64,000 bases of DNA from an uncultured Brachyspira sp. (GTDB lineage: Bacteria > Spirochaetota > Brachyspiria > Brachyspirales > Brachyspiraceae), in the NCBI RefSeq assembly GCF_944388875.1, contig NZ_CALXKQ010000001.1, positions 124,001 through 188,000 of the forward strand, written 5' to 3'. Of the stretch, positions 1-64,000 are shown piece after piece. The notes under the pieces are model-generated. The model did not search any database. It was not told where the DNA came from and saw only the letters and a program-made list of their open reading frames with translations. The translations under genes were made by a program, and so were the position numbers. The number at the start of each line of letters is the position of its first letter. The stretch's first letter is position 1.

Positions 1-691
1 ATCCTTCAACTATTGCAGTCTTTCCGACACCAGGCTCTCCTAGAAGTATAGGATTATTCTTTTTCCTCCTTGAAAGTATCTGTACAACTCTCATAACCTC
101 ATTTTCTCTGCCTATAACTTTGTCTAAAGATTTTTCTCTAGCCATTTTAGTTAAATCGCGGGCAAATTGATCTAATGTAGGAGTTTTTACTTTTTTTCCA
201 GTATCTTCCTGATGCTGCACCTGTTCTGATGCTGCCATATTACTATCAACAACACCAAGCATCTTTAATATTTCCTGTCTTAAAACTGTTAATTCAAGTC
301 CTAAACTAGTAAGAACATTATAAGCTGTTCCGCTCTCCTCCCTTAATAAACCAAGAAGCAAATGCTCTGTACCTATATAATTATGTCCGAAAGCTCTAGC
401 TTCTTCAGCTGATTTACTTATAAGTTTCTGCACCCTAGGAGCAGTAGGTATTTTACCAAACAGCTTTGTAGGAGAAGACTTTACCATAGAAGATTCCAAT
501 TCTATCTTAATCTTATCTAAATCAATTTTTAATCTTGTCAAAACACGTGTTGCTAAAGCTTCAGGCTCACGCAATAAACCTAGCAGCACATGCTCAGGAG
601 TTATCATATCATGATTTAATCTCTTTGCCTCTTCTTCAGCATATAATTCTATAACTCTTTTGGCTTTGCTAGTTAAATGAAATTGAAACAT
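1..691 (-). CDS. clpC: ATP-dependent Clp protease ATPase ClpC (N-terminal part, cut by window edge)
   Basis: This is the first 230 codons of a ClpA/ClpC-type AAA+ unfoldase, which feeds substrates to ClpP. Translation from the ATG at 691-689 begins [20 protein letters not shown]. Two Clp-N repeats follow (about residues 1-65 and 78-140, each with an EHxLLGLLRE signature), then a linker, and the first AAA+ module is entered with Walker A GEPGVGKT at about 218-225 just before the window ends. The intact double Clp-N domain and the short linker between it and D1 fit ClpC rather than ClpB. It lies downstream of the sigma/anti-sigma pair on the same strand but is separated from it by about 130 bp, so it probably has its own promoter (see 714-736). 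Confidence 0.93.
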
Positions 692-713
692 ACTCTAATC
701 CTACAAATTATTT

Positions 714-736
714 TTAATTATGTAAAACATAATTAA
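714..736. promoter_or_regulatory. Perfect inverted repeat in the clpC leader
   Basis: The sequence is TTAATTATG, a TAAAA spacer, then CATAATTAA: a perfect 9-bp stem 23 bp upstream of the clpC ATG, in what would be its 5' leader. A TATAAT-like -10 on the minus strand lies further upstream, near 786-791, without a convincing -35. The repeat matches neither the CIRCE element nor the CtsR box, so if it is an operator the regulator is unknown. It could also be a leader hairpin. Confidence 0.35.
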
Positions 737-824
737 TATTTCTTCAAAATAAATCTAATTTTTATGATATTATCGGATATTAAGATATAATTATACCATA
801 AAACAAAATAGATTAAAATCTTAA

Positions 825-1160
825 TCAAATAAAATTACTGTTAGCAACATTAACAATATCTACATTACTCCTACTAGTTGATGCAGTATTAGTTCTAGTA
901 TTATTAGATTCACTATTATTAGGATTACTATACAATAATGAAATTACTAATGCTAAAACTATTGCCGTAGATAAAGCAAAAGAAAGCCTAGCAGAACACA
1001 TAAAGGCATATAATGGATTTATATCGCTTTTCCTCATGCTTTCCATCTTCGCCCTTTGAAGCATATACTGCCATTCTCTATCCGGCAAATTAGGCAAATT
1101 GAAATTATCTCTTTTTCTTTCAATTTTGCTTTTAAATTGCATCATCTCATGTAGTTTCAT
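825..1160 (-). CDS. Probable anti-sigma factor, single-pass membrane protein
   Basis: A 111-residue protein with a basic N-terminal cytosolic segment, one hydrophobic helix at about residues 60-77 (SFALSTAIVLALVISLLY) and a short Asn/Ser/Thr-rich tail. Its start overlaps the 3' end of the ECF sigma gene by 4 bp, so the two are translationally coupled. That arrangement, one transmembrane segment with the N-terminus in the cytosol beside an ECF sigma factor, is the usual layout for a membrane anti-sigma factor. I see no HxxxCxxC zinc anti-sigma motif, so the functional call rests on context only. Confidence 0.55.
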   Translation of the reverse strand: MKLHEMMQFKSKIERKRDNFNLPNLPDREWQYMLQRAKMESMRKSDINPLYAFMCSARLSFALSTAIVLALVISLLYSNPNNSESNNTRTNTASTSRSNVDIVNVANSNFI

Positions 1161-1729
1161 AAAAGAGTCCTTTCTTTTTCTAATAGCGACTTCATTTTTT
1201 TAAGGGCATAAGAATAATTGCTCTTAGCTGAATCGCTTGATATGTTTAATATATCTGCTATTTCTTTATATGAGTAATTCTCATAATACCTCAATATAAA
1301 GACATCTCTCTGTTTTCCCTTTAACCTTTTAGAAGCATTATAAATTTTCTCTTGAAGATAGATTCTTTCATATTCTTTCTCTGTATTATACCTTTTATCA
1401 TCAACTACCTCTAATTTTTCTAAATAAGGTGATTCTCTCCTATACGCCTTAGAATACATATTGATAGCTGTATTACTTATTATACGGTATAACCAACCTT
1501 TGAAATAATTTCTTTCTTCATATCTGTCTATGGCTTTATAAACACGTATTAAAACGTCCTGAGTTAAATCCATAGCATCTTCATAATTATGCATAAAGCG
1601 GTATGAAAGATTAAATATATAATTTTTATATCTTGTAAGTAATATATCCAATGCTTCGCTGTCGCCTTTTTTATGTGCCTCTATAAGTTCATAATCTTTT
1701 AATAATTCTTTATCTTTAGTTACTATCAT
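1157..1729 (-). CDS. ECF-type RNA polymerase sigma factor
   Basis: A 190-residue sigma-70-family protein of the extracytoplasmic-function group. Region 2 spans about residues 25-95 and includes the YEDAMDLTQDVLIRVYKAI core and FKGWLYRIISNTAI. Region 4, at about 135-185, carries a helix-turn-helix (YSYKEIADILNISSDSAKSN). There is no region 1.1 or 3, as expected for ECF factors. It is followed by the putative anti-sigma gene with a 4-bp overlap and preceded by a 78-bp gap containing an inverted repeat, which suggests an autoregulated stress or envelope-response operon. Its regulon cannot be read from this window. Confidence 0.93.
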   Translation of the reverse strand: MIVTKDKELLKDYELIEAHKKGDSEALDILLTRYKNYIFNLSYRFMHNYEDAMDLTQDVLIRVYKAIDRYEERNYFKGWLYRIISNTAINMYSKAYRRESPYLEKLEVVDDKRYNTEKEYERIYLQEKIYNASKRLKGKQRDVFILRYYENYSYKEIADILNISSDSAKSNYSYALKKMKSLLEKERTLL

Positions 1730-1767
1730 TCCACAAACTCCAATTTATCTCTTCTTAAATAATATAC

Positions 1768-1796
1768 ATACATTAATTATAACAAATGTAATGTAT
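1768..1796. promoter_or_regulatory. Inverted repeat upstream of the ECF sigma gene
   Basis: ATACATTA and TAATGTAT form a perfect 8-bp inverted repeat with a 13-bp centre that contains TATAAT on the minus strand. The element lies between the clpX stop and the sigma-factor start. It could be an operator covering a -10 box for the sigma gene or a weak hairpin ending the clpX transcript; no T-run follows it. Confidence 0.35.
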
Positions 1797-1807
1797 TTTA
1801 AGTAAAA

Positions 1808-3646
1808 TCAAGCCATGTAGCTTTGCTCATCTTTGGAGAAATTTTTATTAGAATTATCTAACTTTTTCTCCTCATTGCCTGAATTTACTGCCTCCTTTTC
1901 ACTAAACACTTTCTCTAAATCATATTTAGTAAGTGTTAAAGTATTGCCTTTTATCCCGTCCAAATTAAAAAGTATATTAACCATTGCAGTTTCAACTATA
2001 CTTTTTAATGATCTAGCCCCCATATTCATACTAGAGGCCTTATCAACTATATAGTTTACAGCATCTGCAGTAATTGTCAACTTCTTTCCTATACTTTTAA
2101 AAAAGCTAGTATATTTAATAATAGGAGATTCTGTAGTTTTTGTCAAGATATCTCTTAAATTATCTTTAGTAAGTTCATTTAATGTTACAATTATCGGTAT
2201 TCTGCCTATAAATTCAGGTATCATACCGTATTTTTCTATATCTTTTACATCAACCTGACTTAATATCCTATTTTTCTGAAGTTTATTAATTACAGCATTA
2301 GAGCCGAAACCTAAACTGCTCTCCCCCTTTAAACGCATTTTAATAATATCATCAAGACCTACAAATGCACCTCCGAATATAAAAAGTATATTTTTAGTAT
2401 TCATAATTATTCCATCGCTGGAATGCATCATACGTCTGTCCCCAAATTCAGGAACCCTTATATCCTCACCATTCATCATAGAAAGTAATGCCTCCTGAAC
2501 AGCCTTATCTGATGGATTACCTGTAGTAGACTGATGAGCATCTGCCTTAGCTATCTTATCAACCTCATCCAAAAAAACTATACCATGCTGAGCTTTTTCC
2601 AAATCTCCATTAGCTTTTCTGTATAAATTATACAAAACAACCTCTACATCATCGCCTACATAACCAGTTTCTGTAAGCGTTGTAACATCAGCACGTGCAA
2701 AAGGCAGCCCCAAAATATCCGCCAAAGTTTTAACCAAATAAGTTTTACCTACTCCTGTAGGACCTATCATTAATATATTAGACCTAAAAGGAATCTCTTT
2801 ATTTCCATTTATTCTTAAACAATGCAAATAGGCATGAACAGCCAATACTTTTTTAGCATCATCCTGTCCTATAACTGTTTTATCAAGTTCTGCTACTATC
2901 TCTTTAGGAGTTAAAACATCAGATGCTGATGATTTCCTTTTACCGCTGGAAGTATTATCCGATGAATATTTCCTTACAATCTCTTCGCTATTTATAACAT
3001 TCTCTATAACGCTGTAATCATCCTTTTCTAAAAAAGCAAATATAACTTTAGAATTAACAAATGTTATCAGCGTATTTGATATTTCTAATATGCCGCCGCT
3101 TGGGTATGGTTCATGCGATAATGCAAATATACCGCTTGACATTAATTTACTTTTAGGGTCAAAATAGTGGTATTTGTTTATATAAATATCAGAGTTTAAA
3201 GTAATAAGTTCTAATATTCTTCTAATAGATATGGCAGACATTGAATCGCCGTAAATAGTGTATGTTAAAAGAGAATATAATATAAATCTTTCATCTAAAT
3301 TTAATTCTCTTTCAAATATAAATCTCTCTATATTAAAATTATATTTTTTGAAATTAGATATTTTTCTAACATCGCTTCTTAAAGAATTAATAAGCAATTC
3401 AACTTCATTAGCACTATTAGCAGTCTTTTCATTATTAGTAACTATCTCATCATCATAACCCAAAGCCCTGTCAATATTATTCGACAATCTCCTAGTCATA
3501 TCATTTCTATCTGAAATCAAATTAAGTGTATAAACAATTTTAGTAACTATTTCAAAATAAGCTCTGAATGCTTCTTCTCTATTCTCCTCTTTACTATTAA
3601 CTTTATCATCACTATTATTAATATTTTTACTAGACTTTTTTTTCAT
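1808..3646 (-). CDS. clpX: ClpX-type AAA+ unfoldase lacking the zinc-binding domain
   Basis: A 612-residue protein whose C-terminal part, from about residue 245, is a standard ClpX ATPase: Walker A GPTGVGKT (about 296-303), Walker B IVFLDEVDK (about 355-363), an LGFG loop in the place of the ClpP-binding IGF loop, and the sensor-2 stretch GARSLKS. ClpX is normally about 420 residues and begins with a C4 zinc finger. Here that domain is absent and is replaced by about 240 residues of mostly helical sequence without recognisable motifs or cysteine pairs. The LGF loop suggests it still docks on ClpP, but adaptor and substrate recognition must differ. It follows a TPR protein by 27 bp, probably in one operon. 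Confidence 0.85.
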   Translation of the reverse strand: MKKKSSKNINNSDDKVNSKEENREEAFRAYFEIVTKIVYTLNLISDRNDMTRRLSNNIDRALGYDDEIVTNNEKTANSANEVELLINSLRSDVRKISNFKKYNFNIERFIFERELNLDERFILYSLLTYTIYGDSMSAISIRRILELITLNSDIYINKYHYFDPKSKLMSSGIFALSHEPYPSGGILEISNTLITFVNSKVIFAFLEKDDYSVIENVINSEEIVRKYSSDNTSSGKRKSSASDVLTPKEIVAELDKTVIGQDDAKKVLAVHAYLHCLRINGNKEIPFRSNILMIGPTGVGKTYLVKTLADILGLPFARADVTTLTETGYVGDDVEVVLYNLYRKANGDLEKAQHGIVFLDEVDKIAKADAHQSTTGNPSDKAVQEALLSMMNGEDIRVPEFGDRRMMHSSDGIIMNTKNILFIFGGAFVGLDDIIKMRLKGESSLGFGSNAVINKLQKNRILSQVDVKDIEKYGMIPEFIGRIPIIVTLNELTKDNLRDILTKTTESPIIKYTSFFKSIGKKLTITADAVNYIVDKASSMNMGARSLKSIVETAMVNILFNLDGIKGNTLTLTKYDLEKVFSEKEAVNSGNEEKKLDNSNKNFSKDEQSYMA

Positions 3647-3673
3647 ATTTAGATACTCCTTAAATACAAAACA

Positions 3674-4189
3674 TTAAACACCTGCTATTCTCATAATTTT
3701 ATCTTTCCAGTTTTTAGCTTCCTTATTAGAAGGATCAATTTTCAAAGCCTCATTAAAACAAGAACTAGCTTCTTTAAAATTATTAATTTTATAAAAATGA
3801 ATACCATCTGATATAAATTTAGAAACATTCTTATATATTTTTACGACATTTTCTTTTTCCATATTAACTATATGAGATTTCATATCTTTATAATTAAATT
3901 TTGATATAAAATCTCTATATACATGATTTTTATTATTAATGGAAATTATAGAATTTAATTCTTTATTTAAAACATCTATATATAAATTTGTATCTTCACA
4001 AAGTTTAATAAAATTTGCTAATTTATTAAAATAATCTATTGCACCATTAATAGTTTCTGAAGCAGAAATTTGAGAATCTTTATTTAAATTCTCAATTTCA
4101 GAACTTACAAAATAGGCTATTTCTGATTTTGCCGTATATATCATTTTCAATATATATTCTCTTATATATTTTTCTATATTATCTTCCAT
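3674..4189 (-). CDS. Small helical protein with a C-terminal TPR-like repeat
   Basis: A 171-residue soluble protein, predicted almost entirely helical. The last 40 residues (FKEASSCFNEALKIDPSNKE) match one tetratricopeptide repeat unit. There is no signal peptide or membrane segment. It sits between rimO (12-bp gap) and clpX (27-bp gap) on the same strand, so co-transcription is likely. A role as a small adaptor for the neighbouring, zinc-finger-less ClpX is possible but is only inference from position. Confidence 0.6.
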   Translation of the reverse strand: MEDNIEKYIREYILKMIYTAKSEIAYFVSSEIENLNKDSQISASETINGAIDYFNKLANFIKLCEDTNLYIDVLNKELNSIISINNKNHVYRDFISKFNYKDMKSHIVNMEKENVVKIYKNVSKFISDGIHFYKINNFKEASSCFNEALKIDPSNKEAKNWKDKIMRIAGV

Positions 4190-4201
4190 AAAATATTACC
4201 T

Positions 4202-5524
4202 CTAAAGCATAACTAAATTACCAATTAAATCATATTCAGTATTATGGGTTATGTTAACTTTAACTATATCTCCTATATTTACATCATAATTATTTTCATT
4301 ATAAACTTCTACATAACCATCAACTTCAGGAGCATCATAAATACTTCTTCCTATAAATTTATTATCTTCTTTCTTTTCTATTAGTACATCTATAGTACTG
4401 CCTATAAGCCTCTCTAATCTTTTTTCGGATACTTCTATAGCAGCTCTCATAAGTTTTTCTCTAAGAAGCATTTTTTTTCTTTTACTCATTCTTGGTTTGT
4501 CTATATTCAATGCTTTTGTATTTTCTTCTTCTGAATATGTAAATACTCCTACCCTATCTAATTTGGCATTTCTTACAAATTTTATTAATTTATTAAAAGA
4601 TTCCTTTGTTTCTCCCGGAAAACCTACTATTAAAGATGTTCTTATAACCGCATTTTCATCATAGCTTCTAATTTTATTAATCATTTCCCTATAAAATTTA
4701 TATCCTCTTGTACCTCTATTCATATCTTTTAATATTTCTTTATCAACATGCTGCAAAGGTATATCAAAATAAGGAAGAACTTTATCTATATTAAAAAATG
4801 CTTCTATTATTTCATCATTTAAAACTACTGGATTTTGATATAAAACCCTTATCCATTTTATGCCTTCAATTTTTGAAAGAGCTTTAAGTAAATCAGGCAA
4901 AGCTAACTTTTCATATATATCATATCCGTAGAAAGTTGTTTCCTGAGCTATTAAATTGATTTCTTTAGCTCCGTTTTTAGCGTAATACTCAGCTTCTTTT
5001 ACTATATCCTCTATCTTCCTGCTTCTATGAGTTCCTCTAATACTAGGTATGGCACAGAAACTGCAGTTAGCATGACATCCGTCGCTTATTCTTATATAAA
5101 CACTATATTTAGAACCAGTATTAACTCTATGCGTATATTCTCTATATTCAGTATTCTCTTCTGCATCATGGAAGCCGTCTTTTTCTACAGCTGTTAATAT
5201 CTTCTCTAAATCATGTATCCCAATAGCAGAATCAACTTCTTTGAACATATCAAGAAAATTATCTTTATACCTTTCGCTCATACACCCTGATACTATAAGC
5301 CTTTTACATTTTCCATATTTTTTATATATTGAATGATCAAATATAGCATCAATAGATTCTTTTTTTGAATCTTCTATAAAAGCACATGTATTTATAACTA
5401 TAATATCAGCGTCTTCAGGGTTATTAGTTATATTAAAACCTTTTTTCTCTAATATGGCTAATATATGTTCTCCATCAACTGTATTCTTCTCGCATCCTAA
5501 ACTATGTAAATATATATTTTGCAA
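4202..5524 (-). CDS. rimO: Ribosomal protein S12 methylthiotransferase RimO
   Basis: A radical-SAM enzyme that methylthiolates an aspartate of ribosomal protein uS12. The order is an N-terminal UPF0004 domain with three cluster cysteines (C11 in SLGCEKN, C47 in NTCAF, C81 in SGCMSER), the radical-SAM core with the CxxxCxxC motif at C150, C154 and C157 (DGCHANCSFC), and a C-terminal TRAM domain (about 375-440). The SLGCEKNTVD opening and 440-residue length fit RimO rather than MiaB. It is followed by the TPR protein gene and preceded by the rodZ-like gene, 26 bp away. Confidence 0.94.
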   Translation of the reverse strand: MQNIYLHSLGCEKNTVDGEHILAILEKKGFNITNNPEDADIIVINTCAFIEDSKKESIDAIFDHSIYKKYGKCKRLIVSGCMSERYKDNFLDMFKEVDSAIGIHDLEKILTAVEKDGFHDAEENTEYREYTHRVNTGSKYSVYIRISDGCHANCSFCAIPSIRGTHRSRKIEDIVKEAEYYAKNGAKEINLIAQETTFYGYDIYEKLALPDLLKALSKIEGIKWIRVLYQNPVVLNDEIIEAFFNIDKVLPYFDIPLQHVDKEILKDMNRGTRGYKFYREMINKIRSYDENAVIRTSLIVGFPGETKESFNKLIKFVRNAKLDRVGVFTYSEEENTKALNIDKPRMSKRKKMLLREKLMRAAIEVSEKRLERLIGSTIDVLIEKKEDNKFIGRSIYDAPEVDGYVEVYNENNYDVNIGDIVKVNITHNTEYDLIGNLVML

Positions 5525-5550
5525 TCAATTATCCTTAAATTTTTAACTTA

Positions 5551-6900
5551 TTATTTAGTATCAGACATAATCAAATTATATCTAGTAGAATCATTCAAAT
5601 TCTTAACCCATTTAACAGTCTTATTAACTGTTTCTCCAGAAGCTCCTACATTAATAGTTTTTCCATTAACTTTTACAACAACCTCTCCAGCATTACCAAT
5701 AGTAAGCATGACAACATCTTTAGCCTCTAAATATAAAGTTTTACCGCTTAAAAGGTTTGTAGTAGCAGGTCTGTTTGAATCTATAAAATATCTAACATAT
5801 ACAAAATGCTTAGCTGTTATCTCTATTCTAATATCAACCTTTTCTGTATCCTGTTCTATATATGTTTCTCCATTAATCACAAGAAGATTTGTAGAAATTG
5901 TATTAGTATTATATAATTCATTATTTATATCTGGTGTTTGAATTTCATTACTGTATCCCGTATTAACCATTTGATTTTCTTCTAATTTTTCCATTTCAAC
6001 TGTAGCTAAATCATCATAAACTTCAATTACACTGATTCTAAAATCATTTATTCCGTTTCCATTTAAATCTAATATTATAGGACTGCTTTTTGAAAAAGAT
6101 AAATCCTGACCATTAATATTAATATGAAGAACATTTCCTATAGTATTGAATTTAATAGTAGCAGATATTCCAAGTGGCTTGAAATATATAATATCCCCTA
6201 CTTTTACATTCTGTTTAGCCTTGCTATCAACTATATTCCTTGCTATTTCAACATCATTTCTATTTTGTCTTTTATTTCTTGAAAATAAACCTAATATATT
6301 ATTCCTGTTTACAACTATAACGGCTATAACAACAATAACAGCCAAAACAACAATGATATTAGGCATTATAGATCTATTATTATTTCTCCTTAATTTATTC
6401 AAATCTCTTTTAGCCATGAATAATAAATCTGTTTCAGCATTATTATTTAAATTAATATTTCTATTTTTTTTGTTAGTTTCTTTTATAGTTTTTTCTTCAT
6501 TATTTTTTACTGCTTTTTCATTGGAAATATTTTTAATATTATCCTTATCAACAGCAGCTTCTTTATTTGCAGTATTTTCTTTTATTTCTTCTTTATTAGA
6601 AACTACAGGTTCTTTTACTTTTTTTTGATTTTTTTGATTCTTAAGTAAATTTTGCTCTGAATTTGCCCCATTCTTTTGAAGATTATACCTCTCCAAAACC
6701 ATCTCAGCATCTAATGAAAGTTTATCGCTTAAATTTTTAATAAAACCTTTTACATATATTTCACCCGGAAGCACATCAAATTCTTCATTTTCTAATGCTT
6801 TTATAAATCTAGCAACTATATGAGTACTAGCTTCAAGTTCTTCTATGCTCAGTCCCTTTTTCTCTCTGGCATTCTTTAATATTTGACCTATAGTTTCCAT
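5551..6900 (-). CDS. RodZ-like cell-shape protein (HTH, TM, periplasmic domain)
   Basis: A 449-residue bitopic membrane protein. Residues 1-75 are the RodZ/HTH_25 helix-turn-helix domain (GQILKNAREKKGLSIEELE, PGEIYVKGFIKNL). A long Lys/Asn/Glu-rich linker follows to about 175, then one transmembrane helix at about 180-197 and a C-terminal periplasmic beta-rich domain of the DUF4115 kind (KHFVYVRYFIDS, GETVNKTVKWVKN). RodZ links MreB to the elongation machinery. The linker is unusually rich in AAN/AAA codons. It lies between lolA and rimO on one strand, with short gaps. Confidence 0.82.
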   Translation of the reverse strand: METIGQILKNAREKKGLSIEELEASTHIVARFIKALENEEFDVLPGEIYVKGFIKNLSDKLSLDAEMVLERYNLQKNGANSEQNLLKNQKNQKKVKEPVVSNKEEIKENTANKEAAVDKDNIKNISNEKAVKNNEEKTIKETNKKNRNINLNNNAETDLLFMAKRDLNKLRRNNNRSIMPNIIVVLAVIVVIAVIVVNRNNILGLFSRNKRQNRNDVEIARNIVDSKAKQNVKVGDIIYFKPLGISATIKFNTIGNVLHININGQDLSFSKSSPIILDLNGNGINDFRISVIEVYDDLATVEMEKLEENQMVNTGYSNEIQTPDINNELYNTNTISTNLLVINGETYIEQDTEKVDIRIEITAKHFVYVRYFIDSNRPATTNLLSGKTLYLEAKDVVMLTIGNAGEVVVKVNGKTINVGASGETVNKTVKWVKNLNDSTRYNLIMSDTK

Positions 6901-6922
6901 ATAAATCCTTAATAAATATATA

Positions 6923-7654
6923 TTAATTAGCAGGTGATAAACCGTCTTTTAATACCTGCATTTCTTCTGGTATTTCAGGTTCAAAATCTTTATTTCCGTC
7001 TTCATATTTTGGATTATATATTATATCTGTAAATAAATACTCTACAGGAACATTAGTTGTTGATATGCCCAAAATTCTTATAATCATACCATCTTTATCT
7101 ACCCATAAATGTATCTTTGTAAAACCTGTTCTATCAACACTGGCTTGCTTTGATGTTAAAAGCATGTGATAAGCTTTTCTAGAATCATTGCCTGCATAAG
7201 ACGAACTGTCATATTTTGCAATACCCAAATCAGAATCTTTAAAACTATTAACAGATGTTAAATCTCTTTCATTATAAAAATCTATATTAAATTTGCTCGT
7301 TAATCTTGATATTCCTGCAGCTGTATAAATAGCTCCTACATCCCCATAGCTTAGTTTCTGCTCTGCCACTACATTATTTCTTGGAAATATTATCCATAAT
7401 GTTTCGCCATTGCAGTATATTGACTGACCATTTCCCCCTCTAGTATAAGACATTCTAAATAGATTAGGATTTTTAGTTAAAACATTACCGTATGATATAC
7501 TGCTTCCGTTACGCTCAACAAAATTAGCATAAAAACCTTTAATATTTGAAAATCTATTGGATATCATGCTGACAACTTTTTCAGGAGTCATTATTTGGCT
7601 GTATGCTTGTGATGATAAAAATATAAAACTTATAAATAATACAATTTTCTTCAT
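6923..7654 (-). CDS. lolA: LolA-like outer-membrane lipoprotein carrier
   Basis: A periplasmic chaperone family protein of 243 residues that ferries lipoproteins to the outer membrane. I start it at 7654 (MKKIVLFISFIFLSSQAYSQ, a clean signal peptide) rather than at the upstream ATG at 7792: a GGGAAGAG ribosome-binding site precedes 7654, and the extra 46 residues upstream are low-complexity. The mature part has LolA features: KVVSMISNRFSNIKGFYANF, NPNLFRMSY, a WIIFPRNN strand and KIHLWVDKDGMIIRI. The next gene downstream is the rodZ-like gene, 22 bp away. Confidence 0.82.
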   Translation of the reverse strand: MKKIVLFISFIFLSSQAYSQIMTPEKVVSMISNRFSNIKGFYANFVERNGSSISYGNVLTKNPNLFRMSYTRGGNGQSIYCNGETLWIIFPRNNVVAEQKLSYGDVGAIYTAAGISRLTSKFNIDFYNERDLTSVNSFKDSDLGIAKYDSSSYAGNDSRKAYHMLLTSKQASVDRTGFTKIHLWVDKDGMIIRILGISTTNVPVEYLFTDIIYNPKYEDGNKDFEPEIPEEMQVLKDGLSPAN

Positions 7655-8002
7655 AATAGTTAATTTCTCTTCCCTAGTATAAAATACAAAAAATAAGATA
7701 ATAATATTAAAATAATTTTCTACTAATTTTATATAATATAATAAAAAATTATAAAAAACAAGTATTTTATTTTTTATTTGATAATTATACATTAAAAATA
7801 AAAAAATAAAAACTCATACTCATTTTTTTAAGAAAACGAGTATAAAACTCATTTTTTTATACTTTATATATACTATTGAAGCATTATAGGAACTATATAT
7901 TGTTTCATATTAATGAAAAATTTAAAATATAAGTTATATTTTAAATGCAAAAATTATTATTAATTATAAGCATGTAATTATGATATTTTAAGGAGAAATT
8001 AA
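7655..8002. other. Divergent intergenic region, very AT-rich
   Basis: About 350 bp between the lolA start (minus) and the 81-residue ORF (plus). It contains a 13-bp direct repeat (ACTCATTTTTTTA at 7818-7830 and 7847-7859), with ATACTC (7816-7821) and GAGTAT (7838-7843) able to pair across it. A strong AAGGAGAAAT ribosome-binding site precedes the gene at 8003. I find no convincing gene here. Confidence 0.4.
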
Positions 8003-8248
8003 ATGAAAATGAAAAAAATAAACAATACATACTATGATCTATCAAAATCAAAAACTTTATACAGTAATAGAAGTGCTGTAATACAAAATGATGAAGAAAT
8101 AGTACTTCTGTTAGGCAATGAAATGCGTAAAGAAAATGTTGTAGATGTAGAGGCTGCTGTATATCTATCTTTACCTAGTTTTCTTAGATTATATGATACA
8201 TTAAAAGAAAAACTAGATAAATTCAAGAATGAAGGACATCTGTTATAA
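8003..8248 (+). CDS. Small protein resembling the DUF3467 family
   Basis: An 81-residue soluble protein with a good ribosome-binding site (AAGGAG, 9 bp from the ATG). The pattern YSNRSAVIQNDEEIVLLLGNE, then AVYLSLPSFLRLYDTLKEKL, matches the two-part layout of DUF3467-type proteins (a YxN...E/VL strand, then V.LS...A..L...L...L). The match is from pattern memory only and the function is unknown. It is 17 bp upstream of a STAS-like gene and probably forms a two-gene operon with it. Confidence 0.6.
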   Translation: MKMKKINNTYYDLSKSKTLYSNRSAVIQNDEEIVLLLGNEMRKENVVDVEAAVYLSLPSFLRLYDTLKEKLDKFKNEGHLL

Positions 8249-8265
8249 AATGGGGGTTAAAATTT

Positions 8266-8628
8266 ATGAATAATAAAGATTATAAATATATAAAAGAATA
8301 TAAACTCAATTCAAATAAAGATGCAATACTTGTTATATACAAAGATATTAATATAACAATGTACAATAGTTTATATAATATACTAAATAAATTATTAGAA
8401 AATGATATAAAAAACATAATAATATATTTCAAGAATATAAGATACATCATCTCAAATGCAATATACCTAATGCTTGAAGTTCAAAATGTGCTGGAGTTTA
8501 GAAAAGGAAAAATTATACTAACTGGATTAAATGAATATACAAAATGGTCTATAAAATCATGCGAAGCTCATAAAAAAATATACATATCGGATGATATATA
8601 CAATGCTATAAAAGAACTTACAGCATAG
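8266..8628 (+). CDS. STAS-like (anti-sigma-antagonist fold) protein
   Basis: A 120-residue protein with the STAS layout: an early strand (DAILVIYKDINITMYNS), a helix, a KNIIIYFKNIRYIISNAIYL core where the canonical phosphorylatable Ser of SpoIIAA would sit, then RKGKIILTGLNEYTKWSIKS and a final helix (DDIYNAIKEL). STAS proteins relay signals by binding anti-sigma kinases or other partners. The core reads IISNAIY rather than the usual DSSGLG, with one serine retained. It is preceded by a GGGGG-type ribosome-binding site and followed by a terminator. Confidence 0.65.
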   Translation: MNNKDYKYIKEYKLNSNKDAILVIYKDINITMYNSLYNILNKLLENDIKNIIIYFKNIRYIISNAIYLMLEVQNVLEFRKGKIILTGLNEYTKWSIKSCEAHKKIYISDDIYNAIKELTA

Positions 8629-8642
8629 CAATAAAAAATTAA

Positions 8643-8678
8643 AAAAGCAAGAGGGAATTCAAAAACCCACTTGCTTTT
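8643..8678. terminator. Bidirectional intrinsic terminator
   Basis: AAAAGCAAG (8643-8651) pairs with CTTGCTTTT (8670-8678), with an additional inner GGG/CCC pairing. It lies between the STAS gene (plus) and the rhodanese gene (minus), with T-rich or A-rich flanks usable in both directions. Confidence 0.75.
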
Positions 8679-8715
8679 ATAAATAAACTTTTTCTATTAT
8701 ATAAAATATATAAGA

Positions 8716-9114
8716 TTAATATTGTTCATTAGTTAATACGGCATTGACAAAATCTGAATAATTTACATTAGCTAAATTATATACATGTAAAAAACCATTT
8801 GTAGCCATTATACTTGATGCTATTAAAGACCTGTTGCCGCTTCTGCAATAAACTATATACTCCTTATTCTTATCCAAGATATTTATTTTTGTTTTAAAAT
8901 CTGTATCCATAACATCAATATTAATAGAATTAGGTAAACTTCCAGACATATATTCTTCTGCTGTCCTTACATCCAATAAAACTAAATTTGTAGACTTAGT
9001 CATAATATCCAATGCTTTTTTAAGATTAATATTATTATAAGCCTTTTTAGAGCATGAAAGCACCATTAATAAAAATATCATAATAATACTAAAATACAAT
9101 AAACACTTTTTCAT
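8716..9114 (-). CDS. Rhodanese-domain lipoprotein
   Basis: A 132-residue protein with a lipoprotein signal peptide (lipobox LMVLSC, Cys21), then one rhodanese domain. The DVRTAEEY and INIDVMD strands are present and the active-site loop is YCRSGNRS, with catalytic Cys90. The family transfers sulfane sulfur or handles thiols; on the outside of the inner membrane or in the outer membrane its substrate is unknown. It stands alone: the gene upstream on the same strand (nth) is about 450 bp away. Confidence 0.87.
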   Translation of the reverse strand: MKKCLLYFSIIMIFLLMVLSCSKKAYNNINLKKALDIMTKSTNLVLLDVRTAEEYMSGSLPNSINIDVMDTDFKTKINILDKNKEYIVYCRSGNRSLIASSIMATNGFLHVYNLANVNYSDFVNAVLTNEQY

Positions 9115-9285
9115 ATATAAATATTCCTTAAATATATTATGTTAATTAATAATATTATATTTCTATATTTTGTCAAATAATTTTAATAATAAAATTATTA
9201 ATTTTATATTTTTTATACTATTATGTTTTATATAATAAAGCGATAATAATATATATAAAAAGGAAATATATAAAGGTAAATATAT

Positions 9286-9438
9286 ATGTTTAAGAATATA
9301 TTTTGTTTATTAATTATAATAATGATGTTATTATCATGTTCGGATAAGGACAGCGGAAAAATAGAAAATAGGAATAATATCAATATTATAGAAGATGATG
9401 AATACATAAAAAACATAGTAAAGGATTCATCTAAATAA
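9286..9438 (+). CDS. Tiny lipoprotein (50 residues)
   Basis: The ORF begins MFKNIFCLLIIIMMLLSCSD and encodes 50 residues: a short basic start, a hydrophobic core and a lipobox LLSC (Cys18), then a 32-residue charged tail (IEDDEYIKNIVKD). An AAAGG-type ribosome-binding site precedes the ATG. The lipobox in frame directly after a hydrophobic stretch argues that it is real despite its size. There is no recognisable family. It stands isolated between two minus-strand genes. The larger minus-strand ORF over the same bases is a low-complexity shadow. Confidence 0.6.
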   Translation: MFKNIFCLLIIIMMLLSCSDKDSGKIENRNNINIIEDDEYIKNIVKDSSK

Positions 9439-9567
9439 ATATATAAAAATACGGCATGATTAAAAATATTTATATTCACTATTTTATTATTTAAGCTTTA
9501 TCTATATTTAATTTTATTTAAAACTTATAATATCAGAAAACAATATATTTAATAAAAAAATAAATTG

Positions 9568-10266
9568 TTAATCCTTAGATTTATTACTGCTTTTTTTAGA
9601 TTTTTTATTTTCTTTATACTCATTTTTAAAATAGTCGCAGTACTGTGATACGGTGCATTTATTACATAATGGAGATATCGGCTTGCATAAATTCTGACCA
9701 TATACAACTAAAGTATCATTATAAACTCTCCAATATTCTTTAGGAAGTTTATCTCTTAAAGCAAACTCTGTTTCTTCAGGTGTTTTAGTATGAACATATC
9801 CGAATCTGTTTGATATTCTATGAACATGCGTATCAACACATATTCCATCCTTATCAAATGCTTCTGTAACAACTAAATTGGCTACTTTTCTTCCAACACC
9901 TTTAAGTTTCAAAAGTTCATCAATCTCATCAGGAACATTTCCATTAAAATCATCAATTATCATTTGAGAAACTTCCAATATATTTTTTGCTTTTACTTTG
10001 TAAAAACCAACAGGATATATTAATTTAGATATTTCTTCCTCAGATAACTTAAGCATATCTTTAGGATTTCCAGCCTTTTCAAATAATCTCATAGATGCAT
10101 CTCTAGTAGTAGGGTCTTTAGTTCTTAGAGAAAGCATTGTGGATATTAAAATTTTATAAGCATCCCTATTAGTAAGTATCTTTATTTCAGTAACTACAGG
10201 CATAGGCATTTCTTTTGTAACTTTAGTAAGTTCTTTCATTATAGGGTGTATATCATTATCATTCAT
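9568..10266 (-). CDS. nth: Endonuclease III
   Basis: A 232-residue DNA glycosylase/AP-lyase that removes oxidised pyrimidines. The helix-hairpin-helix LKGVGRKVAN has catalytic Lys127. The catalytic Asp is D145 in VDTHVHR. The C-terminal [4Fe-4S] loop has Cys194, 201, 204 and 210 with canonical C-x6-C-x2-C-x5-C spacing, followed by a lysine/serine-rich tail. It lies 17 bp downstream of the DUF3298 gene, so the two are probably co-transcribed. Confidence 0.95.
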   Translation of the reverse strand: MNDNDIHPIMKELTKVTKEMPMPVVTEIKILTNRDAYKILISTMLSLRTKDPTTRDASMRLFEKAGNPKDMLKLSEEEISKLIYPVGFYKVKAKNILEVSQMIIDDFNGNVPDEIDELLKLKGVGRKVANLVVTEAFDKDGICVDTHVHRISNRFGYVHTKTPEETEFALRDKLPKEYWRVYNDTLVVYGQNLCKPISPLCNKCTVSQYCDYFKNEYKENKKSKKSSNKSKD

Positions 10267-10283
10267 AAAAAATCCTAAAAATA

Positions 10284-11336
10284 TTATTTTTCAAATAGAT
10301 ACCAAAATACAGAATCCTTTTTTATAAAAGGTTTTAATTCTAAATATGTAAAATCAGCCTCAATAATACCCTGAGCATATCCTGCTATTTTATAAACAGG
10401 CCATATAAATTTAATACCAGTAGGTGTTATATCAAAAGTGTCGCTTAGTTCTATAGAATAAAAATCAAAAAAATCCTTCTCATTAAAATTCCTAAGCAGC
10501 TTGCTTCTCATCAAATTAATTAAATCTCTGTCATTCTTATTTTCTATCAATTCAGATATATTCCTGCCTACCCTCTCACCAGTAGAAATTAAATATATAG
10601 ATGGTATAGAATTATATATTCCATGCATACCGCCTGTATAAGAATAATTATATATAGAAAAAGATATTATCTTATCATCCAAAAAAGAAACTTCTATTTC
10701 TCTTTTAATATAAAAATCCATATTATCATTTAATTCTTCTTTCCAGCTTCCATACTCATCCATAATAGCACTATTAAGAAGAAAATGTATTCTATTCTCA
10801 TTTAATGATTTTATACCATCTACATCTAAAGATATTTTGTCTATTGGATTTGAATTTTTATCATTTTTTATAATAATAGCATCTTTAACAGATTCAAAAT
10901 ATCTGTTTCCTTCTTCATCAGCTTTTAAGGCAGAAGTTATAATGTCTATACTATTTATAGGATAAGAAGACTTTTTTGAAAAATTAAAATCATATTTATT
11001 ATTTCCGTCATACGATGACCATTCTCCAGAAAATACAGAATTATCAGATATAGTCCCGCTGAAATATCCTGTTATGCGGTTGTTTACAGTTTCTTTTATA
11101 TTAAAAGTATTACCAGATACTGTGCCTTCTAAGTTAATAAATTGCTTTATAGTATCATAATAATATTTACCCGTTATATTTTTATCATCTAAATATATAT
11201 AAACATATACTTTTATCTCTCCTATACTGCCCTCGCAAAAAAAGAAATTACGCTTCAATATCTCAGGTGTCTGACTAAATAAAATCCCAGTAAAGAAGAT
11301 GAATATTAATATAATTTTTATAAATAATCTATTCAA
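10284..11336 (-). CDS. Exported DUF3298 (RsiV-like) protein, probable TTG start
   Basis: I place the start at the TTG at 11336-11334: AAGGGA sits 9 bp upstream, and the product then opens with a clean signal peptide (MNRLFIKIILIFIFFTGILFSQ-like, about 22 residues). The longer reading begins inside the tpiA terminator hairpin and is unlikely. The next in-frame ATG (11354) has no ribosome-binding site. The 350-residue product has a lipocalin-like first half (GTVSGNTFNIKETVNNRITG) and a C-terminal DUF3298 domain (YSYTGGMHGIYNS, PVYKIAGYAQGIIE), as in the extracellular part of RsiV. Peptidoglycan or small-ligand binding is possible but unproven. Confidence 0.7.
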   Translation of the reverse strand: MNRLFIKIILIFIFFTGILFSQTPEILKRNFFFCEGSIGEIKVYVYIYLDDKNITGKYYYDTIKQFINLEGTVSGNTFNIKETVNNRITGYFSGTISDNSVFSGEWSSYDGNNKYDFNFSKKSSYPINSIDIITSALKADEEGNRYFESVKDAIIIKNDKNSNPIDKISLDVDGIKSLNENRIHFLLNSAIMDEYGSWKEELNDNMDFYIKREIEVSFLDDKIISFSIYNYSYTGGMHGIYNSIPSIYLISTGERVGRNISELIENKNDRDLINLMRSKLLRNFNEKDFFDFYSIELSDTFDITPTGIKFIWPVYKIAGYAQGIIEADFTYLELKPFIKKDSVFWYLFEK

Positions 11337-11433
11337 TATATAATTTCCCTTCATTAATTTTTTATTATTATATATTTTAAAAAAAATAAAACAAGATATA
11401 TTTTTCTTACATAAAACACTATTATAAATAAAA

Positions 11434-11465
11434 ATGAGTATACCACTATAAAATGGTATACTCAT
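11434..11465 (-). terminator. tpiA intrinsic terminator
   Basis: ATGAGTATACCA (11434-11445) and TGGTATACTCAT (11454-11465) form a perfect 12-bp stem with an 8-base loop. Read on the minus strand it follows the tpiA stop by 21 bp and is followed by a T-rich run. Confidence 0.88.
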
Positions 11466-11486
11466 AAAATATATAAAGTTAATAAA

Positions 11487-12248
11487 TTATTTAGCAATAT
11501 AATTAACTATTCTAGCAAACTTATCTGCAACCAATGAAGCACCTCCTACCAAAGCACCATCAATATTAGGCATATTAAGTAAATCATCAGCATTTTTTTC
11601 ATTAACGCTTCCGCCGTAAAGTATAATCATTCCATCAGAAACAGAATCATTATAAAGAGATTTTAAAGTTTCTCTGATAGTTTTATGCACATCGTCAGCA
11701 TCCTGAGGAGTAGCAGTTTTTCCAGTACCTATAGCCCAAACAGGTTCATAAGCTATAACTACCTTTTTAGCCTCAGCCTCACTTAATCCTTTAAATGCTG
11801 CTTTAGTCTGACCGCTTACTATATCAGAAGTTACTCCTTTTTCTCTCTCTTCCAAATGTTCACCCACACATAAAACAGGTATAAGATTTTTATCTAAAGC
11901 TCTTTTTACCTTCTTATTAATAAGTTCATCTTTCTCTCCAAAAATATCTCTGCATTCAGAGTGCCCTATAATAACATACTCACAACCTACAGCTAAAAGC
12001 ATATCAGCAGAAATTTGTCCAGTAAAAGCACCTTTCTCCTCAAAATACAAATTCTGAGCACCCAATTTTATATTAGTTCCTTTAATAGCATTATGAACAT
12101 CGCTCAAACAAGTAAAAGTAGGGGCTATCATTATATCTCTGTCTTTTACATCTTTAACTAAATCTTTTAATTGATTAACTAATTCCAACGCCTCTTTATT
12201 AGAATTATTCATTTTCCAGTTACCAGCTATAAGCTTTCTTCTAGCCAT
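11487..12248 (-). CDS. tpiA: Triosephosphate isomerase
   Basis: A 253-residue glycolytic enzyme that interconverts dihydroxyacetone phosphate and glyceraldehyde 3-phosphate. The catalytic set is complete: the Lys in GNWKMN, the His in IIGHSE, and the Glu in the loop-6 signature AYEPVWAIGTGKTA, followed by the phosphate-binding YGGSVN and GALVGGAS. An AAGGAG ribosome-binding site precedes the ATG. It lies 18 bp downstream of the isochorismatase gene and ends at a strong terminator. Confidence 0.97.
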   Translation of the reverse strand: MARRKLIAGNWKMNNSNKEALELVNQLKDLVKDVKDRDIMIAPTFTCLSDVHNAIKGTNIKLGAQNLYFEEKGAFTGQISADMLLAVGCEYVIIGHSECRDIFGEKDELINKKVKRALDKNLIPVLCVGEHLEEREKGVTSDIVSGQTKAAFKGLSEAEAKKVVIAYEPVWAIGTGKTATPQDADDVHKTIRETLKSLYNDSVSDGMIILYGGSVNEKNADDLLNMPNIDGALVGGASLVADKFARIVNYIAK

Positions 12249-12266
12249 ATTAATCTCCTTAATTTT

Positions 12267-12824
12267 TTATTTTATTAATTTACTCAATTCTTTGAAATTT
12301 TCAGTTTTAGAACCCTCTATATGCCAGAAAAGCACCATTTCAGTATTAATAATATTTGCTCCAATTTTTCTCATTTGTTCTAATGCTATTTTCTTATTTT
12401 CTTCTTTTCTTGAAGATACAGCATCAGCAACAACGCATACATTATATCCATTTTCAATTAAATGAAGTACACTATAATAAACGCATACATGAGTTTCTAT
12501 ACCAAATAAAATAATATTCTTCTTATCAAGAGAATTAAATTCTTTAACAAAGTCTTCTGTGCCAAAAACACTGAAATAATCTTTTGCAAATAATTTATAA
12601 TTCTTAGGAAGCTCTATCCTTTCATCAGTTCCTCCAAGTCCCTTAGGATATTGCTCTGTTATCAAAACAGGTATATTATATATATCAGCTGTTTTTAATA
12701 AAATATTTGTATTTTTTATTAGTTCGTCTACACCATGTATAGTAGGCATTAATTTACCCTGCAAATCTATACATATATACAAAGAATCCTCTTTATCTAA
12801 TATAGGCTTATTCATTACTTTCAT
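12267..12824 (-). CDS. Isochorismatase-family cysteine hydrolase
   Basis: A 185-residue hydrolase of the nicotinamidase/isochorismatase fold, closest in layout to the YcaC-like group. The triad is visible: Asp in ICIDLQGKL, Lys in the segment before it closes (YPKGLGG region), and Cys in GIETHVCVYYSV. There is no metal-site histidine pattern typical of PncA, so nicotinamidase activity is not supported. The start is fixed by AAGGAG 5 bp upstream of the ATG. It is in an apparent operon with tpiA. Confidence 0.85.
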   Translation of the reverse strand: MKVMNKPILDKEDSLYICIDLQGKLMPTIHGVDELIKNTNILLKTADIYNIPVLITEQYPKGLGGTDERIELPKNYKLFAKDYFSVFGTEDFVKEFNSLDKKNIILFGIETHVCVYYSVLHLIENGYNVCVVADAVSSRKEENKKIALEQMRKIGANIINTEMVLFWHIEGSKTENFKELSKLIK

Positions 12825-12885
12825 AATAACTCCTTAAGTTTTTTATAAATTATAACAATAATTAAAAAAAAATCTACAAATAAAA

Positions 12886-12915
12886 AAGGGGAAACAATAA
12901 ATTTTGTTTCCCCTT
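12886..12915 (-). terminator. flaA intrinsic terminator
   Basis: AAGGGGAAACAA (12886-12897) and TTGTTTCCCCTT (12904-12915) form a perfect 12-bp GC-containing stem with a 6-base loop. On the minus strand it lies 37 bp past the flaA stop and is followed by TTTTTTA. Confidence 0.92.
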
Positions 12916-12952
12916 GAAATTCTAAATCAATTTTTTATACTAAAACAAATTA

Positions 12953-13921
12953 TTACTGAGCTTGTTCTTGAGCAGCACCTGTATCAGCAGCAGCAGTATC
13001 AGTAGTAGCAGCACCACCTTCTTGAGTAGCAGTACCATCACCTATACGTCTTTGTTCAAGATCTCTTAATTCAGCTTGTTCACGTATTCTAGCAGCTTCG
13101 ATAGCTTGTTTTCTATCGTTTTCTGTTTTTAATAACTGCCAAGTAGCTTCATCATCGATATCTTCTTCTAAGTCAACAACTACTACATCGTACTCAACTG
13201 TTACATCTTTAACATAAGTGATGAAATCTCCGCCTTTAGTATCTTTAGTTCTGTAGAAGCCTAAAGAATCTAATTTAATAGAAGGGATCATTCTAGGATA
13301 AAGAGGTTCTCTTACTAAGATTCTGTCGCGAACGTCAGGTAAATATTCTCTATTTTCCCATCTTACTTGTCTCCAACCATTAAAGTATATATGACCCATT
13401 GGATAAGATTTTAATTCACCAAATTCATTTTGTAAGTTTACAAAGTAGCTAATTAAATAGTTACGACCATAAACCCATGAACTGATAGATTTAATTTCAC
13501 CAACATTATGTATAACACCTTTGCCTTCTGTATATTTAGTACCATCAGCACCGCCATACATTTCAAGTTCGTATACTGGTTTTACTAAAGCATAGCTGTT
13601 CCAACCTGGTAATGGGAAATGTACTCTTATACCAAGAACTTTACCAGCTTCCCAAGCACCGTTGTTACCTTTGCTGTCTACGTTAGTAACGTAAGAATTT
13701 CTGCGGTTTTCTGTTAATCTAGCAGATTCATTCAACCATACAACCCAGTTATCATTATAAAGATTTTCTGCAACTGGAACTAATTCATTTGTATCACCTT
13801 CTCCAGCTTGTAAGTTATCAGCATTACCTGTTAAAGCAAAATCAATCAAAGTTGAGTTTGTTAAACCGTAAGCAGATGCAGCGATAAAAATGGAAGTTAA
13901 TACTACGAATAACTTTTTCAT
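12953..13921 (-). CDS. flaA: Flagellar filament outer-layer (sheath) protein FlaA
   Basis: A 322-residue spirochaetal periplasmic flagellar sheath protein. The signal peptide is [19 protein letters not shown]. The mature part shows the FlaA pattern: [23 protein letters not shown] (read in pieces), a [19 protein letters not shown] segment, [13 protein letters not shown], and a [10 protein letters not shown] strand, then an acidic/Gln-rich tail ending in Ala/Thr/Gln repeats. FlaA coats the FlaB core in the periplasm and affects filament stiffness. Its codon usage is less extreme than that of its neighbours, as expected for a highly expressed gene. It is monocistronic: a consensus promoter lies upstream and a strong terminator downstream. 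Confidence 0.95.
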
Positions 13922-13968
13922 AATTTATTGCACTCCTTGTACTAATTAATAAGCATAATAATATAACT

Positions 13969-13997
13969 TTTATACACTAAATTCTCTAATTTGTCAA
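13969..13997 (-). promoter_or_regulatory. flaA sigma-70 promoter
   Basis: On the minus strand TTGACA (13997-13992) is separated by 17 bp from TATAAA (13974-13969). An AAGGAG ribosome-binding site sits 10 bp before the flaA ATG. The match is to the housekeeping consensus, not to a sigma-28 box, in line with reports that spirochaete flaA genes use sigma-70. Confidence 0.85.
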
Positions 13998-14107
13998 GCA
14001 AATTTGAGTAAAAAAATAATTCATTATTTGATATTATCTATTATTAATGTATAATCTATATCAAAAATGTAATTATGTAAATTAAATGATATAAAAAGGT
14101 ATGAATT

Positions 14108-15124
14108 ATGGCTTCAAAAAAAACTCCAAATAAAACAAAAACTATAAAACCGCCTATTTTATTTTCAAAAACTCAGGAGCTTATAAGTAAAATTACTAAG
14201 CAATTAGATGCTCCGCTGCTCGCTTATTGGAACTCTAATGGAGGAAGCGTATGCCAAAATGATGTTATTGTACTTTCAGATATACTTAAATATATAAATA
14301 AATGTGATAAAATATATTTCTTTATAAAAAGTTCTGGCGGAAGCGGACAGGCTTCTTTGAGAATAGTACATCTTTTAAGACAGTCATTTAAAAATGTTAT
14401 AGCATTGCTTCCTTTAGAAGCTGCAAGTGCCGCTACAATGCTATGTTTAGGTGCTGATGAAATACAAATGGGACCTTTAGCATATATTACAGCTGTAGAT
14501 ACTTCATTACAGCATGAACTCTCGCCTGTAAATAAAAATAATACTATGGTTTATGTAAGTCAGGATGAGCTGTCAAGAGTAATAAAGTTATGGAGAGAAC
14601 AGGCTGGAGAAAATGATAATAACCCTTATGAACATATATACAAATACATACATCCTTTAGTTTTGGGAGCAGTTGACAGAGCATCAAGTTTATCTGTTAA
14701 ACTATGTAAAGATATTCTGTCATATCACATGAAGGATCAAAAATTAATAGACAGCATATCAAATTCTCTTAATTCAGAATATCCATCACATAGCTACCCT
14801 ATAACTATTAAAGAGGCTAAAAAATTAGGGCTAAATGTAAAAGATATGGATAATAAACTAAATGATTCTTTAATGTCATTAAATGAATATTATTCAGAAA
14901 TGGGACAGAAATCATGCACAGACTATGATGAGCTTAATTACCATGATAATGAAATATTAAATATTCATGAAGGTACTGGAATACAGATATACTATCAGGA
15001 AGATAAAGATTGGTATTATAGAGCAGAAGAAAGAAGATGGATATCTATGAATGATAACAGTTCTTGGATAAAAAATATTATTACAAAAGGAAAACAAAAG
15101 AAAAGTATATTTCATATTAGGTGA
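14108..15124 (+). CDS. ClpP/crotonase-fold serine proteinase (SDH/SppA-like)
   Basis: A 338-residue cytosolic protein of the serine dehydrogenase proteinase (SDH) group. The ClpP fold is seen in IYFFIKSSGGSGQAS (oxyanion glycine loop) and ALLPLEAASAATMLCLGAD, whose serine is the likely nucleophile; KEAKKLGLNVKD follows. There is no signal peptide or transmembrane helix, so it is unlike a classical membrane-bound SppA. It overlaps the next gene's region: the stop at 15122-15124 is 5 bp before the phosphoesterase ATG, so the two are probably coupled. The ribosome-binding site is AAAAGG. Confidence 0.8.
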   Translation: MASKKTPNKTKTIKPPILFSKTQELISKITKQLDAPLLAYWNSNGGSVCQNDVIVLSDILKYINKCDKIYFFIKSSGGSGQASLRIVHLLRQSFKNVIALLPLEAASAATMLCLGADEIQMGPLAYITAVDTSLQHELSPVNKNNTMVYVSQDELSRVIKLWREQAGENDNNPYEHIYKYIHPLVLGAVDRASSLSVKLCKDILSYHMKDQKLIDSISNSLNSEYPSHSYPITIKEAKKLGLNVKDMDNKLNDSLMSLNEYYSEMGQKSCTDYDELNYHDNEILNIHEGTGIQIYYQEDKDWYYRAEERRWISMNDNSSWIKNIITKGKQKKSIFHIR

Positions 15125-15129
15125 TAGCT

Positions 15130-15657
15130 ATGATTTATTTTACTTCAGATACTCATTTTAATTCATACAGCATAGTAAATAAAAAAAAATGTTTTAAAAA
15201 CTTAGAAGAAATGCATGAAAAATTAATTAATAATTGGAATAATATAGTTTCAAATGAAGATGAAATTTATATATTGGGAGATTTCTCAAATGAAAAAGGA
15301 TATTTAAAAACAGAAAATGTAATATCTAAACTTAATGGCAAAAAATATTTAATAGCTGGAAATAATGATAATTTCTTAAAAGATAAAAATTTTAATAGAG
15401 ATTTATTTATTTTTATAAAAGATTATCATTTTCTTTCACTAAATATGAAAGATAAAAATGATAAAAGAATAAATATAGTTTTGTTCCATTATCCAATATA
15501 TGAGTGGGAAGGTATGTATAAAGGCACTATTCATATACATGGACATATACATAGAAATGTTTTTTATAATAAAAAAGCATTTAATGTATCAAGTAATATA
15601 CATAATTTCTATCCTGTTTCACTAGAAAAAATATTAAAAGAACTAAAGTTAATATAA
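15130..15657 (+). CDS. Calcineurin-like metallophosphoesterase
   Basis: I start at the ATG at 15130, because AGGTGA lies 5 bp upstream, instead of the GTG at 15121 which overlaps the preceding stop. The 175-residue product has the full motif series: SDTHF, ILGDFS, AGNND, a lone His in FHYPIYEW, and HIHGHIH. These coordinate two metals in the family. Substrate is unknown; small phosphoesterases of this length act on nucleotides or phosphoproteins. It ends 7 bp before a convergent glycosyltransferase gene. Confidence 0.88.
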   Translation: MIYFTSDTHFNSYSIVNKKKCFKNLEEMHEKLINNWNNIVSNEDEIYILGDFSNEKGYLKTENVISKLNGKKYLIAGNNDNFLKDKNFNRDLFIFIKDYHFLSLNMKDKNDKRINIVLFHYPIYEWEGMYKGTIHIHGHIHRNVFYNKKAFNVSSNIHNFYPVSLEKILKELKLI

Positions 15658-15664
15658 AATCATA

Positions 15665-16657
15665 TTATTTTTTTGAATTAATAATATTTTCAAATTTATT
15701 TATAACTTCTTCAGGCTTTATAACTTCTCTGCACTCAAATGTATTAATTTCACATTTTTTACCGCCGCATATACAGGCTGGATTATTCGGCTTTTTTTCT
15801 ATTACATGGCTATTAATACCTATAGGATAATTTTGATAGGCAGGAGTTGCAAAATATAATGCTAAAGTAGGAATGCCGACTATTGAGGCAACATGCATAG
15901 CTCCTGAATCATTTCCGATAAATCCATCGCATAAACTCAAAATAGCTGCTATCATATCAAGAGGCATATACGGTATTACAGGATCATTATAAAGCATAGC
16001 AGATATTTTATCAGAAATCTCTTTCTCATTAGGCGTAGTTATAAATAATGTTAAAGCATCGTATTTATTTGATAAGTAATTTGCAGTTTCTGCAAAATAT
16101 TCCTCTTTCCAAATCTTGCCGATACTATTGGTAGCACCTATTCCATAAGCAAATACAATTTTATTATCAGGATTTATCTCTTTCATGTATTCTTTGGCTT
16201 TATTTAATATTTCATCTCTTATATTTAATTTTATAGGAGGTCTTTTTTTATCTATACCTATAGCTTTAAGTAAATTAACATAATAATCTGATGTATTTAT
16301 CCATCTTACATTTTTTCTATCAACGGCATCAGTTAACATAAAATTTCTTCCATCCGACTTGTATCCTACTCTCTTTTTTATTCCATGCCCAAAAACTCTA
16401 AATGCACTCTCAAATGAATTTGGAAAAAGCAAAGCAGCATCAAAATGATATTTTCTTAAATGAGGAAATCTTTTTAATTCCAAACATTCATCTATTAAAC
16501 CGCTTACAGTAAATATGCCAAACATGGATTTTTTACTCATAACAGTTATTTTTATATCAGAATATTTTTCTCTTATTAAATAAATAGCAGGGATAGACAT
16601 AACAATATCTCCAAGCCAATTAGGAGAATGTATAAGCAAATTTCGTATATTATTCAT
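15665..16657 (-). CDS. Glycosyltransferase family 9 (heptosyltransferase-like)
   Basis: A 330-residue GT-B glycosyltransferase. The N-terminus LLIHSPNWLGDIVMSIPAI is the GT9 opening with an acceptor-binding Asp in WLGD. The C-terminal half has GYGIGATNSIGKIW-like nucleotide-sugar binding sequence and GNDSGAMHVASIVGIPTLALY. The family adds heptose or related sugars to lipooligosaccharide cores, which fits a Brachyspira outer membrane carrying LOS. A cysteine group near the C-terminus (CICGGKKCEINTFEC) is unusual in GT9 and may bind metal. It is the last gene of a three-gene minus-strand run. Confidence 0.85.
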   Translation of the reverse strand: MNNIRNLLIHSPNWLGDIVMSIPAIYLIREKYSDIKITVMSKKSMFGIFTVSGLIDECLELKRFPHLRKYHFDAALLFPNSFESAFRVFGHGIKKRVGYKSDGRNFMLTDAVDRKNVRWINTSDYYVNLLKAIGIDKKRPPIKLNIRDEILNKAKEYMKEINPDNKIVFAYGIGATNSIGKIWKEEYFAETANYLSNKYDALTLFITTPNEKEISDKISAMLYNDPVIPYMPLDMIAAILSLCDGFIGNDSGAMHVASIVGIPTLALYFATPAYQNYPIGINSHVIEKKPNNPACICGGKKCEINTFECREVIKPEEVINKFENIINSKK

Positions 16658-16684
16658 AAGTCAAATCATATAAAAATATAATAA

Positions 16685-17449
16685 TTATAAGTCATCTAAA
16701 TCTATAAAATCATTCATAAATTTTTCATAACCATTTATTATATTTTCGCAAGCACTTCCTTCTATCATTAAATTATTGGACTTTCTAACATTAATAAAAT
16801 ATTCATAAAGCATAGAAAAGTCATTTCTAAAGGTGTTTTTCCATGAATCTTTAGCATCGTCCATAACATCTACACTGCCGCAATTAAATATCATATATCT
16901 TAATAATTTATTTTGGCTGCTTTGAGTTGATATAACCATTTCTATATATTTCTCGTTAACAAAAGTTAATTGATCCTGAATATATACAGAATTAATTATA
17001 CTTTCATCAGTGGGTATTAATTTTTCATTTTCATCTATATAATTATTTGAATAATAATTTACATTATTAAATATTATATTAATATAAAAAGCAGGTAATT
17101 TTACATCCATAGATTTCATTTTAACTAACGTATTGGCTAAACTACTCAAAGCCATATCCAATAATTTAATTTTAACCTGATTATTTGATATGCTTACCTC
17201 TTTTATTATAGAACTATGCATCTGACTAAGTCCTATATAATCAATGCTTCTGCCGAGTCTTAAAGAATTAGAAAATAAGAAATTTTTATATACATTATCT
17301 GATACGTAGCATCTTTCAAATGTTTCATCATCTAATATAATAGCATCTTTATCTGAGCGTCCCTGATACTGACTATAAAATATAGTTTCATATACACTAG
17401 GCGACAGCATAGAGGCTATCTCATATAATTTAACATCATTATAATCCAT
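16685..17449 (-). CDS. Conserved-looking hypothetical protein
   Basis: A 254-residue soluble protein with no family I recognise. It is rich in Asn, Ser and Tyr, with alternating hydrophobic segments and no signal peptide or membrane segment. It begins MDYNDVKLYE, and the upstream ATPase gene begins MDYNRVTI; the shared first four residues may be coincidence. Gaps of 8 bp to the ATPase and 27 bp to the glycosyltransferase make co-transcription likely. Confidence 0.55.
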   Translation of the reverse strand: MDYNDVKLYEIASMLSPSVYETIFYSQYQGRSDKDAIILDDETFERCYVSDNVYKNFLFSNSLRLGRSIDYIGLSQMHSSIIKEVSISNNQVKIKLLDMALSSLANTLVKMKSMDVKLPAFYINIIFNNVNYYSNNYIDENEKLIPTDESIINSVYIQDQLTFVNEKYIEMVISTQSSQNKLLRYMIFNCGSVDVMDDAKDSWKNTFRNDFSMLYEYFINVRKSNNLMIEGSACENIINGYEKFMNDFIDLDDL

Positions 17450-17457
17450 AAATAAAA

Positions 17458-18138
17458 CTATATAACATTTCCTATACTTTTTATATCATAATCCATTATA
17501 AACAGCCTATATTTACTATTCACTCCATTATTTTTATTATAAAAATCCCTGCTTACACAAGTAAATTTAACAGGAATATTTTTCTCTCTTGAAATTTCAG
17601 AAGCTATATATTCGCCTCTATTTATATCATCTATAGAAGTATCATACATTAAATGAGTATTATTAACTATACCAGTTACTTTTAATCCAATAGCAGCCTC
17701 TATAGATATTAAATGTCCTAAAGCATAATCAACTGTAGAATTTTCTTCTCTATTAGCATTTAACACAAATAACACATCTGTTTCACTAATATCAACTTTC
17801 TCTCTAAAAGTGGCAAATGATAAACTTCCTGCAGAATTTCCTCCCATATCTATTATTCCAATAATATCCTTTCTATTAAATATTGAATACACCTCAGCAG
17901 ATACTGCAGGCAAATCAGAACCAGACTGAGGCAAATAGCTTCCTATAACTTTTATATTACTGCTCTCTAAATATTTAGCATGCTCCCTTGATCTAAAATA
18001 TGGATTAACAACATCTAAATCTGCTATATAAATAGGTTCTTTGGCAAGACTTCTAATATAAAGACTATAATTAATAGAAAAAGAAGTTTTACCTGCCCCA
18101 TAATGTCCGCATATAATTGTTACTCTATTATAATCCAT
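17458..18138 (-). CDS. P-loop ATPase of the MinD/CobQ (SIMIBI) class
   Basis: A 226-residue cytosolic NTPase. The Walker A variant is GHYGAGKTS (residues about 11-19), followed by IADLDVVNPYFRSREH (switch I-like with DxD), IIDMGGNSAG (Walker B/switch II) and VTGIVNNTHL (base-recognition N-N). It resembles CobQ/CobB/MinD/ParA nucleotide-binding proteins but lacks a C-terminal membrane-targeting helix. The residue set around DLDVVNPYFRSRE is shared by an uncharacterised ATPase group, so the target is unknown. It is the first gene of the 18138-15665 run. Confidence 0.78.
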   Translation of the reverse strand: MDYNRVTIICGHYGAGKTSFSINYSLYIRSLAKEPIYIADLDVVNPYFRSREHAKYLESSNIKVIGSYLPQSGSDLPAVSAEVYSIFNRKDIIGIIDMGGNSAGSLSFATFREKVDISETDVLFVLNANREENSTVDYALGHLISIEAAIGLKVTGIVNNTHLMYDTSIDDINRGEYIASEISREKNIPVKFTCVSRDFYNKNNGVNSKYRLFIMDYDIKSIGNVI

Positions 18139-18383
18139 AAAAAAACTATCCTAAATTTCACACTATATATTAAATAAATATAATATATTTTACACTTTTT
18201 TCAATTTTTTTACTTAAATTAATTTTAGAATTATAAATATTATTTTTTATAATGTCAAATTTAATATATCAAATAACACAAAAAATATTTTTTTATACTT
18301 GAAAATAAAAATATAGTCGATATTATATAATAAGATTGTATTTAAAAAACTAAAAAATAGAATAATTATTTTAGGAATAAAAA

Positions 18384-19064
18384 ATGAAAAAATATATATT
18401 TATTTTGATGCTTTTATATGCCTGCTGTTTATTTCCTCAATATGCAACTAATGATGCATATATTCCTCCAAATAATAACAACAATAACAATAATAATACA
18501 ACAGCTCCAGCAGCAGAAAATAATCAAAATAATAATGAATATATAACTAATGATGCTATAATGGGAAGAAAACCTGCTGTAATAACTACACCTATAACAG
18601 GTTTTAAAAATATAACTTTAGGTGCCACAAGAGAAGATACAATAAATGCTATATTAAGCGACAATACAATGACTTTGCCTAAACAATATATGACTGGAAC
18701 CGTAGATTTATCTACTGAAGAAAGTGCTACATTCCTTGCTTTAGAAGAAAATAAATTTTATAAAAGCGGATATTTTATATTTAAAAACGATTCCCTATAT
18801 TCAATAACAATAAATTTCCAGCCTAATCAGGTTGATTTTTTGGAGCTATTATCAGCTTTAAATGCTAAATATACAAAAGGGGCCTTCTTAGATGCCAATA
18901 CTGTAGCTTGGCAGAATGGGGACATAAGAATAATATTAGAAAGACCAAGTGTTGTTAAATATATAAATATGAATGATGTAACAACAACTTCAGATACCAG
19001 AATAAGAGAAAAAGAAGAAGCTCCGCCTCAAAATACTAGAAAATCAATACTAGAAGGACTATAA
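18384..19064 (+). CDS. Exported protein with poly-Asn linker
   Basis: A 226-residue protein with a signal peptide (MKKYIFILMLLYACCLFPQY). Residues about 28-42 form a poly-Asn run from AAT/AAC repeats, then there is a compact domain (GFKNITLGATREDTINAILS, GYFIFKNDSLYSITINF, WQNGDIRIILERPS). The domain resembles small periplasmic ligand- or peptide-binding modules, but I cannot name a family. The AGGA ribosome-binding site is good, and a lipoprotein gene follows after 5 bp. Confidence 0.6.
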   Translation: MKKYIFILMLLYACCLFPQYATNDAYIPPNNNNNNNNNTTAPAAENNQNNNEYITNDAIMGRKPAVITTPITGFKNITLGATREDTINAILSDNTMTLPKQYMTGTVDLSTEESATFLALEENKFYKSGYFIFKNDSLYSITINFQPNQVDFLELLSALNAKYTKGAFLDANTVAWQNGDIRIILERPSVVKYINMNDVTTTSDTRIREKEEAPPQNTRKSILEGL

Positions 19065-19069
19065 TTATA

Positions 19070-19576
19070 ATGTTGTTCAAATATACATTATTAATATCAT
19101 TATTAATTTTATCATTTATATCATGCAGCGGTAATGACAAAGAAAAAAATACGAAAAGAGTAGAAATAATTTTAAAAGACGACATAGAAGATGACAAAGA
19201 AAATATTGAAATTAAAGACTATAATGAAGATAATTTAAAAAAATTAGCTTTATCATCTTTAAAAGAATTCTATGCTTTGCCTTATGATGCAGAAGGTGTG
19301 CGTATTGCTTATGAAAAATTCTATTCTACGAATTATAAAGAAATTCTCAGGAAAACTAGAAATATAAAGAATGCAGAAGAATATGTTCAAAGCGATCCTT
19401 CACTTGACTTTGAATTTGAAACTAAAATAGACAAAGTTTATGATATAAAATTGGATGGAAAAAAAGCATATATAGACGTTGATTCTTCAGTATATGACAG
19501 AGTAGAAGATACTACATCAAAGGCAAGACAAACTTTTGTAATGTCTTACGAAGATAATAAATGGGTTGTTTTGTAA
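19070..19576 (+). CDS. Lipoprotein
   Basis: A 168-residue lipoprotein: signal MLFKYTLLISLLILSFISCS with lipobox FISC (Cys19), an acidic/lysine-rich spacer, then a domain resembling a small NTF2-like/DUF4878 fold (LALSSLKEFYALPYDAEGV, DIKLDGKKAYIDVDSSV, FVMSYEDNKWVVL). Such domains are common in spirochaete lipoproteins and their role is unknown. Translation is probably coupled to the preceding gene, since the ribosome-binding site overlaps its 3' end. Confidence 0.68.
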   Translation: MLFKYTLLISLLILSFISCSGNDKEKNTKRVEIILKDDIEDDKENIEIKDYNEDNLKKLALSSLKEFYALPYDAEGVRIAYEKFYSTNYKEILRKTRNIKNAEEYVQSDPSLDFEFETKIDKVYDIKLDGKKAYIDVDSSVYDRVEDTTSKARQTFVMSYEDNKWVVL

Positions 19577-19689
19577 TATAATAATCAAGTTTTACAATGC
19601 CAATAATGAAAAATAAATAATATTAATAATACTTTATTTTTTTCCGAGAATATTAACATAATAATATCATTATTATTTAGGAGTTTATC

Positions 19690-20940
19690 TTGAAAGAGCC
19701 AATTATCGCTGGATTAGATGCAGGAAGTGCATCAGTAAAAACTATCATTGCCCGTGTTAATGATGATAAATTAGATGTTATAGGAATAGGAGAAAGTGAA
19801 AGCGAAGGCATAAAAAAAGGTGTTATTATTAATATTGATGCCGCTGCCAATGCTATAGAAAAATCTATAAATGAAGCTGAACACATGGCTGGATTGCAGG
19901 CTCCTGATATAATTGCTGCAATAGGCGGAGATCATATAAAAGGAATGAACAGTAAAGGCGTAATTGGAGTTAATACAAAAGATAAAGAAGTTACTTCTGC
20001 TGAAGTTGATAGAGTATTGGAAAGTGCAAAAAACATATTAATACCTGCTGACAGAGAAATTATAGAAGCTATAGAACAGGAATATTCTTTAGACGGACAG
20101 GATGAAATAAAAAATCCAGTAGGAATGTCTGGAACAAGACTAGAAACTAAAGTACATATTATAACTGGACTTAAACATGTAAGCGAGCATTTAAGAAAAA
20201 CTTTAAATAAAATGCGTTTTTCTGGAAGAGATTTTATAGTTAATATACGGGGAAGTGCTGAAGCATGTCTTACTGAAGATGAAAAGGAACTTGGCGTTGT
20301 TGTATTTGATATAGGACATTCTACTACTTCTATGATGGTATATTTAGAAGGCTCTGTATGGCATACTGCTGTTATACCTGTAGGAAGCCAGCATATAACT
20401 AATGATATAGCTGAAGGACTTAGAATAACTATACCTTCTGCAGAGAAATTAAAAAGAGATCATGGATTTGCTTTTATAGATATGGTTGGAGAAAAAGAAA
20501 TAATTGAAGTTCCAACTGCAAGCGGACAAATGAAAACTTTGCCTAAAAGAGTATTAACTGAAATAATACAGCCTAGAGTAGAAGAAATTTTCAGTTTATG
20601 CGGTAAGGAATTAAGCAAAATGAAATATATTGATTCTCTTTCTGCTGGCATGGTATTTACAGGAGGTGGGGCTTTGCTTCCTGGACTTGTAGAGCTTGCT
20701 AAGGCTTATCAGACTGCTGTTAAAGGGGCTGCTCCAATTACTGCAAGAATAGGGGTTCCTGATAAAATAGAAGGCATAAGAGATATAGCAAATAATCCTG
20801 CTTATTCTGCTGTTGTTGGCATACTTATGATGAGTTTGGATGAAGCTACGCAGGTAAATATACCTTCTCATAAAAAGACATCTGAAAAGGGTAAATTTAA
20901 ATTCAATTTTAAAAATCCTTTCTCTGAATTCTTTAAATAA
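19690..20940 (+). CDS. ftsA: Cell division protein FtsA
   Basis: A 416-residue actin-fold ATPase that tethers FtsZ to the membrane. The signatures are IAGLDAGSASVKTIIARV (phosphate 1), VVVFDIGHSTTSMMVY (phosphate 2), GMVFTGGGALLPGL (adenosine motif), and a C-terminal basic/aromatic amphipathic tail (FNFKNPFSEFFK) that would be the membrane anchor. It starts with TTG at 19690; TAGGAG lies about 8 bp upstream and no ATG fits. A terminator follows immediately and ftsZ is not next door, so the usual ftsA-ftsZ linkage is broken here. Confidence 0.93.
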   Translation: MKEPIIAGLDAGSASVKTIIARVNDDKLDVIGIGESESEGIKKGVIINIDAAANAIEKSINEAEHMAGLQAPDIIAAIGGDHIKGMNSKGVIGVNTKDKEVTSAEVDRVLESAKNILIPADREIIEAIEQEYSLDGQDEIKNPVGMSGTRLETKVHIITGLKHVSEHLRKTLNKMRFSGRDFIVNIRGSAEACLTEDEKELGVVVFDIGHSTTSMMVYLEGSVWHTAVIPVGSQHITNDIAEGLRITIPSAEKLKRDHGFAFIDMVGEKEIIEVPTASGQMKTLPKRVLTEIIQPRVEEIFSLCGKELSKMKYIDSLSAGMVFTGGGALLPGLVELAKAYQTAVKGAAPITARIGVPDKIEGIRDIANNPAYSAVVGILMMSLDEATQVNIPSHKKTSEKGKFKFNFKNPFSEFFK

Positions 20941-20952
20941 TATAAATATTAT

Positions 20953-20982
20953 AAAGCAATGGAATTAATAAGCCATTGCTTT
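20953..20982 (+). terminator. ftsA intrinsic terminator
   Basis: AAAGCAATGG (20953-20962) and CCATTGCTTT (20973-20982) form a perfect 10-bp stem with a 10-base loop, followed by a T-run. It lies 13 bp past the ftsA stop. Confidence 0.9.
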
Positions 20983-21030
20983 TTTATAAATTAATAATTA
21001 AAGAAACATTTAATTTTTATTATATAATAA

Positions 21031-21309
21031 ATGGGTTTTCAAAATATGAATCAAGAACCAGATAATGACGATATACTTGCTATAACTATACAGCTTATAT
21101 TAGCAAGGATAATTATGATTAGCAATTTAGTTGCTTCAATTACTTTAATTATCACAAATGAAGGTATTAAAAGATATTATTTTATTGCATCTTTAATTTT
21201 TGCTCTATTCTTAATATTATATTTTCTTAAATCTATAAAAATAAAAATGTCTTTAATATACAGTATTATTCTAGCTATAATAATATTTGCCGCTAATTAT
21301 TTTTTATAA
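21031..21309 (+). CDS. Small three-helix membrane protein
   Basis: A 92-residue protein with an acidic N-terminal tail (about 15 residues), then three hydrophobic helices (about 22-43, 50-67 and 73-91). No Shine-Dalgarno is visible before the ATG; the internal ATG at codon 6 is an alternative. No family is recognised. It lies between the ftsA terminator and the first Rpn gene. Confidence 0.5.
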   Translation: MGFQNMNQEPDNDDILAITIQLILARIIMISNLVASITLIITNEGIKRYYFIASLIFALFLILYFLKSIKIKMSLIYSIILAIIIFAANYFL

Positions 21310-21351
21310 AAATTTCATACTAAAATAAAAAATTAACTATAACTGTAAATT

Positions 21352-21380
21352 TTGACAAATACATTCTTTATTAGTATAAT
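21352..21380 (+). promoter_or_regulatory. Consensus promoter producing a leaderless Rpn mRNA
   Basis: TTGACA (21352-21357), a 17-bp spacer and TATAAT (21375-21380) match the sigma-70 consensus perfectly. The predicted +1, seven bases after the -10 hexamer, is 21387, the A of the in-frame ATGGGTAAA (codon 3 of the longest ORF). No Shine-Dalgarno is present. See the matching promoter at 23896. Confidence 0.8.
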
Positions 21381-21386
21381 ATGTAT

Positions 21387-22253
21387 ATGGGTAAAAAATT
21401 AAATACTGCAAAAATAAAACATTTTAATCCTTTGAATGATTATTTTATGCGTTACATGTTTGCTAAAAAAGGGCATGAAAATATATTAAAAGATCTCATA
21501 AATTCTGTGAGAATAGACTCTAATCAAGAAACTTTTGAAGATATAGAAGTACTCAATACTTTTAATCTAAAAGAAAATGTTCTTGATAAAGAAAGTATAG
21601 CTGATGTTAAAGCAAAAACCAAATCAGGCGAAACTATTATTATAGAAATACAAAGAATAGGCAATCAGTCATTTATATATAGGAGTTTATATTATTGGGC
21701 TAAAACCTACTTTACAAATTTAAAATCTAAAGATATATATTCAGATTTAACACCCGTAATAAGTATTAATATTTTGGATTTTAATTTGATAAAAGGTATA
21801 GAAAAGCCGCATAGCTGTTATTTCATTAAAGAGTCAGAAACTAATCATATATTGACCAACCATTTAGAGATTCATTTTTTAGAACTTAGAAAATTTAATA
21901 ATAATAACAATTTATATGATGGATTATCAGATTGGTTTACATTTTTAAATTCAAAAGATAAATTGGAGGATACTATGGAAATATTAGTTAAGAAAAATCC
22001 CATAATGAAAGAGGTTTATGAAGAGTATAACAAATTTGTTAATAGTAATGATTTATATAACGGCTATAGTAATTATGAAAGAGATTATTTTAATGTTCTA
22101 ATGCTTAATGAAGAGCGTATAAAGGGTATAAAACAAGGCGAAATAAATAAAGCAAAAGACATAGCACTAAATTTAAAAAATATGAATATGATGAGTAATG
22201 AAGATATAAGCAGAATAACAGGTTTAAGTATAGATGAAATAAAAAAATTATAA
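21387..22253 (+). CDS. Rpn-family PD-(D/E)XK nuclease (recombination-promoting/transposase-like)
   Basis: A 288-residue protein of the Rpn/PDDEXK_2 family. The start is set at the ATG at 21387 because the promoter places transcription there. The N-terminal nuclease domain has FNPLNDYFMRYMFAKKGHE, then the catalytic Asp in SIADVKAKT and the E-x-Q of IIIEIQRIGNQ, which is the Rpn variant of ExK. YRSLYYWAKTYF and IHFLELRKF follow, matching the family. The C-terminal module is a KQGEINKAKDIALNLK helix plus a small HTH-like unit (ISRITGLSIDEIKKL) shared almost base for base with the gene at 23931. E. coli Rpn proteins promote RecA-independent recombination in vivo. Confidence 0.87.
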   Translation: MGKKLNTAKIKHFNPLNDYFMRYMFAKKGHENILKDLINSVRIDSNQETFEDIEVLNTFNLKENVLDKESIADVKAKTKSGETIIIEIQRIGNQSFIYRSLYYWAKTYFTNLKSKDIYSDLTPVISINILDFNLIKGIEKPHSCYFIKESETNHILTNHLEIHFLELRKFNNNNNLYDGLSDWFTFLNSKDKLEDTMEILVKKNPIMKEVYEEYNKFVNSNDLYNGYSNYERDYFNVLMLNEERIKGIKQGEINKAKDIALNLKNMNMMSNEDISRITGLSIDEIKKL

Positions 22254-22277
22254 TAAAAAAATACTTGGGAGTTATTT

Positions 22278-23408
22278 ATGTATAAATACGAAGATTTTAA
22301 AATATCAATATATGGACAAGAAGAAAGTATTATAAATATAATTTCATATTTATATAATAATCAAATTTACAATAATAATACATCTGGATATTTAAATATA
22401 GATATATATTGTCCCCATCCAATTGCTTGCTGTTCTAATATTTATAATGTAGTAATTTCTACTAGAAATATAAATGAAATTTATGAATCTTCTATTAGAA
22501 AAAAATTTAATGGTGGTATTTATTATGATAAATACGGATTTGATAAAGAAAAATCATATTCACAAAACTCTAATAAATATAAAAGTATAATTCAGTTTAC
22601 TGAAGAATTTGTTAAGATTAATGAAAAACATTTTAATTTGCTTAAACTATCTTTAAAAAATTTCTTAAAAATTAATAATATACCAATTATAAAAGATAAA
22701 GAATGTAAGTCTAAATATGGTCGTACTCATTATAATTCGGAATTCTTTCGTTATAGCTATAGAAATAATAATGATGGATATTTTACTTATATTGATGAAG
22801 GCATAAAAATTCTTTTAGTTTCATTAGCTGTATATATTGAAAACAAGTTATATTACAGTACTAATATTAATGATTATAAATGCGATGAAGTTTTTACATT
22901 AGATGATGAAAATAATGAAATTCCAGAATCAGATGACAACAAAACGAATAACGAGATAAATACTGAAACTATTAATGATTATAAAGAGGAGACACCATCT
23001 TCTAACGATACAGATAAAAATATTTTGGACAATGATATAGTAAAAAAACTGTTTATTAAATATATTGATAATGCTAAAAAAGGAGTATTGGAATTTGAAA
23101 ACTCTTTTAAAAAGAATGAAAATATAAAAGATGCTGATAAAAAAGAAGCTGAAGAAAAGATAAAAGCTGCTAATTTCTTTATTTTATCTGCTGAGTATAA
23201 TATAGAAAAAGAAAATGATGCAACGAAATTTATAAATAGTTATAATAAAACTATAGAACAAATTAACAGCGATTTTAATAATATTATGAATAGGTATAGA
23301 AAAATATCTACTCTGGTATATGTAATGGATGTTGATATGGAAGATTTTAATGATGTATATATACCTAAATTCGATATTAATAACATATTGAAAGATTTAC
23401 TTAATTAA
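22278..23408 (+). CDS. Hypothetical protein in the Rpn locus
   Basis: A 376-residue protein with no recognised family. Residues 1-210 form a mixed domain opening with YKYEDFKISIYGQEESIINI and including a CPHPIACCSN cysteine/histidine patch. Residues 211-250 are an acidic Asn/Asp/Glu-rich linker. From 250 to the end there is a charged helical, probably coiled-coil region (FKKNENIKDADKKEAEEKIK). It has no signal peptide. A GGGAG ribosome-binding site lies upstream and only 24 bp separate it from the Rpn gene, so it is probably co-transcribed with the nuclease. A partner role is inference. Confidence 0.55.
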   Translation: MYKYEDFKISIYGQEESIINIISYLYNNQIYNNNTSGYLNIDIYCPHPIACCSNIYNVVISTRNINEIYESSIRKKFNGGIYYDKYGFDKEKSYSQNSNKYKSIIQFTEEFVKINEKHFNLLKLSLKNFLKINNIPIIKDKECKSKYGRTHYNSEFFRYSYRNNNDGYFTYIDEGIKILLVSLAVYIENKLYYSTNINDYKCDEVFTLDDENNEIPESDDNKTNNEINTETINDYKEETPSSNDTDKNILDNDIVKKLFIKYIDNAKKGVLEFENSFKKNENIKDADKKEAEEKIKAANFFILSAEYNIEKENDATKFINSYNKTIEQINSDFNNIMNRYRKISTLVYVMDVDMEDFNDVYIPKFDINNILKDLLN

Positions 23409-23895
23409 TTTTTGAATTATATATTTTAAACAAATACGTTCCATCAATATTAAACTTTATAGAAATATTATCAGCTTTTTTGCCGCACAAAAAAGCTGCA
23501 AAAAACGCACATACTACAGTTTAATACCTTAAATTTTAATAAACAATGCAGTCCTTTTGCTTCTCGCCTGCCAAAGGCGGGCTTCTCCTTATACCAATAC
23601 TTGACAGTACTTCCTTCAGTCGTAAAAGGACTGAAGTACAGACCATGTGCTTCGCCACAATTAATAAATAAAATTAGTTTTGAAACAAGTCTAATATATA
23701 GTAATTATTTTTTATAAAATTTTCTACTGTAATATAGCTTAAATCAAAAATAATTATATATTTTTTTAATATCTGAGATCCAACATTCGTGTAATGATTT
23801 ATACATTAAGATAAAAAATACACAACATATAAAAATTATTATTATAATTTTTGAATTATAATAATTTTATCAAATGATTTTGAAGCAAGCCTATT
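23409..23895. repeat. GC-richer hairpin island between two Rpn genes
   Basis: This non-coding stretch carries three strong hairpins: CAGCTTTTTTG/CAAAAAAGCTG (23472-23498, perfect 11-bp stem), GCCTGCC/GGCGGGC with an AAA loop (23566-23582, 7 bp, one wobble) and CTTCAGTC/GACTGAAG (23614-23636, perfect 8 bp). AGTCCTTTT near 23550 can also pair with AAAAGGACT near 23624. The GC content is far above the surroundings. No ORF of note fits it. It looks like a decayed or structured mobile repeat. Confidence 0.6.
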
Positions 23896-23924
23896 TTGAC
23901 AAACTAAATCATTTTTAGTATAAT
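23896..23924 (+). promoter_or_regulatory. Consensus promoter producing a leaderless second Rpn mRNA
   Basis: TTGACA (23896-23901), a 17-bp spacer and TATAAT (23919-23924), then exactly six bases before the ATG at 23931, so the predicted +1 is the A of the start codon. No Shine-Dalgarno is present. The spacer ends TTAG/TTTAG in both Rpn promoters. Confidence 0.85.
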
Positions 23925-23930
23925 TAAATA

Positions 23931-24869
23931 ATGAAAGAGATTAACAGACTTAATGATTTATTTGTACGATATCTAATTGGTATAGAAGGTGATGAGGATA
24001 TATTAGAAAATATTGTTAATGCCGTTTTAAATGATGCAGGCTTTGAATCTGTTGGAAACCTTGAAATTCTTAATCCTTATAATCTGCCTGAAAATGAAAA
24101 TTTAAAAGAATCAATAGCACCGAAGGTGGGCAGACGCCTTGATGTTAAAGCAAAAACTAAAGACGGTAAGAAAGTGCTTGTTGAAATACAATTAGTAGGC
24201 AACAATAATTTTATAAAAAGGATATTATACTACATAGCTAAAAATATAGCTTCTGAGTTAAAAGAAAGTGATTTATACATTAATATAAGCCAGATGATTA
24301 GTATTAGTTTTATAAATTTTAATTTAGATATTGGAAGTGAAACTGATATGAAAAGAGAGCATAAATGTTTAACATTTGCTGATATTAACAATCCCAGCCT
24401 TAGACTAGACGATTTTCAGATACATTTTATAGAGATTAAAAGATTTGAAGAAATATTAAAAAATGCTAGTACTAATGACTATCTCAAAAATAAGATTTTA
24501 TCTTGGATTGATTTTTTTACAACAAAAGATTTAGAAAAAGATATTAATAAACTTGTAGGAGGAAATACAATTATGAGTAAGGTAATAGATAAATATAAAA
24601 GATTTGTAGCCGATGAAAAGGAAATGTCAGCTTATAATGAAAGAGATACTTTTCTTTACGGACAGGCTGCGATGCTCCAGTATGAAAGAGAAGCGGGAAA
24701 AAAAGAAGGTATGGAGATAGGATTTCAGCAGGGTATAGAGAAAGGTATAGAACGTGGAGAAATAAACAAAGCCAAAGACATAGCACTAAATTTAAAAAAC
24801 ATGAATATGAGTAATGAAAATATAAGCAGAATAACAGGTTTAAGTATAGATGAAATAAAAAAATTATGA
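23931..24869 (+). CDS. Rpn-family PD-(D/E)XK nuclease, second copy
   Basis: A 312-residue paralogue of the protein at 21387. The opening is NRLNDLFVRYLIGIEGDEDI. The catalytic Asp is in RRLDVKAKTKDGKK and the E-x-Q in VLVEIQLVGNNNF; IHFIEIKRFEEIL follows. Before the C-terminal module it has a run of GM/GI-type repeats (EGMEIGFQQGIEKGIERGE) typical of this family. The last about 36 codons are nearly identical in DNA to the first copy, whereas the nuclease domains have diverged strongly. Confidence 0.87.
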   Translation: MKEINRLNDLFVRYLIGIEGDEDILENIVNAVLNDAGFESVGNLEILNPYNLPENENLKESIAPKVGRRLDVKAKTKDGKKVLVEIQLVGNNNFIKRILYYIAKNIASELKESDLYINISQMISISFINFNLDIGSETDMKREHKCLTFADINNPSLRLDDFQIHFIEIKRFEEILKNASTNDYLKNKILSWIDFFTTKDLEKDINKLVGGNTIMSKVIDKYKRFVADEKEMSAYNERDTFLYGQAAMLQYEREAGKKEGMEIGFQQGIEKGIERGEINKAKDIALNLKNMNMSNENISRITGLSIDEIKKL

Positions 24870-25043
24870 GCATCTAATAAGCTTACTTATCAGATATTTT
24901 CAACGAATAATTTTTTATGTATAAATAAAGAAATAAAAGAACTACATTAAAATAGCATTCATTATTAATAAATAACACTTTAATTTTACAAAATAATTAT
25001 TGAAGAGTTTTCAATAGAAAATTAATTATACGGAGTTCTAATT

Positions 25044-25559
25044 ATGGGATGTTTGGGAGTATTATTTGCTTTAAGCGATAAGGATTTAAATAAATTATTA
25101 AAAACTTCAAGACTTGAAAGACCTGATTTTGCTTCTGAATATTTAGAAGAAATTTACTTTGAAAAACATAGAAAATATATTTATGAACTTGATAAATCTT
25201 GGGACGCCATGCATAGATGTCTTTCTAATGATGGGCTTTTAGTATTCGGCGATGATAATTATCCTTTCGGCTCTGTCATAATGGGAGGAGATGTTTTATA
25301 CGGAAACGGTGATGATGAAGAAGATTTTATAATAACATTAAAAAAATCAAATATTGTTAAAGACATAGCTCAAAAAATAGAAACTATCACAAAAGAAAAG
25401 TTCAAAGAAAGATATTTTAAAATAGATGAAAAAAATTATGAGTATCCATTAAGTGATGAAGATTTTGAATACACTTGGGATTATTTTTACAGAAGTATAG
25501 AGTTTTGGAAAAATGCTTCCGAATCAAACAGGGCTGTAATATTCACAGTTGACCAGTAA
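25044..25559 (+). CDS. DUF1877 (YfbM-like) protein
   Basis: A 171-residue cytosolic protein starting MGCLGVLFALSDKDLNKLL. Family features are ELDKSWDAMHRCLS, the FGDDNYPFGSVIMGGDVLY stretch and a C-terminal YYFYRSIEFWKNA-like helix. The DUF1877 family is widespread, often near toxin-like or accessory genes, and has no established function. A CGGAG ribosome-binding site precedes the ATG. The following gene starts 9 bp after its stop. Confidence 0.82.
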   Translation: MGCLGVLFALSDKDLNKLLKTSRLERPDFASEYLEEIYFEKHRKYIYELDKSWDAMHRCLSNDGLLVFGDDNYPFGSVIMGGDVLYGNGDDEEDFIITLKKSNIVKDIAQKIETITKEKFKERYFKIDEKNYEYPLSDEDFEYTWDYFYRSIEFWKNASESNRAVIFTVDQ

Positions 25560-25568
25560 TTTTTAATA

Positions 25569-26189
25569 ATGAATAAATATTTTATTTTTTTATTTTTTAT
25601 TCTCTATATAAATGTTTTTTCAGTCATGCCTGATGATATTTATAAATTAAGCAATTTAAAATATAAAGGCTATGATATATACAGAGAAAAATCAAATATA
25701 ATAGGATTTCATAAAGATGAATATAATTATAATTTATTTTTAGAAGATAATAATTTTGACACTAACAATTTATATATAGAAACATTAGATAAAGATTCAG
25801 ATATTGAATTAAAAATAAATAAAAAACAAAATCAAAAATATAGTATAGAAATATTAGAAATAAATATAATTAAATTAGGGCGTATATTAAACACATATAA
25901 AATAAATATATACCCTACTCTATTTAATATAGAAGTAACAGACGGATACAATAATTATAAAGCTGTAAAAGAAAGTAAATCATTCATAATAAAAATACCA
26001 AAAAATATTTATGACAGTATAAATGAAAAAAATATTAACTCATTTCTGAAAATAGATTTCTTTTTAAATGGCAGCAAGAAAATCAAACATTATAAAGAAA
26101 ATAATAATTATAAAACTTTTGATGTTGAGCTTTTCAGCAGATATCCGTATTATTTTAATGTTTATAATATAAAAATAATTTATGAATAA
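25569..26189 (+). CDS. Exported hypothetical protein
   Basis: A 206-residue protein with a signal peptide (MNKYFIFLFFILYINVFSVM), then a Lys/Asn/Tyr-rich beta-type mature part. No family is recognised. No clear Shine-Dalgarno is present; expression may depend on the DUF1877 gene 9 bp upstream. It ends 7 bp before a convergent DUF368 gene. Confidence 0.5.
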   Translation: MNKYFIFLFFILYINVFSVMPDDIYKLSNLKYKGYDIYREKSNIIGFHKDEYNYNLFLEDNNFDTNNLYIETLDKDSDIELKINKKQNQKYSIEILEINIIKLGRILNTYKINIYPTLFNIEVTDGYNNYKAVKESKSFIIKIPKNIYDSINEKNINSFLKIDFFLNGSKKIKHYKENNNYKTFDVELFSRYPYYFNVYNIKIIYE

Positions 26190-26196
26190 ATAAATT

Positions 26197-27057
26197 TCAT
26201 CTATTATCAGGATCAAATCTTTGCAAAAGTCTTATAAGAAAATAAGCTGCTAAAAACATTATAGGACATAATGCCCACTCTATGCCTTTGGGAAGCCCGG
26301 GAAAAACTTGTATAATAGAACCCAATACAAAACCAGATATTATTAAATAAGAAGATTTAACATAATGCTCCATCCAATATTCTAAAATTTTAGTAGTAAG
26401 TACAACTCCCAAAACAGAACCTGCAGCTAAAGGAATTAAATATGGAAAATATAAATTATGTACAGCATCAATAGTTTCTTTATATATACCCAAAAGCAAA
26501 AACATATATGACACACTTATACCGGGGAGTATCATTGCAATAGCAACAATTAATCCTGCTATTATAAGTATAAAGTACATAAACATTTCGCTTCTATTTC
26601 CTGAACTGCTGAAGAAGCCTTCTGGTATTATAGATATTAAATATACTATGCCAGCTCCTAAGAGAATATATATAATACTTAAAAAATCAAATTTATAAGA
26701 TTTTGTTTTGTTATATACGGTATTAAATCCTCCTAATGCTGCCCCCATAAAAAAGAATGATGAAACTGTATAATATTTTTCTATTATGCTTGATAAAGGC
26801 TTTGAAACTATAACCATTCCTAAAACAGAGCCTATACAAAAAAATATCAAAAAGAAAAAGTTAATCTTATTTTTAATAAAATAATTCTCATTCTTTGAAA
26901 AACTTAAAATAGAGCTTAAAGAAGATATCAATTTATCATATATACCAAGTATCATAGCCATAGTACCTCCGCTGAAACCTGGTACAAGCATTGAAGCTCC
27001 TATAATAAAACCTTTAATAGAAGTATATATATAATTCATCATTGAAGTAAAATTCAT
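26197..27057 (-). CDS. DUF368 polyprenyl-phosphate transporter
   Basis: A 286-residue polytopic membrane protein with about nine helices. The signature is KGFIIGASMLVPGFSGGTMAMILGIYDKL (residues about 14-42, quoted in part), repeated in weaker form as AMILPGISVSYMFLLLGIY, a two-fold internal repeat typical of the family. DUF368 members (PopT) have been shown to recycle undecaprenyl phosphate across the cytoplasmic membrane, so this gene probably supports peptidoglycan and LOS synthesis. It stands alone, convergent with the preceding gene. Confidence 0.85.
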   Translation of the reverse strand: MNFTSMMNYIYTSIKGFIIGASMLVPGFSGGTMAMILGIYDKLISSLSSILSFSKNENYFIKNKINFFFLIFFCIGSVLGMVIVSKPLSSIIEKYYTVSSFFFMGAALGGFNTVYNKTKSYKFDFLSIIYILLGAGIVYLISIIPEGFFSSSGNRSEMFMYFILIIAGLIVAIAMILPGISVSYMFLLLGIYKETIDAVHNLYFPYLIPLAAGSVLGVVLTTKILEYWMEHYVKSSYLIISGFVLGSIIQVFPGLPKGIEWALCPIMFLAAYFLIRLLQRFDPDNR

Positions 27058-27285
27058 AAAATATCAAAATCCTATTATTTATTAATTTGCGAAAAAAAGA
27101 ATATATTATATACAAATTTAAAGCAAGTATTTTTTACAATATTTTACAATTTATTTACTTTATAAAATTATGAAAACAGTATTTGGTATTGATGCTTATA
27201 ATAATTAAGCTATTATTTTATACTTTACAATTTGCAGTTATAAGTTATAATCAATTTTCAAAATACATATACGGGGTTATTATAA

Positions 27286-28488
27286 ATGTCAGAAAATAAG
27301 TTAATAAATTCGAGCAGCAAAAAAATAATATATTTTATATTAGTATTTGTATTAATGGTAATTTCTTCTATTCCTGCTAATATATATGTATTATTGTTTG
27401 ATACTGAATATGATTCTGAAAGATTAATTTACAATATGATTTTTAATAGTTTTTATTTTCAACTTTTTTGTTTTTTTTGTTATTCATTTTTATTTAATCT
27501 AAACAGTAATTTTGAAAATATTAATAAAAAGGCAATACTTATAACATTTTTATCATTTTTACTTTTATTTTTGCTCGGCATATTTACTTCGGCTCCTTTA
27601 AAAGATGCAATACCTGATATGCTTGAGTTTTTTAAATCTAATATAATGATTAATAAAAGTATATTAGCTTATATAATATTTTTTATTATAATACTTTTAG
27701 CTGATAATAATTTTAATATAAAAAATAGTACATATAATAGTTTTACTAAGCTAGGAGATATAATTTTCTTTTCTATAATAGCTGCAATTATTGCATTTGT
27801 ATTTTGGGTATTTATTGTTTTTTTATATAATAAATTTATTTTTAGAACTAATATAGCATCTGATTTTGAATCGTTAATTGAAAAACTTCTTTTTATGTCT
27901 ATTGTATTTGTTTTTTCTATAATACCTTTTATATTTTTCTTTGTGCAAAAGAAATTTAAAACTGTTTTATCAATATATATTTCTCGAGGATTATTATTTT
28001 TATATTCATTTTTAATATTCGCTTTATTTTTTGCTTTACTATATGAACCAATAAGACCTTTTGATAACACTAAGTCTTTTATAATTTATAATGCATTATT
28101 AGTTTTATCCATTTTTACTTTATACTTTATAAGAGCTGACTATAAAGCTGGAGTAATAACAAAAGCAATGTATATAATATTTCCAATACTAGCATTATTA
28201 TTTAATATATTGGTATTAGGGACAAGCATATACAGAGTAATTATTTCAGAAAATAGAATAAATGAAATTTCTATTGCAGTTCTTAATATAATAATAGCTG
28301 TTAATTTAATATATATTATAATACAAAATATAAAGTCTATAATAAATATATTTAAAAATAATATTAATATAAATGAGGTAGTAATTGGAAATAATAAAAT
28401 ATATAGCTTCATTTATATTTATGGTATTTACTCATTTATTTTTTCTTTTATAGCTCCTATTGTAATGGTATTTTTAAAAAATAAATAA
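27286..28488 (+). CDS. Polytopic membrane protein, tandem paralogue 1
   Basis: A 400-residue protein with about ten to eleven hydrophobic helices and almost no long loops. The conserved pieces shared with the next gene include LLGIFTSAPLKD, IPDMLEFFKSNIMINKS, FALLYEPIRPFDNTKS, YFIRADYKAGVITKAMYII and IYIYGIYSFIFSFIAP. I recognise no family. A GGGG-type ribosome-binding site lies upstream. It is 15 bp before its paralogue, so an operon with that and the ankyrin gene is likely. Confidence 0.65.
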   Translation: MSENKLINSSSKKIIYFILVFVLMVISSIPANIYVLLFDTEYDSERLIYNMIFNSFYFQLFCFFCYSFLFNLNSNFENINKKAILITFLSFLLLFLLGIFTSAPLKDAIPDMLEFFKSNIMINKSILAYIIFFIIILLADNNFNIKNSTYNSFTKLGDIIFFSIIAAIIAFVFWVFIVFLYNKFIFRTNIASDFESLIEKLLFMSIVFVFSIIPFIFFFVQKKFKTVLSIYISRGLLFLYSFLIFALFFALLYEPIRPFDNTKSFIIYNALLVLSIFTLYFIRADYKAGVITKAMYIIFPILALLFNILVLGTSIYRVIISENRINEISIAVLNIIIAVNLIYIIIQNIKSIINIFKNNININEVVIGNNKIYSFIYIYGIYSFIFSFIAPIVMVFLKNK

Positions 28489-28503
28489 AAGTTCGAGAGA
28501 TTT

Positions 28504-29727
28504 ATGAACTATATTAGTAAAAAAAGATTATATCATATATTAGTATTTGTATTAATGATAATTTCTTCTCTTCCTATAAGTATACAAATATTATTATATG
28601 ATATTGATCATAATGCTGACAATTTAATTATTATTAATAGTTTTTATTATCAAGTATTTTACTTTTTTTGTTATTCATTTTTATTTATTATAGATAGTAA
28701 TTTAGAAAATATTAATAAAAGAACAATACTAATAATATTTTTGTCATTTTTACTTTTATTTTTGCTTGGCATATTTACTTCAGCACCATTAAAAGATGAA
28801 ATACCTGATATGCTTGAATTTTTTAAATCTAATATAATGATTAATAAAAGTATATTATCTTCTATAATCTTTTTTATTATAATAGTTTTATCTGATAACA
28901 ATTTTAATATAAAGAATAATACATATAATAGTTTTACTAAATTAGGAGATATAATACTGTTTTCTGTAGCATCAGAAATTTTATTAGCAACAATATTATT
29001 CTTAATTATTAAATTGGTAGAATTGGTAGAATTGCTAGAATTTTTGGTATTTATGGTATTATTATTTTTTGGTTTAATGTTATCTGTTTTTTCTGAAGAA
29101 CATGGAAATACCTTAGCCTTAAAACTGATTTTGATTTTTATTGTATATTTATCTACTTTAATACCGTTTATATTTTTCTTTGTGCAAAAGAGATTCAAAA
29201 CTGTTTTATCAATATATATTTCTCGAGGATTATTATTTTTATATTCATTTTTAATATTTGTTTCATTTTTTGCCTTACTATATGAACCTATAAGACCTTT
29301 TGACAATACTAAGTCTTTTATAATTTATAATGCATTATTAATTTTATCTATTATTACTTTATACTTTATAAGAGCTGACTATAAAGCTGGTGTGATAACA
29401 AAAGCAATGTATATAATATTTCCAGTACTAGCATTTTTATTTAATATATTAGTATTAGGAGCAAGCATATACAGAGTAATTATTTCAGAAGTAAAAATAA
29501 ATGAAATTTCTATTACAGTTCTTAATGCTGTAATAGCTATTAATTTAATATATGTAATAGTACAAAATATAAAGTCTATATTCAAAATATTAAAGAACAA
29601 TATCAATATAAATGAGGCAGTGATTGGAAATAATAAAATATACAGCTTCATTTATATTTATGGTATCTACTCATTTATTTTTTCTTTTATAGCTCCTATT
29701 ATAATGGTATTTTTAAAAGATAAATAA
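28504..29727 (+). CDS. Polytopic membrane protein, tandem paralogue 2
   Basis: A 407-residue duplicate of the preceding protein; large blocks are close to identical in DNA. It differs in its first 20 residues and in a mid-protein segment (about 170-205), where a VELVELLEFLVF stretch encoded by a 9-bp tandem repeat (29012-29038) and an extra loop replace the first copy's sequence. That pattern suggests a recent tandem duplication with local rearrangement. GAGAG precedes the ATG. The ankyrin gene follows after 31 bp. Confidence 0.65.
   Translation: MNYISKKRLYHILVFVLMIISSLPISIQILLYDIDHNADNLIIINSFYYQVFYFFCYSFLFIIDSNLENINKRTILIIFLSFLLLFLLGIFTSAPLKDEIPDMLEFFKSNIMINKSILSSIIFFIIIVLSDNNFNIKNNTYNSFTKLGDIILFSVASEILLATILFLIIKLVELVELLEFLVFMVLLFFGLMLSVFSEEHGNTLALKLILIFIVYLSTLIPFIFFFVQKRFKTVLSIYISRGLLFLYSFLIFVSFFALLYEPIRPFDNTKSFIIYNALLILSIITLYFIRADYKAGVITKAMYIIFPVLAFLFNILVLGASIYRVIISEVKINEISITVLNAVIAINLIYVIVQNIKSIFKILKNNININEAVIGNNKIYSFIYIYGIYSFIFSFIAPIIMVFLKDK
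29012..29038 (+). repeat. 9-bp tandem repeat inside the second membrane paralogue
   Basis: Three copies of AATTGGTAG (the last AATTGCTAG) encode successive LVE/LLE units. The first paralogue lacks them. Because the unit is a multiple of three, copy-number change would keep the frame. Confidence 0.75.
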
Positions 29728-29758
29728 AAGCTTAATAATTTAAAGAGGTTTATGAATT

Positions 29759-30841
29759 ATGAAAAAACTAATATTTATTTTATTTTTATTTAGTATGTAC
29801 TTATACAGTCAAACGGATAATAAAACTAAAGCTTATGAAAAATTAAGAGAATATGTGAATGAAGGCAATGTTAAAGAAGCTGAGAATATTCTTAAGAAAT
29901 ATAATGTCAATATAAATGATCTTGATTATGAAGATTTTACATTATTATCACATGCAGTTATGGATAATAATATAGAAATGGCTAAACTTCTTCTAAAATA
30001 TAAAGCGGATGTTAATACTGTATTAAATGATGGAGATAGTGCATTGATACTTGCAGTTGATAATAATAATATGGAAATGGTTAAACTGCTTTTAAGTCAT
30101 GGTGCTGATATTGATTATCAGGGATTTAGAGGAAGAACTGCATTATTTTGTGCTTTAGAATATAATAGAAAAGAAAATATTGAAATGGTAAAACTCTTAA
30201 TCAAAAATAAAGCTGATGTTAATATAGCTTATGATGGAGATTATGGAAATGAAGATACTCCTTTAATGTATGCTCTTATGAAAGGCTATAAAGAAACGGT
30301 AAAAATTTTGATTGCAAATAAAGCTGATATAAATAAGAGAAATAGAAATAATGCAAATGCTTTGATTTATGCTTATATGTTCGGCCATGAGGATATAGCA
30401 GATATTTTACTTCAAAATGGTTCTGATTCTTTGTATAAAAGTTTGAAAGTTTGTCATCTTAATCAATCAACTTTGCTTAATCTTAATGTTCCATTGATAA
30501 ATGCTGCACACTATTCTACCAATGAAGTTTTTTTACAAAAGCTGATTGATAGTGGTGCATATAAAGATTATGATTATGATACTGCATTGAGAGAAGCCGC
30601 TTCTTATAATAATATTAATGCTGTAAAAGTGCTTATTAAAAATAATGCAGATGTTAATGTTCAAAATAGAGGCGGTATGACAGCATTGATGTGGGCTTGC
30701 CGTAACGGAAATTTAGAGATGACAAAAATGCTTTTAGATGCTGGTGCTGATAAAAGTATAAAAAGAGGTGACTATGATGCATTGTATTATGCTAGAGAAT
30801 ACGGAAAAAATGAAGAGATAATAAAATTACTCACAAAATAG
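29759..30841 (+). CDS. Exported ankyrin-repeat protein
   Basis: A 360-residue protein with a signal peptide (MKKLIFILFLFSMYLYSQ), then at least seven ankyrin repeats, seen as repeated L(L/I)xxxADVNxxx units (for example AKLLLKYKADVN, VKLLLSHGADID, VKLLIKNKADVN, VKVLIKNNADVN, TKMLLDAGADKS). Ankyrin proteins are expanded in Brachyspira genomes and mediate protein contacts; the export signal places this one in the periplasm or outside. It has an AGAGG ribosome-binding site and is the last gene of the 27286-30841 run. Confidence 0.88.
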   Translation: MKKLIFILFLFSMYLYSQTDNKTKAYEKLREYVNEGNVKEAENILKKYNVNINDLDYEDFTLLSHAVMDNNIEMAKLLLKYKADVNTVLNDGDSALILAVDNNNMEMVKLLLSHGADIDYQGFRGRTALFCALEYNRKENIEMVKLLIKNKADVNIAYDGDYGNEDTPLMYALMKGYKETVKILIANKADINKRNRNNANALIYAYMFGHEDIADILLQNGSDSLYKSLKVCHLNQSTLLNLNVPLINAAHYSTNEVFLQKLIDSGAYKDYDYDTALREAASYNNINAVKVLIKNNADVNVQNRGGMTALMWACRNGNLEMTKMLLDAGADKSIKRGDYDALYYAREYGKNEEIIKLLTK

Positions 30842-31008
30842 TTATAATATGAATTCTAAATTATTATAAATATTATTGAATAATTACTTATGAGTTATAT
30901 ATAAACAAAAAATGATTTAATATTATAAAATAATAGTATAATTACCTATTGAAAAATTAATAAAAATATAGTTTAATTAAGTTAAAACTAGCATTAAAAA
31001 TTCATATT

Positions 31009-31632
31009 ATGAGAAAAATTATAATTTTTTTATTTATTTTTTACTGTTTTCTATTTTTTACCCCATTATTCATAGAAGAAACTCCTATAAAAAATTATGT
31101 AAAAAAGAAAATTTTAGATGAAGCTGAAAAAAGAGGAGATATTAAAACAATATATGAATTAACAAATGAAAACATTATAATAATAACAAATGATAATGAT
31201 TTATTGACAAATAATAATATATTATTAATAACTAATAAAGCAATATTATCAACTAATAATAACATTCTTATAATAACTAATGATATAGATTTTTCTAAAT
31301 ATAAAGAAAGAGGATATGATATAACAATGGATTTACTTCCTAGATATTATACTGTAAGGAAAGGAGATACATTATTAAAAATATCATCTTATCCGTTTAT
31401 ATATGGTGAGAGAAATTTCTGGAATATTATATACAATGCCAATAAAAATATCATAAACAATACAAAATCATTGCCTATAGGATTGAAGCTCTTTATACCA
31501 AGTATAAGAGGAGAAACAAGATATTGGAATTATGAACCAAAATTGGAATATATACCATTCAAGAAAAAAATGGATCTAACTACAAATATGTATAATGATT
31601 ATCCGTTTATGGTAAAGACTAAAGATTATTAA
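31009..31632 (+). CDS. LysM-domain protein with Asn/Ile-rich repeats
   Basis: A 207-residue protein with an N-terminal hydrophobic anchor or signal (IIIFLFIFYCFLFFTPLF), then a repetitive Asn/Thr/Ile region (about 55-95, units like NNNILIITND), then one LysM module (YTVRKGDTLLKISSYPFIYG, ending LPIGLKLFIPS). LysM binds peptidoglycan, so the protein is probably cell-wall associated. No Shine-Dalgarno is clear. It ends at a terminator shared with convergent glgP. Confidence 0.78.
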   Translation: MRKIIIFLFIFYCFLFFTPLFIEETPIKNYVKKKILDEAEKRGDIKTIYELTNENIIIITNDNDLLTNNNILLITNKAILSTNNNILIITNDIDFSKYKERGYDITMDLLPRYYTVRKGDTLLKISSYPFIYGERNFWNIIYNANKNIINNTKSLPIGLKLFIPSIRGETRYWNYEPKLEYIPFKKKMDLTTNMYNDYPFMVKTKDY

Positions 31633-31636
31633 AAAA

Positions 31637-31662
31637 GGGCTTTTACTTTAAAGTAAAAACCC
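31637..31662. terminator. Terminator between LysM gene and glgP
   Basis: GGG-C-TTTTACTTT pairs with AAAGTAAAA-A-CCC. On the minus strand it follows the glgP stop and leads into a T-run, so it mainly serves glgP; on the plus strand it follows the LysM gene by 4 bp. Confidence 0.8.
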
Positions 31663-31685
31663 TCTCTATTAGTTATTCTTTTATA

Positions 31686-34247
31686 TTAACCCCATATTAT
31701 GAGTTTCATATCAAATTTATAACTTAAATCTTTATGATATGGATACATTCTTATAGCATAACCGCTTTGACCACTGTTAGTACATTCTAAAGTACCTGAG
31801 AATGAATGTCTTCCATTACCAAGATCAGCAGAATGTTTCATTTCAACTATAACAGGATCTATAATGTCCTCCTTCATACTTAATTTACCATTATAAATTT
31901 CAACTCTAACAGAATCAGGTGCTATATCTCCCAAATTAACTATAGTTTTTACTTCAAACTTGCTTCCAACTTTTAAATTTCTTGAAGGCATTTCTGAAAT
32001 AGTATTTTCAAATGATACTTTAGACCATTTAGAGAAAATATCCTGTTTCCATGACTTTAATACTTTGGCTCTTTCAAACTCATTTTCAGTCATATTGATA
32101 TATCTCTTACTTGCATTATTATAGAATTTATTAAAGTAATCAGCAACCATTCTGTTAGTAGAAAATACAGGACAAACAGTCTGCATACTCCACTTCATAG
32201 CAGCAACCCATTGTCTAGGTATATCATCTCTTCCTCTTTCATAGAATAGAGGTATAATCTCATTTTCTAATACATTATAAAGAGCCTTGCTTTCTACTTC
32301 ATCCTGATATTCTAAATCAGTATACTCTTCTCTGTTTCCTATAGCCCATCCGTTCTGACCATCATAAGCCTCATCCCACCATCCGTCTAATACGCTGAAG
32401 TTCAAACCTCCGTTAGGCGGAACTTTCATACCGCTTGTACCGCTTGCTTCTAAAGGTCTTCTAGGATTATTAAGCCATACATCTACACCCTGAACCATAT
32501 ATCTTGCAACATTTATGTCATAATCTTCAATAAATACTATATGATCTCTAAAATCTTCCCTACGGCAAATTTCAGCAATATTTCTTATTAATTCCTTACC
32601 GCCGTTATCATGAGGATGTGCTTTACCAGCAAAAATAATTTGTACAGGTCTTTCAGAATTATTTATAATATTTTTTAATCTATCTAAATCTCTGAATAAT
32701 AAAGTACCTCTTTTATAAGTAGCAAATCTTCTAGCAAAACCTATTGTTAAAGCATCAGGAGAAAGTATTTGTTCTGCATGCTCTATTTCATTTTTAGTGA
32801 ATCCTCTGTTTGTAATTTGTGCTTTTAATCTTTCACGGCAGAAGTCAATAAGTCTTTCTTTTCTTCTTTCATGTGTTCTCCAAAGCTCAGCATCAGGTAT
32901 TTTCTGTACTCTTTCCCAAATTTCATACTCTAAAGGCTTAGTTCTCCAGCGAGGACCTAAATATCTGTCAAGTAAGTTCTGCATATCAAAAGATATCCAG
33001 CTTAAAGTATGAATACCATTAGTAATAGAATCTATAGGAAGTTCATTAACTGGAACGCCTTTCCATATATCTTTCCACATAGCTCTTGATACATGTCCGT
33101 GAAGCTCGCTTACCCCATTATTTTCAGCTGATAAATTAAGAGCAAGAACAGTCATACAGAAACTTTCTTTTTGATCATCAGGATTAATTCTTCCAAGTCT
33201 TATAAACTCATCCATAGTCATATCTATATGTCTTACATAATCGCTGAAGTATTTTTGAACCATATCTATAGGGAATATATCATTACCCGCAGGTACTGGA
33301 GTATGAGTTGTAAATATGTTTGAACTATACACTACCTCTCTTGCCGTATTCTTATCCAAATTATTATTTTCCATTAGCTGTCTTATTCTCTCTAGAGAAA
33401 GAAAAGCACTATGTCCCTCATTCATATGATAAATAGTAGGTTTAATTCCTAATTTATCCAATGCTTTAACACCGCCTATACCAAGCAATATTTCCTGCTG
33501 TATTCTAGTTTCTAAATTACCCCCATAAAGCTGAGCTGTAATATCTCTATCTTCGATTCTGTTTTCTTCGATATTAGCATCTAAATAGTAAAGTTCTATT
33601 CTTCCTACATTTGCTTTCCAAATTTGAGCATAAACTTTTCTTCCTGGAAGATCTACATCTACTTTTAAAGTTTCACCATTTTTATCTAAAACTTTTTCTA
33701 AAGCTAAGTTAAAGAAATCATTTTCTATATCATATTCCTGCTGCCATCCGTCAGCATTTAAATACTGCCTGAAATATCCTTTTCTATATAAAAGTCCAAC
33801 AGCTACTAAAGGCAAACCTAAATCACTTGCAGATTTTAAATGGTCCCCTGATAATATACCAAGACCGCCTGAATAGTTAGGCAAAGATTCATGAAGTCCG
33901 TATTCAAAAGAAAAATATGCTATTTTTTCATTTTTAGCTTTTATAGAATCATCTAAACTATTATACCAAGTTTCCTGCTTCATATAAGTTTTAAACTCAT
34001 CATAAACTTCACCTAAATTCATCATAGCAGCATCGTCTTGAAGCATAGCATCAAAACGTTCCTGAAGAGATTCGCCTAAAACTCTTATAGGATTATGATC
34101 TCTTTTATCCCAGTTATCAATATCAATAGTTCTTAACAATGTAACTGCTTTCTGGTTCCAGCACCACCAAAAGTTTTTAGTAATTTCTATAAGTGGCTCC
34201 AATTCTTTCGGCACAGATGGCGAAACCATATATTTGTTTAATTTCAT
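31686..34247 (-). CDS. glgP: Alpha-glucan (glycogen) phosphorylase
   Basis: An 853-residue GT35 enzyme releasing glucose 1-phosphate from glycogen-type glucans. The N-terminus (PLIEITKNFWWCWNQKA) is the DUF3417 extension of the bacterial/thermophile-type phosphorylases. The active site includes GGLGILSGDHLKSASDLGLP, HMNEGHSAF, and EASGTSGMKVPPNGG, whose Lys carries pyridoxal phosphate. A C-terminal domain follows as in this subgroup. It is monocistronic with its own terminator. Confidence 0.95.
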   Translation of the reverse strand: MKLNKYMVSPSVPKELEPLIEITKNFWWCWNQKAVTLLRTIDIDNWDKRDHNPIRVLGESLQERFDAMLQDDAAMMNLGEVYDEFKTYMKQETWYNSLDDSIKAKNEKIAYFSFEYGLHESLPNYSGGLGILSGDHLKSASDLGLPLVAVGLLYRKGYFRQYLNADGWQQEYDIENDFFNLALEKVLDKNGETLKVDVDLPGRKVYAQIWKANVGRIELYYLDANIEENRIEDRDITAQLYGGNLETRIQQEILLGIGGVKALDKLGIKPTIYHMNEGHSAFLSLERIRQLMENNNLDKNTAREVVYSSNIFTTHTPVPAGNDIFPIDMVQKYFSDYVRHIDMTMDEFIRLGRINPDDQKESFCMTVLALNLSAENNGVSELHGHVSRAMWKDIWKGVPVNELPIDSITNGIHTLSWISFDMQNLLDRYLGPRWRTKPLEYEIWERVQKIPDAELWRTHERRKERLIDFCRERLKAQITNRGFTKNEIEHAEQILSPDALTIGFARRFATYKRGTLLFRDLDRLKNIINNSERPVQIIFAGKAHPHDNGGKELIRNIAEICRREDFRDHIVFIEDYDINVARYMVQGVDVWLNNPRRPLEASGTSGMKVPPNGGLNFSVLDGWWDEAYDGQNGWAIGNREEYTDLEYQDEVESKALYNVLENEIIPLFYERGRDDIPRQWVAAMKWSMQTVCPVFSTNRMVADYFNKFYNNASKRYINMTENEFERAKVLKSWKQDIFSKWSKVSFENTISEMPSRNLKVGSKFEVKTIVNLGDIAPDSVRVEIYNGKLSMKEDIIDPVIVEMKHSADLGNGRHSFSGTLECTNSGQSGYAIRMYPYHKDLSYKFDMKLIIWG

Positions 34248-34414
34248 AAAATTACCGCCTTAAAAATTATTTTAGATATTTATTTTTTTATTCTATAATA
34301 AATATACAATAAAATCAATGAATTTATTTATATTTATAGTATTATATGTGTAATATAATTATAAAAATATATAGAGAATTTATATTATTTTTTATAAAAA
34401 TATAATATTTTCAA

Positions 34415-34442
34415 TTGACTTTTATTTATATTTCTATATAAT
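34415..34442 (+). promoter_or_regulatory. Promoter upstream of the aroF leader
   Basis: TTGACT (34415-34420), a 16-bp spacer and TATAAT (34437-34442). The predicted start falls at about 34448-34449, two or three bases before the ATG of a 27-codon Phe-rich ORF and about 210 bp before aroF. Confidence 0.65.
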
Positions 34443-34450
34443 ATATTACT

Positions 34451-34534
34451 ATGAAAGATAAAATTTTTATAAACCCTATTTACAGCAATAACTATTTTTG
34501 CTTTCAATTTTTCTTTAGTTTTTTTGGCGTTTAA
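34451..34534 (+). CDS. Candidate Phe-rich leader peptide upstream of aroF
   Basis: This 27-codon ORF lies between the promoter at 34415 and aroF. Its second half reads YFCFQFFFSFFGV-like: eight Phe codons in all, seven of them within the last 12 codons, plus two Tyr. The stop codon sits in the loop of a hairpin (TGGCGTT/AACGCCA, 34525-34541). In enteric pheA-type operons, short Phe-rich leader peptides control attenuation. The next gene makes the precursor of Phe and Tyr. Against it: T-rich DNA yields Phe by chance, and no U-run follows the hairpin. Confidence 0.4.
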   Translation: MKDKIFINPIYSNNYFCFQFFFSFFGV

Positions 34535-34541
34535 AACGCCA
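34525..34541 (+). promoter_or_regulatory. Hairpin at the end of the aroF leader ORF
   Basis: TGGCGTT (34525-34531), loop TAA and AACGCCA (34535-34541) form a perfect 7-bp stem that is GC-rich against a very AT-rich background. The TAA loop is the leader stop codon. The bases after it (GTATATTC) are not a terminator U-run, so it would have to act in another way, or be part of a larger fold with the remaining leader. Confidence 0.5.
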
Positions 34542-34659
34542 GTATATTCTATAATTCCACAAACAAATACAAATATATAAAATTGAATTTTTTAATTATA
34601 ACTAATATATAAACATTATTAATTAACATAATATTTTAAAATTAAGGAGATTAACAACT

Positions 34660-35703
34660 ATGATTATTGTAATGAAACCAAATGCTAAAGAAGAATATAT
34701 AAATAATATAACTGACAGACTTGTACAGGCAGGATTAGTAACAAATAAAATAGTAGGTGTAGACTGCACTGTTATAGGTATAGTAGGAGATACTTCTAAG
34801 GTTGACAGAGAATTAATGGCTACTTTACCAGGTGTTGCAAGAGTATTAAAGGTTCAGGAGCCATTCAAAAGAGCTAATAGAGCATTCAAAAAAGAAGATA
34901 CTATTGTTGATGTAAGCGGAGTAAAAATAGGTGCTGGAAGACCTGTTATAATAGCTGGACCTTGTTCTGTTGAAAGTGAAGAGCAGGTTATTAATATTGC
35001 TAAAAGCGTAAAAGCTGCTGGAGCTTCAATACTCAGAGGAGGAGCATTCAAACCTAGAACTTCCCCTTATGCATTCCAAGGTTTAGCACTTGACGGACTT
35101 AAAATATTAAAACTAGCTAAAGAAGAGGTAGGTATTCCTATAGTAAGCGAAATAGTTTCAATAAGGCATTTAGAAGATTTTGAAAACACTGTAGATATGA
35201 TTCAAATAGGTGCTAGAAACATGCAGAACTTTGAACTTTTAAAAGAGGTTGGAAAATTGAAAAAGCCTATACTTTTAAAAAGAGGACTTGCTAATACCAT
35301 GGAAGAATGGCTTATGAGTGCTGAATATATACTTGATAAAGGAAACAGCGATGTAGTATTATGTGAAAGAGGAATAAGAACTTTTGAAACATATACTAGA
35401 AATACTTTCGATGTTTCTGCTATACCTGTTATAAAGAGAATGAGCCATTTACCTGTAATAGGAGATCCTTCTCATGCAAGCGGCAAGTCTTGGATGGCAC
35501 TACCTTTAACTCTTGCTGCTCTTGCTGCTGGTGCTGATGGAATGATTATAGAAGTTCATAATGATCCTGAACATGCTTTATGCGACGGAGCACAGTCTAT
35601 TAAACCTGATGTTTTCCAAGATATTATGGAGTCTGTTAATATGATGGCTGATACTGTTAGCAAAATAAAAGAAAGACATAATGGAAAAATTTATACTAAA
35701 TAA
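34660..35703 (+). CDS. aroF: DAHP synthase, type I-beta with N-terminal regulatory domain
   Basis: A 347-residue 3-deoxy-7-phosphoheptulonate synthase, the first enzyme of the shikimate pathway. Residues 1-85 form a ferredoxin-like regulatory domain (MIIVMKPNAKEEYINNI, ATLPGVARVLKV) as in Thermotoga, where Tyr and Phe inhibit the enzyme. The catalytic barrel follows: IAGPCSVES, RGGAFKPRTSPYAF, IGARNMQNF, LCERGIRTFE, GDPSHASGK and the metal-binding EVHNDP. A strong AAGGAG ribosome-binding site is present. A terminator separates it from aroB. Confidence 0.96.
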   Translation: MIIVMKPNAKEEYINNITDRLVQAGLVTNKIVGVDCTVIGIVGDTSKVDRELMATLPGVARVLKVQEPFKRANRAFKKEDTIVDVSGVKIGAGRPVIIAGPCSVESEEQVINIAKSVKAAGASILRGGAFKPRTSPYAFQGLALDGLKILKLAKEEVGIPIVSEIVSIRHLEDFENTVDMIQIGARNMQNFELLKEVGKLKKPILLKRGLANTMEEWLMSAEYILDKGNSDVVLCERGIRTFETYTRNTFDVSAIPVIKRMSHLPVIGDPSHASGKSWMALPLTLAALAAGADGMIIEVHNDPEHALCDGAQSIKPDVFQDIMESVNMMADTVSKIKERHNGKIYTK

Positions 35704-35716
35704 TTAAATTTCTTAT

Positions 35717-35743
35717 AAAAGGCGTATTTTATATACGCCTTTT
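35717..35743 (+). terminator. Terminator between aroF and aroB
   Basis: AAAAGGCGTA (35717-35726) and TACGCCTTTT (35734-35743) form a perfect 10-bp stem with a 7-base loop. It lies 13 bp after aroF and 17 bp before aroB, so aroB depends on read-through or on a promoter not evident here. Confidence 0.85.
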
Positions 35744-35760
35744 ATATACAATAATTATAA

Positions 35761-36837
35761 ATGGATTATTTTATGAATAAAGTTGAAGTAAGAATAAACA
35801 ATATCTCGAATATTCAAATAAATTATGATATTTTAGTTCAAAAGGGATTAATAAAAGAAACAGGAAAATTAGTAAAAAATATACTAAGAGGAAAAAGGGC
35901 TTTAATAGTTACAGATGATATAGTAGATAAACTTTATACTGACATTGTAAAAGAAAGTTTGGAAAAAGAGAATATTATAACTTCTGTATGCGTCATTACT
36001 CATGGAGAATCAAATAAAAATATAGAAAGCATAATTGATATTTTTTCTTCACTTGCTAAAAATGAATTAAGCCGTAAGGATATGATAATAGCATTAGGAG
36101 GCGGTGTTGTAGGAGATATGGCTGGATATGCTGCTGCTTCTTGGATGAGAGGAATTGATTTTGTGCAGATTCCTACTACTTTGCTTGCATGTGTGGATTC
36201 TTCTGTAGGCGGAAAAACTGGTATTAATATAAGAGAAGGAAAAAATCTAGTAGGAGCTTTTCACAGCCCTAAACTCGTTATAATAGACAGCAATACTTTA
36301 TTAAGCCTTCCTAAAAGAGAATATAATGAAGGAATGGCTGAAGTTATAAAGCATGCATTTTTATTTGATGAAAAACTTTTAAAACTTATAGAGGAGCATT
36401 GTTACAATAATACTGAATTGGATATTGATTATATACTTAAAAGAAACTGTGAATTAAAAGCTCATATTGTAGAGATAGACTATAAAGAGCAGAAAGAGAG
36501 AATGTTTTTGAACTTTGGGCATACTATAGGACATAGTGTAGAGAATGCTGCAGGCTATGGTGTATTGCTTCATGGTGAAGCTGTTGCTATAGGTATGATT
36601 TTTGCTATAGAGTATGGTATTAAAAAAGGCATAACTAAAGATAAAAATATATTAGAGAGAGCTAAAAATATATTGTCTGCATTTTCTCTGCCTACAGCTA
36701 TACCCAATAATATAGATTTGAAGGAGGCTATTAAACTCGATAAAAAAAGAAGTGATGATAAAATCAATTTCGTATTTTTAGAATCTATTGGAAAACCTTG
36801 TGTTGAAAAAGTGAGTATTGAGGATATTTTTAATTAA
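35761..36837 (+). CDS. aroB: 3-dehydroquinate synthase
   Basis: A 358-residue NAD- and metal-dependent enzyme, the second step of the shikimate pathway. Motifs are IALGGGVVGDMAGYAAASWMRG (read in pieces), the IPTTLLACVDSSVGGKTGIN block, a GMAEVIKHAF helix and the metal histidines in NFGHTIGHSVE and LHGEAVAIGM. The first ATG has no good ribosome-binding site; ATG at 35773 (codon 5) is an alternative start. It follows aroF with a terminator between and ends at its own terminator. Confidence 0.95.
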   Translation: MDYFMNKVEVRINNISNIQINYDILVQKGLIKETGKLVKNILRGKRALIVTDDIVDKLYTDIVKESLEKENIITSVCVITHGESNKNIESIIDIFSSLAKNELSRKDMIIALGGGVVGDMAGYAAASWMRGIDFVQIPTTLLACVDSSVGGKTGINIREGKNLVGAFHSPKLVIIDSNTLLSLPKREYNEGMAEVIKHAFLFDEKLLKLIEEHCYNNTELDIDYILKRNCELKAHIVEIDYKEQKERMFLNFGHTIGHSVENAAGYGVLLHGEAVAIGMIFAIEYGIKKGITKDKNILERAKNILSAFSLPTAIPNNIDLKEAIKLDKKRSDDKINFVFLESIGKPCVEKVSIEDIFN

Positions 36838-36880
36838 TAAATTTACTTTGGAACTTATTATTTTATTGTTTGATTAATTA

Positions 36881-36913
36881 AGAGGCATTAACTTTTTATA
36901 AGCTAATGCCTCT
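36881..36913 (+). terminator. aroB intrinsic terminator
   Basis: AGAGGCATTA (36881-36890) and TAATGCCTCT (36904-36913) form a perfect 10-bp stem, followed by TTTTT. Confidence 0.9.
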
Positions 36914-36938
36914 TTTTTGTTTTAGGATTTATTTTTAT

Positions 36939-37370
36939 TTATGCTTTCATCAGTGCTTCGCCCAAATTCACACATTCACTTACAGCATTATCATCTGGAG
37001 TAAGATTTGCTGTTAAACCATCTTTAACTAAAGAAGCACCTGCAGAACTTACATCATCCTGCCAATTTCTCATCCATTCTCCGTCGCCCCAGTCATAAGA
37101 ACCGAATAAAGCGACTTTTTTACCTGATAAACTTCCTCTTACAGAATCATAAAAAGGCTGAAATTCTGATTCTTCTAAAACTTCAGAACCCATAGCAGGA
37201 CAGCCTAATGCTATTTTTGAATAGTTGTTTATATTTCCAGCATCGAAACTTGATACACTAAAAATATCAGCCTCTCCTCCCGCATTTTCTATGCCTTTTT
37301 TTACATTTTGAGCCATTAACTCAGTATTGCCTGTACCGCTCCAATATATTACTGCTATTTTATTACTCAT
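36939..37370 (-). CDS. Flavodoxin
   Basis: A 143-residue FMN electron carrier. The phosphate loop IYWSGTGNTELMAQ and the isoalloxazine-side loops (GCPAMGSEVLEE, FGSYDWGDGEWM) are canonical for short-chain clostridial-type flavodoxins. Flavodoxin commonly replaces ferredoxin when iron is scarce. It is downstream of the DUF3793 gene, with a large hairpin between the two, which could allow partial read-through from the operator-controlled promoter at 38065-38124. Confidence 0.95.
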   Translation of the reverse strand: MSNKIAVIYWSGTGNTELMAQNVKKGIENAGGEADIFSVSSFDAGNINNYSKIALGCPAMGSEVLEESEFQPFYDSVRGSLSGKKVALFGSYDWGDGEWMRNWQDDVSSAGASLVKDGLTANLTPDDNAVSECVNLGEALMKA

Positions 37371-37423
37371 ATTATTACCTCCTTATGTAATAAATAATAA
37401 TTAAATACTATAAAGCCAAATAT

Positions 37424-37480
37424 AAAAATTGTGAGCATATAGCAAATTCATTTGCTATATATTTTTAGCGAACAATTTTT
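37424..37480 (-). terminator. Nested hairpin between the DUF3793 gene and flavodoxin
   Basis: The inner stem is ATATAGCAAA/TTTGCTATAT (37437-37460, perfect 10 bp). The outer arms AAAAATTGT (37424-37432) and ACAATTTTT (37472-37480) also pair. It lies just past the DUF3793 stop on the minus strand and could terminate or attenuate transcription into flavodoxin, or act as a processing site. Confidence 0.65.
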
Positions 37481-37484
37481 ATTA

Positions 37485-38051
37485 TTATAAAGAATGAAGT
37501 TTGTAATCGTCCATTATCTCCAAAATGCCCTTTCCTCTTAAAAATGTATTTATATAAAAATTTCTGCATCTATTATAATCATCAAAAATTTTTATAGCCT
37601 CATTTTTATTATGATATACCTTCCAATACCCAGTATATAAACTATTTTTCCCATAGTTATTTATAAAGCCGTTTATATCTATAAGAGGATATCCCAAAAA
37701 TATACCTATTTCATGAGGAAATGTTTTAGAATACTGCATTCTTCTTTTCAAAACCTCTATGCATTCATATATATTTTTTGACTTATATCCGTAATTTTTC
37801 AAAAACTTGAAAATATTATCATCTGATAAATAATTTTCTAACTCTTTTTTGTTATATACATAAACTACAGCCTTATTATTATAATATTTTATTACAGCTA
37901 CATTTATGCCTCTTTTGTTTAGAATATTATTGTATAAAGAAACTTTTTTATTAAGTTTTTCTTTAGATAGATATTCACAAGTAAATATATTAGCTATTTT
38001 TATACCTGATAAAGCAGGTGCACAATGGTCAATAATTAATTTATCAAACAT
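37485..38051 (-). CDS. DUF3793 family protein
   Basis: A 188-residue cytosolic protein with the family's features: DHCAPALSGIKIANIF near the start, a FPHEIGIFLGYPLIDINGFI block and GYWKVYHNKNEAIKIFDDY. In anaerobes DUF3793 genes are often found next to flavodoxin and iron-related genes, as here; no biochemical role is established. The ribosome-binding site is AGGAG. Its promoter lies between two near-identical palindromes, so expression is probably tightly regulated. Confidence 0.85.
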   Translation of the reverse strand: MFDKLIIDHCAPALSGIKIANIFTCEYLSKEKLNKKVSLYNNILNKRGINVAVIKYYNNKAVVYVYNKKELENYLSDDNIFKFLKNYGYKSKNIYECIEVLKRRMQYSKTFPHEIGIFLGYPLIDINGFINNYGKNSLYTGYWKVYHNKNEAIKIFDDYNRCRNFYINTFLRGKGILEIMDDYKLHSL

Positions 38052-38064
38052 TCAATCTCCTATT

Positions 38065-38124
38065 GTTAGAGTATTCTAACATATACATAAAAAATGTCAA
38101 CAGAATTTGTTATAATACTCTAAC
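38065..38124 (-). promoter_or_regulatory. Promoter with twin 16-bp palindromic operators (DUF3793/flavodoxin)
   Basis: On the minus strand TTGACA (38100-38095), a 16-bp spacer and TAGAAT (38078-38073). GTTAGAGTATTCTAAC (38065-38080) overlaps the -10 and is a near-perfect palindrome (TTAGA...TCTAA). A copy with one mismatch, read from 38124 to 38109 on the minus strand, lies just upstream of the -35. Two matching boxes placed over and upstream of a promoter are strong evidence for a dimeric repressor. The TTAG...CTAA ends recall DtxR-type metal regulator boxes. Confidence 0.8.
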
Positions 38125-38165
38125 TTTTTTAAAAAAATTTAATATTTTGTATGTTTGATATTAGA

Positions 38166-38573
38166 TTATCTTATAGAAGTTTTAAACTCAGCAACAAATG
38201 TAGAGTCTTGATTATCTTTTACAGTAGCTTTAGCATCATAAATTCCTGAAGGAAGATATCTGCCGTTCTTATCTAAACCAGACCATATACACTGTGCTGA
38301 AGAACCATTCACAGTAAAATCTTTTTCTTCAATTAGATCACCTGATTGCGAGTATATTTGAAGTTTAGCACTATATATTGTTCCATTTTTTATAGATACT
38401 TTATATGTAGTACTCTCTCCGCTGGAAGGACTAAACGGATTAGGGTAATTATAGAACTCTGAAATAAGAGAGCTAGGTTTATTAGGCGAGCATGAAATAT
38501 AAAGGAAAGCTAAAAGAAACAGTATAAATATATTTCTCTTAGCTGACCTTATATTAGATAAAATACTTATCAT
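38166..38573 (-). CDS. Lipoprotein with FlgD-like Ig domain
   Basis: A 135-residue protein with a lipoprotein signal ending LYISC (lipobox), then one Ig-like domain of the FlgD/sorting-domain type: FYNYPNPFSPSSGESTTY, a KLQIYSQSGDLIEE strand and WSGLDKNGRYLPSGIYDAK. This module caps many spirochaete and Bacteroidetes surface proteins; here it is the whole mature protein. It lies 15 bp downstream of the EIIA-zinc-ribbon gene and is probably co-transcribed. Confidence 0.8.
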   Translation of the reverse strand: MISILSNIRSAKRNIFILFLLAFLYISCSPNKPSSLISEFYNYPNPFSPSSGESTTYKVSIKNGTIYSAKLQIYSQSGDLIEEKDFTVNGSSAQCIWSGLDKNGRYLPSGIYDAKATVKDNQDSTFVAEFKTSIR

Positions 38574-38588
38574 TAAAATAACTTATAA

Positions 38589-39407
38589 TTAATCAGTAGT
38601 AAATAATATTCTTCCGCAATGGAAACACATTATAATCTGATTTTGTCTTCTAACTTCATTAACAGTCATTTTAGGTATAGCAACATTACAAGCACTGCAT
38701 TTATAATTTTCTATTTTAGCTAGAGCCTCGCCTTTATTTTCTTTGATTCTCTTATAGTTTTCTAATACTGCAACATCAATTTTACTTAATATAGTGTCTT
38801 TGTATTTTTTGTACTCTTCTAAAACAACATCAGATTTTTGCTGAGAGTGAGTAGAACTATAAAGCTCATAAGCTTTTATTTGTATTTCAGCTCTTTCAAG
38901 CTCTATTAAGAATTTAATCTGTTTTTCAGCCTCAAATTTTTCATCTAATTTCTTGAATGATTCTAAAACACTTGAAAGCTCATCATAGCTTTTAGTAGCC
39001 ATAACTTTCTCTAATATTTCTTTTTGATTTACTAAGAAGAAAATCTGAGAAAGATTTAAAAGATAGTCCTGAGGATTATCAAGATCAGAAAGTATAGCAA
39101 ATACAAGTTTTACTGGGCTTTTTTCATCAGAATCTGAATCGTAGTTAATCTCATCTTTTAAGAAACCAACAAATATGTCTGTTTTACCATAATTCTGAAT
39201 TCTTCCATGCGGAACAGCAACTCCATTACCTATATTAGTTGTGTATTCATCTTCACGTTTTTTGAATGCATCGAATATAGCATCGGCTGATGCAGAAGCA
39301 ATTGGTGCAATTTTTTCACTTAACGCTCTAAAAAGTGATTCTTTATCCTTTGATTCCAAGTTCTCAAATACATGTTCTTTTGTGATTTTGTCAATTATTT
39401 TGAGCAT
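38589..39407 (-). CDS. EIIA (PtsN-type) domain fused to a coiled coil and C4 zinc ribbon
   Basis: A 272-residue two-part protein. Residues 1-150 are a PTS EIIA-2/Ntr domain with the phosphorylatable His67 in GVAVPHGR. Residues about 155-230 are charged and helical. The end is a C4 zinc ribbon with Cys237, Cys240, Cys261 and Cys264 (CSAC...CFHC), of the kind at the end of CT398-type coiled-coil/zinc-ribbon proteins. PtsN proteins are normally about 150 residues, so this is an uncommon fusion that may couple phosphotransfer status to a nucleic-acid or protein partner. Confidence 0.85.
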   Translation of the reverse strand: MLKIIDKITKEHVFENLESKDKESLFRALSEKIAPIASASADAIFDAFKKREDEYTTNIGNGVAVPHGRIQNYGKTDIFVGFLKDEINYDSDSDEKSPVKLVFAILSDLDNPQDYLLNLSQIFFLVNQKEILEKVMATKSYDELSSVLESFKKLDEKFEAEKQIKFLIELERAEIQIKAYELYSSTHSQQKSDVVLEEYKKYKDTILSKIDVAVLENYKRIKENKGEALAKIENYKCSACNVAIPKMTVNEVRRQNQIIMCFHCGRILFTTD

Positions 39408-39493
39408 ACAATCTCCTAATTTTATACATATTAAATTATTATATTATAGTATATAAAAAATATCAACTTTATTTTTTATATACAATCCAAATT

Positions 39494-41581
39494 TCATTCT
39501 CCGCTGCCAAGCAATGCTTTTCTTTCCTCTATAACCTTATCAGCTAAAGGACCTGTAAGCTCTTGATAATGAGAATGCTCCATCTCAAAAGTTCCTCTTC
39601 CTGAAGTAGATGCTTTCATTTCTATAGAATAAGTAAGCATTTCAGAAAGCGGTACTTCTGCTTTAATCATTTGTACTGTATTAGATGCCGCCTCCATACC
39701 TAAAATTTTACCTCTTTTTCCAGTAAGTTCATTCATTATAGCACCTGTGAACTCTTCTGGTACATATACGGTAACTTTCATAACTGGTTCTAATAATACA
39801 GGGTTTGCATTTTTAAACGCTTCTTTGGCAGCCATAGAACCTGCTATCCTAAATGATAATTCATTGGAATCCACATCATGGTATTTACCGTCATAAAGCC
39901 TTACTTTTATATCAACCATAGGATATTTTCCTAAAGGACCCTGTGCCATAGCATCCTGTATACCTTTTTCCACACCAGGTATATACTGTTTAGGAATAGC
40001 TCCGCCAAATATATCATTTACAAATTCGTATCCGCCATCTCTTGGAAGAGGCTCTACCTCTAAATGAACTTCTCCGAACTGACCGCTTCCTCCAGACTGT
40101 TTTTTATGCCTGTACTGTGCCTGTGCTTTCTTTCTGATAGTTTCTCTGTAGGCTACCCTAGGAACACTTTGTTCTATTTCTGCTTTTGTAAGAGATACTA
40201 CCCTATCCAATGCCAATTTTACCTGCAAATCTCCCATAGCCTTTATGATTGTTTCTTTAGTTTCGCTGTCAAATTCTACATTAAATGTTAAATCCTCCTG
40301 AGATATAGTATCCAACACCTCTAATGCTTTTACATCATTTTTTAGTATTTTTATAGCTGTAAAATATATAGGCTGAGGTATTTTCAATGGAGCAAATTGG
40401 AATGGAGAACTAGGAGCACTTATTGTATCAGCTGTTCTGCAGTCTGAAAGTTTTGCTAATACTCCTATATCGCCTGCTGTAATTGTATCAGCTTCAATTT
40501 GTTTTTTTCCTCTAGCCATATATATATGTGAAACTTTTTCTTTTTTTCCTGTTCTTGAATTATAAATCTCATCTCCGCTCTTTATAGTACCAGAACGCAC
40601 TTTAAAAAATGATATTCTTCCAGCATACTGATCTATTGTAGTTTTAAATACAAATGCTGCAAAAGGATCATCTCCAAGTATAGTTCTTTCTGCCTCTTCT
40701 CCTGTTATAGGATTTTTACCATTTGTTGCAGGAACATAGGAAGGAGAAGGCATATATCTGATTATAGTATCAAGTACAGCTCCCATACCTATATCTTTTA
40801 ATGATGTACCGAAAAGAATAGGAACAACCTTATATTGAAGTATAGACTTTGTTAATGCTTCTATATATTCTTCATCTGTAAACTTTCCGCCCTCTAAAAA
40901 CCTTTCTGTAAGCGTATCATCAACTTCGCATACTAATTCTTTTAATCTATCGCGTGTAGCTCTGTATTCATCATAGTATTCTTCAGGTATTTCTGCTTCT
41001 ATAATTTTTCCATTCTCATCTCTGAAAAAAGCTTTATGATAAATAACATCTATTATACCTTTAAAATCTTTACCATTACCCATAGGAATTTGTATAGGTA
41101 CTACAGGAGGCTCTTTAAAGTTATTTTCTATTTTTTCTAATAAAGCTTTATGATCAACCATCTCTTTATCTATTTTATTAACGAATACTATTCTAGGTCT
41201 TTTAAAACTATTAGCCATCTGCCAATGTTTTTCAGTTTCTATTTGTATTCCGAACTCTGCATCTATTACAACAATACATGATTCTGCTACTCTCAAAGCT
41301 GGGTTAATCTCTCCGCTGAAATCACCCGACCCAGGAATATCCAGTAAATTAATCTTATGATCTTTCCATTCAATAAAGCTCAAAGAAGTACGTATAGACA
41401 TTTTTTGTTTGATTTCTTCGTCTGTATAATCGCTGACTGTAGTACCTCTCTCAATTTCGCCTTTTTTATCTATAGACTTGGATCTAAAAAGTAAGGCTTC
41501 ATTCAATGTGGTTTTGCCGCTTCCAACGTGTCCTAATATGGCAACGTTACGGATACTTTCTGGGTTATAAATTTTTCCCAT
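39494..41581 (-). CDS. EF-G-like translation GTPase
   Basis: About 695 residues with the full EF-G domain series: GTPase domain I (GHVGSGKTTL as G1, DIPGSGDFSGE as G3, NKID as G4), domain II, and domains III-V (PRVAYRETIRKKA, GSGQFGEVHLEVEPL, GAIMNELTGKRGKILGME). G3 reads DIPG rather than DTPG and parts of domain I are shortened, as in the EF-G-like/FusA2 group rather than canonical FusA. I start at 41581 because AGGAGG is 7 bp upstream of that ATG; the ATG at 41587 abuts it. Its role could be an alternative elongation or recycling factor. Confidence 0.88.
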   Translation of the reverse strand: MGKIYNPESIRNVAILGHVGSGKTTLNEALLFRSKSIDKKGEIERGTTVSDYTDEEIKQKMSIRTSLSFIEWKDHKINLLDIPGSGDFSGEINPALRVAESCIVVIDAEFGIQIETEKHWQMANSFKRPRIVFVNKIDKEMVDHKALLEKIENNFKEPPVVPIQIPMGNGKDFKGIIDVIYHKAFFRDENGKIIEAEIPEEYYDEYRATRDRLKELVCEVDDTLTERFLEGGKFTDEEYIEALTKSILQYKVVPILFGTSLKDIGMGAVLDTIIRYMPSPSYVPATNGKNPITGEEAERTILGDDPFAAFVFKTTIDQYAGRISFFKVRSGTIKSGDEIYNSRTGKKEKVSHIYMARGKKQIEADTITAGDIGVLAKLSDCRTADTISAPSSPFQFAPLKIPQPIYFTAIKILKNDVKALEVLDTISQEDLTFNVEFDSETKETIIKAMGDLQVKLALDRVVSLTKAEIEQSVPRVAYRETIRKKAQAQYRHKKQSGGSGQFGEVHLEVEPLPRDGGYEFVNDIFGGAIPKQYIPGVEKGIQDAMAQGPLGKYPMVDIKVRLYDGKYHDVDSNELSFRIAGSMAAKEAFKNANPVLLEPVMKVTVYVPEEFTGAIMNELTGKRGKILGMEAASNTVQMIKAEVPLSEMLTYSIEMKASTSGRGTFEMEHSHYQELTGPLADKVIEERKALLGSGE

Positions 41582-42041
41582 AGACATTCCTCCTTTGATA
41601 ACAGGTAATTATTTTGATATAATAGGTTATTTATTATATTATTGGATTTGTTTCTAAAGAAGCTTAAAGAATAAGCTGTTTCATAGAAAACTAAGTAATG
41701 CATGATAATTCAAGTATAGTAAAAAAAATATCAAAAATCAAATTTTATGCATAATTTTTACTACAAATAATAATTTAATATTAATACTTATAAAATTATC
41801 AAATCTACAATAGATAGTGTTTTAATTTTTATACATAATAAAATGATGATTAAAAAATTAAATAATTACAAAAAATTTAATAATAATAATTTTCTATTTT
41901 ATAATATACATTATGAAAACGTATAGAATATATGCATTTAAAATGTTAATAATAGTACAGCAAATTTATTTTAAAATTTTTATTCTTTATGACAGTTTTT
42001 GTCATAAAAATTACTTATACTATAATTAAGAGGATACTATT
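41582..42041. other. Divergent AT-rich intergenic region
   Basis: About 450 bp between the EF-G-like gene (minus) and the nuclease-like gene (plus). Apart from the palindrome and promoter at 41986-42026 and the EF-G Shine-Dalgarno, I see no gene, repeat or RNA signature. Composition is nearly all A and T. Confidence 0.5.
41986..42026 (+). promoter_or_regulatory. Promoter with palindromic operator over the -35
   Basis: TTTATGACA (41986-41994), GTTTT and TGTCATAAA (42000-42008) form a perfect 9-bp inverted repeat. Its right arm contains TTGTCA, 16 bp upstream of TATAAT (42021-42026), so a bound dimer would block the -35. An AGAGGA ribosome-binding site and the ATG at 42042 follow. Confidence 0.6.
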
Positions 42042-43116
42042 ATGTATAAAGATTTTGAAAAAAAGAAAAATGAATATTTAATAAAAAGCGGATTTTTTAA
42101 TGGAGATAAAGGAAACGGAACATTTAAAGGAAAAAAATATCCTTATGTATTAGAATATTATGAAAAATAATTTCTACATGCCAATATACAATAAAGTTAT
42201 AGATTATTTTAGTAAAAATAGTATTTCTTGGTGGGGTGAAAATAAAAGCAAACCTAGCTGTCATACTTTATCATCTCAAATATCATGTTTAAATCATTTA
42301 TTTTATATTAGAAAAAATAGATTTTTATGCTTGCAGGTGCTTAATTTTATAACAAATAGAAATTTTATAGATGTGATTTCATTTGAAAATGATATTAATG
42401 ATAATGGATATATAGACTTTGAAATTTCTAATTATAGAGAACCTTATGTATCAGTAAATGCTTTATTTTTAGCAAAAGATAAAGAGAATAAGAAACATAT
42501 TATAATGATGGAATGGAAATATATAGAAGAACATTCATATGAAGATTTTTCTATTAATAAAGATGAAAAAATACTTAATGAATATTCTTCTTTTATAAAT
42601 AACTCTAAACAATTAAAGATTAAGTATTTTAATTATAAATCAAGCATATATTTTCAAGGTGAACTTTATAAACTTACAAGACAGACTTTATGGGCTGAAC
42701 AGATAATAGAAAATAAATATAGTGAAAAAATAGGAGCTGATGATTTTTTGCATATAGTTGTTATACCAAATAAAAATAAATCTTTACTTTCATCTGTTTA
42801 TAAATTATCAAATATGAATTTAGAAAATACTTGGAGAAATATTTTGAATGATAATTCTAAATTTATGATAATAGATAACAAAAAAATTATTGAGGCATTA
42901 GAATATATTATAAAATTAATAGAGTATAGACTTATAGATTCAAGTTTAATAGTATCTCAGAAAAATATTAATGTAATGTCAGATAGTGATAAATTATCTA
43001 ATAAAAAAAATAATTCTGGTGAAAGCCATATAAGTTCAGAAGATATAGTTGTTTCAGAAGAAGATATATACAATTTAGAAGATTTTGTAAAATATTTAAA
43101 AATAAGATATCAATAA
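42042..43116 (+). pseudogene. PD-(D/E)XK nuclease-like gene, frameshifted copy A
   Basis: Translation starts at 42042 after an AGAGGA ribosome-binding site (MYKDFEKKKNEYLIKSGFF) but stops at 42168-42170. The rest continues one frame over from 42160 to 43116 (318 residues, beginning MKNNFY). Alignment with copy B, where the same region reads GDYKNNFYPP without a break, shows one extra base near 42160. The nuclease signature is SVNALFLA...MMEWKY: the expected catalytic Asp is Asn here while the E-x-K is kept. So both the frame and the active site appear damaged. Overlapping ATGA-type reinitiation could still express the long part. Confidence 0.65.
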
Positions 43117-43133
43117 TTTTTAAGGAAGTCTAT

Positions 43134-44228
43134 ATGAATATATACAGAGAATTAGAAATTAAAAAAAATGAAAAGTTAATCAAGGACGGATTTTTTTGAA
43201 ACGGAATATTTAGAGGTACAAAATATCCTTATGTATTAGGAGATTATAAAAATAATTTCTATCCGCCTATAATTGAAGAGGTTTTAGAATATTTTGAAAA
43301 GAATGAAATTAAATGGTGGAATAAAGATATTAATATAAATCATCCTGCCGCAAACACTTTATCATCTCAGATAGCATGCTTAAATCATTTATTTTTTATT
43401 AGAAGAAGTAAGTTTTTAAGTTTGTATATACTTAATTTTATAACAAATAGAAAGTTTATAGATTTATTTACTTTAGATAATGATAAATATAATAAGGCTT
43501 ATATATCTTTTGAAGTTTCAAGCGATAAAGATCATTTAAATGAAATAAGTACAAATAGAGGAGAGTTAAATACTTCAATAGATGCTGTATTTTTAGCAGA
43601 AGATGAAAATCATAAAAAATGTATGGTGATTATAGAATGGAAATACACAGAAAAATATTCTAATGAAGATGAATCTATAAAGATAGAAAATGGCATACAT
43701 AAAAAAGGCGAAGAGAGATTAAACAGATATACTTCACTAATTACTAATTCAAAACAGTTAAAATATAAACATTCAAATTATAAATCATCAGTATATTTTT
43801 ACGGAGAGCTTTATCAGCTTACAAGACAAACTTTATGGGCAGAACAAATGATAGAAAATAAAGATGATGAAAGTATAAAGGCTGATGATTTTCTTCATTT
43901 AGCTGTAATTTCTAACAAAAATAAATCTATGCTTTCAAGTGTATACAAAATATCAAATATGAATTTAGAAGATACATGGAGAAATGTTTTAAATGATAAT
44001 TCTAAATTTATGATAATAGATAATAAAAAAATTATTGAAGCATTAGAAACATTATTACAATCAATAGAATGCGATGATATAAATTATAAAGATGTAGTAT
44101 TTGATATAGAAAATCCAAAACCACATTCAAGTGTTTTAGTGCATATATTAAGACATGCTGAAAAAAGTAAAACTAACATAATTAATGAACTTACTGATTT
44201 TTTAACTTATTTGAAAACTAGATATTAA
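43134..44228 (+). pseudogene. PD-(D/E)XK nuclease-like gene, copy B with in-frame TGA
   Basis: The gene begins MNIYRELEIKKNEKLIKDG (ATG at 43134, AAGGAAG ribosome-binding site) and meets a TGA at 43197-43199. The frame is then open without interruption to 44228, and the sequence after the stop still matches copy A (KYPYVLxxY, NTLSSQIACLNHLF). The nuclease motif is intact: SIDAVFLAED (Asp) and VIIEWKYTEKYS (E-x-K). The LSSQIACLNHL segment recalls PGN_0703-type putative restriction endonucleases, with low certainty. Downstream ATGs such as 43422 would give only a truncated product. Confidence 0.65.
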
Positions 44229-44234
44229 TAAAAG

Positions 44235-44265
44235 CATACTAATATGCATTATAAATATTAGTATG
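44235..44265. terminator. Bidirectional terminator
   Basis: CATACTAATAT (44235-44245) and ATATTAGTATG (44255-44265) form a perfect 11-bp stem, followed by TTTTTTA on the plus strand. It lies between copy B and the convergent gene at 44277. Confidence 0.85.
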
Positions 44266-44276
44266 TTTTTTATAAT

Positions 44277-45167
44277 TTAGAAATTTTTTATTTTCAAACT
44301 TCTGCAGAAGTCATTAAATTGATACAAGTCTAATACAAATTGATTGAATAATGCATATCCCATAAATGAAGATACTGCAAATTTTATTTCTATATTTTTT
44401 AATTGAGATTGTGTTTTTATAGCTTCTCCATATATTCTATAAGTAAGCTCGCTTTTAGGATTCATATCTGCAAATAAAATAATACATTCTGCTTTATCAT
44501 CTAATTCTTTAATATCATCTGCATTTTTATCTGCTCCGCTGCTTAAATTTATTAATCCCAATTCTCTTAATTGTCTAAATTGAATTAGAGTTTGTTCTTT
44601 TAAATCCTCAAGATGAGAATGTACGTCTAAATATAAGATATCACTAAAATGTTTAGTCATATTATCAAAAGCATCTTTACCATATTTCATTTCTACTATA
44701 CTCAATTGACATTTATTTATATTTTTTTTATTAGTCCATTTAAAACCAACTATATCAAATCGGCATTTTTTCATATTAGTATCTATACTTTCAATATCAA
44801 CAAAATAATAATCTGACTCCAATGCCAATTTAGAACTTGTATTTGTTCTAACTGCCAATTGCTGAAATTCTTTCTCTGTTTGGAATTTACTTATTTTTGT
44901 ATCAACTAAATTTTTTAATGTTCCAATATTTTTAATCCATTCATCTATACTAGATATATTTAATAAAGAATTTTCAAGATATCCCTTGTTGTAATTTGAC
45001 TGATCTACTCCAATTCCATCTTCAAATTTTAAAATACTTACTCCTCTATAATAAATATTAATATAATCTTTTCTTATACAAAATAACAAAGTATCATATT
45101 TTTTTACTATATCAACTACTTTTATCAAATCAGTATCTTTCATAAAACCGTTTCTTAATTTTCTCAT
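44277..45167 (-). CDS. Putative PD-(D/E)XK nuclease-like protein
   Basis: A 296-residue soluble protein that I cannot assign to a named family. In the centre CRFDIVGFKW followed by LSIVEMKYGKDAF has the Asp, then E-x-K spacing and strand pattern of a PD-(D/E)XK nuclease core, with a preceding YYFVDIES strand. N- and C-terminal parts are helical. It is convergent with the two related-looking but distinct nuclease genes upstream, and its own reading frame is intact. A defence or DNA-processing role is inference. Confidence 0.6.
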   Translation of the reverse strand: MRKLRNGFMKDTDLIKVVDIVKKYDTLLFCIRKDYINIYYRGVSILKFEDGIGVDQSNYNKGYLENSLLNISSIDEWIKNIGTLKNLVDTKISKFQTEKEFQQLAVRTNTSSKLALESDYYFVDIESIDTNMKKCRFDIVGFKWTNKKNINKCQLSIVEMKYGKDAFDNMTKHFSDILYLDVHSHLEDLKEQTLIQFRQLRELGLINLSSGADKNADDIKELDDKAECIILFADMNPKSELTYRIYGEAIKTQSQLKNIEIKFAVSSFMGYALFNQFVLDLYQFNDFCRSLKIKNF

Positions 45168-45197
45168 AATGATATCCTAAAAATATTTATAATATAA

Positions 45198-45231
45198 AGG
45201 GCTTGCTAATATTTCTTTATTAACAAGCCCT
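45198..45231 (-). terminator. metK intrinsic terminator
   Basis: AGGGCTTG (45198-45205) and CAAGCCCT (45224-45231) pair, with further TAATA/TATTA pairing inside. It lies just past the metK stop on the minus strand. Confidence 0.85.
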
Positions 45232-45267
45232 GAATGTTTAAAACTTTTATTTATATTCAAAAATTAA

Positions 45268-46452
45268 TTATTTAGCATTAGAAAACAAATGTTTTATATC
45301 TGTTTTTTCCCAAGTAAACTCTGGAAGCTCTCTTCCGAAGTGTCCATAAGCTGTAGTTTTTTCGTATATAGGTCTTCTTAAATCAAGAGCTTTGATTATA
45401 CCAGCTGGAGTTAAATCAATTTGTTTAGTAATAATAGCAGCTAATACCTCATCATGAACCTTGCAAGTACCGAAAGTATTAACATATACTGATAAAGGCT
45501 CTGGAACACCTATAGCATAAGCAAACTGCACTAAAGCTCTGTCAGCTATTCCAGAAGCAACTATATTTTTAGCTACATATCTAGCCATATAACATGCACT
45601 TCTGTCTACTTTTGTAGGGTCTTTACCAGAGAAAGCTCCGCCGCCATGTGCACCATGTCCGCCGTAGCTGTCTACAATAATTTTTCTTCCTGTTAATCCG
45701 CAGTCGCCCATAGGTCCGCCTACTACAAATGAACCAGTTGGATTAATATAGTATTTAGTATTTTCATCAAGCATATTAGCAGGACAGATTTCATTAATAA
45801 CATGTTTTTTAATATCTGCTTCTATCTGCTTGTGTTCAACACCTGCAGCATGCTGAGTAGAAATAACAACAGCTTCTATTCTAGCAGCTTTACCGTCTTT
45901 GTATTCAACAGTAACCTGACTTTTGCCGTCTGGTCTTAAATAGTCAACTATTTTATCTTTTCTAACCTTAGCCAAACGCTCAGCTAATCTATGAGCTAAA
46001 TGTATAGTTAAAGGCATAAATGTTTCAGTTTCATTTATAGCATAACCGAACATTATACCTTGGTCGCCTGCACCTTCAGAAACATTTGATGCTTCAGAAT
46101 TAAATAATCCTTTACCAGCACTAACACCCATATCTATATCTGGAGATTGTTCCGCAATAGCTTCCATAACTGCACAAGTATCAGCGTCAAATCCCATTTC
46201 ACTGCTTGTATAACCTATTCGCCTTACGGTATCTCTAGCGATTTTTTGATAATCCAATTTAGCTTTTGTAGTGATCTCTCCAGCAATAAATATCATTCCT
46301 GTTTTTGCTAAAGTTTCACAAGCTACTCTTGAATTAGGGTCTTGTTTTAAACATTCGTCTAAGACTGCATCGCTTACAGCATCGCAAATCTTATCAGGAT
46401 GGCCTTCCGTTACCGACTCAGAAGAGAAATAATAATTTTTTATCTCAGCCAT
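45268..46452 (-). CDS. metK: S-adenosylmethionine synthase
   Basis: A 394-residue enzyme making SAM from methionine and ATP. Signatures are [12 protein letters not shown] at the start, [12 protein letters not shown] (ATP/Met loop), [17 protein letters not shown] (P-loop-like) and the final [14 protein letters not shown]. Length is standard. An AGAGGT ribosome-binding site precedes the ATG. No SAM riboswitch is visible in the 134-bp upstream gap. Confidence 0.97.
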
Positions 46453-46586
46453 AGTTTTACCTCTTTTTAAAAATATAATTAAGCAATTCTATATTAATTA
46501 ATATAAATAGTCAAGAAAATATTTAATAATTATTACAATTTGGTATAAATAACTATAAAATATATTGTATGAATATGTAAATAACA

Positions 46587-47573
46587 TTAAGGTATTATCA
46601 AAAACCTAGTAGTAGAGAGTATAATACTAAGACAAAGGCAAATAAATGCTAATATTATAAATGGCTTGTATAACTCATCATATTGAATCAAATCATCATC
46701 TAATATTGGTTTTTTCTCTATTCTGTCTATTGTGTTATAAACATTATCCAAAGCAGAACTAGTTTTAGCATTAAAATATTTTCCGCCAGTTATGGATGCT
46801 ATTTCTATTAAGCCTTTTTCATTTAATGTGAAATCTGCTCTTATTCTTCTTCGTCCGTAATTAGGATCATCATAAGTAACCCAAGCATGACTGCCGTTAG
46901 CATCTCCTATACCTATAGTATATACTTTAATATTAAAATTTGATGCTATTTCTGATGCAAGCTTAGGGTCTATTTCTCCTGAGTTATTCTCTCCGTCTGT
47001 AAGAAGTATAATAATTTTTTCATTATCATCTTTAACGCTTCTAAGCATATCAACTGCTGTAGCTATTCCAAGTCCTATTGAAGTTGATCCTTCTTCATCT
47101 ATTTTTATTTTGTTTATCTCCTCTTCCAAAGAAGTATAATCAAATGTGGCAGGAGAAAGCACAGAGGCACGCAATGCAAATGATACTAAGCTAATCTTAT
47201 CAAAATTTCTCTTTTTTATAAAATCTATCATAGTTTTTTTTGAAGCCTCAAGTCTGGTAGGCGTCATATCCTCAGCCATCATAGAAGGCGAAACATCAAC
47301 TACAAGAGAAATATAAATACCTTCTCCATTAATATCAGATAAATGAGAAATCCTTGCAGGACGTGCCAAACCTATTATAGATAAAAATAAAGCTAAAATT
47401 ATAAGAGCAAATGGTATATCTTTTACATAGTATCTTGATTTTAATGTCTTTGACATACTCACTCTTGGATGTTTTACGGAATATGAATGATTCTTTCTAG
47501 TCTGTATATATAAAAATATTATAATAGGCAAAGCAAACAGCAAGAATAAAAATTTTGGAGATACAAAAGTCAT
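46587..47573 (-). CDS. BatA-like von Willebrand factor A membrane protein
   Basis: A 328-residue protein with two N-terminal helices (LFLLFALPIIIFLYI; FALIILALFLSIIGLA), a VWA domain with an intact MIDAS (DVSPSM, then the Thr and Asp in ILLTDGENNSGE), and a C-terminal helix (FIILAFICLCLSIILS). This is the layout of BatA-type proteins, which in spirochaetes and Bacteroidetes occur in aerotolerance or MoxR-linked clusters. Here no moxR or batB is adjacent, so the rest of the set may be elsewhere. Confidence 0.88.
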   Translation of the reverse strand: MTFVSPKFLFLLFALPIIIFLYIQTRKNHSYSVKHPRVSMSKTLKSRYYVKDIPFALIILALFLSIIGLARPARISHLSDINGEGIYISLVVDVSPSMMAEDMTPTRLEASKKTMIDFIKKRNFDKISLVSFALRASVLSPATFDYTSLEEEINKIKIDEEGSTSIGLGIATAVDMLRSVKDDNEKIIILLTDGENNSGEIDPKLASEIASNFNIKVYTIGIGDANGSHAWVTYDDPNYGRRRIRADFTLNEKGLIEIASITGGKYFNAKTSSALDNVYNTIDRIEKKPILDDDLIQYDELYKPFIILAFICLCLSIILSTTRFLIIP

Positions 47574-47707
47574 TTAAATATTTCCCTAATAATAAATTTA
47601 TTATTAAAACACAAAAAACAATATAAAGTAATATTTAATGAAACATTATACTAAAATACAAATAAAAGTAAAGTAGCAAATTATTAACTTTATTAATTTC
47701 ATAATAT

Positions 47708-48712
47708 TTATTCAAATAAAGCATCTATTATAGAAACAGCCTTTTTAAATCTTGACTGATAATCTCCATTTATTGAATGATATTTAATATTTAAGCTATT
47801 AAGTATATCTTTTATTTGACTGCTGTATTTTTCTCTGTCATTTTTTATTACTTCGCTTCTATCTCCATCCTGAATAAAATCAACATCAGGTTCTAAAAAT
47901 AATACTAAATCATATCTATTTATATATATAATTGCTTTAGCAAGCCTTTCATTATTAATTATATTCTCATCTTTCAAAAAATGCATATAAAAATTTGTAA
48001 TTACTGCATCAGTATCAATAAATAAGACTTTATTGCTGTGTTCTAATGCCTTTATCTCATTTAATTTATGAGTTAAAAGTATTTCTGTAAAATCTTCTGA
48101 AAGCATAAGTAAATCAGTGCCAGACTTTTCTGATAATTCTCTTCCTGCTTCTTCTATATAGTTGGTATTATAATAATTAGCCAAATTAATAGTAAGAGTT
48201 GACTTTCCCGTACTTTCGCTTCCCAAAAGTAAAACTTTTTTTGTATAAGAAGGCTTTACTATATTAGGAATATAATCCCAATATTTATAAACATTTTCTC
48301 TAATCTTTGTAGAGCTTATTTCATCTCTTTCTATAAATATTAATTCTGCCTCTTTATAATATCTGCTATAAAAAGAATCCTTATCCTTATAATCATCTCC
48401 GCAGAAAACAGCATCAATTTTTTCTCCTATAGCATTTTTTATTTTTATAGAATCCTCCTCCCATAAATCTTCTGTATAATCTTCTTTTGTTTTTGCATCA
48501 TCTTCTATAAAGATAATTTTTACATTTCCAATATGCTTTGTTAATTGATAAATCCATCTGTATCTTATCTTTTTATCGATTTCATTTCTATTATTTCCAA
48601 TGCACAAAATTATATAAAGTTTTTTGCATTGATTGGCTGCTTCTATTATGCATCTCACATGTCCAAGATGAAGCGGATTAAAAGAGCCTGCGTACATTCC
48701 AACATTATACAT
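47708..48712 (-). CDS. nadR: NadR-type NMN adenylyltransferase / ribosylnicotinamide kinase
   Basis: A 334-residue bifunctional NAD-salvage enzyme. The N-terminal nucleotidyltransferase domain opens MYNVGMYAGSFNPLHLGHV (HxGH motif), with ISSTKIR later. The C-terminal kinase domain has Walker A GSESTGKST. The N-terminal HTH repressor domain of enteric NadR is absent, as in most non-enteric forms. It lies 58 bp downstream of pnuC on the same strand, which supplies its nicotinamide riboside substrate. Confidence 0.93.
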   Translation of the reverse strand: MYNVGMYAGSFNPLHLGHVRCIIEAANQCKKLYIILCIGNNRNEIDKKIRYRWIYQLTKHIGNVKIIFIEDDAKTKEDYTEDLWEEDSIKIKNAIGEKIDAVFCGDDYKDKDSFYSRYYKEAELIFIERDEISSTKIRENVYKYWDYIPNIVKPSYTKKVLLLGSESTGKSTLTINLANYYNTNYIEEAGRELSEKSGTDLLMLSEDFTEILLTHKLNEIKALEHSNKVLFIDTDAVITNFYMHFLKDENIINNERLAKAIIYINRYDLVLFLEPDVDFIQDGDRSEVIKNDREKYSSQIKDILNSLNIKYHSINGDYQSRFKKAVSIIDALFE

Positions 48713-48769
48713 AAAACCTCCGAATAATATATTTTATTATTTTTATTAAATATTCACTTTATCAATTTT

Positions 48770-49453
48770 TTAACTGTTTGCCTCTTTGTACCATTTTATA
48801 AGCATAAATATAGCATTAACTAAATAAACACTCCACATAAGTAAAGTCGCTATATTATCACCGCCGCTTGCGAAATTAATATACCATATAGAAATATTTA
48901 AAATATTTACCAGTATCCACATTATCCACTGTTCAGAACATCTTTTTACACATAGTATCTGAGCTGTTACAGCAAATACTGTACTTGCACTGTCTGCAAA
49001 AGGAAGAGAGCCTCCTAATTTTTTTAATATAAGTCCGTAAATAAATATTGATATAAAAGACAAAGCAAATATGATAATCTTATATTTATTATTTAATTTT
49101 GTTTTTATAACTTCGCTGTTTTCTTTATTTAAATTTTTACTCCATAGTATAAAGCCTGCTATATTCATAGGTATATAATAAAAAACATTGAGCATAAATT
49201 CCCCATAATATTTTGCATTAAAGGCAATGTACGAATAAAGAATTGTATTAACCATTCCAAATATATATGAAGATAATTTTCCTTTGCCTGTGAGTATCAC
49301 ACATAATATGCCGCTTATCGATGACACTATGCCTATAATATTTTCTTTCCAATATATAGAAAGCGACAATATTATAGAACACGCTATTATAATCCATAAT
49401 ACTTCTACAGCTTTCCAATTTTGAAGTTCGTTTTTTATAAACTGATTAATCAT
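48770..49453 (-). CDS. pnuC: Nicotinamide riboside transporter PnuC
   Basis: A polytopic transporter with seven predicted helices and the PnuC core (GMVNTILYSYIAFNAKYYGEF, YYIPMNIAGFILWSKN, WIMWILVNILNISIWY). I prefer the ATG at 49453 (227 residues): it gives a typical N-terminus just before the first helix, about 38 bases after the predicted transcription start. The ATG at 49489 (239 residues) would sit at +3 of the same transcript, without a Shine-Dalgarno, and is a leaderless alternative. It works with the adjacent nadR in NAD salvage. Confidence 0.9.
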   Translation of the reverse strand: MINQFIKNELQNWKAVEVLWIIIACSIILSLSIYWKENIIGIVSSISGILCVILTGKGKLSSYIFGMVNTILYSYIAFNAKYYGEFMLNVFYYIPMNIAGFILWSKNLNKENSEVIKTKLNNKYKIIIFALSFISIFIYGLILKKLGGSLPFADSASTVFAVTAQILCVKRCSEQWIMWILVNILNISIWYINFASGGDNIATLLMWSVYLVNAIFMLIKWYKEANS

Positions 49454-49497
49454 AATAAACTCTGCAAATACATTTTTTAATAATAACATATATATTA

Positions 49498-49526
49498 ATT
49501 ATATCTTATGCTGTTAAAATAATCAA
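49498..49526 (-). promoter_or_regulatory. pnuC-nadR promoter
   Basis: On the minus strand TTGATT (49526-49521), a 17-bp spacer and TATAAT (49503-49498). The predicted start is about 49491, two bases before the upstream in-frame ATG of pnuC. Confidence 0.7.
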
Positions 49527-49529
49527 ATA

Positions 49530-49856
49530 AAAAACGCTTGGGAGGGTGTGCTTTTTCTTTATAAGTATTAAATATAAATAATATATTCATTACAGAATAA
49601 AGTATTAAATCTTAAAGGGCGGGGTTTGTGAATAAAATTTTTTTGAATTTTATTTTAATTCCCCACCCATTAGTTTTATTAATTTATTTTTGATACCATA
49701 GCATTTATTTTCTTTTTAACATTAATATAAATGATAATACCCACCCTAGATTTTTTTTATTTGTAATGTATACACCGCACGGTGAATGAAATTTAAAATA
49801 TTATTTTATTTGAATTATAATTTTTATTATGTTTAAAATTTAGTTAACCGTGCGTA
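49530..49856 (+). repeat. Structured intergenic repeat, copy 1
   Basis: About 327 bp that recurs in inverted orientation at 58468-58795. Conserved blocks, in order, are ACGCTTGGG, GGGCGGGGTTTGTGA, a TAAAATTTTTTTGAATTTTA hairpin core, CCCACCCATTAGTTTTATTA, CCCACCCTAGATTTTTTTA, GCACGGTGA and ACCGTGCG. GGGCGGGG (49617-49624) can pair with CCCCACCC (49661-49668) around AATAAAATT/AATTTTATT. CGCACGGT (49776-49783) pairs perfectly with ACCGTGCG (49847-49854). No ORF is present. It fills the gap between pnuC and the Maf gene. Confidence 0.85.
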
Positions 49857-49865
49857 TAGAAAGTT

Positions 49866-51719
49866 TTATTCTAATTCTTTGTTTATCTTTATCAATGCAC
49901 GCTCTATTATATAATGATTAAAATCAATGCTGTCTTTCATAGCTTCGTATAGTTTAAAAGAACTTACTATAGATTTATGCATAGTTTCATCTTTAAACTC
50001 AAAACCTTCTGTAATAGTTTTAATAGTTTTCTGCATAGTAATACCCAAAAACTCATTAACTTTGCTTATATTAAGTATTTTTATGTCAAATTCATCAAGT
50101 TTTGAAATGAGCTTATCTACTTTTCTGTGTCTTGAAAGATCATCATTGATTGTGTAGCATAAATTAATTGCCTCTTCTGTGTATGGCTTTAATGATATTA
50201 TTTCTTTATCTATTTTCATTAAACCGTTTTTTAAGCTCTCAAGTATTTTTATTTTATCTTCCATGTTTCTATCATTTTTATCCATTTGTATATTTATATT
50301 ATCAAACTTATCAATGAGTTCTTGAAGAGTAATATTTTCCATAGCATTGATTATAACGCCCCCCTCTGTGGCATTATAGAACTTTATTTTACTATTATTT
50401 GTACATTGAGCCTCATACCAATTCCTATACATATCAAATCTAGAATCAGTAAATACACTCTCCCCATAAACATTTTTTTCTTCTCTTAAATTACCAGAAA
50501 TAAGAACTTTATATATTCTGCTGTCATAAGAATCTAGCTTTCCTATTTCAGTAAAAAAATTCTCTTCATGGTAGCTTCCTTTTATATGCGTTTGATGATT
50601 AGGAAAAGATAGATCCAAACCAACCATTATTATAGGATTAGCACCAATTCTCACAGCAAAATCATAGGCAGCAGTAGAAACACTTCCACCCATAGTAATG
50701 TCGCCCCTTTTTCCTAAAGGCTTCATAAAGTATTTTGCTAATGGAAATATTGAATCTATAAAGTATATAGAACCATTAAATGATTCTATAGCCTCATGGT
50801 CAACTGATGACTCTGCTATAAGTACAGTGTCTTCAAAATGAATATTTCTGAAATATTTGGAGTTTTTCTTTTGAGGGTCAATGGTAATAACAAAATGAGG
50901 AGATATGCCATGCGATGATAAAGGCTTCATTGCCGTATCAACTGCTATTATAATGGCTTTATTTTTCATCTCTTTTAATTTTCTTATGTTTTTTTCAAGC
51001 GAAGGTCCGGCTGATACTATAACTGCTGGTATATTTTTGTATTTATCAAAAAATCTATTAACCCCATAATGAGTAGCAATTTCAACAGCATTAGAAGCTA
51101 TATTATAAGCCCATAGTTTATCAAATCTTGAAATTGTATTTATATTTATAATTTTTTTATCAACTACAGATAATACCTTGCTTTGATAATGCATAGCCGC
51201 TTCAGTGAATAGTGAAGCATAAGACCTTGTAACAAAAAACTTAACTTTTTTGGTAGTAGTTATAGATATAAATTTTTCTATATCCTCATCATCATTTCCG
51301 CCTATAAAAAAAGTTATTTTACTATCTTCAAGTATTTTATCTAATCTAAAATTATCTATTAAAGTGCTGAAGAAGTTTATATCAGGTTCAATTACAGCAA
51401 TAGCAACATTAAGTTTTTTTACGGCATTAATCAAATATCCCGCCCCAATTCCGAATATAAATACCAAATCCAAATCTTCATCATTTTCAATTTCTTTTAT
51501 TAAAGTATTAGCTTCTTTTATAGGGTCATAAGCACTATGAAGAAGTATCTGTTTCCCATTTTTTATAACTTTAGCGGAAGGCTTTTGAGATTTTGTTTCT
51601 ATTACCTCTAAAGTAATATCTGATTGTTTTGCATTATTAAGAATATTAATAAAGTCATAGGGGTATGCTTTGATATTTTTGTTTATAGCTTCTAAATTAA
51701 TTTTTCTAATTTCATTCAT
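49866..51719 (-). CDS. Maf-type motility-associated glycosyltransferase (DUF115)
   Basis: A 617-residue cytosolic protein of the motility accessory factor family, which transfers nonulosonic acids (pseudaminic, legionaminic or sialic-type) to flagellins. The central MAF_flag10/DUF115 domain is clear: AVIVSAGPSLEKNIRKLKEM, IIAVDTAMKPLSSHGISP, VITIDPQKKNSKYF, GDITMGGSVSTAAYDFA and GANPIIMVGLDLSFP. Helical flanks follow. In Brachyspira FlaA and FlaB filaments are glycosylated, so this is the likely enzyme class. No clear Shine-Dalgarno precedes the ATG. Confidence 0.88.
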   Translation of the reverse strand: MNEIRKINLEAINKNIKAYPYDFINILNNAKQSDITLEVIETKSQKPSAKVIKNGKQILLHSAYDPIKEANTLIKEIENDEDLDLVFIFGIGAGYLINAVKKLNVAIAVIEPDINFFSTLIDNFRLDKILEDSKITFFIGGNDDEDIEKFISITTTKKVKFFVTRSYASLFTEAAMHYQSKVLSVVDKKIININTISRFDKLWAYNIASNAVEIATHYGVNRFFDKYKNIPAVIVSAGPSLEKNIRKLKEMKNKAIIIAVDTAMKPLSSHGISPHFVITIDPQKKNSKYFRNIHFEDTVLIAESSVDHEAIESFNGSIYFIDSIFPLAKYFMKPLGKRGDITMGGSVSTAAYDFAVRIGANPIIMVGLDLSFPNHQTHIKGSYHEENFFTEIGKLDSYDSRIYKVLISGNLREEKNVYGESVFTDSRFDMYRNWYEAQCTNNSKIKFYNATEGGVIINAMENITLQELIDKFDNINIQMDKNDRNMEDKIKILESLKNGLMKIDKEIISLKPYTEEAINLCYTINDDLSRHRKVDKLISKLDEFDIKILNISKVNEFLGITMQKTIKTITEGFEFKDETMHKSIVSSFKLYEAMKDSIDFNHYIIERALIKINKELE

Positions 51720-51785
51720 AATATATTATAATTTTGTAATTAAATTTATATTTTATTTTTATCGGAGAATTTAATAAAATGATTT

Positions 51786-52670
51786 TTAAGATTTTCTCTC
51801 TATTATATAATTTGCTAATTCTATTAAAATATTTTTAGCTTCACTCTCTTTATAAGGTTTCAAATACTCAATAGCTTTTTCTGTTACTTTTTTAGCTTCT
51901 TCTTTAGCACCGTCAAGTCCGAACTGCTTAACATAAGTAAGTTTACCTTCTTTTTCATCTTTACCTACAGTTTTCCCCAAAGTTTCATTGTCGGAAATAA
52001 CATCAAGTATATCGTCCTGTATCTGAAAAGCAAGCCCAACAGCTTCGCCATATTTTGTTATATTTTCTATATCATTATCATTTTCAGAAGATATCGCCCC
52101 AAGTCTTACAGCTCCTCTAATCATAGCACCTGTTTTTTTTGCATGAAGAACTTTAAGCATATCAAAATTAATTTCTTTCTCTTCATAATATAAATCTATA
52201 AACTGCCCCATAACCATTCCGTTAATTCCAGCTGCATAGCTTAATTCAAATAAAAGTTTTCTTAAAGTGCTGTCTTTAACATCTGCTTTAGAAAGTAATT
52301 GAAAAGCATGTGTTAAAAGCCCATCGCCTACAAGTATAGCATTAGCCTCACCATATTTAATATGAGTTGTAGGTTTGCCTCTTCTTAAATCATCATTGTC
52401 CATAGCAGGCAAATCATCATGAACCAAAGAATATGTATGTATAAGCTCTAATGCTACAGCAGGTATTACAGATTTTTTATAATCCCCTTCAAAAAGCTCG
52501 CATGCCAAACATGTTAGTATAGGTCTTAATCTTTTTCCGCCTGCATCAAGAGGATATTCAAGCATTTCTATAAAACTATTTTCTAATTCAATATCGCTTT
52601 TATCAAATATATTTTCAATAGTTTTGTTTATTTCTTTAAGTCTTATATTCATATATTCTTTAAGATTCAT
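51786..52670 (-). CDS. ispA: Polyprenyl (geranyl/farnesyl) diphosphate synthase
   Basis: A 294-residue trans-prenyltransferase condensing IPP with allylic diphosphates. Both Asp-rich motifs are present: DDLPAMDNDDLRRGKPT (FARM) and QIQDDILDV (SARM), plus GGKRLRPIL and KTGAMIRGAV. The two-residue insertion and small residues around the first motif fit the farnesyl-type bacterial IspA group. It supplies precursors for undecaprenyl phosphate and quinones. The ribosome-binding site is AGGA. Confidence 0.92.
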   Translation of the reverse strand: MNLKEYMNIRLKEINKTIENIFDKSDIELENSFIEMLEYPLDAGGKRLRPILTCLACELFEGDYKKSVIPAVALELIHTYSLVHDDLPAMDNDDLRRGKPTTHIKYGEANAILVGDGLLTHAFQLLSKADVKDSTLRKLLFELSYAAGINGMVMGQFIDLYYEEKEINFDMLKVLHAKKTGAMIRGAVRLGAISSENDNDIENITKYGEAVGLAFQIQDDILDVISDNETLGKTVGKDEKEGKLTYVKQFGLDGAKEEAKKVTEKAIEYLKPYKESEAKNILIELANYIIERKS

Positions 52671-52743
52671 AGGCTTATCCTAGTTTTTAATAATTTCCTC
52701 CATTATAATGCAATAAGTAAAAATGTAAAGTTTATTATTAATA

Positions 52744-52794
52744 AATAAAGAGCCGCCATATATAAATATAAGCAGCTCTTTATTTAGAAGAAAA
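52744..52794 (-). terminator. Terminator after the Vsp gene
   Basis: AATAAAGAGC (52744-52753) and GCTCTTTATT (52785-52794) form a perfect 10-bp stem with a long loop. It lies 13 bp past the Vsp stop on the minus strand. Confidence 0.75.
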
Positions 52795-52806
52795 ATTATA
52801 TCTTAA

Positions 52807-54039
52807 TTAAAAATAATATGATAATCCAGTTGCTCCATTAAATACCAATGAAGTTGCTCCCCAATTTTTCATACTATCAGCTATAGTTACACCGCCTGTT
52901 TGAATTTCAAAATACCATTCCAAACTTTTAACAGGTCTTATATAAAGCTCTCCGTAAACTACATAACCTAATGCCATAAAAGGCATTGTTCTTTCATCAT
53001 TAGCTGCAGCAGAAGTATATATATGTTTAGCACCTATCATAGTGAATGATACTGCAGGTTCAAGATAGAAATATAGATTTTCATCAGCTGAAGTAGCAGT
53101 AAAACCAACAGGCATGGCAATACCAACTCTGTAAGGCTCTATAGCATAGAAAGAACCCGGTATTGAAGCTATATAACCTCCCTGCATACCAGAACCAGAA
53201 TCAGGATCTCCATGTCCTCCGCTAGTACTGCCTGGACCTGATTGAGGCCAATAAGGTGTAAATCCTTTAGCAGTTATAGAAAAATTATCAAATACTTTTG
53301 AACTATCTATAGAAGAACCTTTAATTGTGCTTCCTAATGCCTGATCATACTGTATTCTAAATATAGGCTCTATTAAAACATCAGGTGTTTCTATTTTGAA
53401 ATATAATCTGAATTGACCTCCAATAGATTGCTGTCTTATATATTGGCTATTATCCTTAACATTTTCTATATAGGCATTACCATAATTTATGTAAAATCTT
53501 AAATGACTTAATACTTGCATTTCTCTTGGAAAATAATATCTTCCTTCAATACCAGTAGATACAACATAACTTCCTCTTAAATCTGTAACCTCTGCTTTAC
53601 TTTTTGATCCTACCCCTATAGAAATAGGAACATTTATTCTAAAAGCATCATTTAAAGCAGTAGCAGTTATTACAGGTGTATGCACCATATAGGAGTCATT
53701 TTTATATGTAAATTCATATCCTACCCCTATACCCCAATATCCAGCCTCATAACCAACAGCAGCTAATACAGATGGTACAAACGAAAGTATAGCATTAGTT
53801 TGCTGGGCATTATATGTATTATGCAATATGATATCTGATAAACTATTGGCAGAAGTTACACCTGCAGCAACCTTTATATTGCTCGGACCTGCAAGAACTC
53901 CGAATCTATCTGTTCTTACTCTTAATTGATTGCTATGTACCAAAAAATCAATAAATGTTTCAGAAGCATAGTATGCATGCAAACTAGAGAATGTAAATAT
54001 TGTAATAATAGATGCTATAAATAATAATCGTTTTTTCAT
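52807..54039 (-). CDS. Variable surface protein (Vsp family), outer-membrane beta-barrel
   Basis: A 410-residue exported protein with a signal peptide (MKKRLLFIASIITIFTFSSLHA). Its mature start (ETFIDFLVHSNQLRVRTDRFG) closely follows the WIDFLxHGNQFRARMDxxG opening of B. hyodysenteriae Vsp proteins, and the AAVGYEAGYWGIGVGYEFTY and FRINVPISIGVG strands match as well. It ends in an aromatic residue (GLSYYF), as barrel proteins do. A Gly/Ser/Pro-rich stretch (GPGSTSGGHGDPDSGSG, about 260-290) looks like a surface loop. Vsp proteins are major variable antigens. The sialidase gene is 18 bp upstream on the same strand. Confidence 0.88.
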   Translation of the reverse strand: MKKRLLFIASIITIFTFSSLHAYYASETFIDFLVHSNQLRVRTDRFGVLAGPSNIKVAAGVTSANSLSDIILHNTYNAQQTNAILSFVPSVLAAVGYEAGYWGIGVGYEFTYKNDSYMVHTPVITATALNDAFRINVPISIGVGSKSKAEVTDLRGSYVVSTGIEGRYYFPREMQVLSHLRFYINYGNAYIENVKDNSQYIRQQSIGGQFRLYFKIETPDVLIEPIFRIQYDQALGSTIKGSSIDSSKVFDNFSITAKGFTPYWPQSGPGSTSGGHGDPDSGSGMQGGYIASIPGSFYAIEPYRVGIAMPVGFTATSADENLYFYLEPAVSFTMIGAKHIYTSAAANDERTMPFMALGYVVYGELYIRPVKSLEWYFEIQTGGVTIADSMKNWGATSLVFNGATGLSYYF

Positions 54040-54057
54040 ATACTTTCCTTTTTATAA

Positions 54058-55473
54058 TTAATTTTGAGGCTGTTGGAATAAATAATCTGAATTATAGTCT
54101 ACAAATTCTTTACCATCTGTTAGCCAATACAAATTGAATCTTCTAAATACTATATCATAATCATCACCACCTGCATCACCTGTTAATTCTGGAGGTCTAG
54201 TAGTCTGCCAAGCTTCTTCCGTTAATGTAGCTATGCTTCCATCAGGCAATACAGTTATTGTTGGGTATCCTGAATATAGATTTTCCCCTCCATTAACCAA
54301 CTGTTTGGAATATGCATATTTTCCTGTAGCTGTTCCATTTCCGTCAGCAAATTCATTTTTTGTAAGTCTTACATAATGATTTTTTCTTGTAAAAAACCAT
54401 TTCCCATCAGGTTTAGCATTGGCATTAACCATTAATATGTATTTATCTGTTTTTATTCTTTTACCATTATATTCATATCTGAAAAAATCAGCATTATTAC
54501 CCGGATCATCTACCTCTGGATCTACTCCTTGATAAGTCCATGAAGCTCCTCCATCAGAAGATATGCTCCAAGCTCTTCCGCCTACTCTTGTTCCTTTTCT
54601 ATGATTAAGCATAATTCTGCCGTCAGATAATTCTATCGCTTTAGTTTCATCGATATTATTATCAGGACTTGGAGTAACACTTCCAGATGGCTGCCAAATA
54701 CTTCCGTCATTATCTGAAACTATAGCTGTTACAGATAGATTTCCAGATGTATTCCATTGAAAAAATGCAAACATTAATTTTTTGGCACCTGCATTTACAC
54801 CATATCTTAATGTAACGCCTTGTCCGGAAGCTCCAAATCCTCTTTTGGCATTTGGAACCGTACTAGGTAAAAAACTATATACTTCATTCCAAGTTTTACC
54901 ATCATCACGGCTTCTATATATTACTGTTTTACCTTTTGGGTTTTTATCCTGTATGCCCGGTTCTGCTATACATCCAAGTATAATATCTCCATTATGAGCA
55001 TTTATCATGAATGCATCACCATAAGATTTACTTCTATCACCAGGATCATTCCCTGCTCCAGGACCAACAACTATAGGGGCAGACCAAGTTGTACCTAAAT
55101 CTTCACTTCTTCTTAAAAGTAAATCTATCCTTGTTTTATCTTTACCCAAATCAGCAACATCATCATATCTTCTATCTGCTACAGCTAATATAGTACCTTT
55201 TTTTGTAACTAATAATGATGGTATTCTGAAATATTTAGAACTATAATCTCCTCTTGCAAATAAAGTTATACTATTTTCATTAGGATCATAATCCCTTTTT
55301 TGTTCTTCCTGACTTAGAGAACCTTCAGGTAAAATATAACTGTTTCCAACTGATTGTCCGCCTCCTGTACCTTTCTTAACACCTGTTCCTACAGATTGCG
55401 GAAAAAATACGCTGCTGCATGATACTACTATAAAAATAATAATTAGTACCAATACTGATGATAGTTTTTTCAT
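54058..55473 (-). CDS. Surface exo-alpha-sialidase (GH33) lipoprotein
   Basis: A 471-residue secreted sialidase. The signal ends in lipobox VVSC, so it is anchored as a lipoprotein. The catalytic propeller has YFRIPSLLVTKKGTILAVADRR (FRIP arginine and acid Asp region), three Asp boxes (SEDLGTTW, SRDDGKTW, SSDGGASW) and a nucleophile region (LYSGYPTITVLPDGSIATLTEE). It would release terminal sialic acid from host mucin glycans, a plausible colonisation and nutrient function in the gut. It is followed by the Vsp gene and preceded by the palindrome array at 55657-55800. A Gly/Lys-rich segment follows the lipobox. Confidence 0.92.
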   Translation of the reverse strand: MKKLSSVLVLIIIFIVVSCSSVFFPQSVGTGVKKGTGGGQSVGNSYILPEGSLSQEEQKRDYDPNENSITLFARGDYSSKYFRIPSLLVTKKGTILAVADRRYDDVADLGKDKTRIDLLLRRSEDLGTTWSAPIVVGPGAGNDPGDRSKSYGDAFMINAHNGDIILGCIAEPGIQDKNPKGKTVIYRSRDDGKTWNEVYSFLPSTVPNAKRGFGASGQGVTLRYGVNAGAKKLMFAFFQWNTSGNLSVTAIVSDNDGSIWQPSGSVTPSPDNNIDETKAIELSDGRIMLNHRKGTRVGGRAWSISSDGGASWTYQGVDPEVDDPGNNADFFRYEYNGKRIKTDKYILMVNANAKPDGKWFFTRKNHYVRLTKNEFADGNGTATGKYAYSKQLVNGGENLYSGYPTITVLPDGSIATLTEEAWQTTRPPELTGDAGGDDYDIVFRRFNLYWLTDGKEFVDYNSDYLFQQPQN

Positions 55474-55610
55474 GCTTTACTCCTTATAATTTTTTTAATA
55501 AGCATTAATAGTAAATGCTGGAATAATCTTGAAAAAAGTTTAAAAATAACATAGAATAAAGAAGTTATTTTATTATTAGAATAATTTATAATAGAATTAC
55601 TACATATTAT

Positions 55611-55650
55611 GAACTGAACTGAACTGAACTGAACTGAACTGAACTGAACA
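55611..55650. repeat. Pentanucleotide microsatellite (GAACT)7
   Basis: Seven perfect tandem copies of GAACT (55611-55645) and a terminal GAACA. It lies 138 bp upstream of the sialidase start. A 5-bp unit in a promoter region can change spacing by slippage, a known basis of phase variation elsewhere. Confidence 0.9.
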
Positions 55651-55656
55651 CTTTAA

Positions 55657-55800
55657 GATGTTCGCGGGAACAATTAAGTAAAAACATATATAACCTCACT
55701 GCTTTATAAACCGCATAAATGTTCACGTGAACAATTAAATAAAAACATATAACATCTTATGATTTGTAAATCACATAAATGTTCACGCGAACAATTATAA
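55657..55800. repeat. Three 60-bp repeats, each with a TGTTC-N4-GAACA palindrome
   Basis: Palindromes lie at 55659-55672 (centre GCGG), 55720-55733 (TGTTCACGTGAACA, perfect) and 55780-55793 (centre ACGC), spaced 61 and 60 bp apart. Each is followed by AATTAAnTAAAAACATAT-like sequence and preceded, in copies 2 and 3, by CATAAA. The array sits between the divergent sialidase and purD genes. Candidate roles are operators for a regulator of the sialidase-Vsp pair or partition-type sites. Confidence 0.8.
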
Positions 55801-55909
55801 TTAAAGTATAGTCAAATTATTATAGGAATTCAAATTTATTCATCACTTTTTTATAAATTTTTTATTTTAAATAGAAATTATATAATTTGGAATATATATA
55901 TGATTAACT

Positions 55910-55938
55910 TTGACATAAGTTTATATTTTAAGTATAAT
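55910..55938 (+). promoter_or_regulatory. purD promoter
   Basis: TTGACA (55910-55915), a 17-bp spacer and TATAAT (55933-55938) match the consensus. The predicted start is about 55945, giving a leader of about 67 bases before the AAAGGA site and purD ATG. Confidence 0.85.
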
Positions 55939-56011
55939 AAAACTGATAAATAAAATTCTTTTTGTAATAAGACTTCTACTATTATTATTTATTAATATAA
56001 AGGATAAAATC

Positions 56012-57265
56012 ATGAAAATATTAGTTATAGGTTCAGGTGCCAGAGAGCATGCAATTTGCAATAATTTAAGGAAAAATGAAAGAGTATCAAAAATATATTG
56101 TGCTTTAGGAAATGCAGGAACTTTCAAAGAAAAAAAATGCGAAAACGTAAAAATTTCAACTATAGATGAAATTTTAAATTTTGCAAAAAAAGAAAATATT
56201 GATTTAACCATTGTAGGAAGCGAAGAGATGCTTGTATACGGGATAGTTGATAAATTTGAAGAAAACGGATTAAAAATATTCGGACCTAATAAATTTGCTG
56301 CTATACTTGAAGGCTCTAAAGCTTATGCCAAAAATTTTATGAAAAAGTACGGAGTAAAAACTGCAGAATATGAAACATTTAATGATTATAATAAAGCGAG
56401 CGAATATTTAAATAAATGCAGTTATCCTATAGTTATAAAGGCTAGCGGACTTGCTTTAGGTAAAGGTGTTTTGATATGTCAGGATAAAAAAGAGGCTCAA
56501 AATGCTTTAGAAGATATAATGGTAAAAAAAATATTTAAAGAAGCAGGAGATGAAGTTGTAATAGAAGAGTTTTTAGAAGGTGTTGAAGCCTCTATACTTT
56601 CAGTAACTGACAGCAATGTTATAATACCTTTCATATCTGCAAAGGATCATAAAAAAGTGGGTGATAATGACACTGGAAATAATACAGGAGGAATGGGAGT
56701 TATTGCTCCTAATCCCTACTACACAAAAGAAGCAGAAGCGTTATTTACAAAAGATATATTGGAACCTACACTTAAAGGAATAAAGGCAGAAAAAATGTCT
56801 TTTGCTGGAATAATATTTTTTGGGCTTATGATGACAAAAAAAGGAGTATATTTGCTTGAATATAATGTGAGAATGGGAGACCCTGAAACGCAGGCTGTAC
56901 TTCAGCTTTTAGATACAGACTATTTATCTATTATAGAATCGGCTATGAAAAGAGATTTGGTAAATTTAAATATAAAATGGAAAAATAAACATGCATGCTG
57001 TGTGGTAATGGCATCAGGCGGATATCCTGCTAGTTATAATAAAGGCTACAAAATAGAAGGCATTGAAAATATAAAAGGACAGTGTTTTATCGCTGGTGCT
57101 AAAATAGATGAAAATAATAACATCATTACTGATGGAGGACGCGTTCTTAATGTTGTTAATATTGCTGACAGTTTAGAAGAGGCTAGAAAACTCACTTATG
57201 ATGATATAGAAAAAATAGATTTTAAAGATAAATACTACAGAAAAGATATTGGTTTAATAAAATAA
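56012..57265 (+). CDS. purD: Phosphoribosylamine-glycine ligase
   Basis: A 417-residue ATP-grasp enzyme of purine synthesis. Motifs are MKILVIGSGAREHAI, IVGSEEMLVYGIVD, FGPNKFAAILEGSKAYAK, the ATP-grasp YPIVIKASGLALGKGV, GNNTGGMGVIAPNPYYT and YLLEYNVRMGDPETQ. The substitution of the usual GPE by GSE in IVGSEE is mild. It has its own promoter. purC is present at the other end of the window, so purine genes are scattered, not in one operon. Confidence 0.96.
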   Translation: MKILVIGSGAREHAICNNLRKNERVSKIYCALGNAGTFKEKKCENVKISTIDEILNFAKKENIDLTIVGSEEMLVYGIVDKFEENGLKIFGPNKFAAILEGSKAYAKNFMKKYGVKTAEYETFNDYNKASEYLNKCSYPIVIKASGLALGKGVLICQDKKEAQNALEDIMVKKIFKEAGDEVVIEEFLEGVEASILSVTDSNVIIPFISAKDHKKVGDNDTGNNTGGMGVIAPNPYYTKEAEALFTKDILEPTLKGIKAEKMSFAGIIFFGLMMTKKGVYLLEYNVRMGDPETQAVLQLLDTDYLSIIESAMKRDLVNLNIKWKNKHACCVVMASGGYPASYNKGYKIEGIENIKGQCFIAGAKIDENNNIITDGGRVLNVVNIADSLEEARKLTYDDIEKIDFKDKYYRKDIGLIK

Positions 57266-57308
57266 ACATATTATAATTTTATGTATTAAAAGATATATCA
57301 GTATAATT

Positions 57309-58364
57309 TTATTTATTATTGCTAATATCTTTTAATACTTTATCTTTTATTTCTGCATCATTCATTTTTTCAGCACATTTTATACAATTATCATTAATAT
57401 ATTTAGAATAAGGCAAATGCTCATTAATGAATGCTATCTTTGCAAATTCCCATAATATATTAATTTTTTCATTATGTTCATTATCTCCCATATTAAGAAT
57501 AATTTTTAAAGAACTGTCTATTATTGATATTCCAGCATTTATATTATAAAAGGCATTATTATTAGCTTTTCTTATATCATCTGCATTTGAAATAATAATA
57601 TCTAAAGCTTCAGCATAATTTCTAAGAATAGTAAGATTTTCTATATAATTACTTAAATAAGAAATAAAATAAAAGAGATTTTTCTTCATTAGCACTGGAT
57701 TTTGTTTGCTCTTCTCATAACTTTCTTTAGTGATGCAGTATAATTGTTTATTTGCTTCGAGTTCTCCTTCTTTATTTCCAACTTTAATTTCAAAATCTCT
57801 TAATCTTTCTAAATTTATTCTATCCCATTGTTTTATACTAGATTTCCATATATCTATCAATTCATAATATAAATCTTTAAATCCCAATTCTAAAGAATAT
57901 TCTATCGCATAGTAAATATTTAAATTTTCTATATTCATTTCAAATCGCACATTATCATCATATCCTATAGAACAATCGCTGTTGGCATTTTTAGCTTTTT
58001 CAAATAATTCCTTATTATCTTTATTATATTGATTAAGCAAGAAGGTTAAAACCTCTAATGCTATTCCTATACCTTTATATTTTGAAGTTTTTCTATCTTT
58101 TATTTCTTCTTCAAATAGATAAATTATTATATTCTTTACAGCTTCTTTTTTTAATCCTTTTAAATTTTTATAATACAAAATAGAAAATGATAATCTTGCT
58201 CTTAATAGATAATTTTTATCCACATCATCTTCTGTATCACATGCATATTTTTTTATTAAACTCTCAAAATTATCTTTATTTTCATAAAAAGAGCTAACCA
58301 TATTGTCAAAATCATTTTGATACATTTTCAAAGCATTTATTAATTTTTCCTGATATAATTCCAT
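57309..58364 (-). CDS. Helical-repeat hypothetical protein
   Basis: A 351-residue soluble, all-helical protein with no named family. The spacing of aromatic and small residues (YYKNLKGLKKEAVKNIIIYL, LSNYIENLTILRNYAEALDI) suggests TPR-like helical hairpins. I start at the ATG at 58364 because AGGAG sits 9 bp upstream. A reading from the TTG at 58385 would start upstream of the predicted mRNA 5' end. It is monocistronic and lies between purD and the second copy of the structured repeat. Confidence 0.6.
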   Translation of the reverse strand: MELYQEKLINALKMYQNDFDNMVSSFYENKDNFESLIKKYACDTEDDVDKNYLLRARLSFSILYYKNLKGLKKEAVKNIIIYLFEEEIKDRKTSKYKGIGIALEVLTFLLNQYNKDNKELFEKAKNANSDCSIGYDDNVRFEMNIENLNIYYAIEYSLELGFKDLYYELIDIWKSSIKQWDRINLERLRDFEIKVGNKEGELEANKQLYCITKESYEKSKQNPVLMKKNLFYFISYLSNYIENLTILRNYAEALDIIISNADDIRKANNNAFYNINAGISIIDSSLKIILNMGDNEHNEKINILWEFAKIAFINEHLPYSKYINDNCIKCAEKMNDAEIKDKVLKDISNNK

Positions 58365-58386
58365 AAATAAAAACTCCTGATTCAAT

Positions 58387-58415
58387 ACTATATCAAAAAA
58401 ACATAATTATGTCAA
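58387..58415 (-). promoter_or_regulatory. Promoter of the helical-repeat gene
   Basis: On the minus strand TTGACA (58415-58410), a 17-bp spacer and TATAGT (58392-58387). It fixes the start of the downstream gene at 58364. Confidence 0.8.
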
Positions 58416-58467
58416 AATAATTATTTTATATACCCGCCAAAATGTTATTGGCATATAGAATTTCAAT

Positions 58468-58795
58468 TAACGCACGGTAAACCAAACTTTGAATATAAAA
58501 AAAATTAGAATTAAAAATAATACAATATTTTAAATTTCACTCATCGTGCGTGTATATGCATTATAAATTTAAAAAAATCTAGGGTGGGAATTATAATTTC
58601 TATAAAAGCAAAAAATTAAATTAAAATTTTATTTTAGAAATAAATTAATAAAACTAATGGGTGGGAATTAGAATAAAATTCAAAAAAATTTTACTCACAA
58701 ACCCCGCCCTTTAAAATTTTTAGTTTTATTCTTTAATATGTATTTAATTTATCCCATTGCTTAATTAGTAAAAGCACACCCGCCCAAGCGTTTAT
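58468..58795 (-). repeat. Structured intergenic repeat, copy 2 (inverted)
   Basis: This is the reverse-complement homologue of 49530-49856. The hairpin core is present as GGGTGGG (58659-58665) with CCCCGCCC (58692-58699). Substitutions relative to copy 1 keep the inner stem: one A-U pair becomes a G-U wobble and one G-U wobble becomes G-C. ACGCACG (58470-58476) pairs with CGTGCGT (58545-58551). There is no ORF. Similarity is strong in the GC-rich blocks and weak in the AT-rich spacers. Confidence 0.85.
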
Positions 58796-59242
58796 TAAAT
58801 CTTTGGACTTGAACAGCACGCGGTAAGCATAAATTTAATTTATAATGAATTATGCAGTTATTAAGTGTCTATATTTTTATAACATGTTTAACGCGTGGTT
58901 TAAAAACTTTAATTTTATTATAGCTGCTGCAATTTTCTGATTTTAAATATTAAAAATTTTATTTTTACAGCGAGTCTATTATAGAAAACTGCAATAATTC
59001 GGAATGATAATATATATACCTATATAAAAATATTATAATATTACCTGAAGCATAATATCATAAATTATATGTGAATATATTAAATTGCAAAAATCGTATA
59101 ATACATAAAATCATAGAATTATTTATTAATCTCTTGTTTTTTCTTCAAAAGATAATAATATTAAACGCATATAATTTTTCTTATGTTATTTTTATTTTTT
59201 GCCGATAAAGAATTATAGTAGTATTTTTTAAGGTAATGACGT
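58796..59242. other. AT-rich gap with one further hairpin module
   Basis: CACGCG (58817-58822) and CGCGTG (58892-58897) form a 6-bp GC stem about 70 bases apart. It resembles the CGCACG.../CGTGCG modules inside the structured repeats. The rest, to the AAGGT ribosome-binding site of the next gene at 59243, is featureless AT-rich sequence with no ORF I would support. Confidence 0.5.
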
Positions 59243-60634
59243 ATGAAATATAGAATATTATTACTTTTATTTATAATTATTAACTGTTCTAATATATTTG
59301 CTCAAAATGACAACTTTTTAGATACAATTATGTTAGATCAAGTAAAGAGAGTTTATCCTGACGATAATGTAGTTGCTCCATCCAGTTATGTTATCAGCAT
59401 GAGCTTTGATTTAAATAGATATAGATTGAATGAACCTATAACTATGGAAATAAAAATATATGCTAAAAAAGGTACTGTAAGTTTCACAAACTCTATTAAT
59501 CCTTTTAATAATTACAGTTTTACAGTGTATGATAATTATAATAATCCAGTTGTATCATCAGATAATTATACTCTTTGGAAATATAAAAATGAAAGAACTT
59601 TAGACTCCTCTAAAGACAGAGTTGTAACTCTTAATGAAGGGGAAAGCTATTCGTACTATGTGGATTTGAATAATTGGTTCTATTTTAATAAAACTGGAAG
59701 ATACAGAATAGAGTGCAGCTTTAATCCTATGCCTGAAATAAGCGATAACTTTTCAATGAAAGCAGATACCGCCTATTTCTTTATAGATGAAGCTAGAGTA
59801 TATCAGCAGAATAATTCTAATATACCTAATTATAATAATGTGATTACAACTAATCAAAATACAATGAAGGCTCTTTATCCTAATGATATTATATCTAATA
59901 CTTTATTATCTATGAAAAATAAAGATTGGACTAATTATTTTACATATATGCACATGCCTTCTATTATAAGTATAAGCCAAAGATACTCTGAAATTTATAG
60001 AAATAATTACAGTAATACATATCTTGAAGATTTTACTGATACAGGAGTACGTCAAAAAGCTAGAAATCTAAGTTTTGAAGCATTTTTAAGAGATCAATTC
60101 TCTGATACTATAAGCCCTAATATGCTAAGAACTAATTTTGGTAATAATTTCTTGAATAACTTGGAAATGGCATACAAATCAAGCAATATAAGAGAATTAG
60201 CTATAAGATTTGATATTCTTTATAGAACTTCTTTGCCAGAAGATAGAAAATTATTATTTGATGAGTTCAAGAAATACTTAATTTCAGCTTATGACAGAAA
60301 GGTTAGAAATGAGTTTATAGCAGAACTTCAAAGAAATATTGTATCAACAAAAGACCCTAAATTAAGAGAGCATTATACTACGGTACTTAATATGATTAGA
60401 AATGAATATAATCCTGCTATAACATACACTCTTCTAAACTATAGTATTGATAAAGTTACAATAGTTGAAGAATACGGCTTGCCAAGAGCTGAAGTAGAAA
60501 CTAGATTATATCATAGATATTTTAATGCTGATACAGGGGATGTTTATGATCCTGTAGTTAAAAGAATTTTTATTTTAAGACAGATGGGGCAATACTGGTA
60601 TATAGTTAATTACTATGACAGCGTTGTAAACTAA
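59243..60634 (+). CDS. Exported hypothetical protein
   Basis: A 463-residue protein with a signal peptide (MKYRILLLLFIIINCSNIFAQ). The N-terminal third is beta-rich and resembles an Ig-like/cohesin-type fold (LNRYRLNEPITMEIKIYAKKG, SYYVDLNNWFYFNKTGRYRIEC). The middle is helical and the end (ETRLYHRYFNADTGDVYDPV, YWYIVNYYDSV) resembles a small NTF2-like domain. No family is assigned. A terminator follows at 60663. Confidence 0.6.
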   Translation: MKYRILLLLFIIINCSNIFAQNDNFLDTIMLDQVKRVYPDDNVVAPSSYVISMSFDLNRYRLNEPITMEIKIYAKKGTVSFTNSINPFNNYSFTVYDNYNNPVVSSDNYTLWKYKNERTLDSSKDRVVTLNEGESYSYYVDLNNWFYFNKTGRYRIECSFNPMPEISDNFSMKADTAYFFIDEARVYQQNNSNIPNYNNVITTNQNTMKALYPNDIISNTLLSMKNKDWTNYFTYMHMPSIISISQRYSEIYRNNYSNTYLEDFTDTGVRQKARNLSFEAFLRDQFSDTISPNMLRTNFGNNFLNNLEMAYKSSNIRELAIRFDILYRTSLPEDRKLLFDEFKKYLISAYDRKVRNEFIAELQRNIVSTKDPKLREHYTTVLNMIRNEYNPAITYTLLNYSIDKVTIVEEYGLPRAEVETRLYHRYFNADTGDVYDPVVKRIFILRQMGQYWYIVNYYDSVVN

Positions 60635-60662
60635 TCACATAAAATATACATAATAGTAATTT

Positions 60663-60699
60663 AAAGAAGTGAAAATAAAATATATTTTTTCACTTCTTT
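60663..60699 (+). terminator. Intrinsic terminator
   Basis: AAAGAAGTGAAAA (60663-60675) and TTTTCACTTCTTT (60687-60699) form a perfect 13-bp stem, followed by a long T-run. It ends the gene at 59243. Confidence 0.92.
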
Positions 60700-60793
60700 T
60701 ATTTTTTTTTAATAATTATTTGATTTTTAAAAATATATTTATAAAATTTATATTATCATTATTATTTAATTTAATTATTTTAGAGGGTATAAA

Positions 60794-62617
60794 ATGTTTG
60801 ATAGGAAAAAAATAGCTTTAATGATGAAATTCATAGTTCCTTTTGCAATATTTCTAGTAGTAATGTATTTGTTTATATTCTTTATTTATAGAAATATTTA
60901 TATAAACTCATTTATCAATAATAAAGCTTTTAAGGCTACAAGTATACATGATTTAATAGAATCAAAATTAAATAAAATTAATAATGTTATGGATATTTTA
61001 GATTCATATCTGCAAATACCTGATCTTCCATATAGCTATTTTGGAGATGCTATAACAAATATATCAAAATTGAGCGATGATTATTTAAATATATATTTTG
61101 GAGATACTGTACCATATCCTACAGGCGGTATATTTATAAATTCTTTAGAAGTATTTCCTCTAACTTATGATCAAACAACTAGAGGATGGTATAAAGCAGC
61201 TGTTTCAGATAGAAAAATACATATAACAGACCCTTATGTTGATTTTGCAACATCAAAAATATGTATTACATTTGCTAAAGCAGTTTATACAAACAATAGT
61301 AATTTAAAAGGGGTTGTCTCCATAGACTTTGCCAAAATGGATGATATTGTTCAAAATGTTATATACGATGAAAATATAAATTTAGTAACTTCAAACGGCA
61401 TGTTTATAAACCATATAGATGCAAATAAAATTCTAAATGAAGACAGCAAAATATTTAGCGAACCTCTCTTTGTAGATATAAGAAATTATATAGAATCAGG
61501 AAATAACTATACAAATATATCAAAAAATAATTGGTATATGGTAAAAAATCTAACAACGGTACCATGGAGTATAGTATTAAGCGGAGATTTATCCGATATA
61601 AAAATACAGCTTAATACTCTTATGATAGTGTTATTTGTTGTTTTAGGAGTTATACTTATATTAGAGGCATCATTAGTTATCATAATAGTTAATCCTATAT
61701 CCTCATCATTAGAACATGCTATAGAAAATATAAAACTAATGAATGATGGATATTTTAACAGCAGTTTCAATGAAAAAATGCTTTCTAAAAAAGACCAGAC
61801 TGCAGATTTATATAAAAATATAAAAAGTATGCAGGATAACATAGGAAAAATAGTATACAATTTAAAAAATAATTTAAATAGCATAAATTCTTCTGTTGAA
61901 ACTATAGCAAAAGGAAGCACCAACCTTTCTGACAGAACAATATCTCAAGCTTCCTCATTAGAAGAATTATCAGCATCAACAGAAAGTTTATCTACCTCTC
62001 TAAGTAATACAGCTCATAGTACAGAACATGCCAAAAATATGAGCTTGGATGTATCTAATTCAACATTAACAGGTGTAGAAGCTGTAAATATAATTTCAAA
62101 AAATATGTCTGAAATTTCTGAATCCAGTAAAAAAATATCAGAGATAACAAAACTTATACAATCTATAGCATTTCAAACAAATATATTGGCACTTAATGCC
62201 TCTGTAGAAGCAGCACGTGCTGGAGATCAAGGTAAAGGTTTTGCTGTTGTTGCGAGTGAAGTTCGTTCTTTAGCCCAAACAGTTAATGATGCCGCTAATA
62301 ATATAACGGATATTGTTAATGGTACTATTGAAAAAATAGAACATGGTAATGAATCTGTTAAACATTCCACAGAAATTTTACAAAAAATTTCATCTTCAGC
62401 TCAGGAAGTAGTAAATGTATTAACAGAAATAAGTGTTACAGCTGTTAATGAACAAAACAGCATAATACAAATAAATGAAGCTATAATATCGTTAAACAGT
62501 ATAACCCAGGAAAACTCTTCTATAGCTCAAAATAGTGCTGATTCAAGCAATGAGGTAAAAGAAATGACTGAAAATATAGTTAATGATATTAATTACTTTA
62601 AATTTGATAATAAATGA
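60794..62617 (+). CDS. Methyl-accepting chemotaxis protein with dCache sensor
   Basis: A 607-residue chemoreceptor. Helix 1 (about 11-32) and helix 2 (about 275-298, ending VLGVILILEASLVIIIV) flank a periplasmic dCache-type sensor (TTRGWYKAAVSDRKIHITDPYVDF, KGVVSIDFAKMDDIV). A short HAMP-like linker leads into a signalling coiled coil whose tip is FQTNILALNASVEAARAGDQ followed by GKGFAVVASEVRSLAQ. The Cache core with W-Y...D resembles amino-acid sensors, but the ligand is unknown. A GAGGG site precedes the ATG. Confidence 0.95.
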   Translation: MFDRKKIALMMKFIVPFAIFLVVMYLFIFFIYRNIYINSFINNKAFKATSIHDLIESKLNKINNVMDILDSYLQIPDLPYSYFGDAITNISKLSDDYLNIYFGDTVPYPTGGIFINSLEVFPLTYDQTTRGWYKAAVSDRKIHITDPYVDFATSKICITFAKAVYTNNSNLKGVVSIDFAKMDDIVQNVIYDENINLVTSNGMFINHIDANKILNEDSKIFSEPLFVDIRNYIESGNNYTNISKNNWYMVKNLTTVPWSIVLSGDLSDIKIQLNTLMIVLFVVLGVILILEASLVIIIVNPISSSLEHAIENIKLMNDGYFNSSFNEKMLSKKDQTADLYKNIKSMQDNIGKIVYNLKNNLNSINSSVETIAKGSTNLSDRTISQASSLEELSASTESLSTSLSNTAHSTEHAKNMSLDVSNSTLTGVEAVNIISKNMSEISESSKKISEITKLIQSIAFQTNILALNASVEAARAGDQGKGFAVVASEVRSLAQTVNDAANNITDIVNGTIEKIEHGNESVKHSTEILQKISSSAQEVVNVLTEISVTAVNEQNSIIQINEAIISLNSITQENSSIAQNSADSSNEVKEMTENIVNDINYFKFDNK

Positions 62618-62722
62618 AAAAATTTATTATTGCATACCTATTGCAAAAATAGTAAATTTGTAATATAATATATTTTCATGTATTATATATTGTATAATTT
62701 TATTTTAATGGAGAAGTAAAAA

Positions 62723-62926
62723 ATGAAAAAAAATATACATCCTCAATATTTTGAAACAGATGTAAACTGTGCCTGCGGTGCTAATTTTAAAATTCATTCA
62801 GTACAAAAAAGTCTGCACGTTGATATCTGCCACAATTGTCATCCATTCTTTACTGGAAAACAAAAAATACTTGATACTGCTGGAAGAGTTGATAAATTTA
62901 AAAAACGTTACGGCTTGAAAAAGTAA
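62723..62926 (+). CDS. rpmE: 50S ribosomal protein bL31
   Basis: A 67-residue ribosomal protein of the zinc-binding (C+) type, with Cys16, Cys18, Cys37 and Cys40 ([23 protein letters not shown]). A GGAGAA ribosome-binding site precedes the ATG. It is monocistronic, with a hairpin directly downstream. Confidence 0.97.
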
Positions 62927-62929
62927 TTT

Positions 62930-62971
62930 TTAAGTCTATAAGGTTATATAGAAATAGCTTTATAGACTTAA
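62930..62971 (+). terminator. rpmE downstream hairpin
   Basis: TTAAGTCTATAA (62930-62941) and TTATAGACTTAA (62960-62971) form a perfect 12-bp stem 4 bp past the rpmE stop. No long T-run follows, so it may act as a weak terminator or as an mRNA 3' end stabiliser. Confidence 0.7.
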
Positions 62972-63072
62972 ATATTCCACATTCTATAAAATCTTTTAAC
63001 ATATCTATATATTTATAATTAGTAAAAAATAATTTCAATCTAAATGAATATTTTATCTCAATAGGAGTATTT

Positions 63073-63774
63073 ATGAAATTTATTATAGAAAATAAAGTAT
63101 TTGAAACATTAAATAATCTTTGTGTAGCTGTAATAATAGCTAGAGGAATAAATAATACAAAGAAAATAGATGATATTTCTATGATGCTTAAAGAAAATAT
63201 AGAAAATGTAGAAAAAGAGTTTGAGAATGTAAAGGTAAAAGAAAGCAATTATATAAAATGCTATAGGGATGCCTTTCAAAAACTTAATATCAATCCCAAT
63301 AAATTCATGTGTTCTATAGAGGCACTTCTTACAAGAATATCAAAAAAGAAAGGTATGCCTGAAATAAACTCTGTCGTTGATTTAGTAAATGCTGTTTCCA
63401 TTAAATATAAACTTCCTATGGGGGCACATGATTTAGATTCTATGAATGAAGATTTTTATATTAGATATTCTACTGATAATGATATATTTTTGCCTTTTGG
63501 TGAAACTGATACAGAAAATATGGAAAGTAATGAATTAGTATATGCCTCTTCCAATGATATAAGAACTAGAAGATGGATATGGAGGCAGAGTGAACATGGT
63601 AAAATTATTGAAAGCTCTAAAAATATAATATTTCCTATAGATGCCTTTGTAGGAATTAATGATGATAAGGCAATTAATGCTAGAGAAGAGTTAAGTAATT
63701 TACTTTCAAAATTCTTTAACTGCGAAATTATAACTGGTATGATAGATGCTAAAAATAATTATATAGAATTTTAA
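63073..63774 (+). CDS. B3/B4 tRNA-binding domain protein
   Basis: A 233-residue stand-alone B3/B4 domain protein, the fold found in the editing region of the phenylalanyl-tRNA synthetase beta chain. Features are SNYIKCYRDAFQKLNINP, SIEALLTRISKKKGMPEIN, VDLVNAVSIKYKLPMGAHD and YASSNDIRTRRWIWRQSEHG. Stand-alone members are proposed to act on mischarged tRNA or related substrates; this is not proven. It has a ribosome-binding site (ATAGGAG) and ends at a bidirectional terminator. Confidence 0.88.
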   Translation: MKFIIENKVFETLNNLCVAVIIARGINNTKKIDDISMMLKENIENVEKEFENVKVKESNYIKCYRDAFQKLNINPNKFMCSIEALLTRISKKKGMPEINSVVDLVNAVSIKYKLPMGAHDLDSMNEDFYIRYSTDNDIFLPFGETDTENMESNELVYASSNDIRTRRWIWRQSEHGKIIESSKNIIFPIDAFVGINDDKAINAREELSNLLSKFFNCEIITGMIDAKNNYIEF

Positions 63775-63813
63775 AAGACTTTACCAAATGTATAAAACAT
63801 TAAGCAAAGTCTT
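63775..63813. terminator. Bidirectional terminator
   Basis: AAGACTTT (63775-63782) and AAAGTCTT (63806-63813) form an outer stem, with AATGT/ACATT inside. It lies between the B3/B4 gene and convergent purC. Confidence 0.78.
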
Positions 63814-63821
63814 ATAAAAAA

Positions 63822-64000
63822 TTATAGATTATTAAGTCTATTTAATACTTCTATATAAGCCTCTTCAATAGAGCCTAAATCTCTTCTAAATCTGTCTTTA
63901 TCCAATTTTTTACCAGTTTCTTTATCCCAGAATCTGCATGTATCAGGAGTAATCTCATCAGCTAAAAGTATTTCGCCTTTTGAGTTTTTACCAAATTCCA
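63822..64000 (-). CDS. purC: SAICAR synthase PurC (C-terminal part, cut by window edge)
   Basis: The last 58 codons of phosphoribosylaminoimidazole-succinocarboxamide synthase, read from the window end to the TAA at 63824-63822. The C-terminal signatures are clear: [20 protein letters not shown], then [20 protein letters not shown]. The enzyme catalyses the step adding aspartate to CAIR in purine synthesis. The N-terminal ATP-binding part lies outside the window. Confidence 0.93.

Follow-up and report, generated by a model that had tools for sequence, protein, structure and literature searches.

We analyzed a 64,000-nucleotide stretch of DNA (hereafter the window) from an uncultured Brachyspira sp. 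(contig NZ_CALXKQ010000001.1, positions 124,001 to 188,000), which carries two rpn genes. Their promoter elements, read from the sequence, and their predicted full-length products (RpnL) are as follows.

21352..21357, + strand: −35 box TTGACA of rpn copy 1
21375..21380, + strand: −10 box TATAAT of rpn copy 1
21381..21386, + strand: N6 discriminator ATGTAT of rpn copy 1, with T at −1
21387..22253, + strand: RpnL of copy 1, 288 aa, PD-(D/E)XK nuclease toxin (PF12784, TIGR01784), predicted leaderless start
23896..23901, + strand: −35 box TTGACA of rpn copy 2
23919..23924, + strand: −10 box TATAAT of rpn copy 2
23925..23930, + strand: N6 discriminator TAAATA of rpn copy 2
23931..24869, + strand: RpnL of copy 2, 312 aa (PF12784), predicted leaderless start

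Both copies therefore share the arrangement TTGACA-N17-TATAAT-N6-ATG, and the coordinates given for it in an initial annotation of this DNA, with starts at 21387 and 23931, are confirmed. The same annotation reported that neither gene has a Shine–Dalgarno (SD) sequence, and we likewise found none at either RpnL ATG. In copy 1, the longest ORF opens at ATG 21381, with 21387 as its third codon. Because the in-frame ATG at 21381 abuts the −10 box, 21387 is the sole start that this promoter can serve, and the earlier choice of codon 3 was right. By accepted practice, leaderless genes of bacteria are recognized in silico from a TATAAT about 10–12 bp 5′ of the start, and both window copies show the combination of a −10 box about 6–7 nt 5′ of the start codon and no SD that marks such genes (PMC3160421). 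The geometry thus predicts that the RpnL mRNAs of the window copies are leaderless.

Profile searches place both proteins in the Rpn family. PF12784 matches copy 1 with an E-value of 1.5e-45 (156 bits) and copy 2 with 4.6e-33 (115 bits; cut-off 27.4), and TIGR01784 scores 118 and 93 bits, respectively (cut-off 52.1). Residues D63, E77, and Q79, at the conserved acidic/EXQ catalytic positions, are invariant in an 11-row Rpn alignment that includes both window copies. A sequence search of RpnL against the PDB gave no informative match. Between the two copies lies a 376-aa gene that matches no Pfam family and has no conserved link to Rpn among the loci compared. With 49% identity between them, the copies were fairly described as divergent paralogues; the recurrence of one spacing in both, taken earlier as a sign of selection, does not represent independent inventions, because the arrangement is common to the family from which both descend.

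This geometry is rare in the genome. Against a background of 800 kb plus the window (864 kb), we found 33 perfect TTGACA-N16/18-TATAAT promoters, 27 of which lie no more than 200 bp from an ORF start. In these 27 cases, the distance to the start is 6 nt four times (all Rpn), 7 and 9 nt once each, and at least 26 nt in the rest, leaving six cases at 6–9 nt. Among 607 ORFs with 150 codons or more, TATAAT-N6-ATG, allowed at any ATG of the first 60 codons, occurs in six, four of which are Rpn. Genome-wide, TTKACW-N16/17-TATAAT-N6/7-ATG is present at 36 places, compared to 2 for a reversed-pattern control, and about 25 of the 36 are Rpn genes or Rpn fragments. SD-like matches of at least 4 nt stand at some early ATG in 400/607 ORFs, and the statement that most other genes here have an SD holds roughly. 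The rpn promoter-to-ATG geometry is not due to chance, and leaderless geometry is rare outside Rpn in this genome.

The initial annotation had proposed conservation of the N6 spacing across the genus as a check on its reading, and this was borne out. Among 92 Brachyspira rpn 5′ ends inspected, a perfect TATAAT lies 6–8 nt before the ATG in 87 (exactly N6 in 78, N7 in six, and N8 in three), although such counts are not independent events because the sequences share descent. None of these 87 has an SD as long as 5 nt at the start. One further gene (L015) reads TATAAC-N7-ATG and is then frameshifted, and four (L030, L032, L099, and L138) lack the geometry. In the 78 aligned N6 promoters, TATAAT is invariant and T occupies −1 in 74; the N6 itself comprises 35 different hexamers, variable from −6 to −2, with its length kept. 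There is no conservation 5′ of the −35 box in this alignment. The −35/−10 spacer varies between 16 and 17, and the −10-to-ATG distance is 6 in 13 of 15 non-redundant rpn families. All 88 tabulated rpn starts are ATG, and 83 of them have T at −1, compared to 25 T, 25 A, and 1 C in 51 SD-led ORFs of the genome. This excess is expected if the A of the ATG is +1, T(−1)A(+1) being a favored start-site dinucleotide. Across 26 Brachyspira genomes, we found 451 promoter-N6-ATG places (17 for the reversed-pattern control) and 411 Rpn hits; genome by genome, the two counts correlate (r = 0.87).

The earlier reading of this arrangement as selection for leaderless mRNA agrees with the geometry, which predicts a leaderless RpnL mRNA, but it missed a second, internal SD-led start in each gene, that of the small protein RpnS.

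21965..21969, + strand: internal SD GGAGG of copy 1, 5 nt 5′ of the RpnS ATG (from sequence)
21975..22253, + strand: RpnS of copy 1, predicted antitoxin from an internal ATG, 92 aa (by analogy to PMC10327210)
24557..24562, + strand: internal SD AGGAGG of copy 2, 10 nt 5′ of the RpnS ATG (from sequence)
24573..24869, + strand: RpnS of copy 2, predicted antitoxin, 98 aa (from sequence and the genus-wide pattern)

In-frame internal ATGs with a strong SD, at 55–78% of gene length, are present in 69 of 78 full-length Brachyspira rpn genes vs 10 of 366 background genes; in rpn they lie near codons 184–215. The internal SD is GGAGG or AAGGAGGT, mostly 4–5 nt from the ATG, and the residues encoded across it differ (LEDT, LEAS, KEVI, MEEI, and KEAI). 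Most of the full-length genes outside the 69 have AAGGGGG at the corresponding position. RpnS lengths fall mostly in four-residue steps (91, 95, 99, 103, 107, and 111; 92, 96, 100, 104, 108, 112, and 116), as predicted by the published four-residue repeats (PMC10327210). The rpn genes of Escherichia coli each have two products, RpnL, which is the full-length nuclease and is toxic, and RpnS, a C-terminal antitoxin made from an internal start (Zhong et al. 2023, PMC10327210). By analogy, we infer that the window genes are RpnL/RpnS genes-within-genes toxin–antitoxin (TA) loci, with RpnS as the predicted antitoxin. The absence of an SD at the RpnL start together with a strong internal SD would yield one transcript with a 5′-terminal AUG for the toxin and an SD-led internal AUG for the antitoxin, and the internal RpnS start likely gives the rpn geometry its purpose.

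Outside Brachyspira, both kinds of RpnL start occur. Treponema-like loci, Desulfobacterota, Planctomycetia, and Synergistaceae have an SD at the RpnL start, and the main transcription start site (TSS) of the leadered E. coli O157 rpnB mRNA lies 76 bp upstream (PMC10469882). Leaderlessness is thus dispensable for Rpn function, since the Treponema, Desulfobacterota, and E. coli genes are leadered. TTGnnn-N17-TAnnnT-N6/7-ATG without an SD is found in other Spirochaetota (L222/L281, L223, whose −35 hexamer is TTTACT, L229/L254, L235, L250–L253, L255, L260, L263, L271, and L285) and in Rpn of one KSB1 genome (L256). These starts may be leaderless; their hexamers (TAGATT, TATATT, TATTAT, and TACCAT) are weaker than those of Brachyspira. 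Two loci (L264 and L270) in which TATAAT lies within the SD-led ATG region were kept unclassified. The Spirochaetota loci that were tested contain internal RpnS starts with an SD-like sequence. On a quick protein tree, the starred branches force at least 6–7 switches between leaderless and SD-led starts.

Two other toxin families of Brachyspira show a similar layout. In a HicA clade from six genomes, the spacing is exactly N6 in L194, L328, and L330–L332 and N5 in L329, with no SD; BrnT in three genomes (L206–L208) has the same leaderless-type geometry and also lacks an SD. In these families, the toxin ATG is preceded at 6 nt (in one case 5) by a −10 box reading TATAAT or TAAAAT, and the gene that follows, encoding the antitoxin, has a strong SD. 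Most other Brachyspira HicA genes are without the geometry, and the PF05015 profile found no good member in Brachyspira. We rejected as a rule the generalization that all toxin-first TA operons in this genus are leaderless, as the toxin-first Gp49/HigB-like toxins carry SDs. A putatively leaderless toxin with an SD-led antitoxin is a recurring layout in Brachyspira, not a rule.

Taken as sequence evidence, these patterns make it probable that the rpn gene is a nested TA locus in which a leaderless RpnL and an SD-led RpnS are translated from one mRNA, their ratio perhaps being set by the mode of initiation. The strong sigma-70 promoter would start the mRNA at the A of the RpnL ATG or no more than 1–2 nt away, the full-length nuclease toxin would be translated by leaderless initiation, and RpnS would be made from the same mRNA at its SD-led, in-frame internal ATG. 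During normal growth, SD-led initiation would be expected to prevail over leaderless initiation, so that RpnS stays in excess, and conditions favoring leaderless over SD-led initiation would tilt the balance toward free RpnL. Alternatively, leaderless initiation may just hold RpnL low. Leaderless initiation is reported to use 70S ribosomes, to prefer AUG strongly, which the 88/88 ATG starts fit, and to be inhibited by IF3, and (p)ppGpp is reported to activate it while inhibiting SD-led initiation (reviewed in PMC9031893). The MazF stress-ribosome model is disputed (PMC9031893), and the mechanism proposed here does not draw on it. We infer that Rpn toxin may be released in a stress-dependent manner. 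A narrow literature search found no published Brachyspira 5′-end map, ribosome profile, or proteomics.

Other explanations of the geometry have to be weighed. A promoter fused to an AUG could be the shortest unit that works in a new host, serving mobility and not TA balance. Translation of leaderless AUG mRNAs is widespread, Rpn genes spread by horizontal transfer (PMC10327210) and number 0–40 per Brachyspira genome, and conservation sets in sharply at the −35 box, as might be expected of a mobile cassette. We nevertheless consider this account somewhat unlikely, given the SD leaders on Treponema and Desulfobacterota Rpn and the Brachyspira HicA and BrnT orthologues that share the layout with SD-led antitoxins.

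It is unlikely, too, that the spacing is a frozen accident, under no current selection, of an ancestral cassette whose promoter was inherited through duplication and transfer. The Brachyspira Rpn do form a single well supported group on the protein tree, the sample holds just ∼15 non-redundant families, and even broken copies retain the promoter. Yet sequence beyond the −35 box is unconserved, the spacer and N6 have diverged, and the −35/−10 length has changed while the −10-to-ATG distance remains 6. With different hexamers, the geometry also appears in Rpn genes outside Brachyspira, in further Spirochaetota and in KSB1, with at least six leaderless/SD switches, and HicA and BrnT have it too. 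Equally improbable is a leaderless RpnL whose RpnS comes mainly from its own transcript, with the balance set transcriptionally as in E. coli rpn: all E. coli rpn genes have an internal TSS (PMC10327210), and in L016 a perfect TTGACA-N17-TATAAT stands 103 nt 5′ of the RpnS start, with near-consensus sites in others, but the window copies contain only three-mismatch sites, no more than an AT-rich control stretch gives. In addition to the shared mRNA, RpnS may still be served by an internal promoter, as in E. coli, promoter-like sites (up to two mismatches) being somewhat commoner upstream of RpnS (33/80) than in the control stretch (18/80), though not in the window copies.

If toxin and antitoxin are indeed made from one mRNA by different modes of initiation, the rpn gene might tentatively be viewed as a sensor of translation initiation: with the two products separated by initiation mechanism, fewer SD-led starts would free the toxin directly. 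Candidate triggers for such release of RpnL include (p)ppGpp accumulation, reduced IF3 activity, and phage interference with SD-led initiation. Zhong et al. left unexplained why the levels of RpnL and RpnS vary (PMC10327210), and the Brachyspira DNA suggests a simple means to set and switch their ratio in a family of up to 40 copies per genome. Because both products share a reading frame and an mRNA and have opposing activities, rpn offers a clean natural test of the purpose of bacterial leaderless initiation. The geometry also allows the proper start codon to be predicted in hundreds of Brachyspira rpn genes.

The components of this arrangement are already known separately, namely, Rpn TA loci, leaderless TA mRNAs (PMC3898074), and one gene giving two proteins of which one is leaderless (PMC5101355); in the literature searched, we found no description of a leaderless toxin with a nested SD-led antitoxin fixed across a large family. 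The closest relatives are the E. coli Rpn loci, which are TA and anti-phage systems (Zhong et al. 2023, PMC10327210). Like the Brachyspira genes, they belong to PF12784, have an internal SD-led in-frame start and a C-terminal small protein with four-residue tail steps, and are multicopy and mobile; unlike them, O157 rpnB is leadered (PMC10469882), and Zhong et al. make no mention of a leaderless RpnL start (PMC10327210). In Mycobacterium tuberculosis, TA pairs are enriched among leaderless mRNAs (32/37 pairs; Cortes et al. 2013, PMC3898074). There, however, toxin and antitoxin are two separate genes and a quarter of all genes are leaderless (PMC3898074), whereas the Brachyspira rpn products occupy one reading frame and leaderless geometry is rare outside Rpn. 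The C.PvuII gene of the PvuII restriction system similarly uses a leaderless start in the timing of a DNA nuclease system, although the leaderless gene encodes an activator and not the nuclease (PMC2997769). The single Shigella gene virF likewise yields a full-length and an N-truncated protein. One of the two is leaderless, but in virF it is the short form, which arises from an internal promoter (PMC5101355), whereas in Brachyspira rpn it is the long form that is predicted to be leaderless.

The tails of the two Rpn nuclease genes in the window (copy 1, 21387-22253, +; copy 2, 23931-24869, +) are near-identical over their last 37-38 codons. The features concerned are as follows.

22137-22250, near-identical tail of Rpn copy 1
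22278-23408, gene for a 376-aa product, lying between Rpn copies 1 and 2
23560-23660, GC-rich intergenic repeat, beginning CTCGCCTGCCAAAGGCGGGC
24117-24137, GC-rich in-frame insert GCACCGAAGGTGGGCAGACGC in copy 2, encoding APKVGRR
24756-24866, near-identical tail of Rpn copy 2

Allowing for one extra ATG codon, the tails share ~95% DNA identity, whereas the bodies share 67%. The same contrast is observed in other Rpn paralogue pairs (L011/L023, L010/L014, and L020/L022), with values in one example of 0.89 for the tail and 0.63 for the body. Because the tails are more alike than the bodies in these pairs, the sequences suggest that tails are swapped among Rpn paralogues, within the region of RpnS, the predicted C-terminal antitoxin, and of oligomerisation.

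In copy 2, the APKVGRR insert sits immediately N-terminal to the catalytic Asp in the KESI-LDVKA motif. This insert is also found in the Rpn loci L016 and L017 and twice in L024, and a whole-genome search tolerating up to 3 mismatches placed five of six matches within Rpn genes. It resembles a small mobile element or a palindromic one, inserted in frame, and is possibly related to the intergenic repeat, which has relatives in L048 and L052. The 376-aa gene has no match in Pfam or NCBIfam; one relative elsewhere in the genome (L045, 50% over 210 aa) has no link to Rpn.

A few genes other than Rpn (L171, L159, and L145) also carry a promoter whose -10 box lies 6 or 7 nt before the ATG. L171, judged by its sequence, appears to encode methionyl-tRNA formyltransferase (fmt). 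This enzyme supplies initiator tRNA, which is said to stimulate leaderless translation.

Leaderless-type promoters also occur at HicA (L194 and L328-L332) and BrnT (L206-L208) loci; these are unrelated, toxin-first toxin–antitoxin loci in which the antitoxin is strongly Shine-Dalgarno-led.
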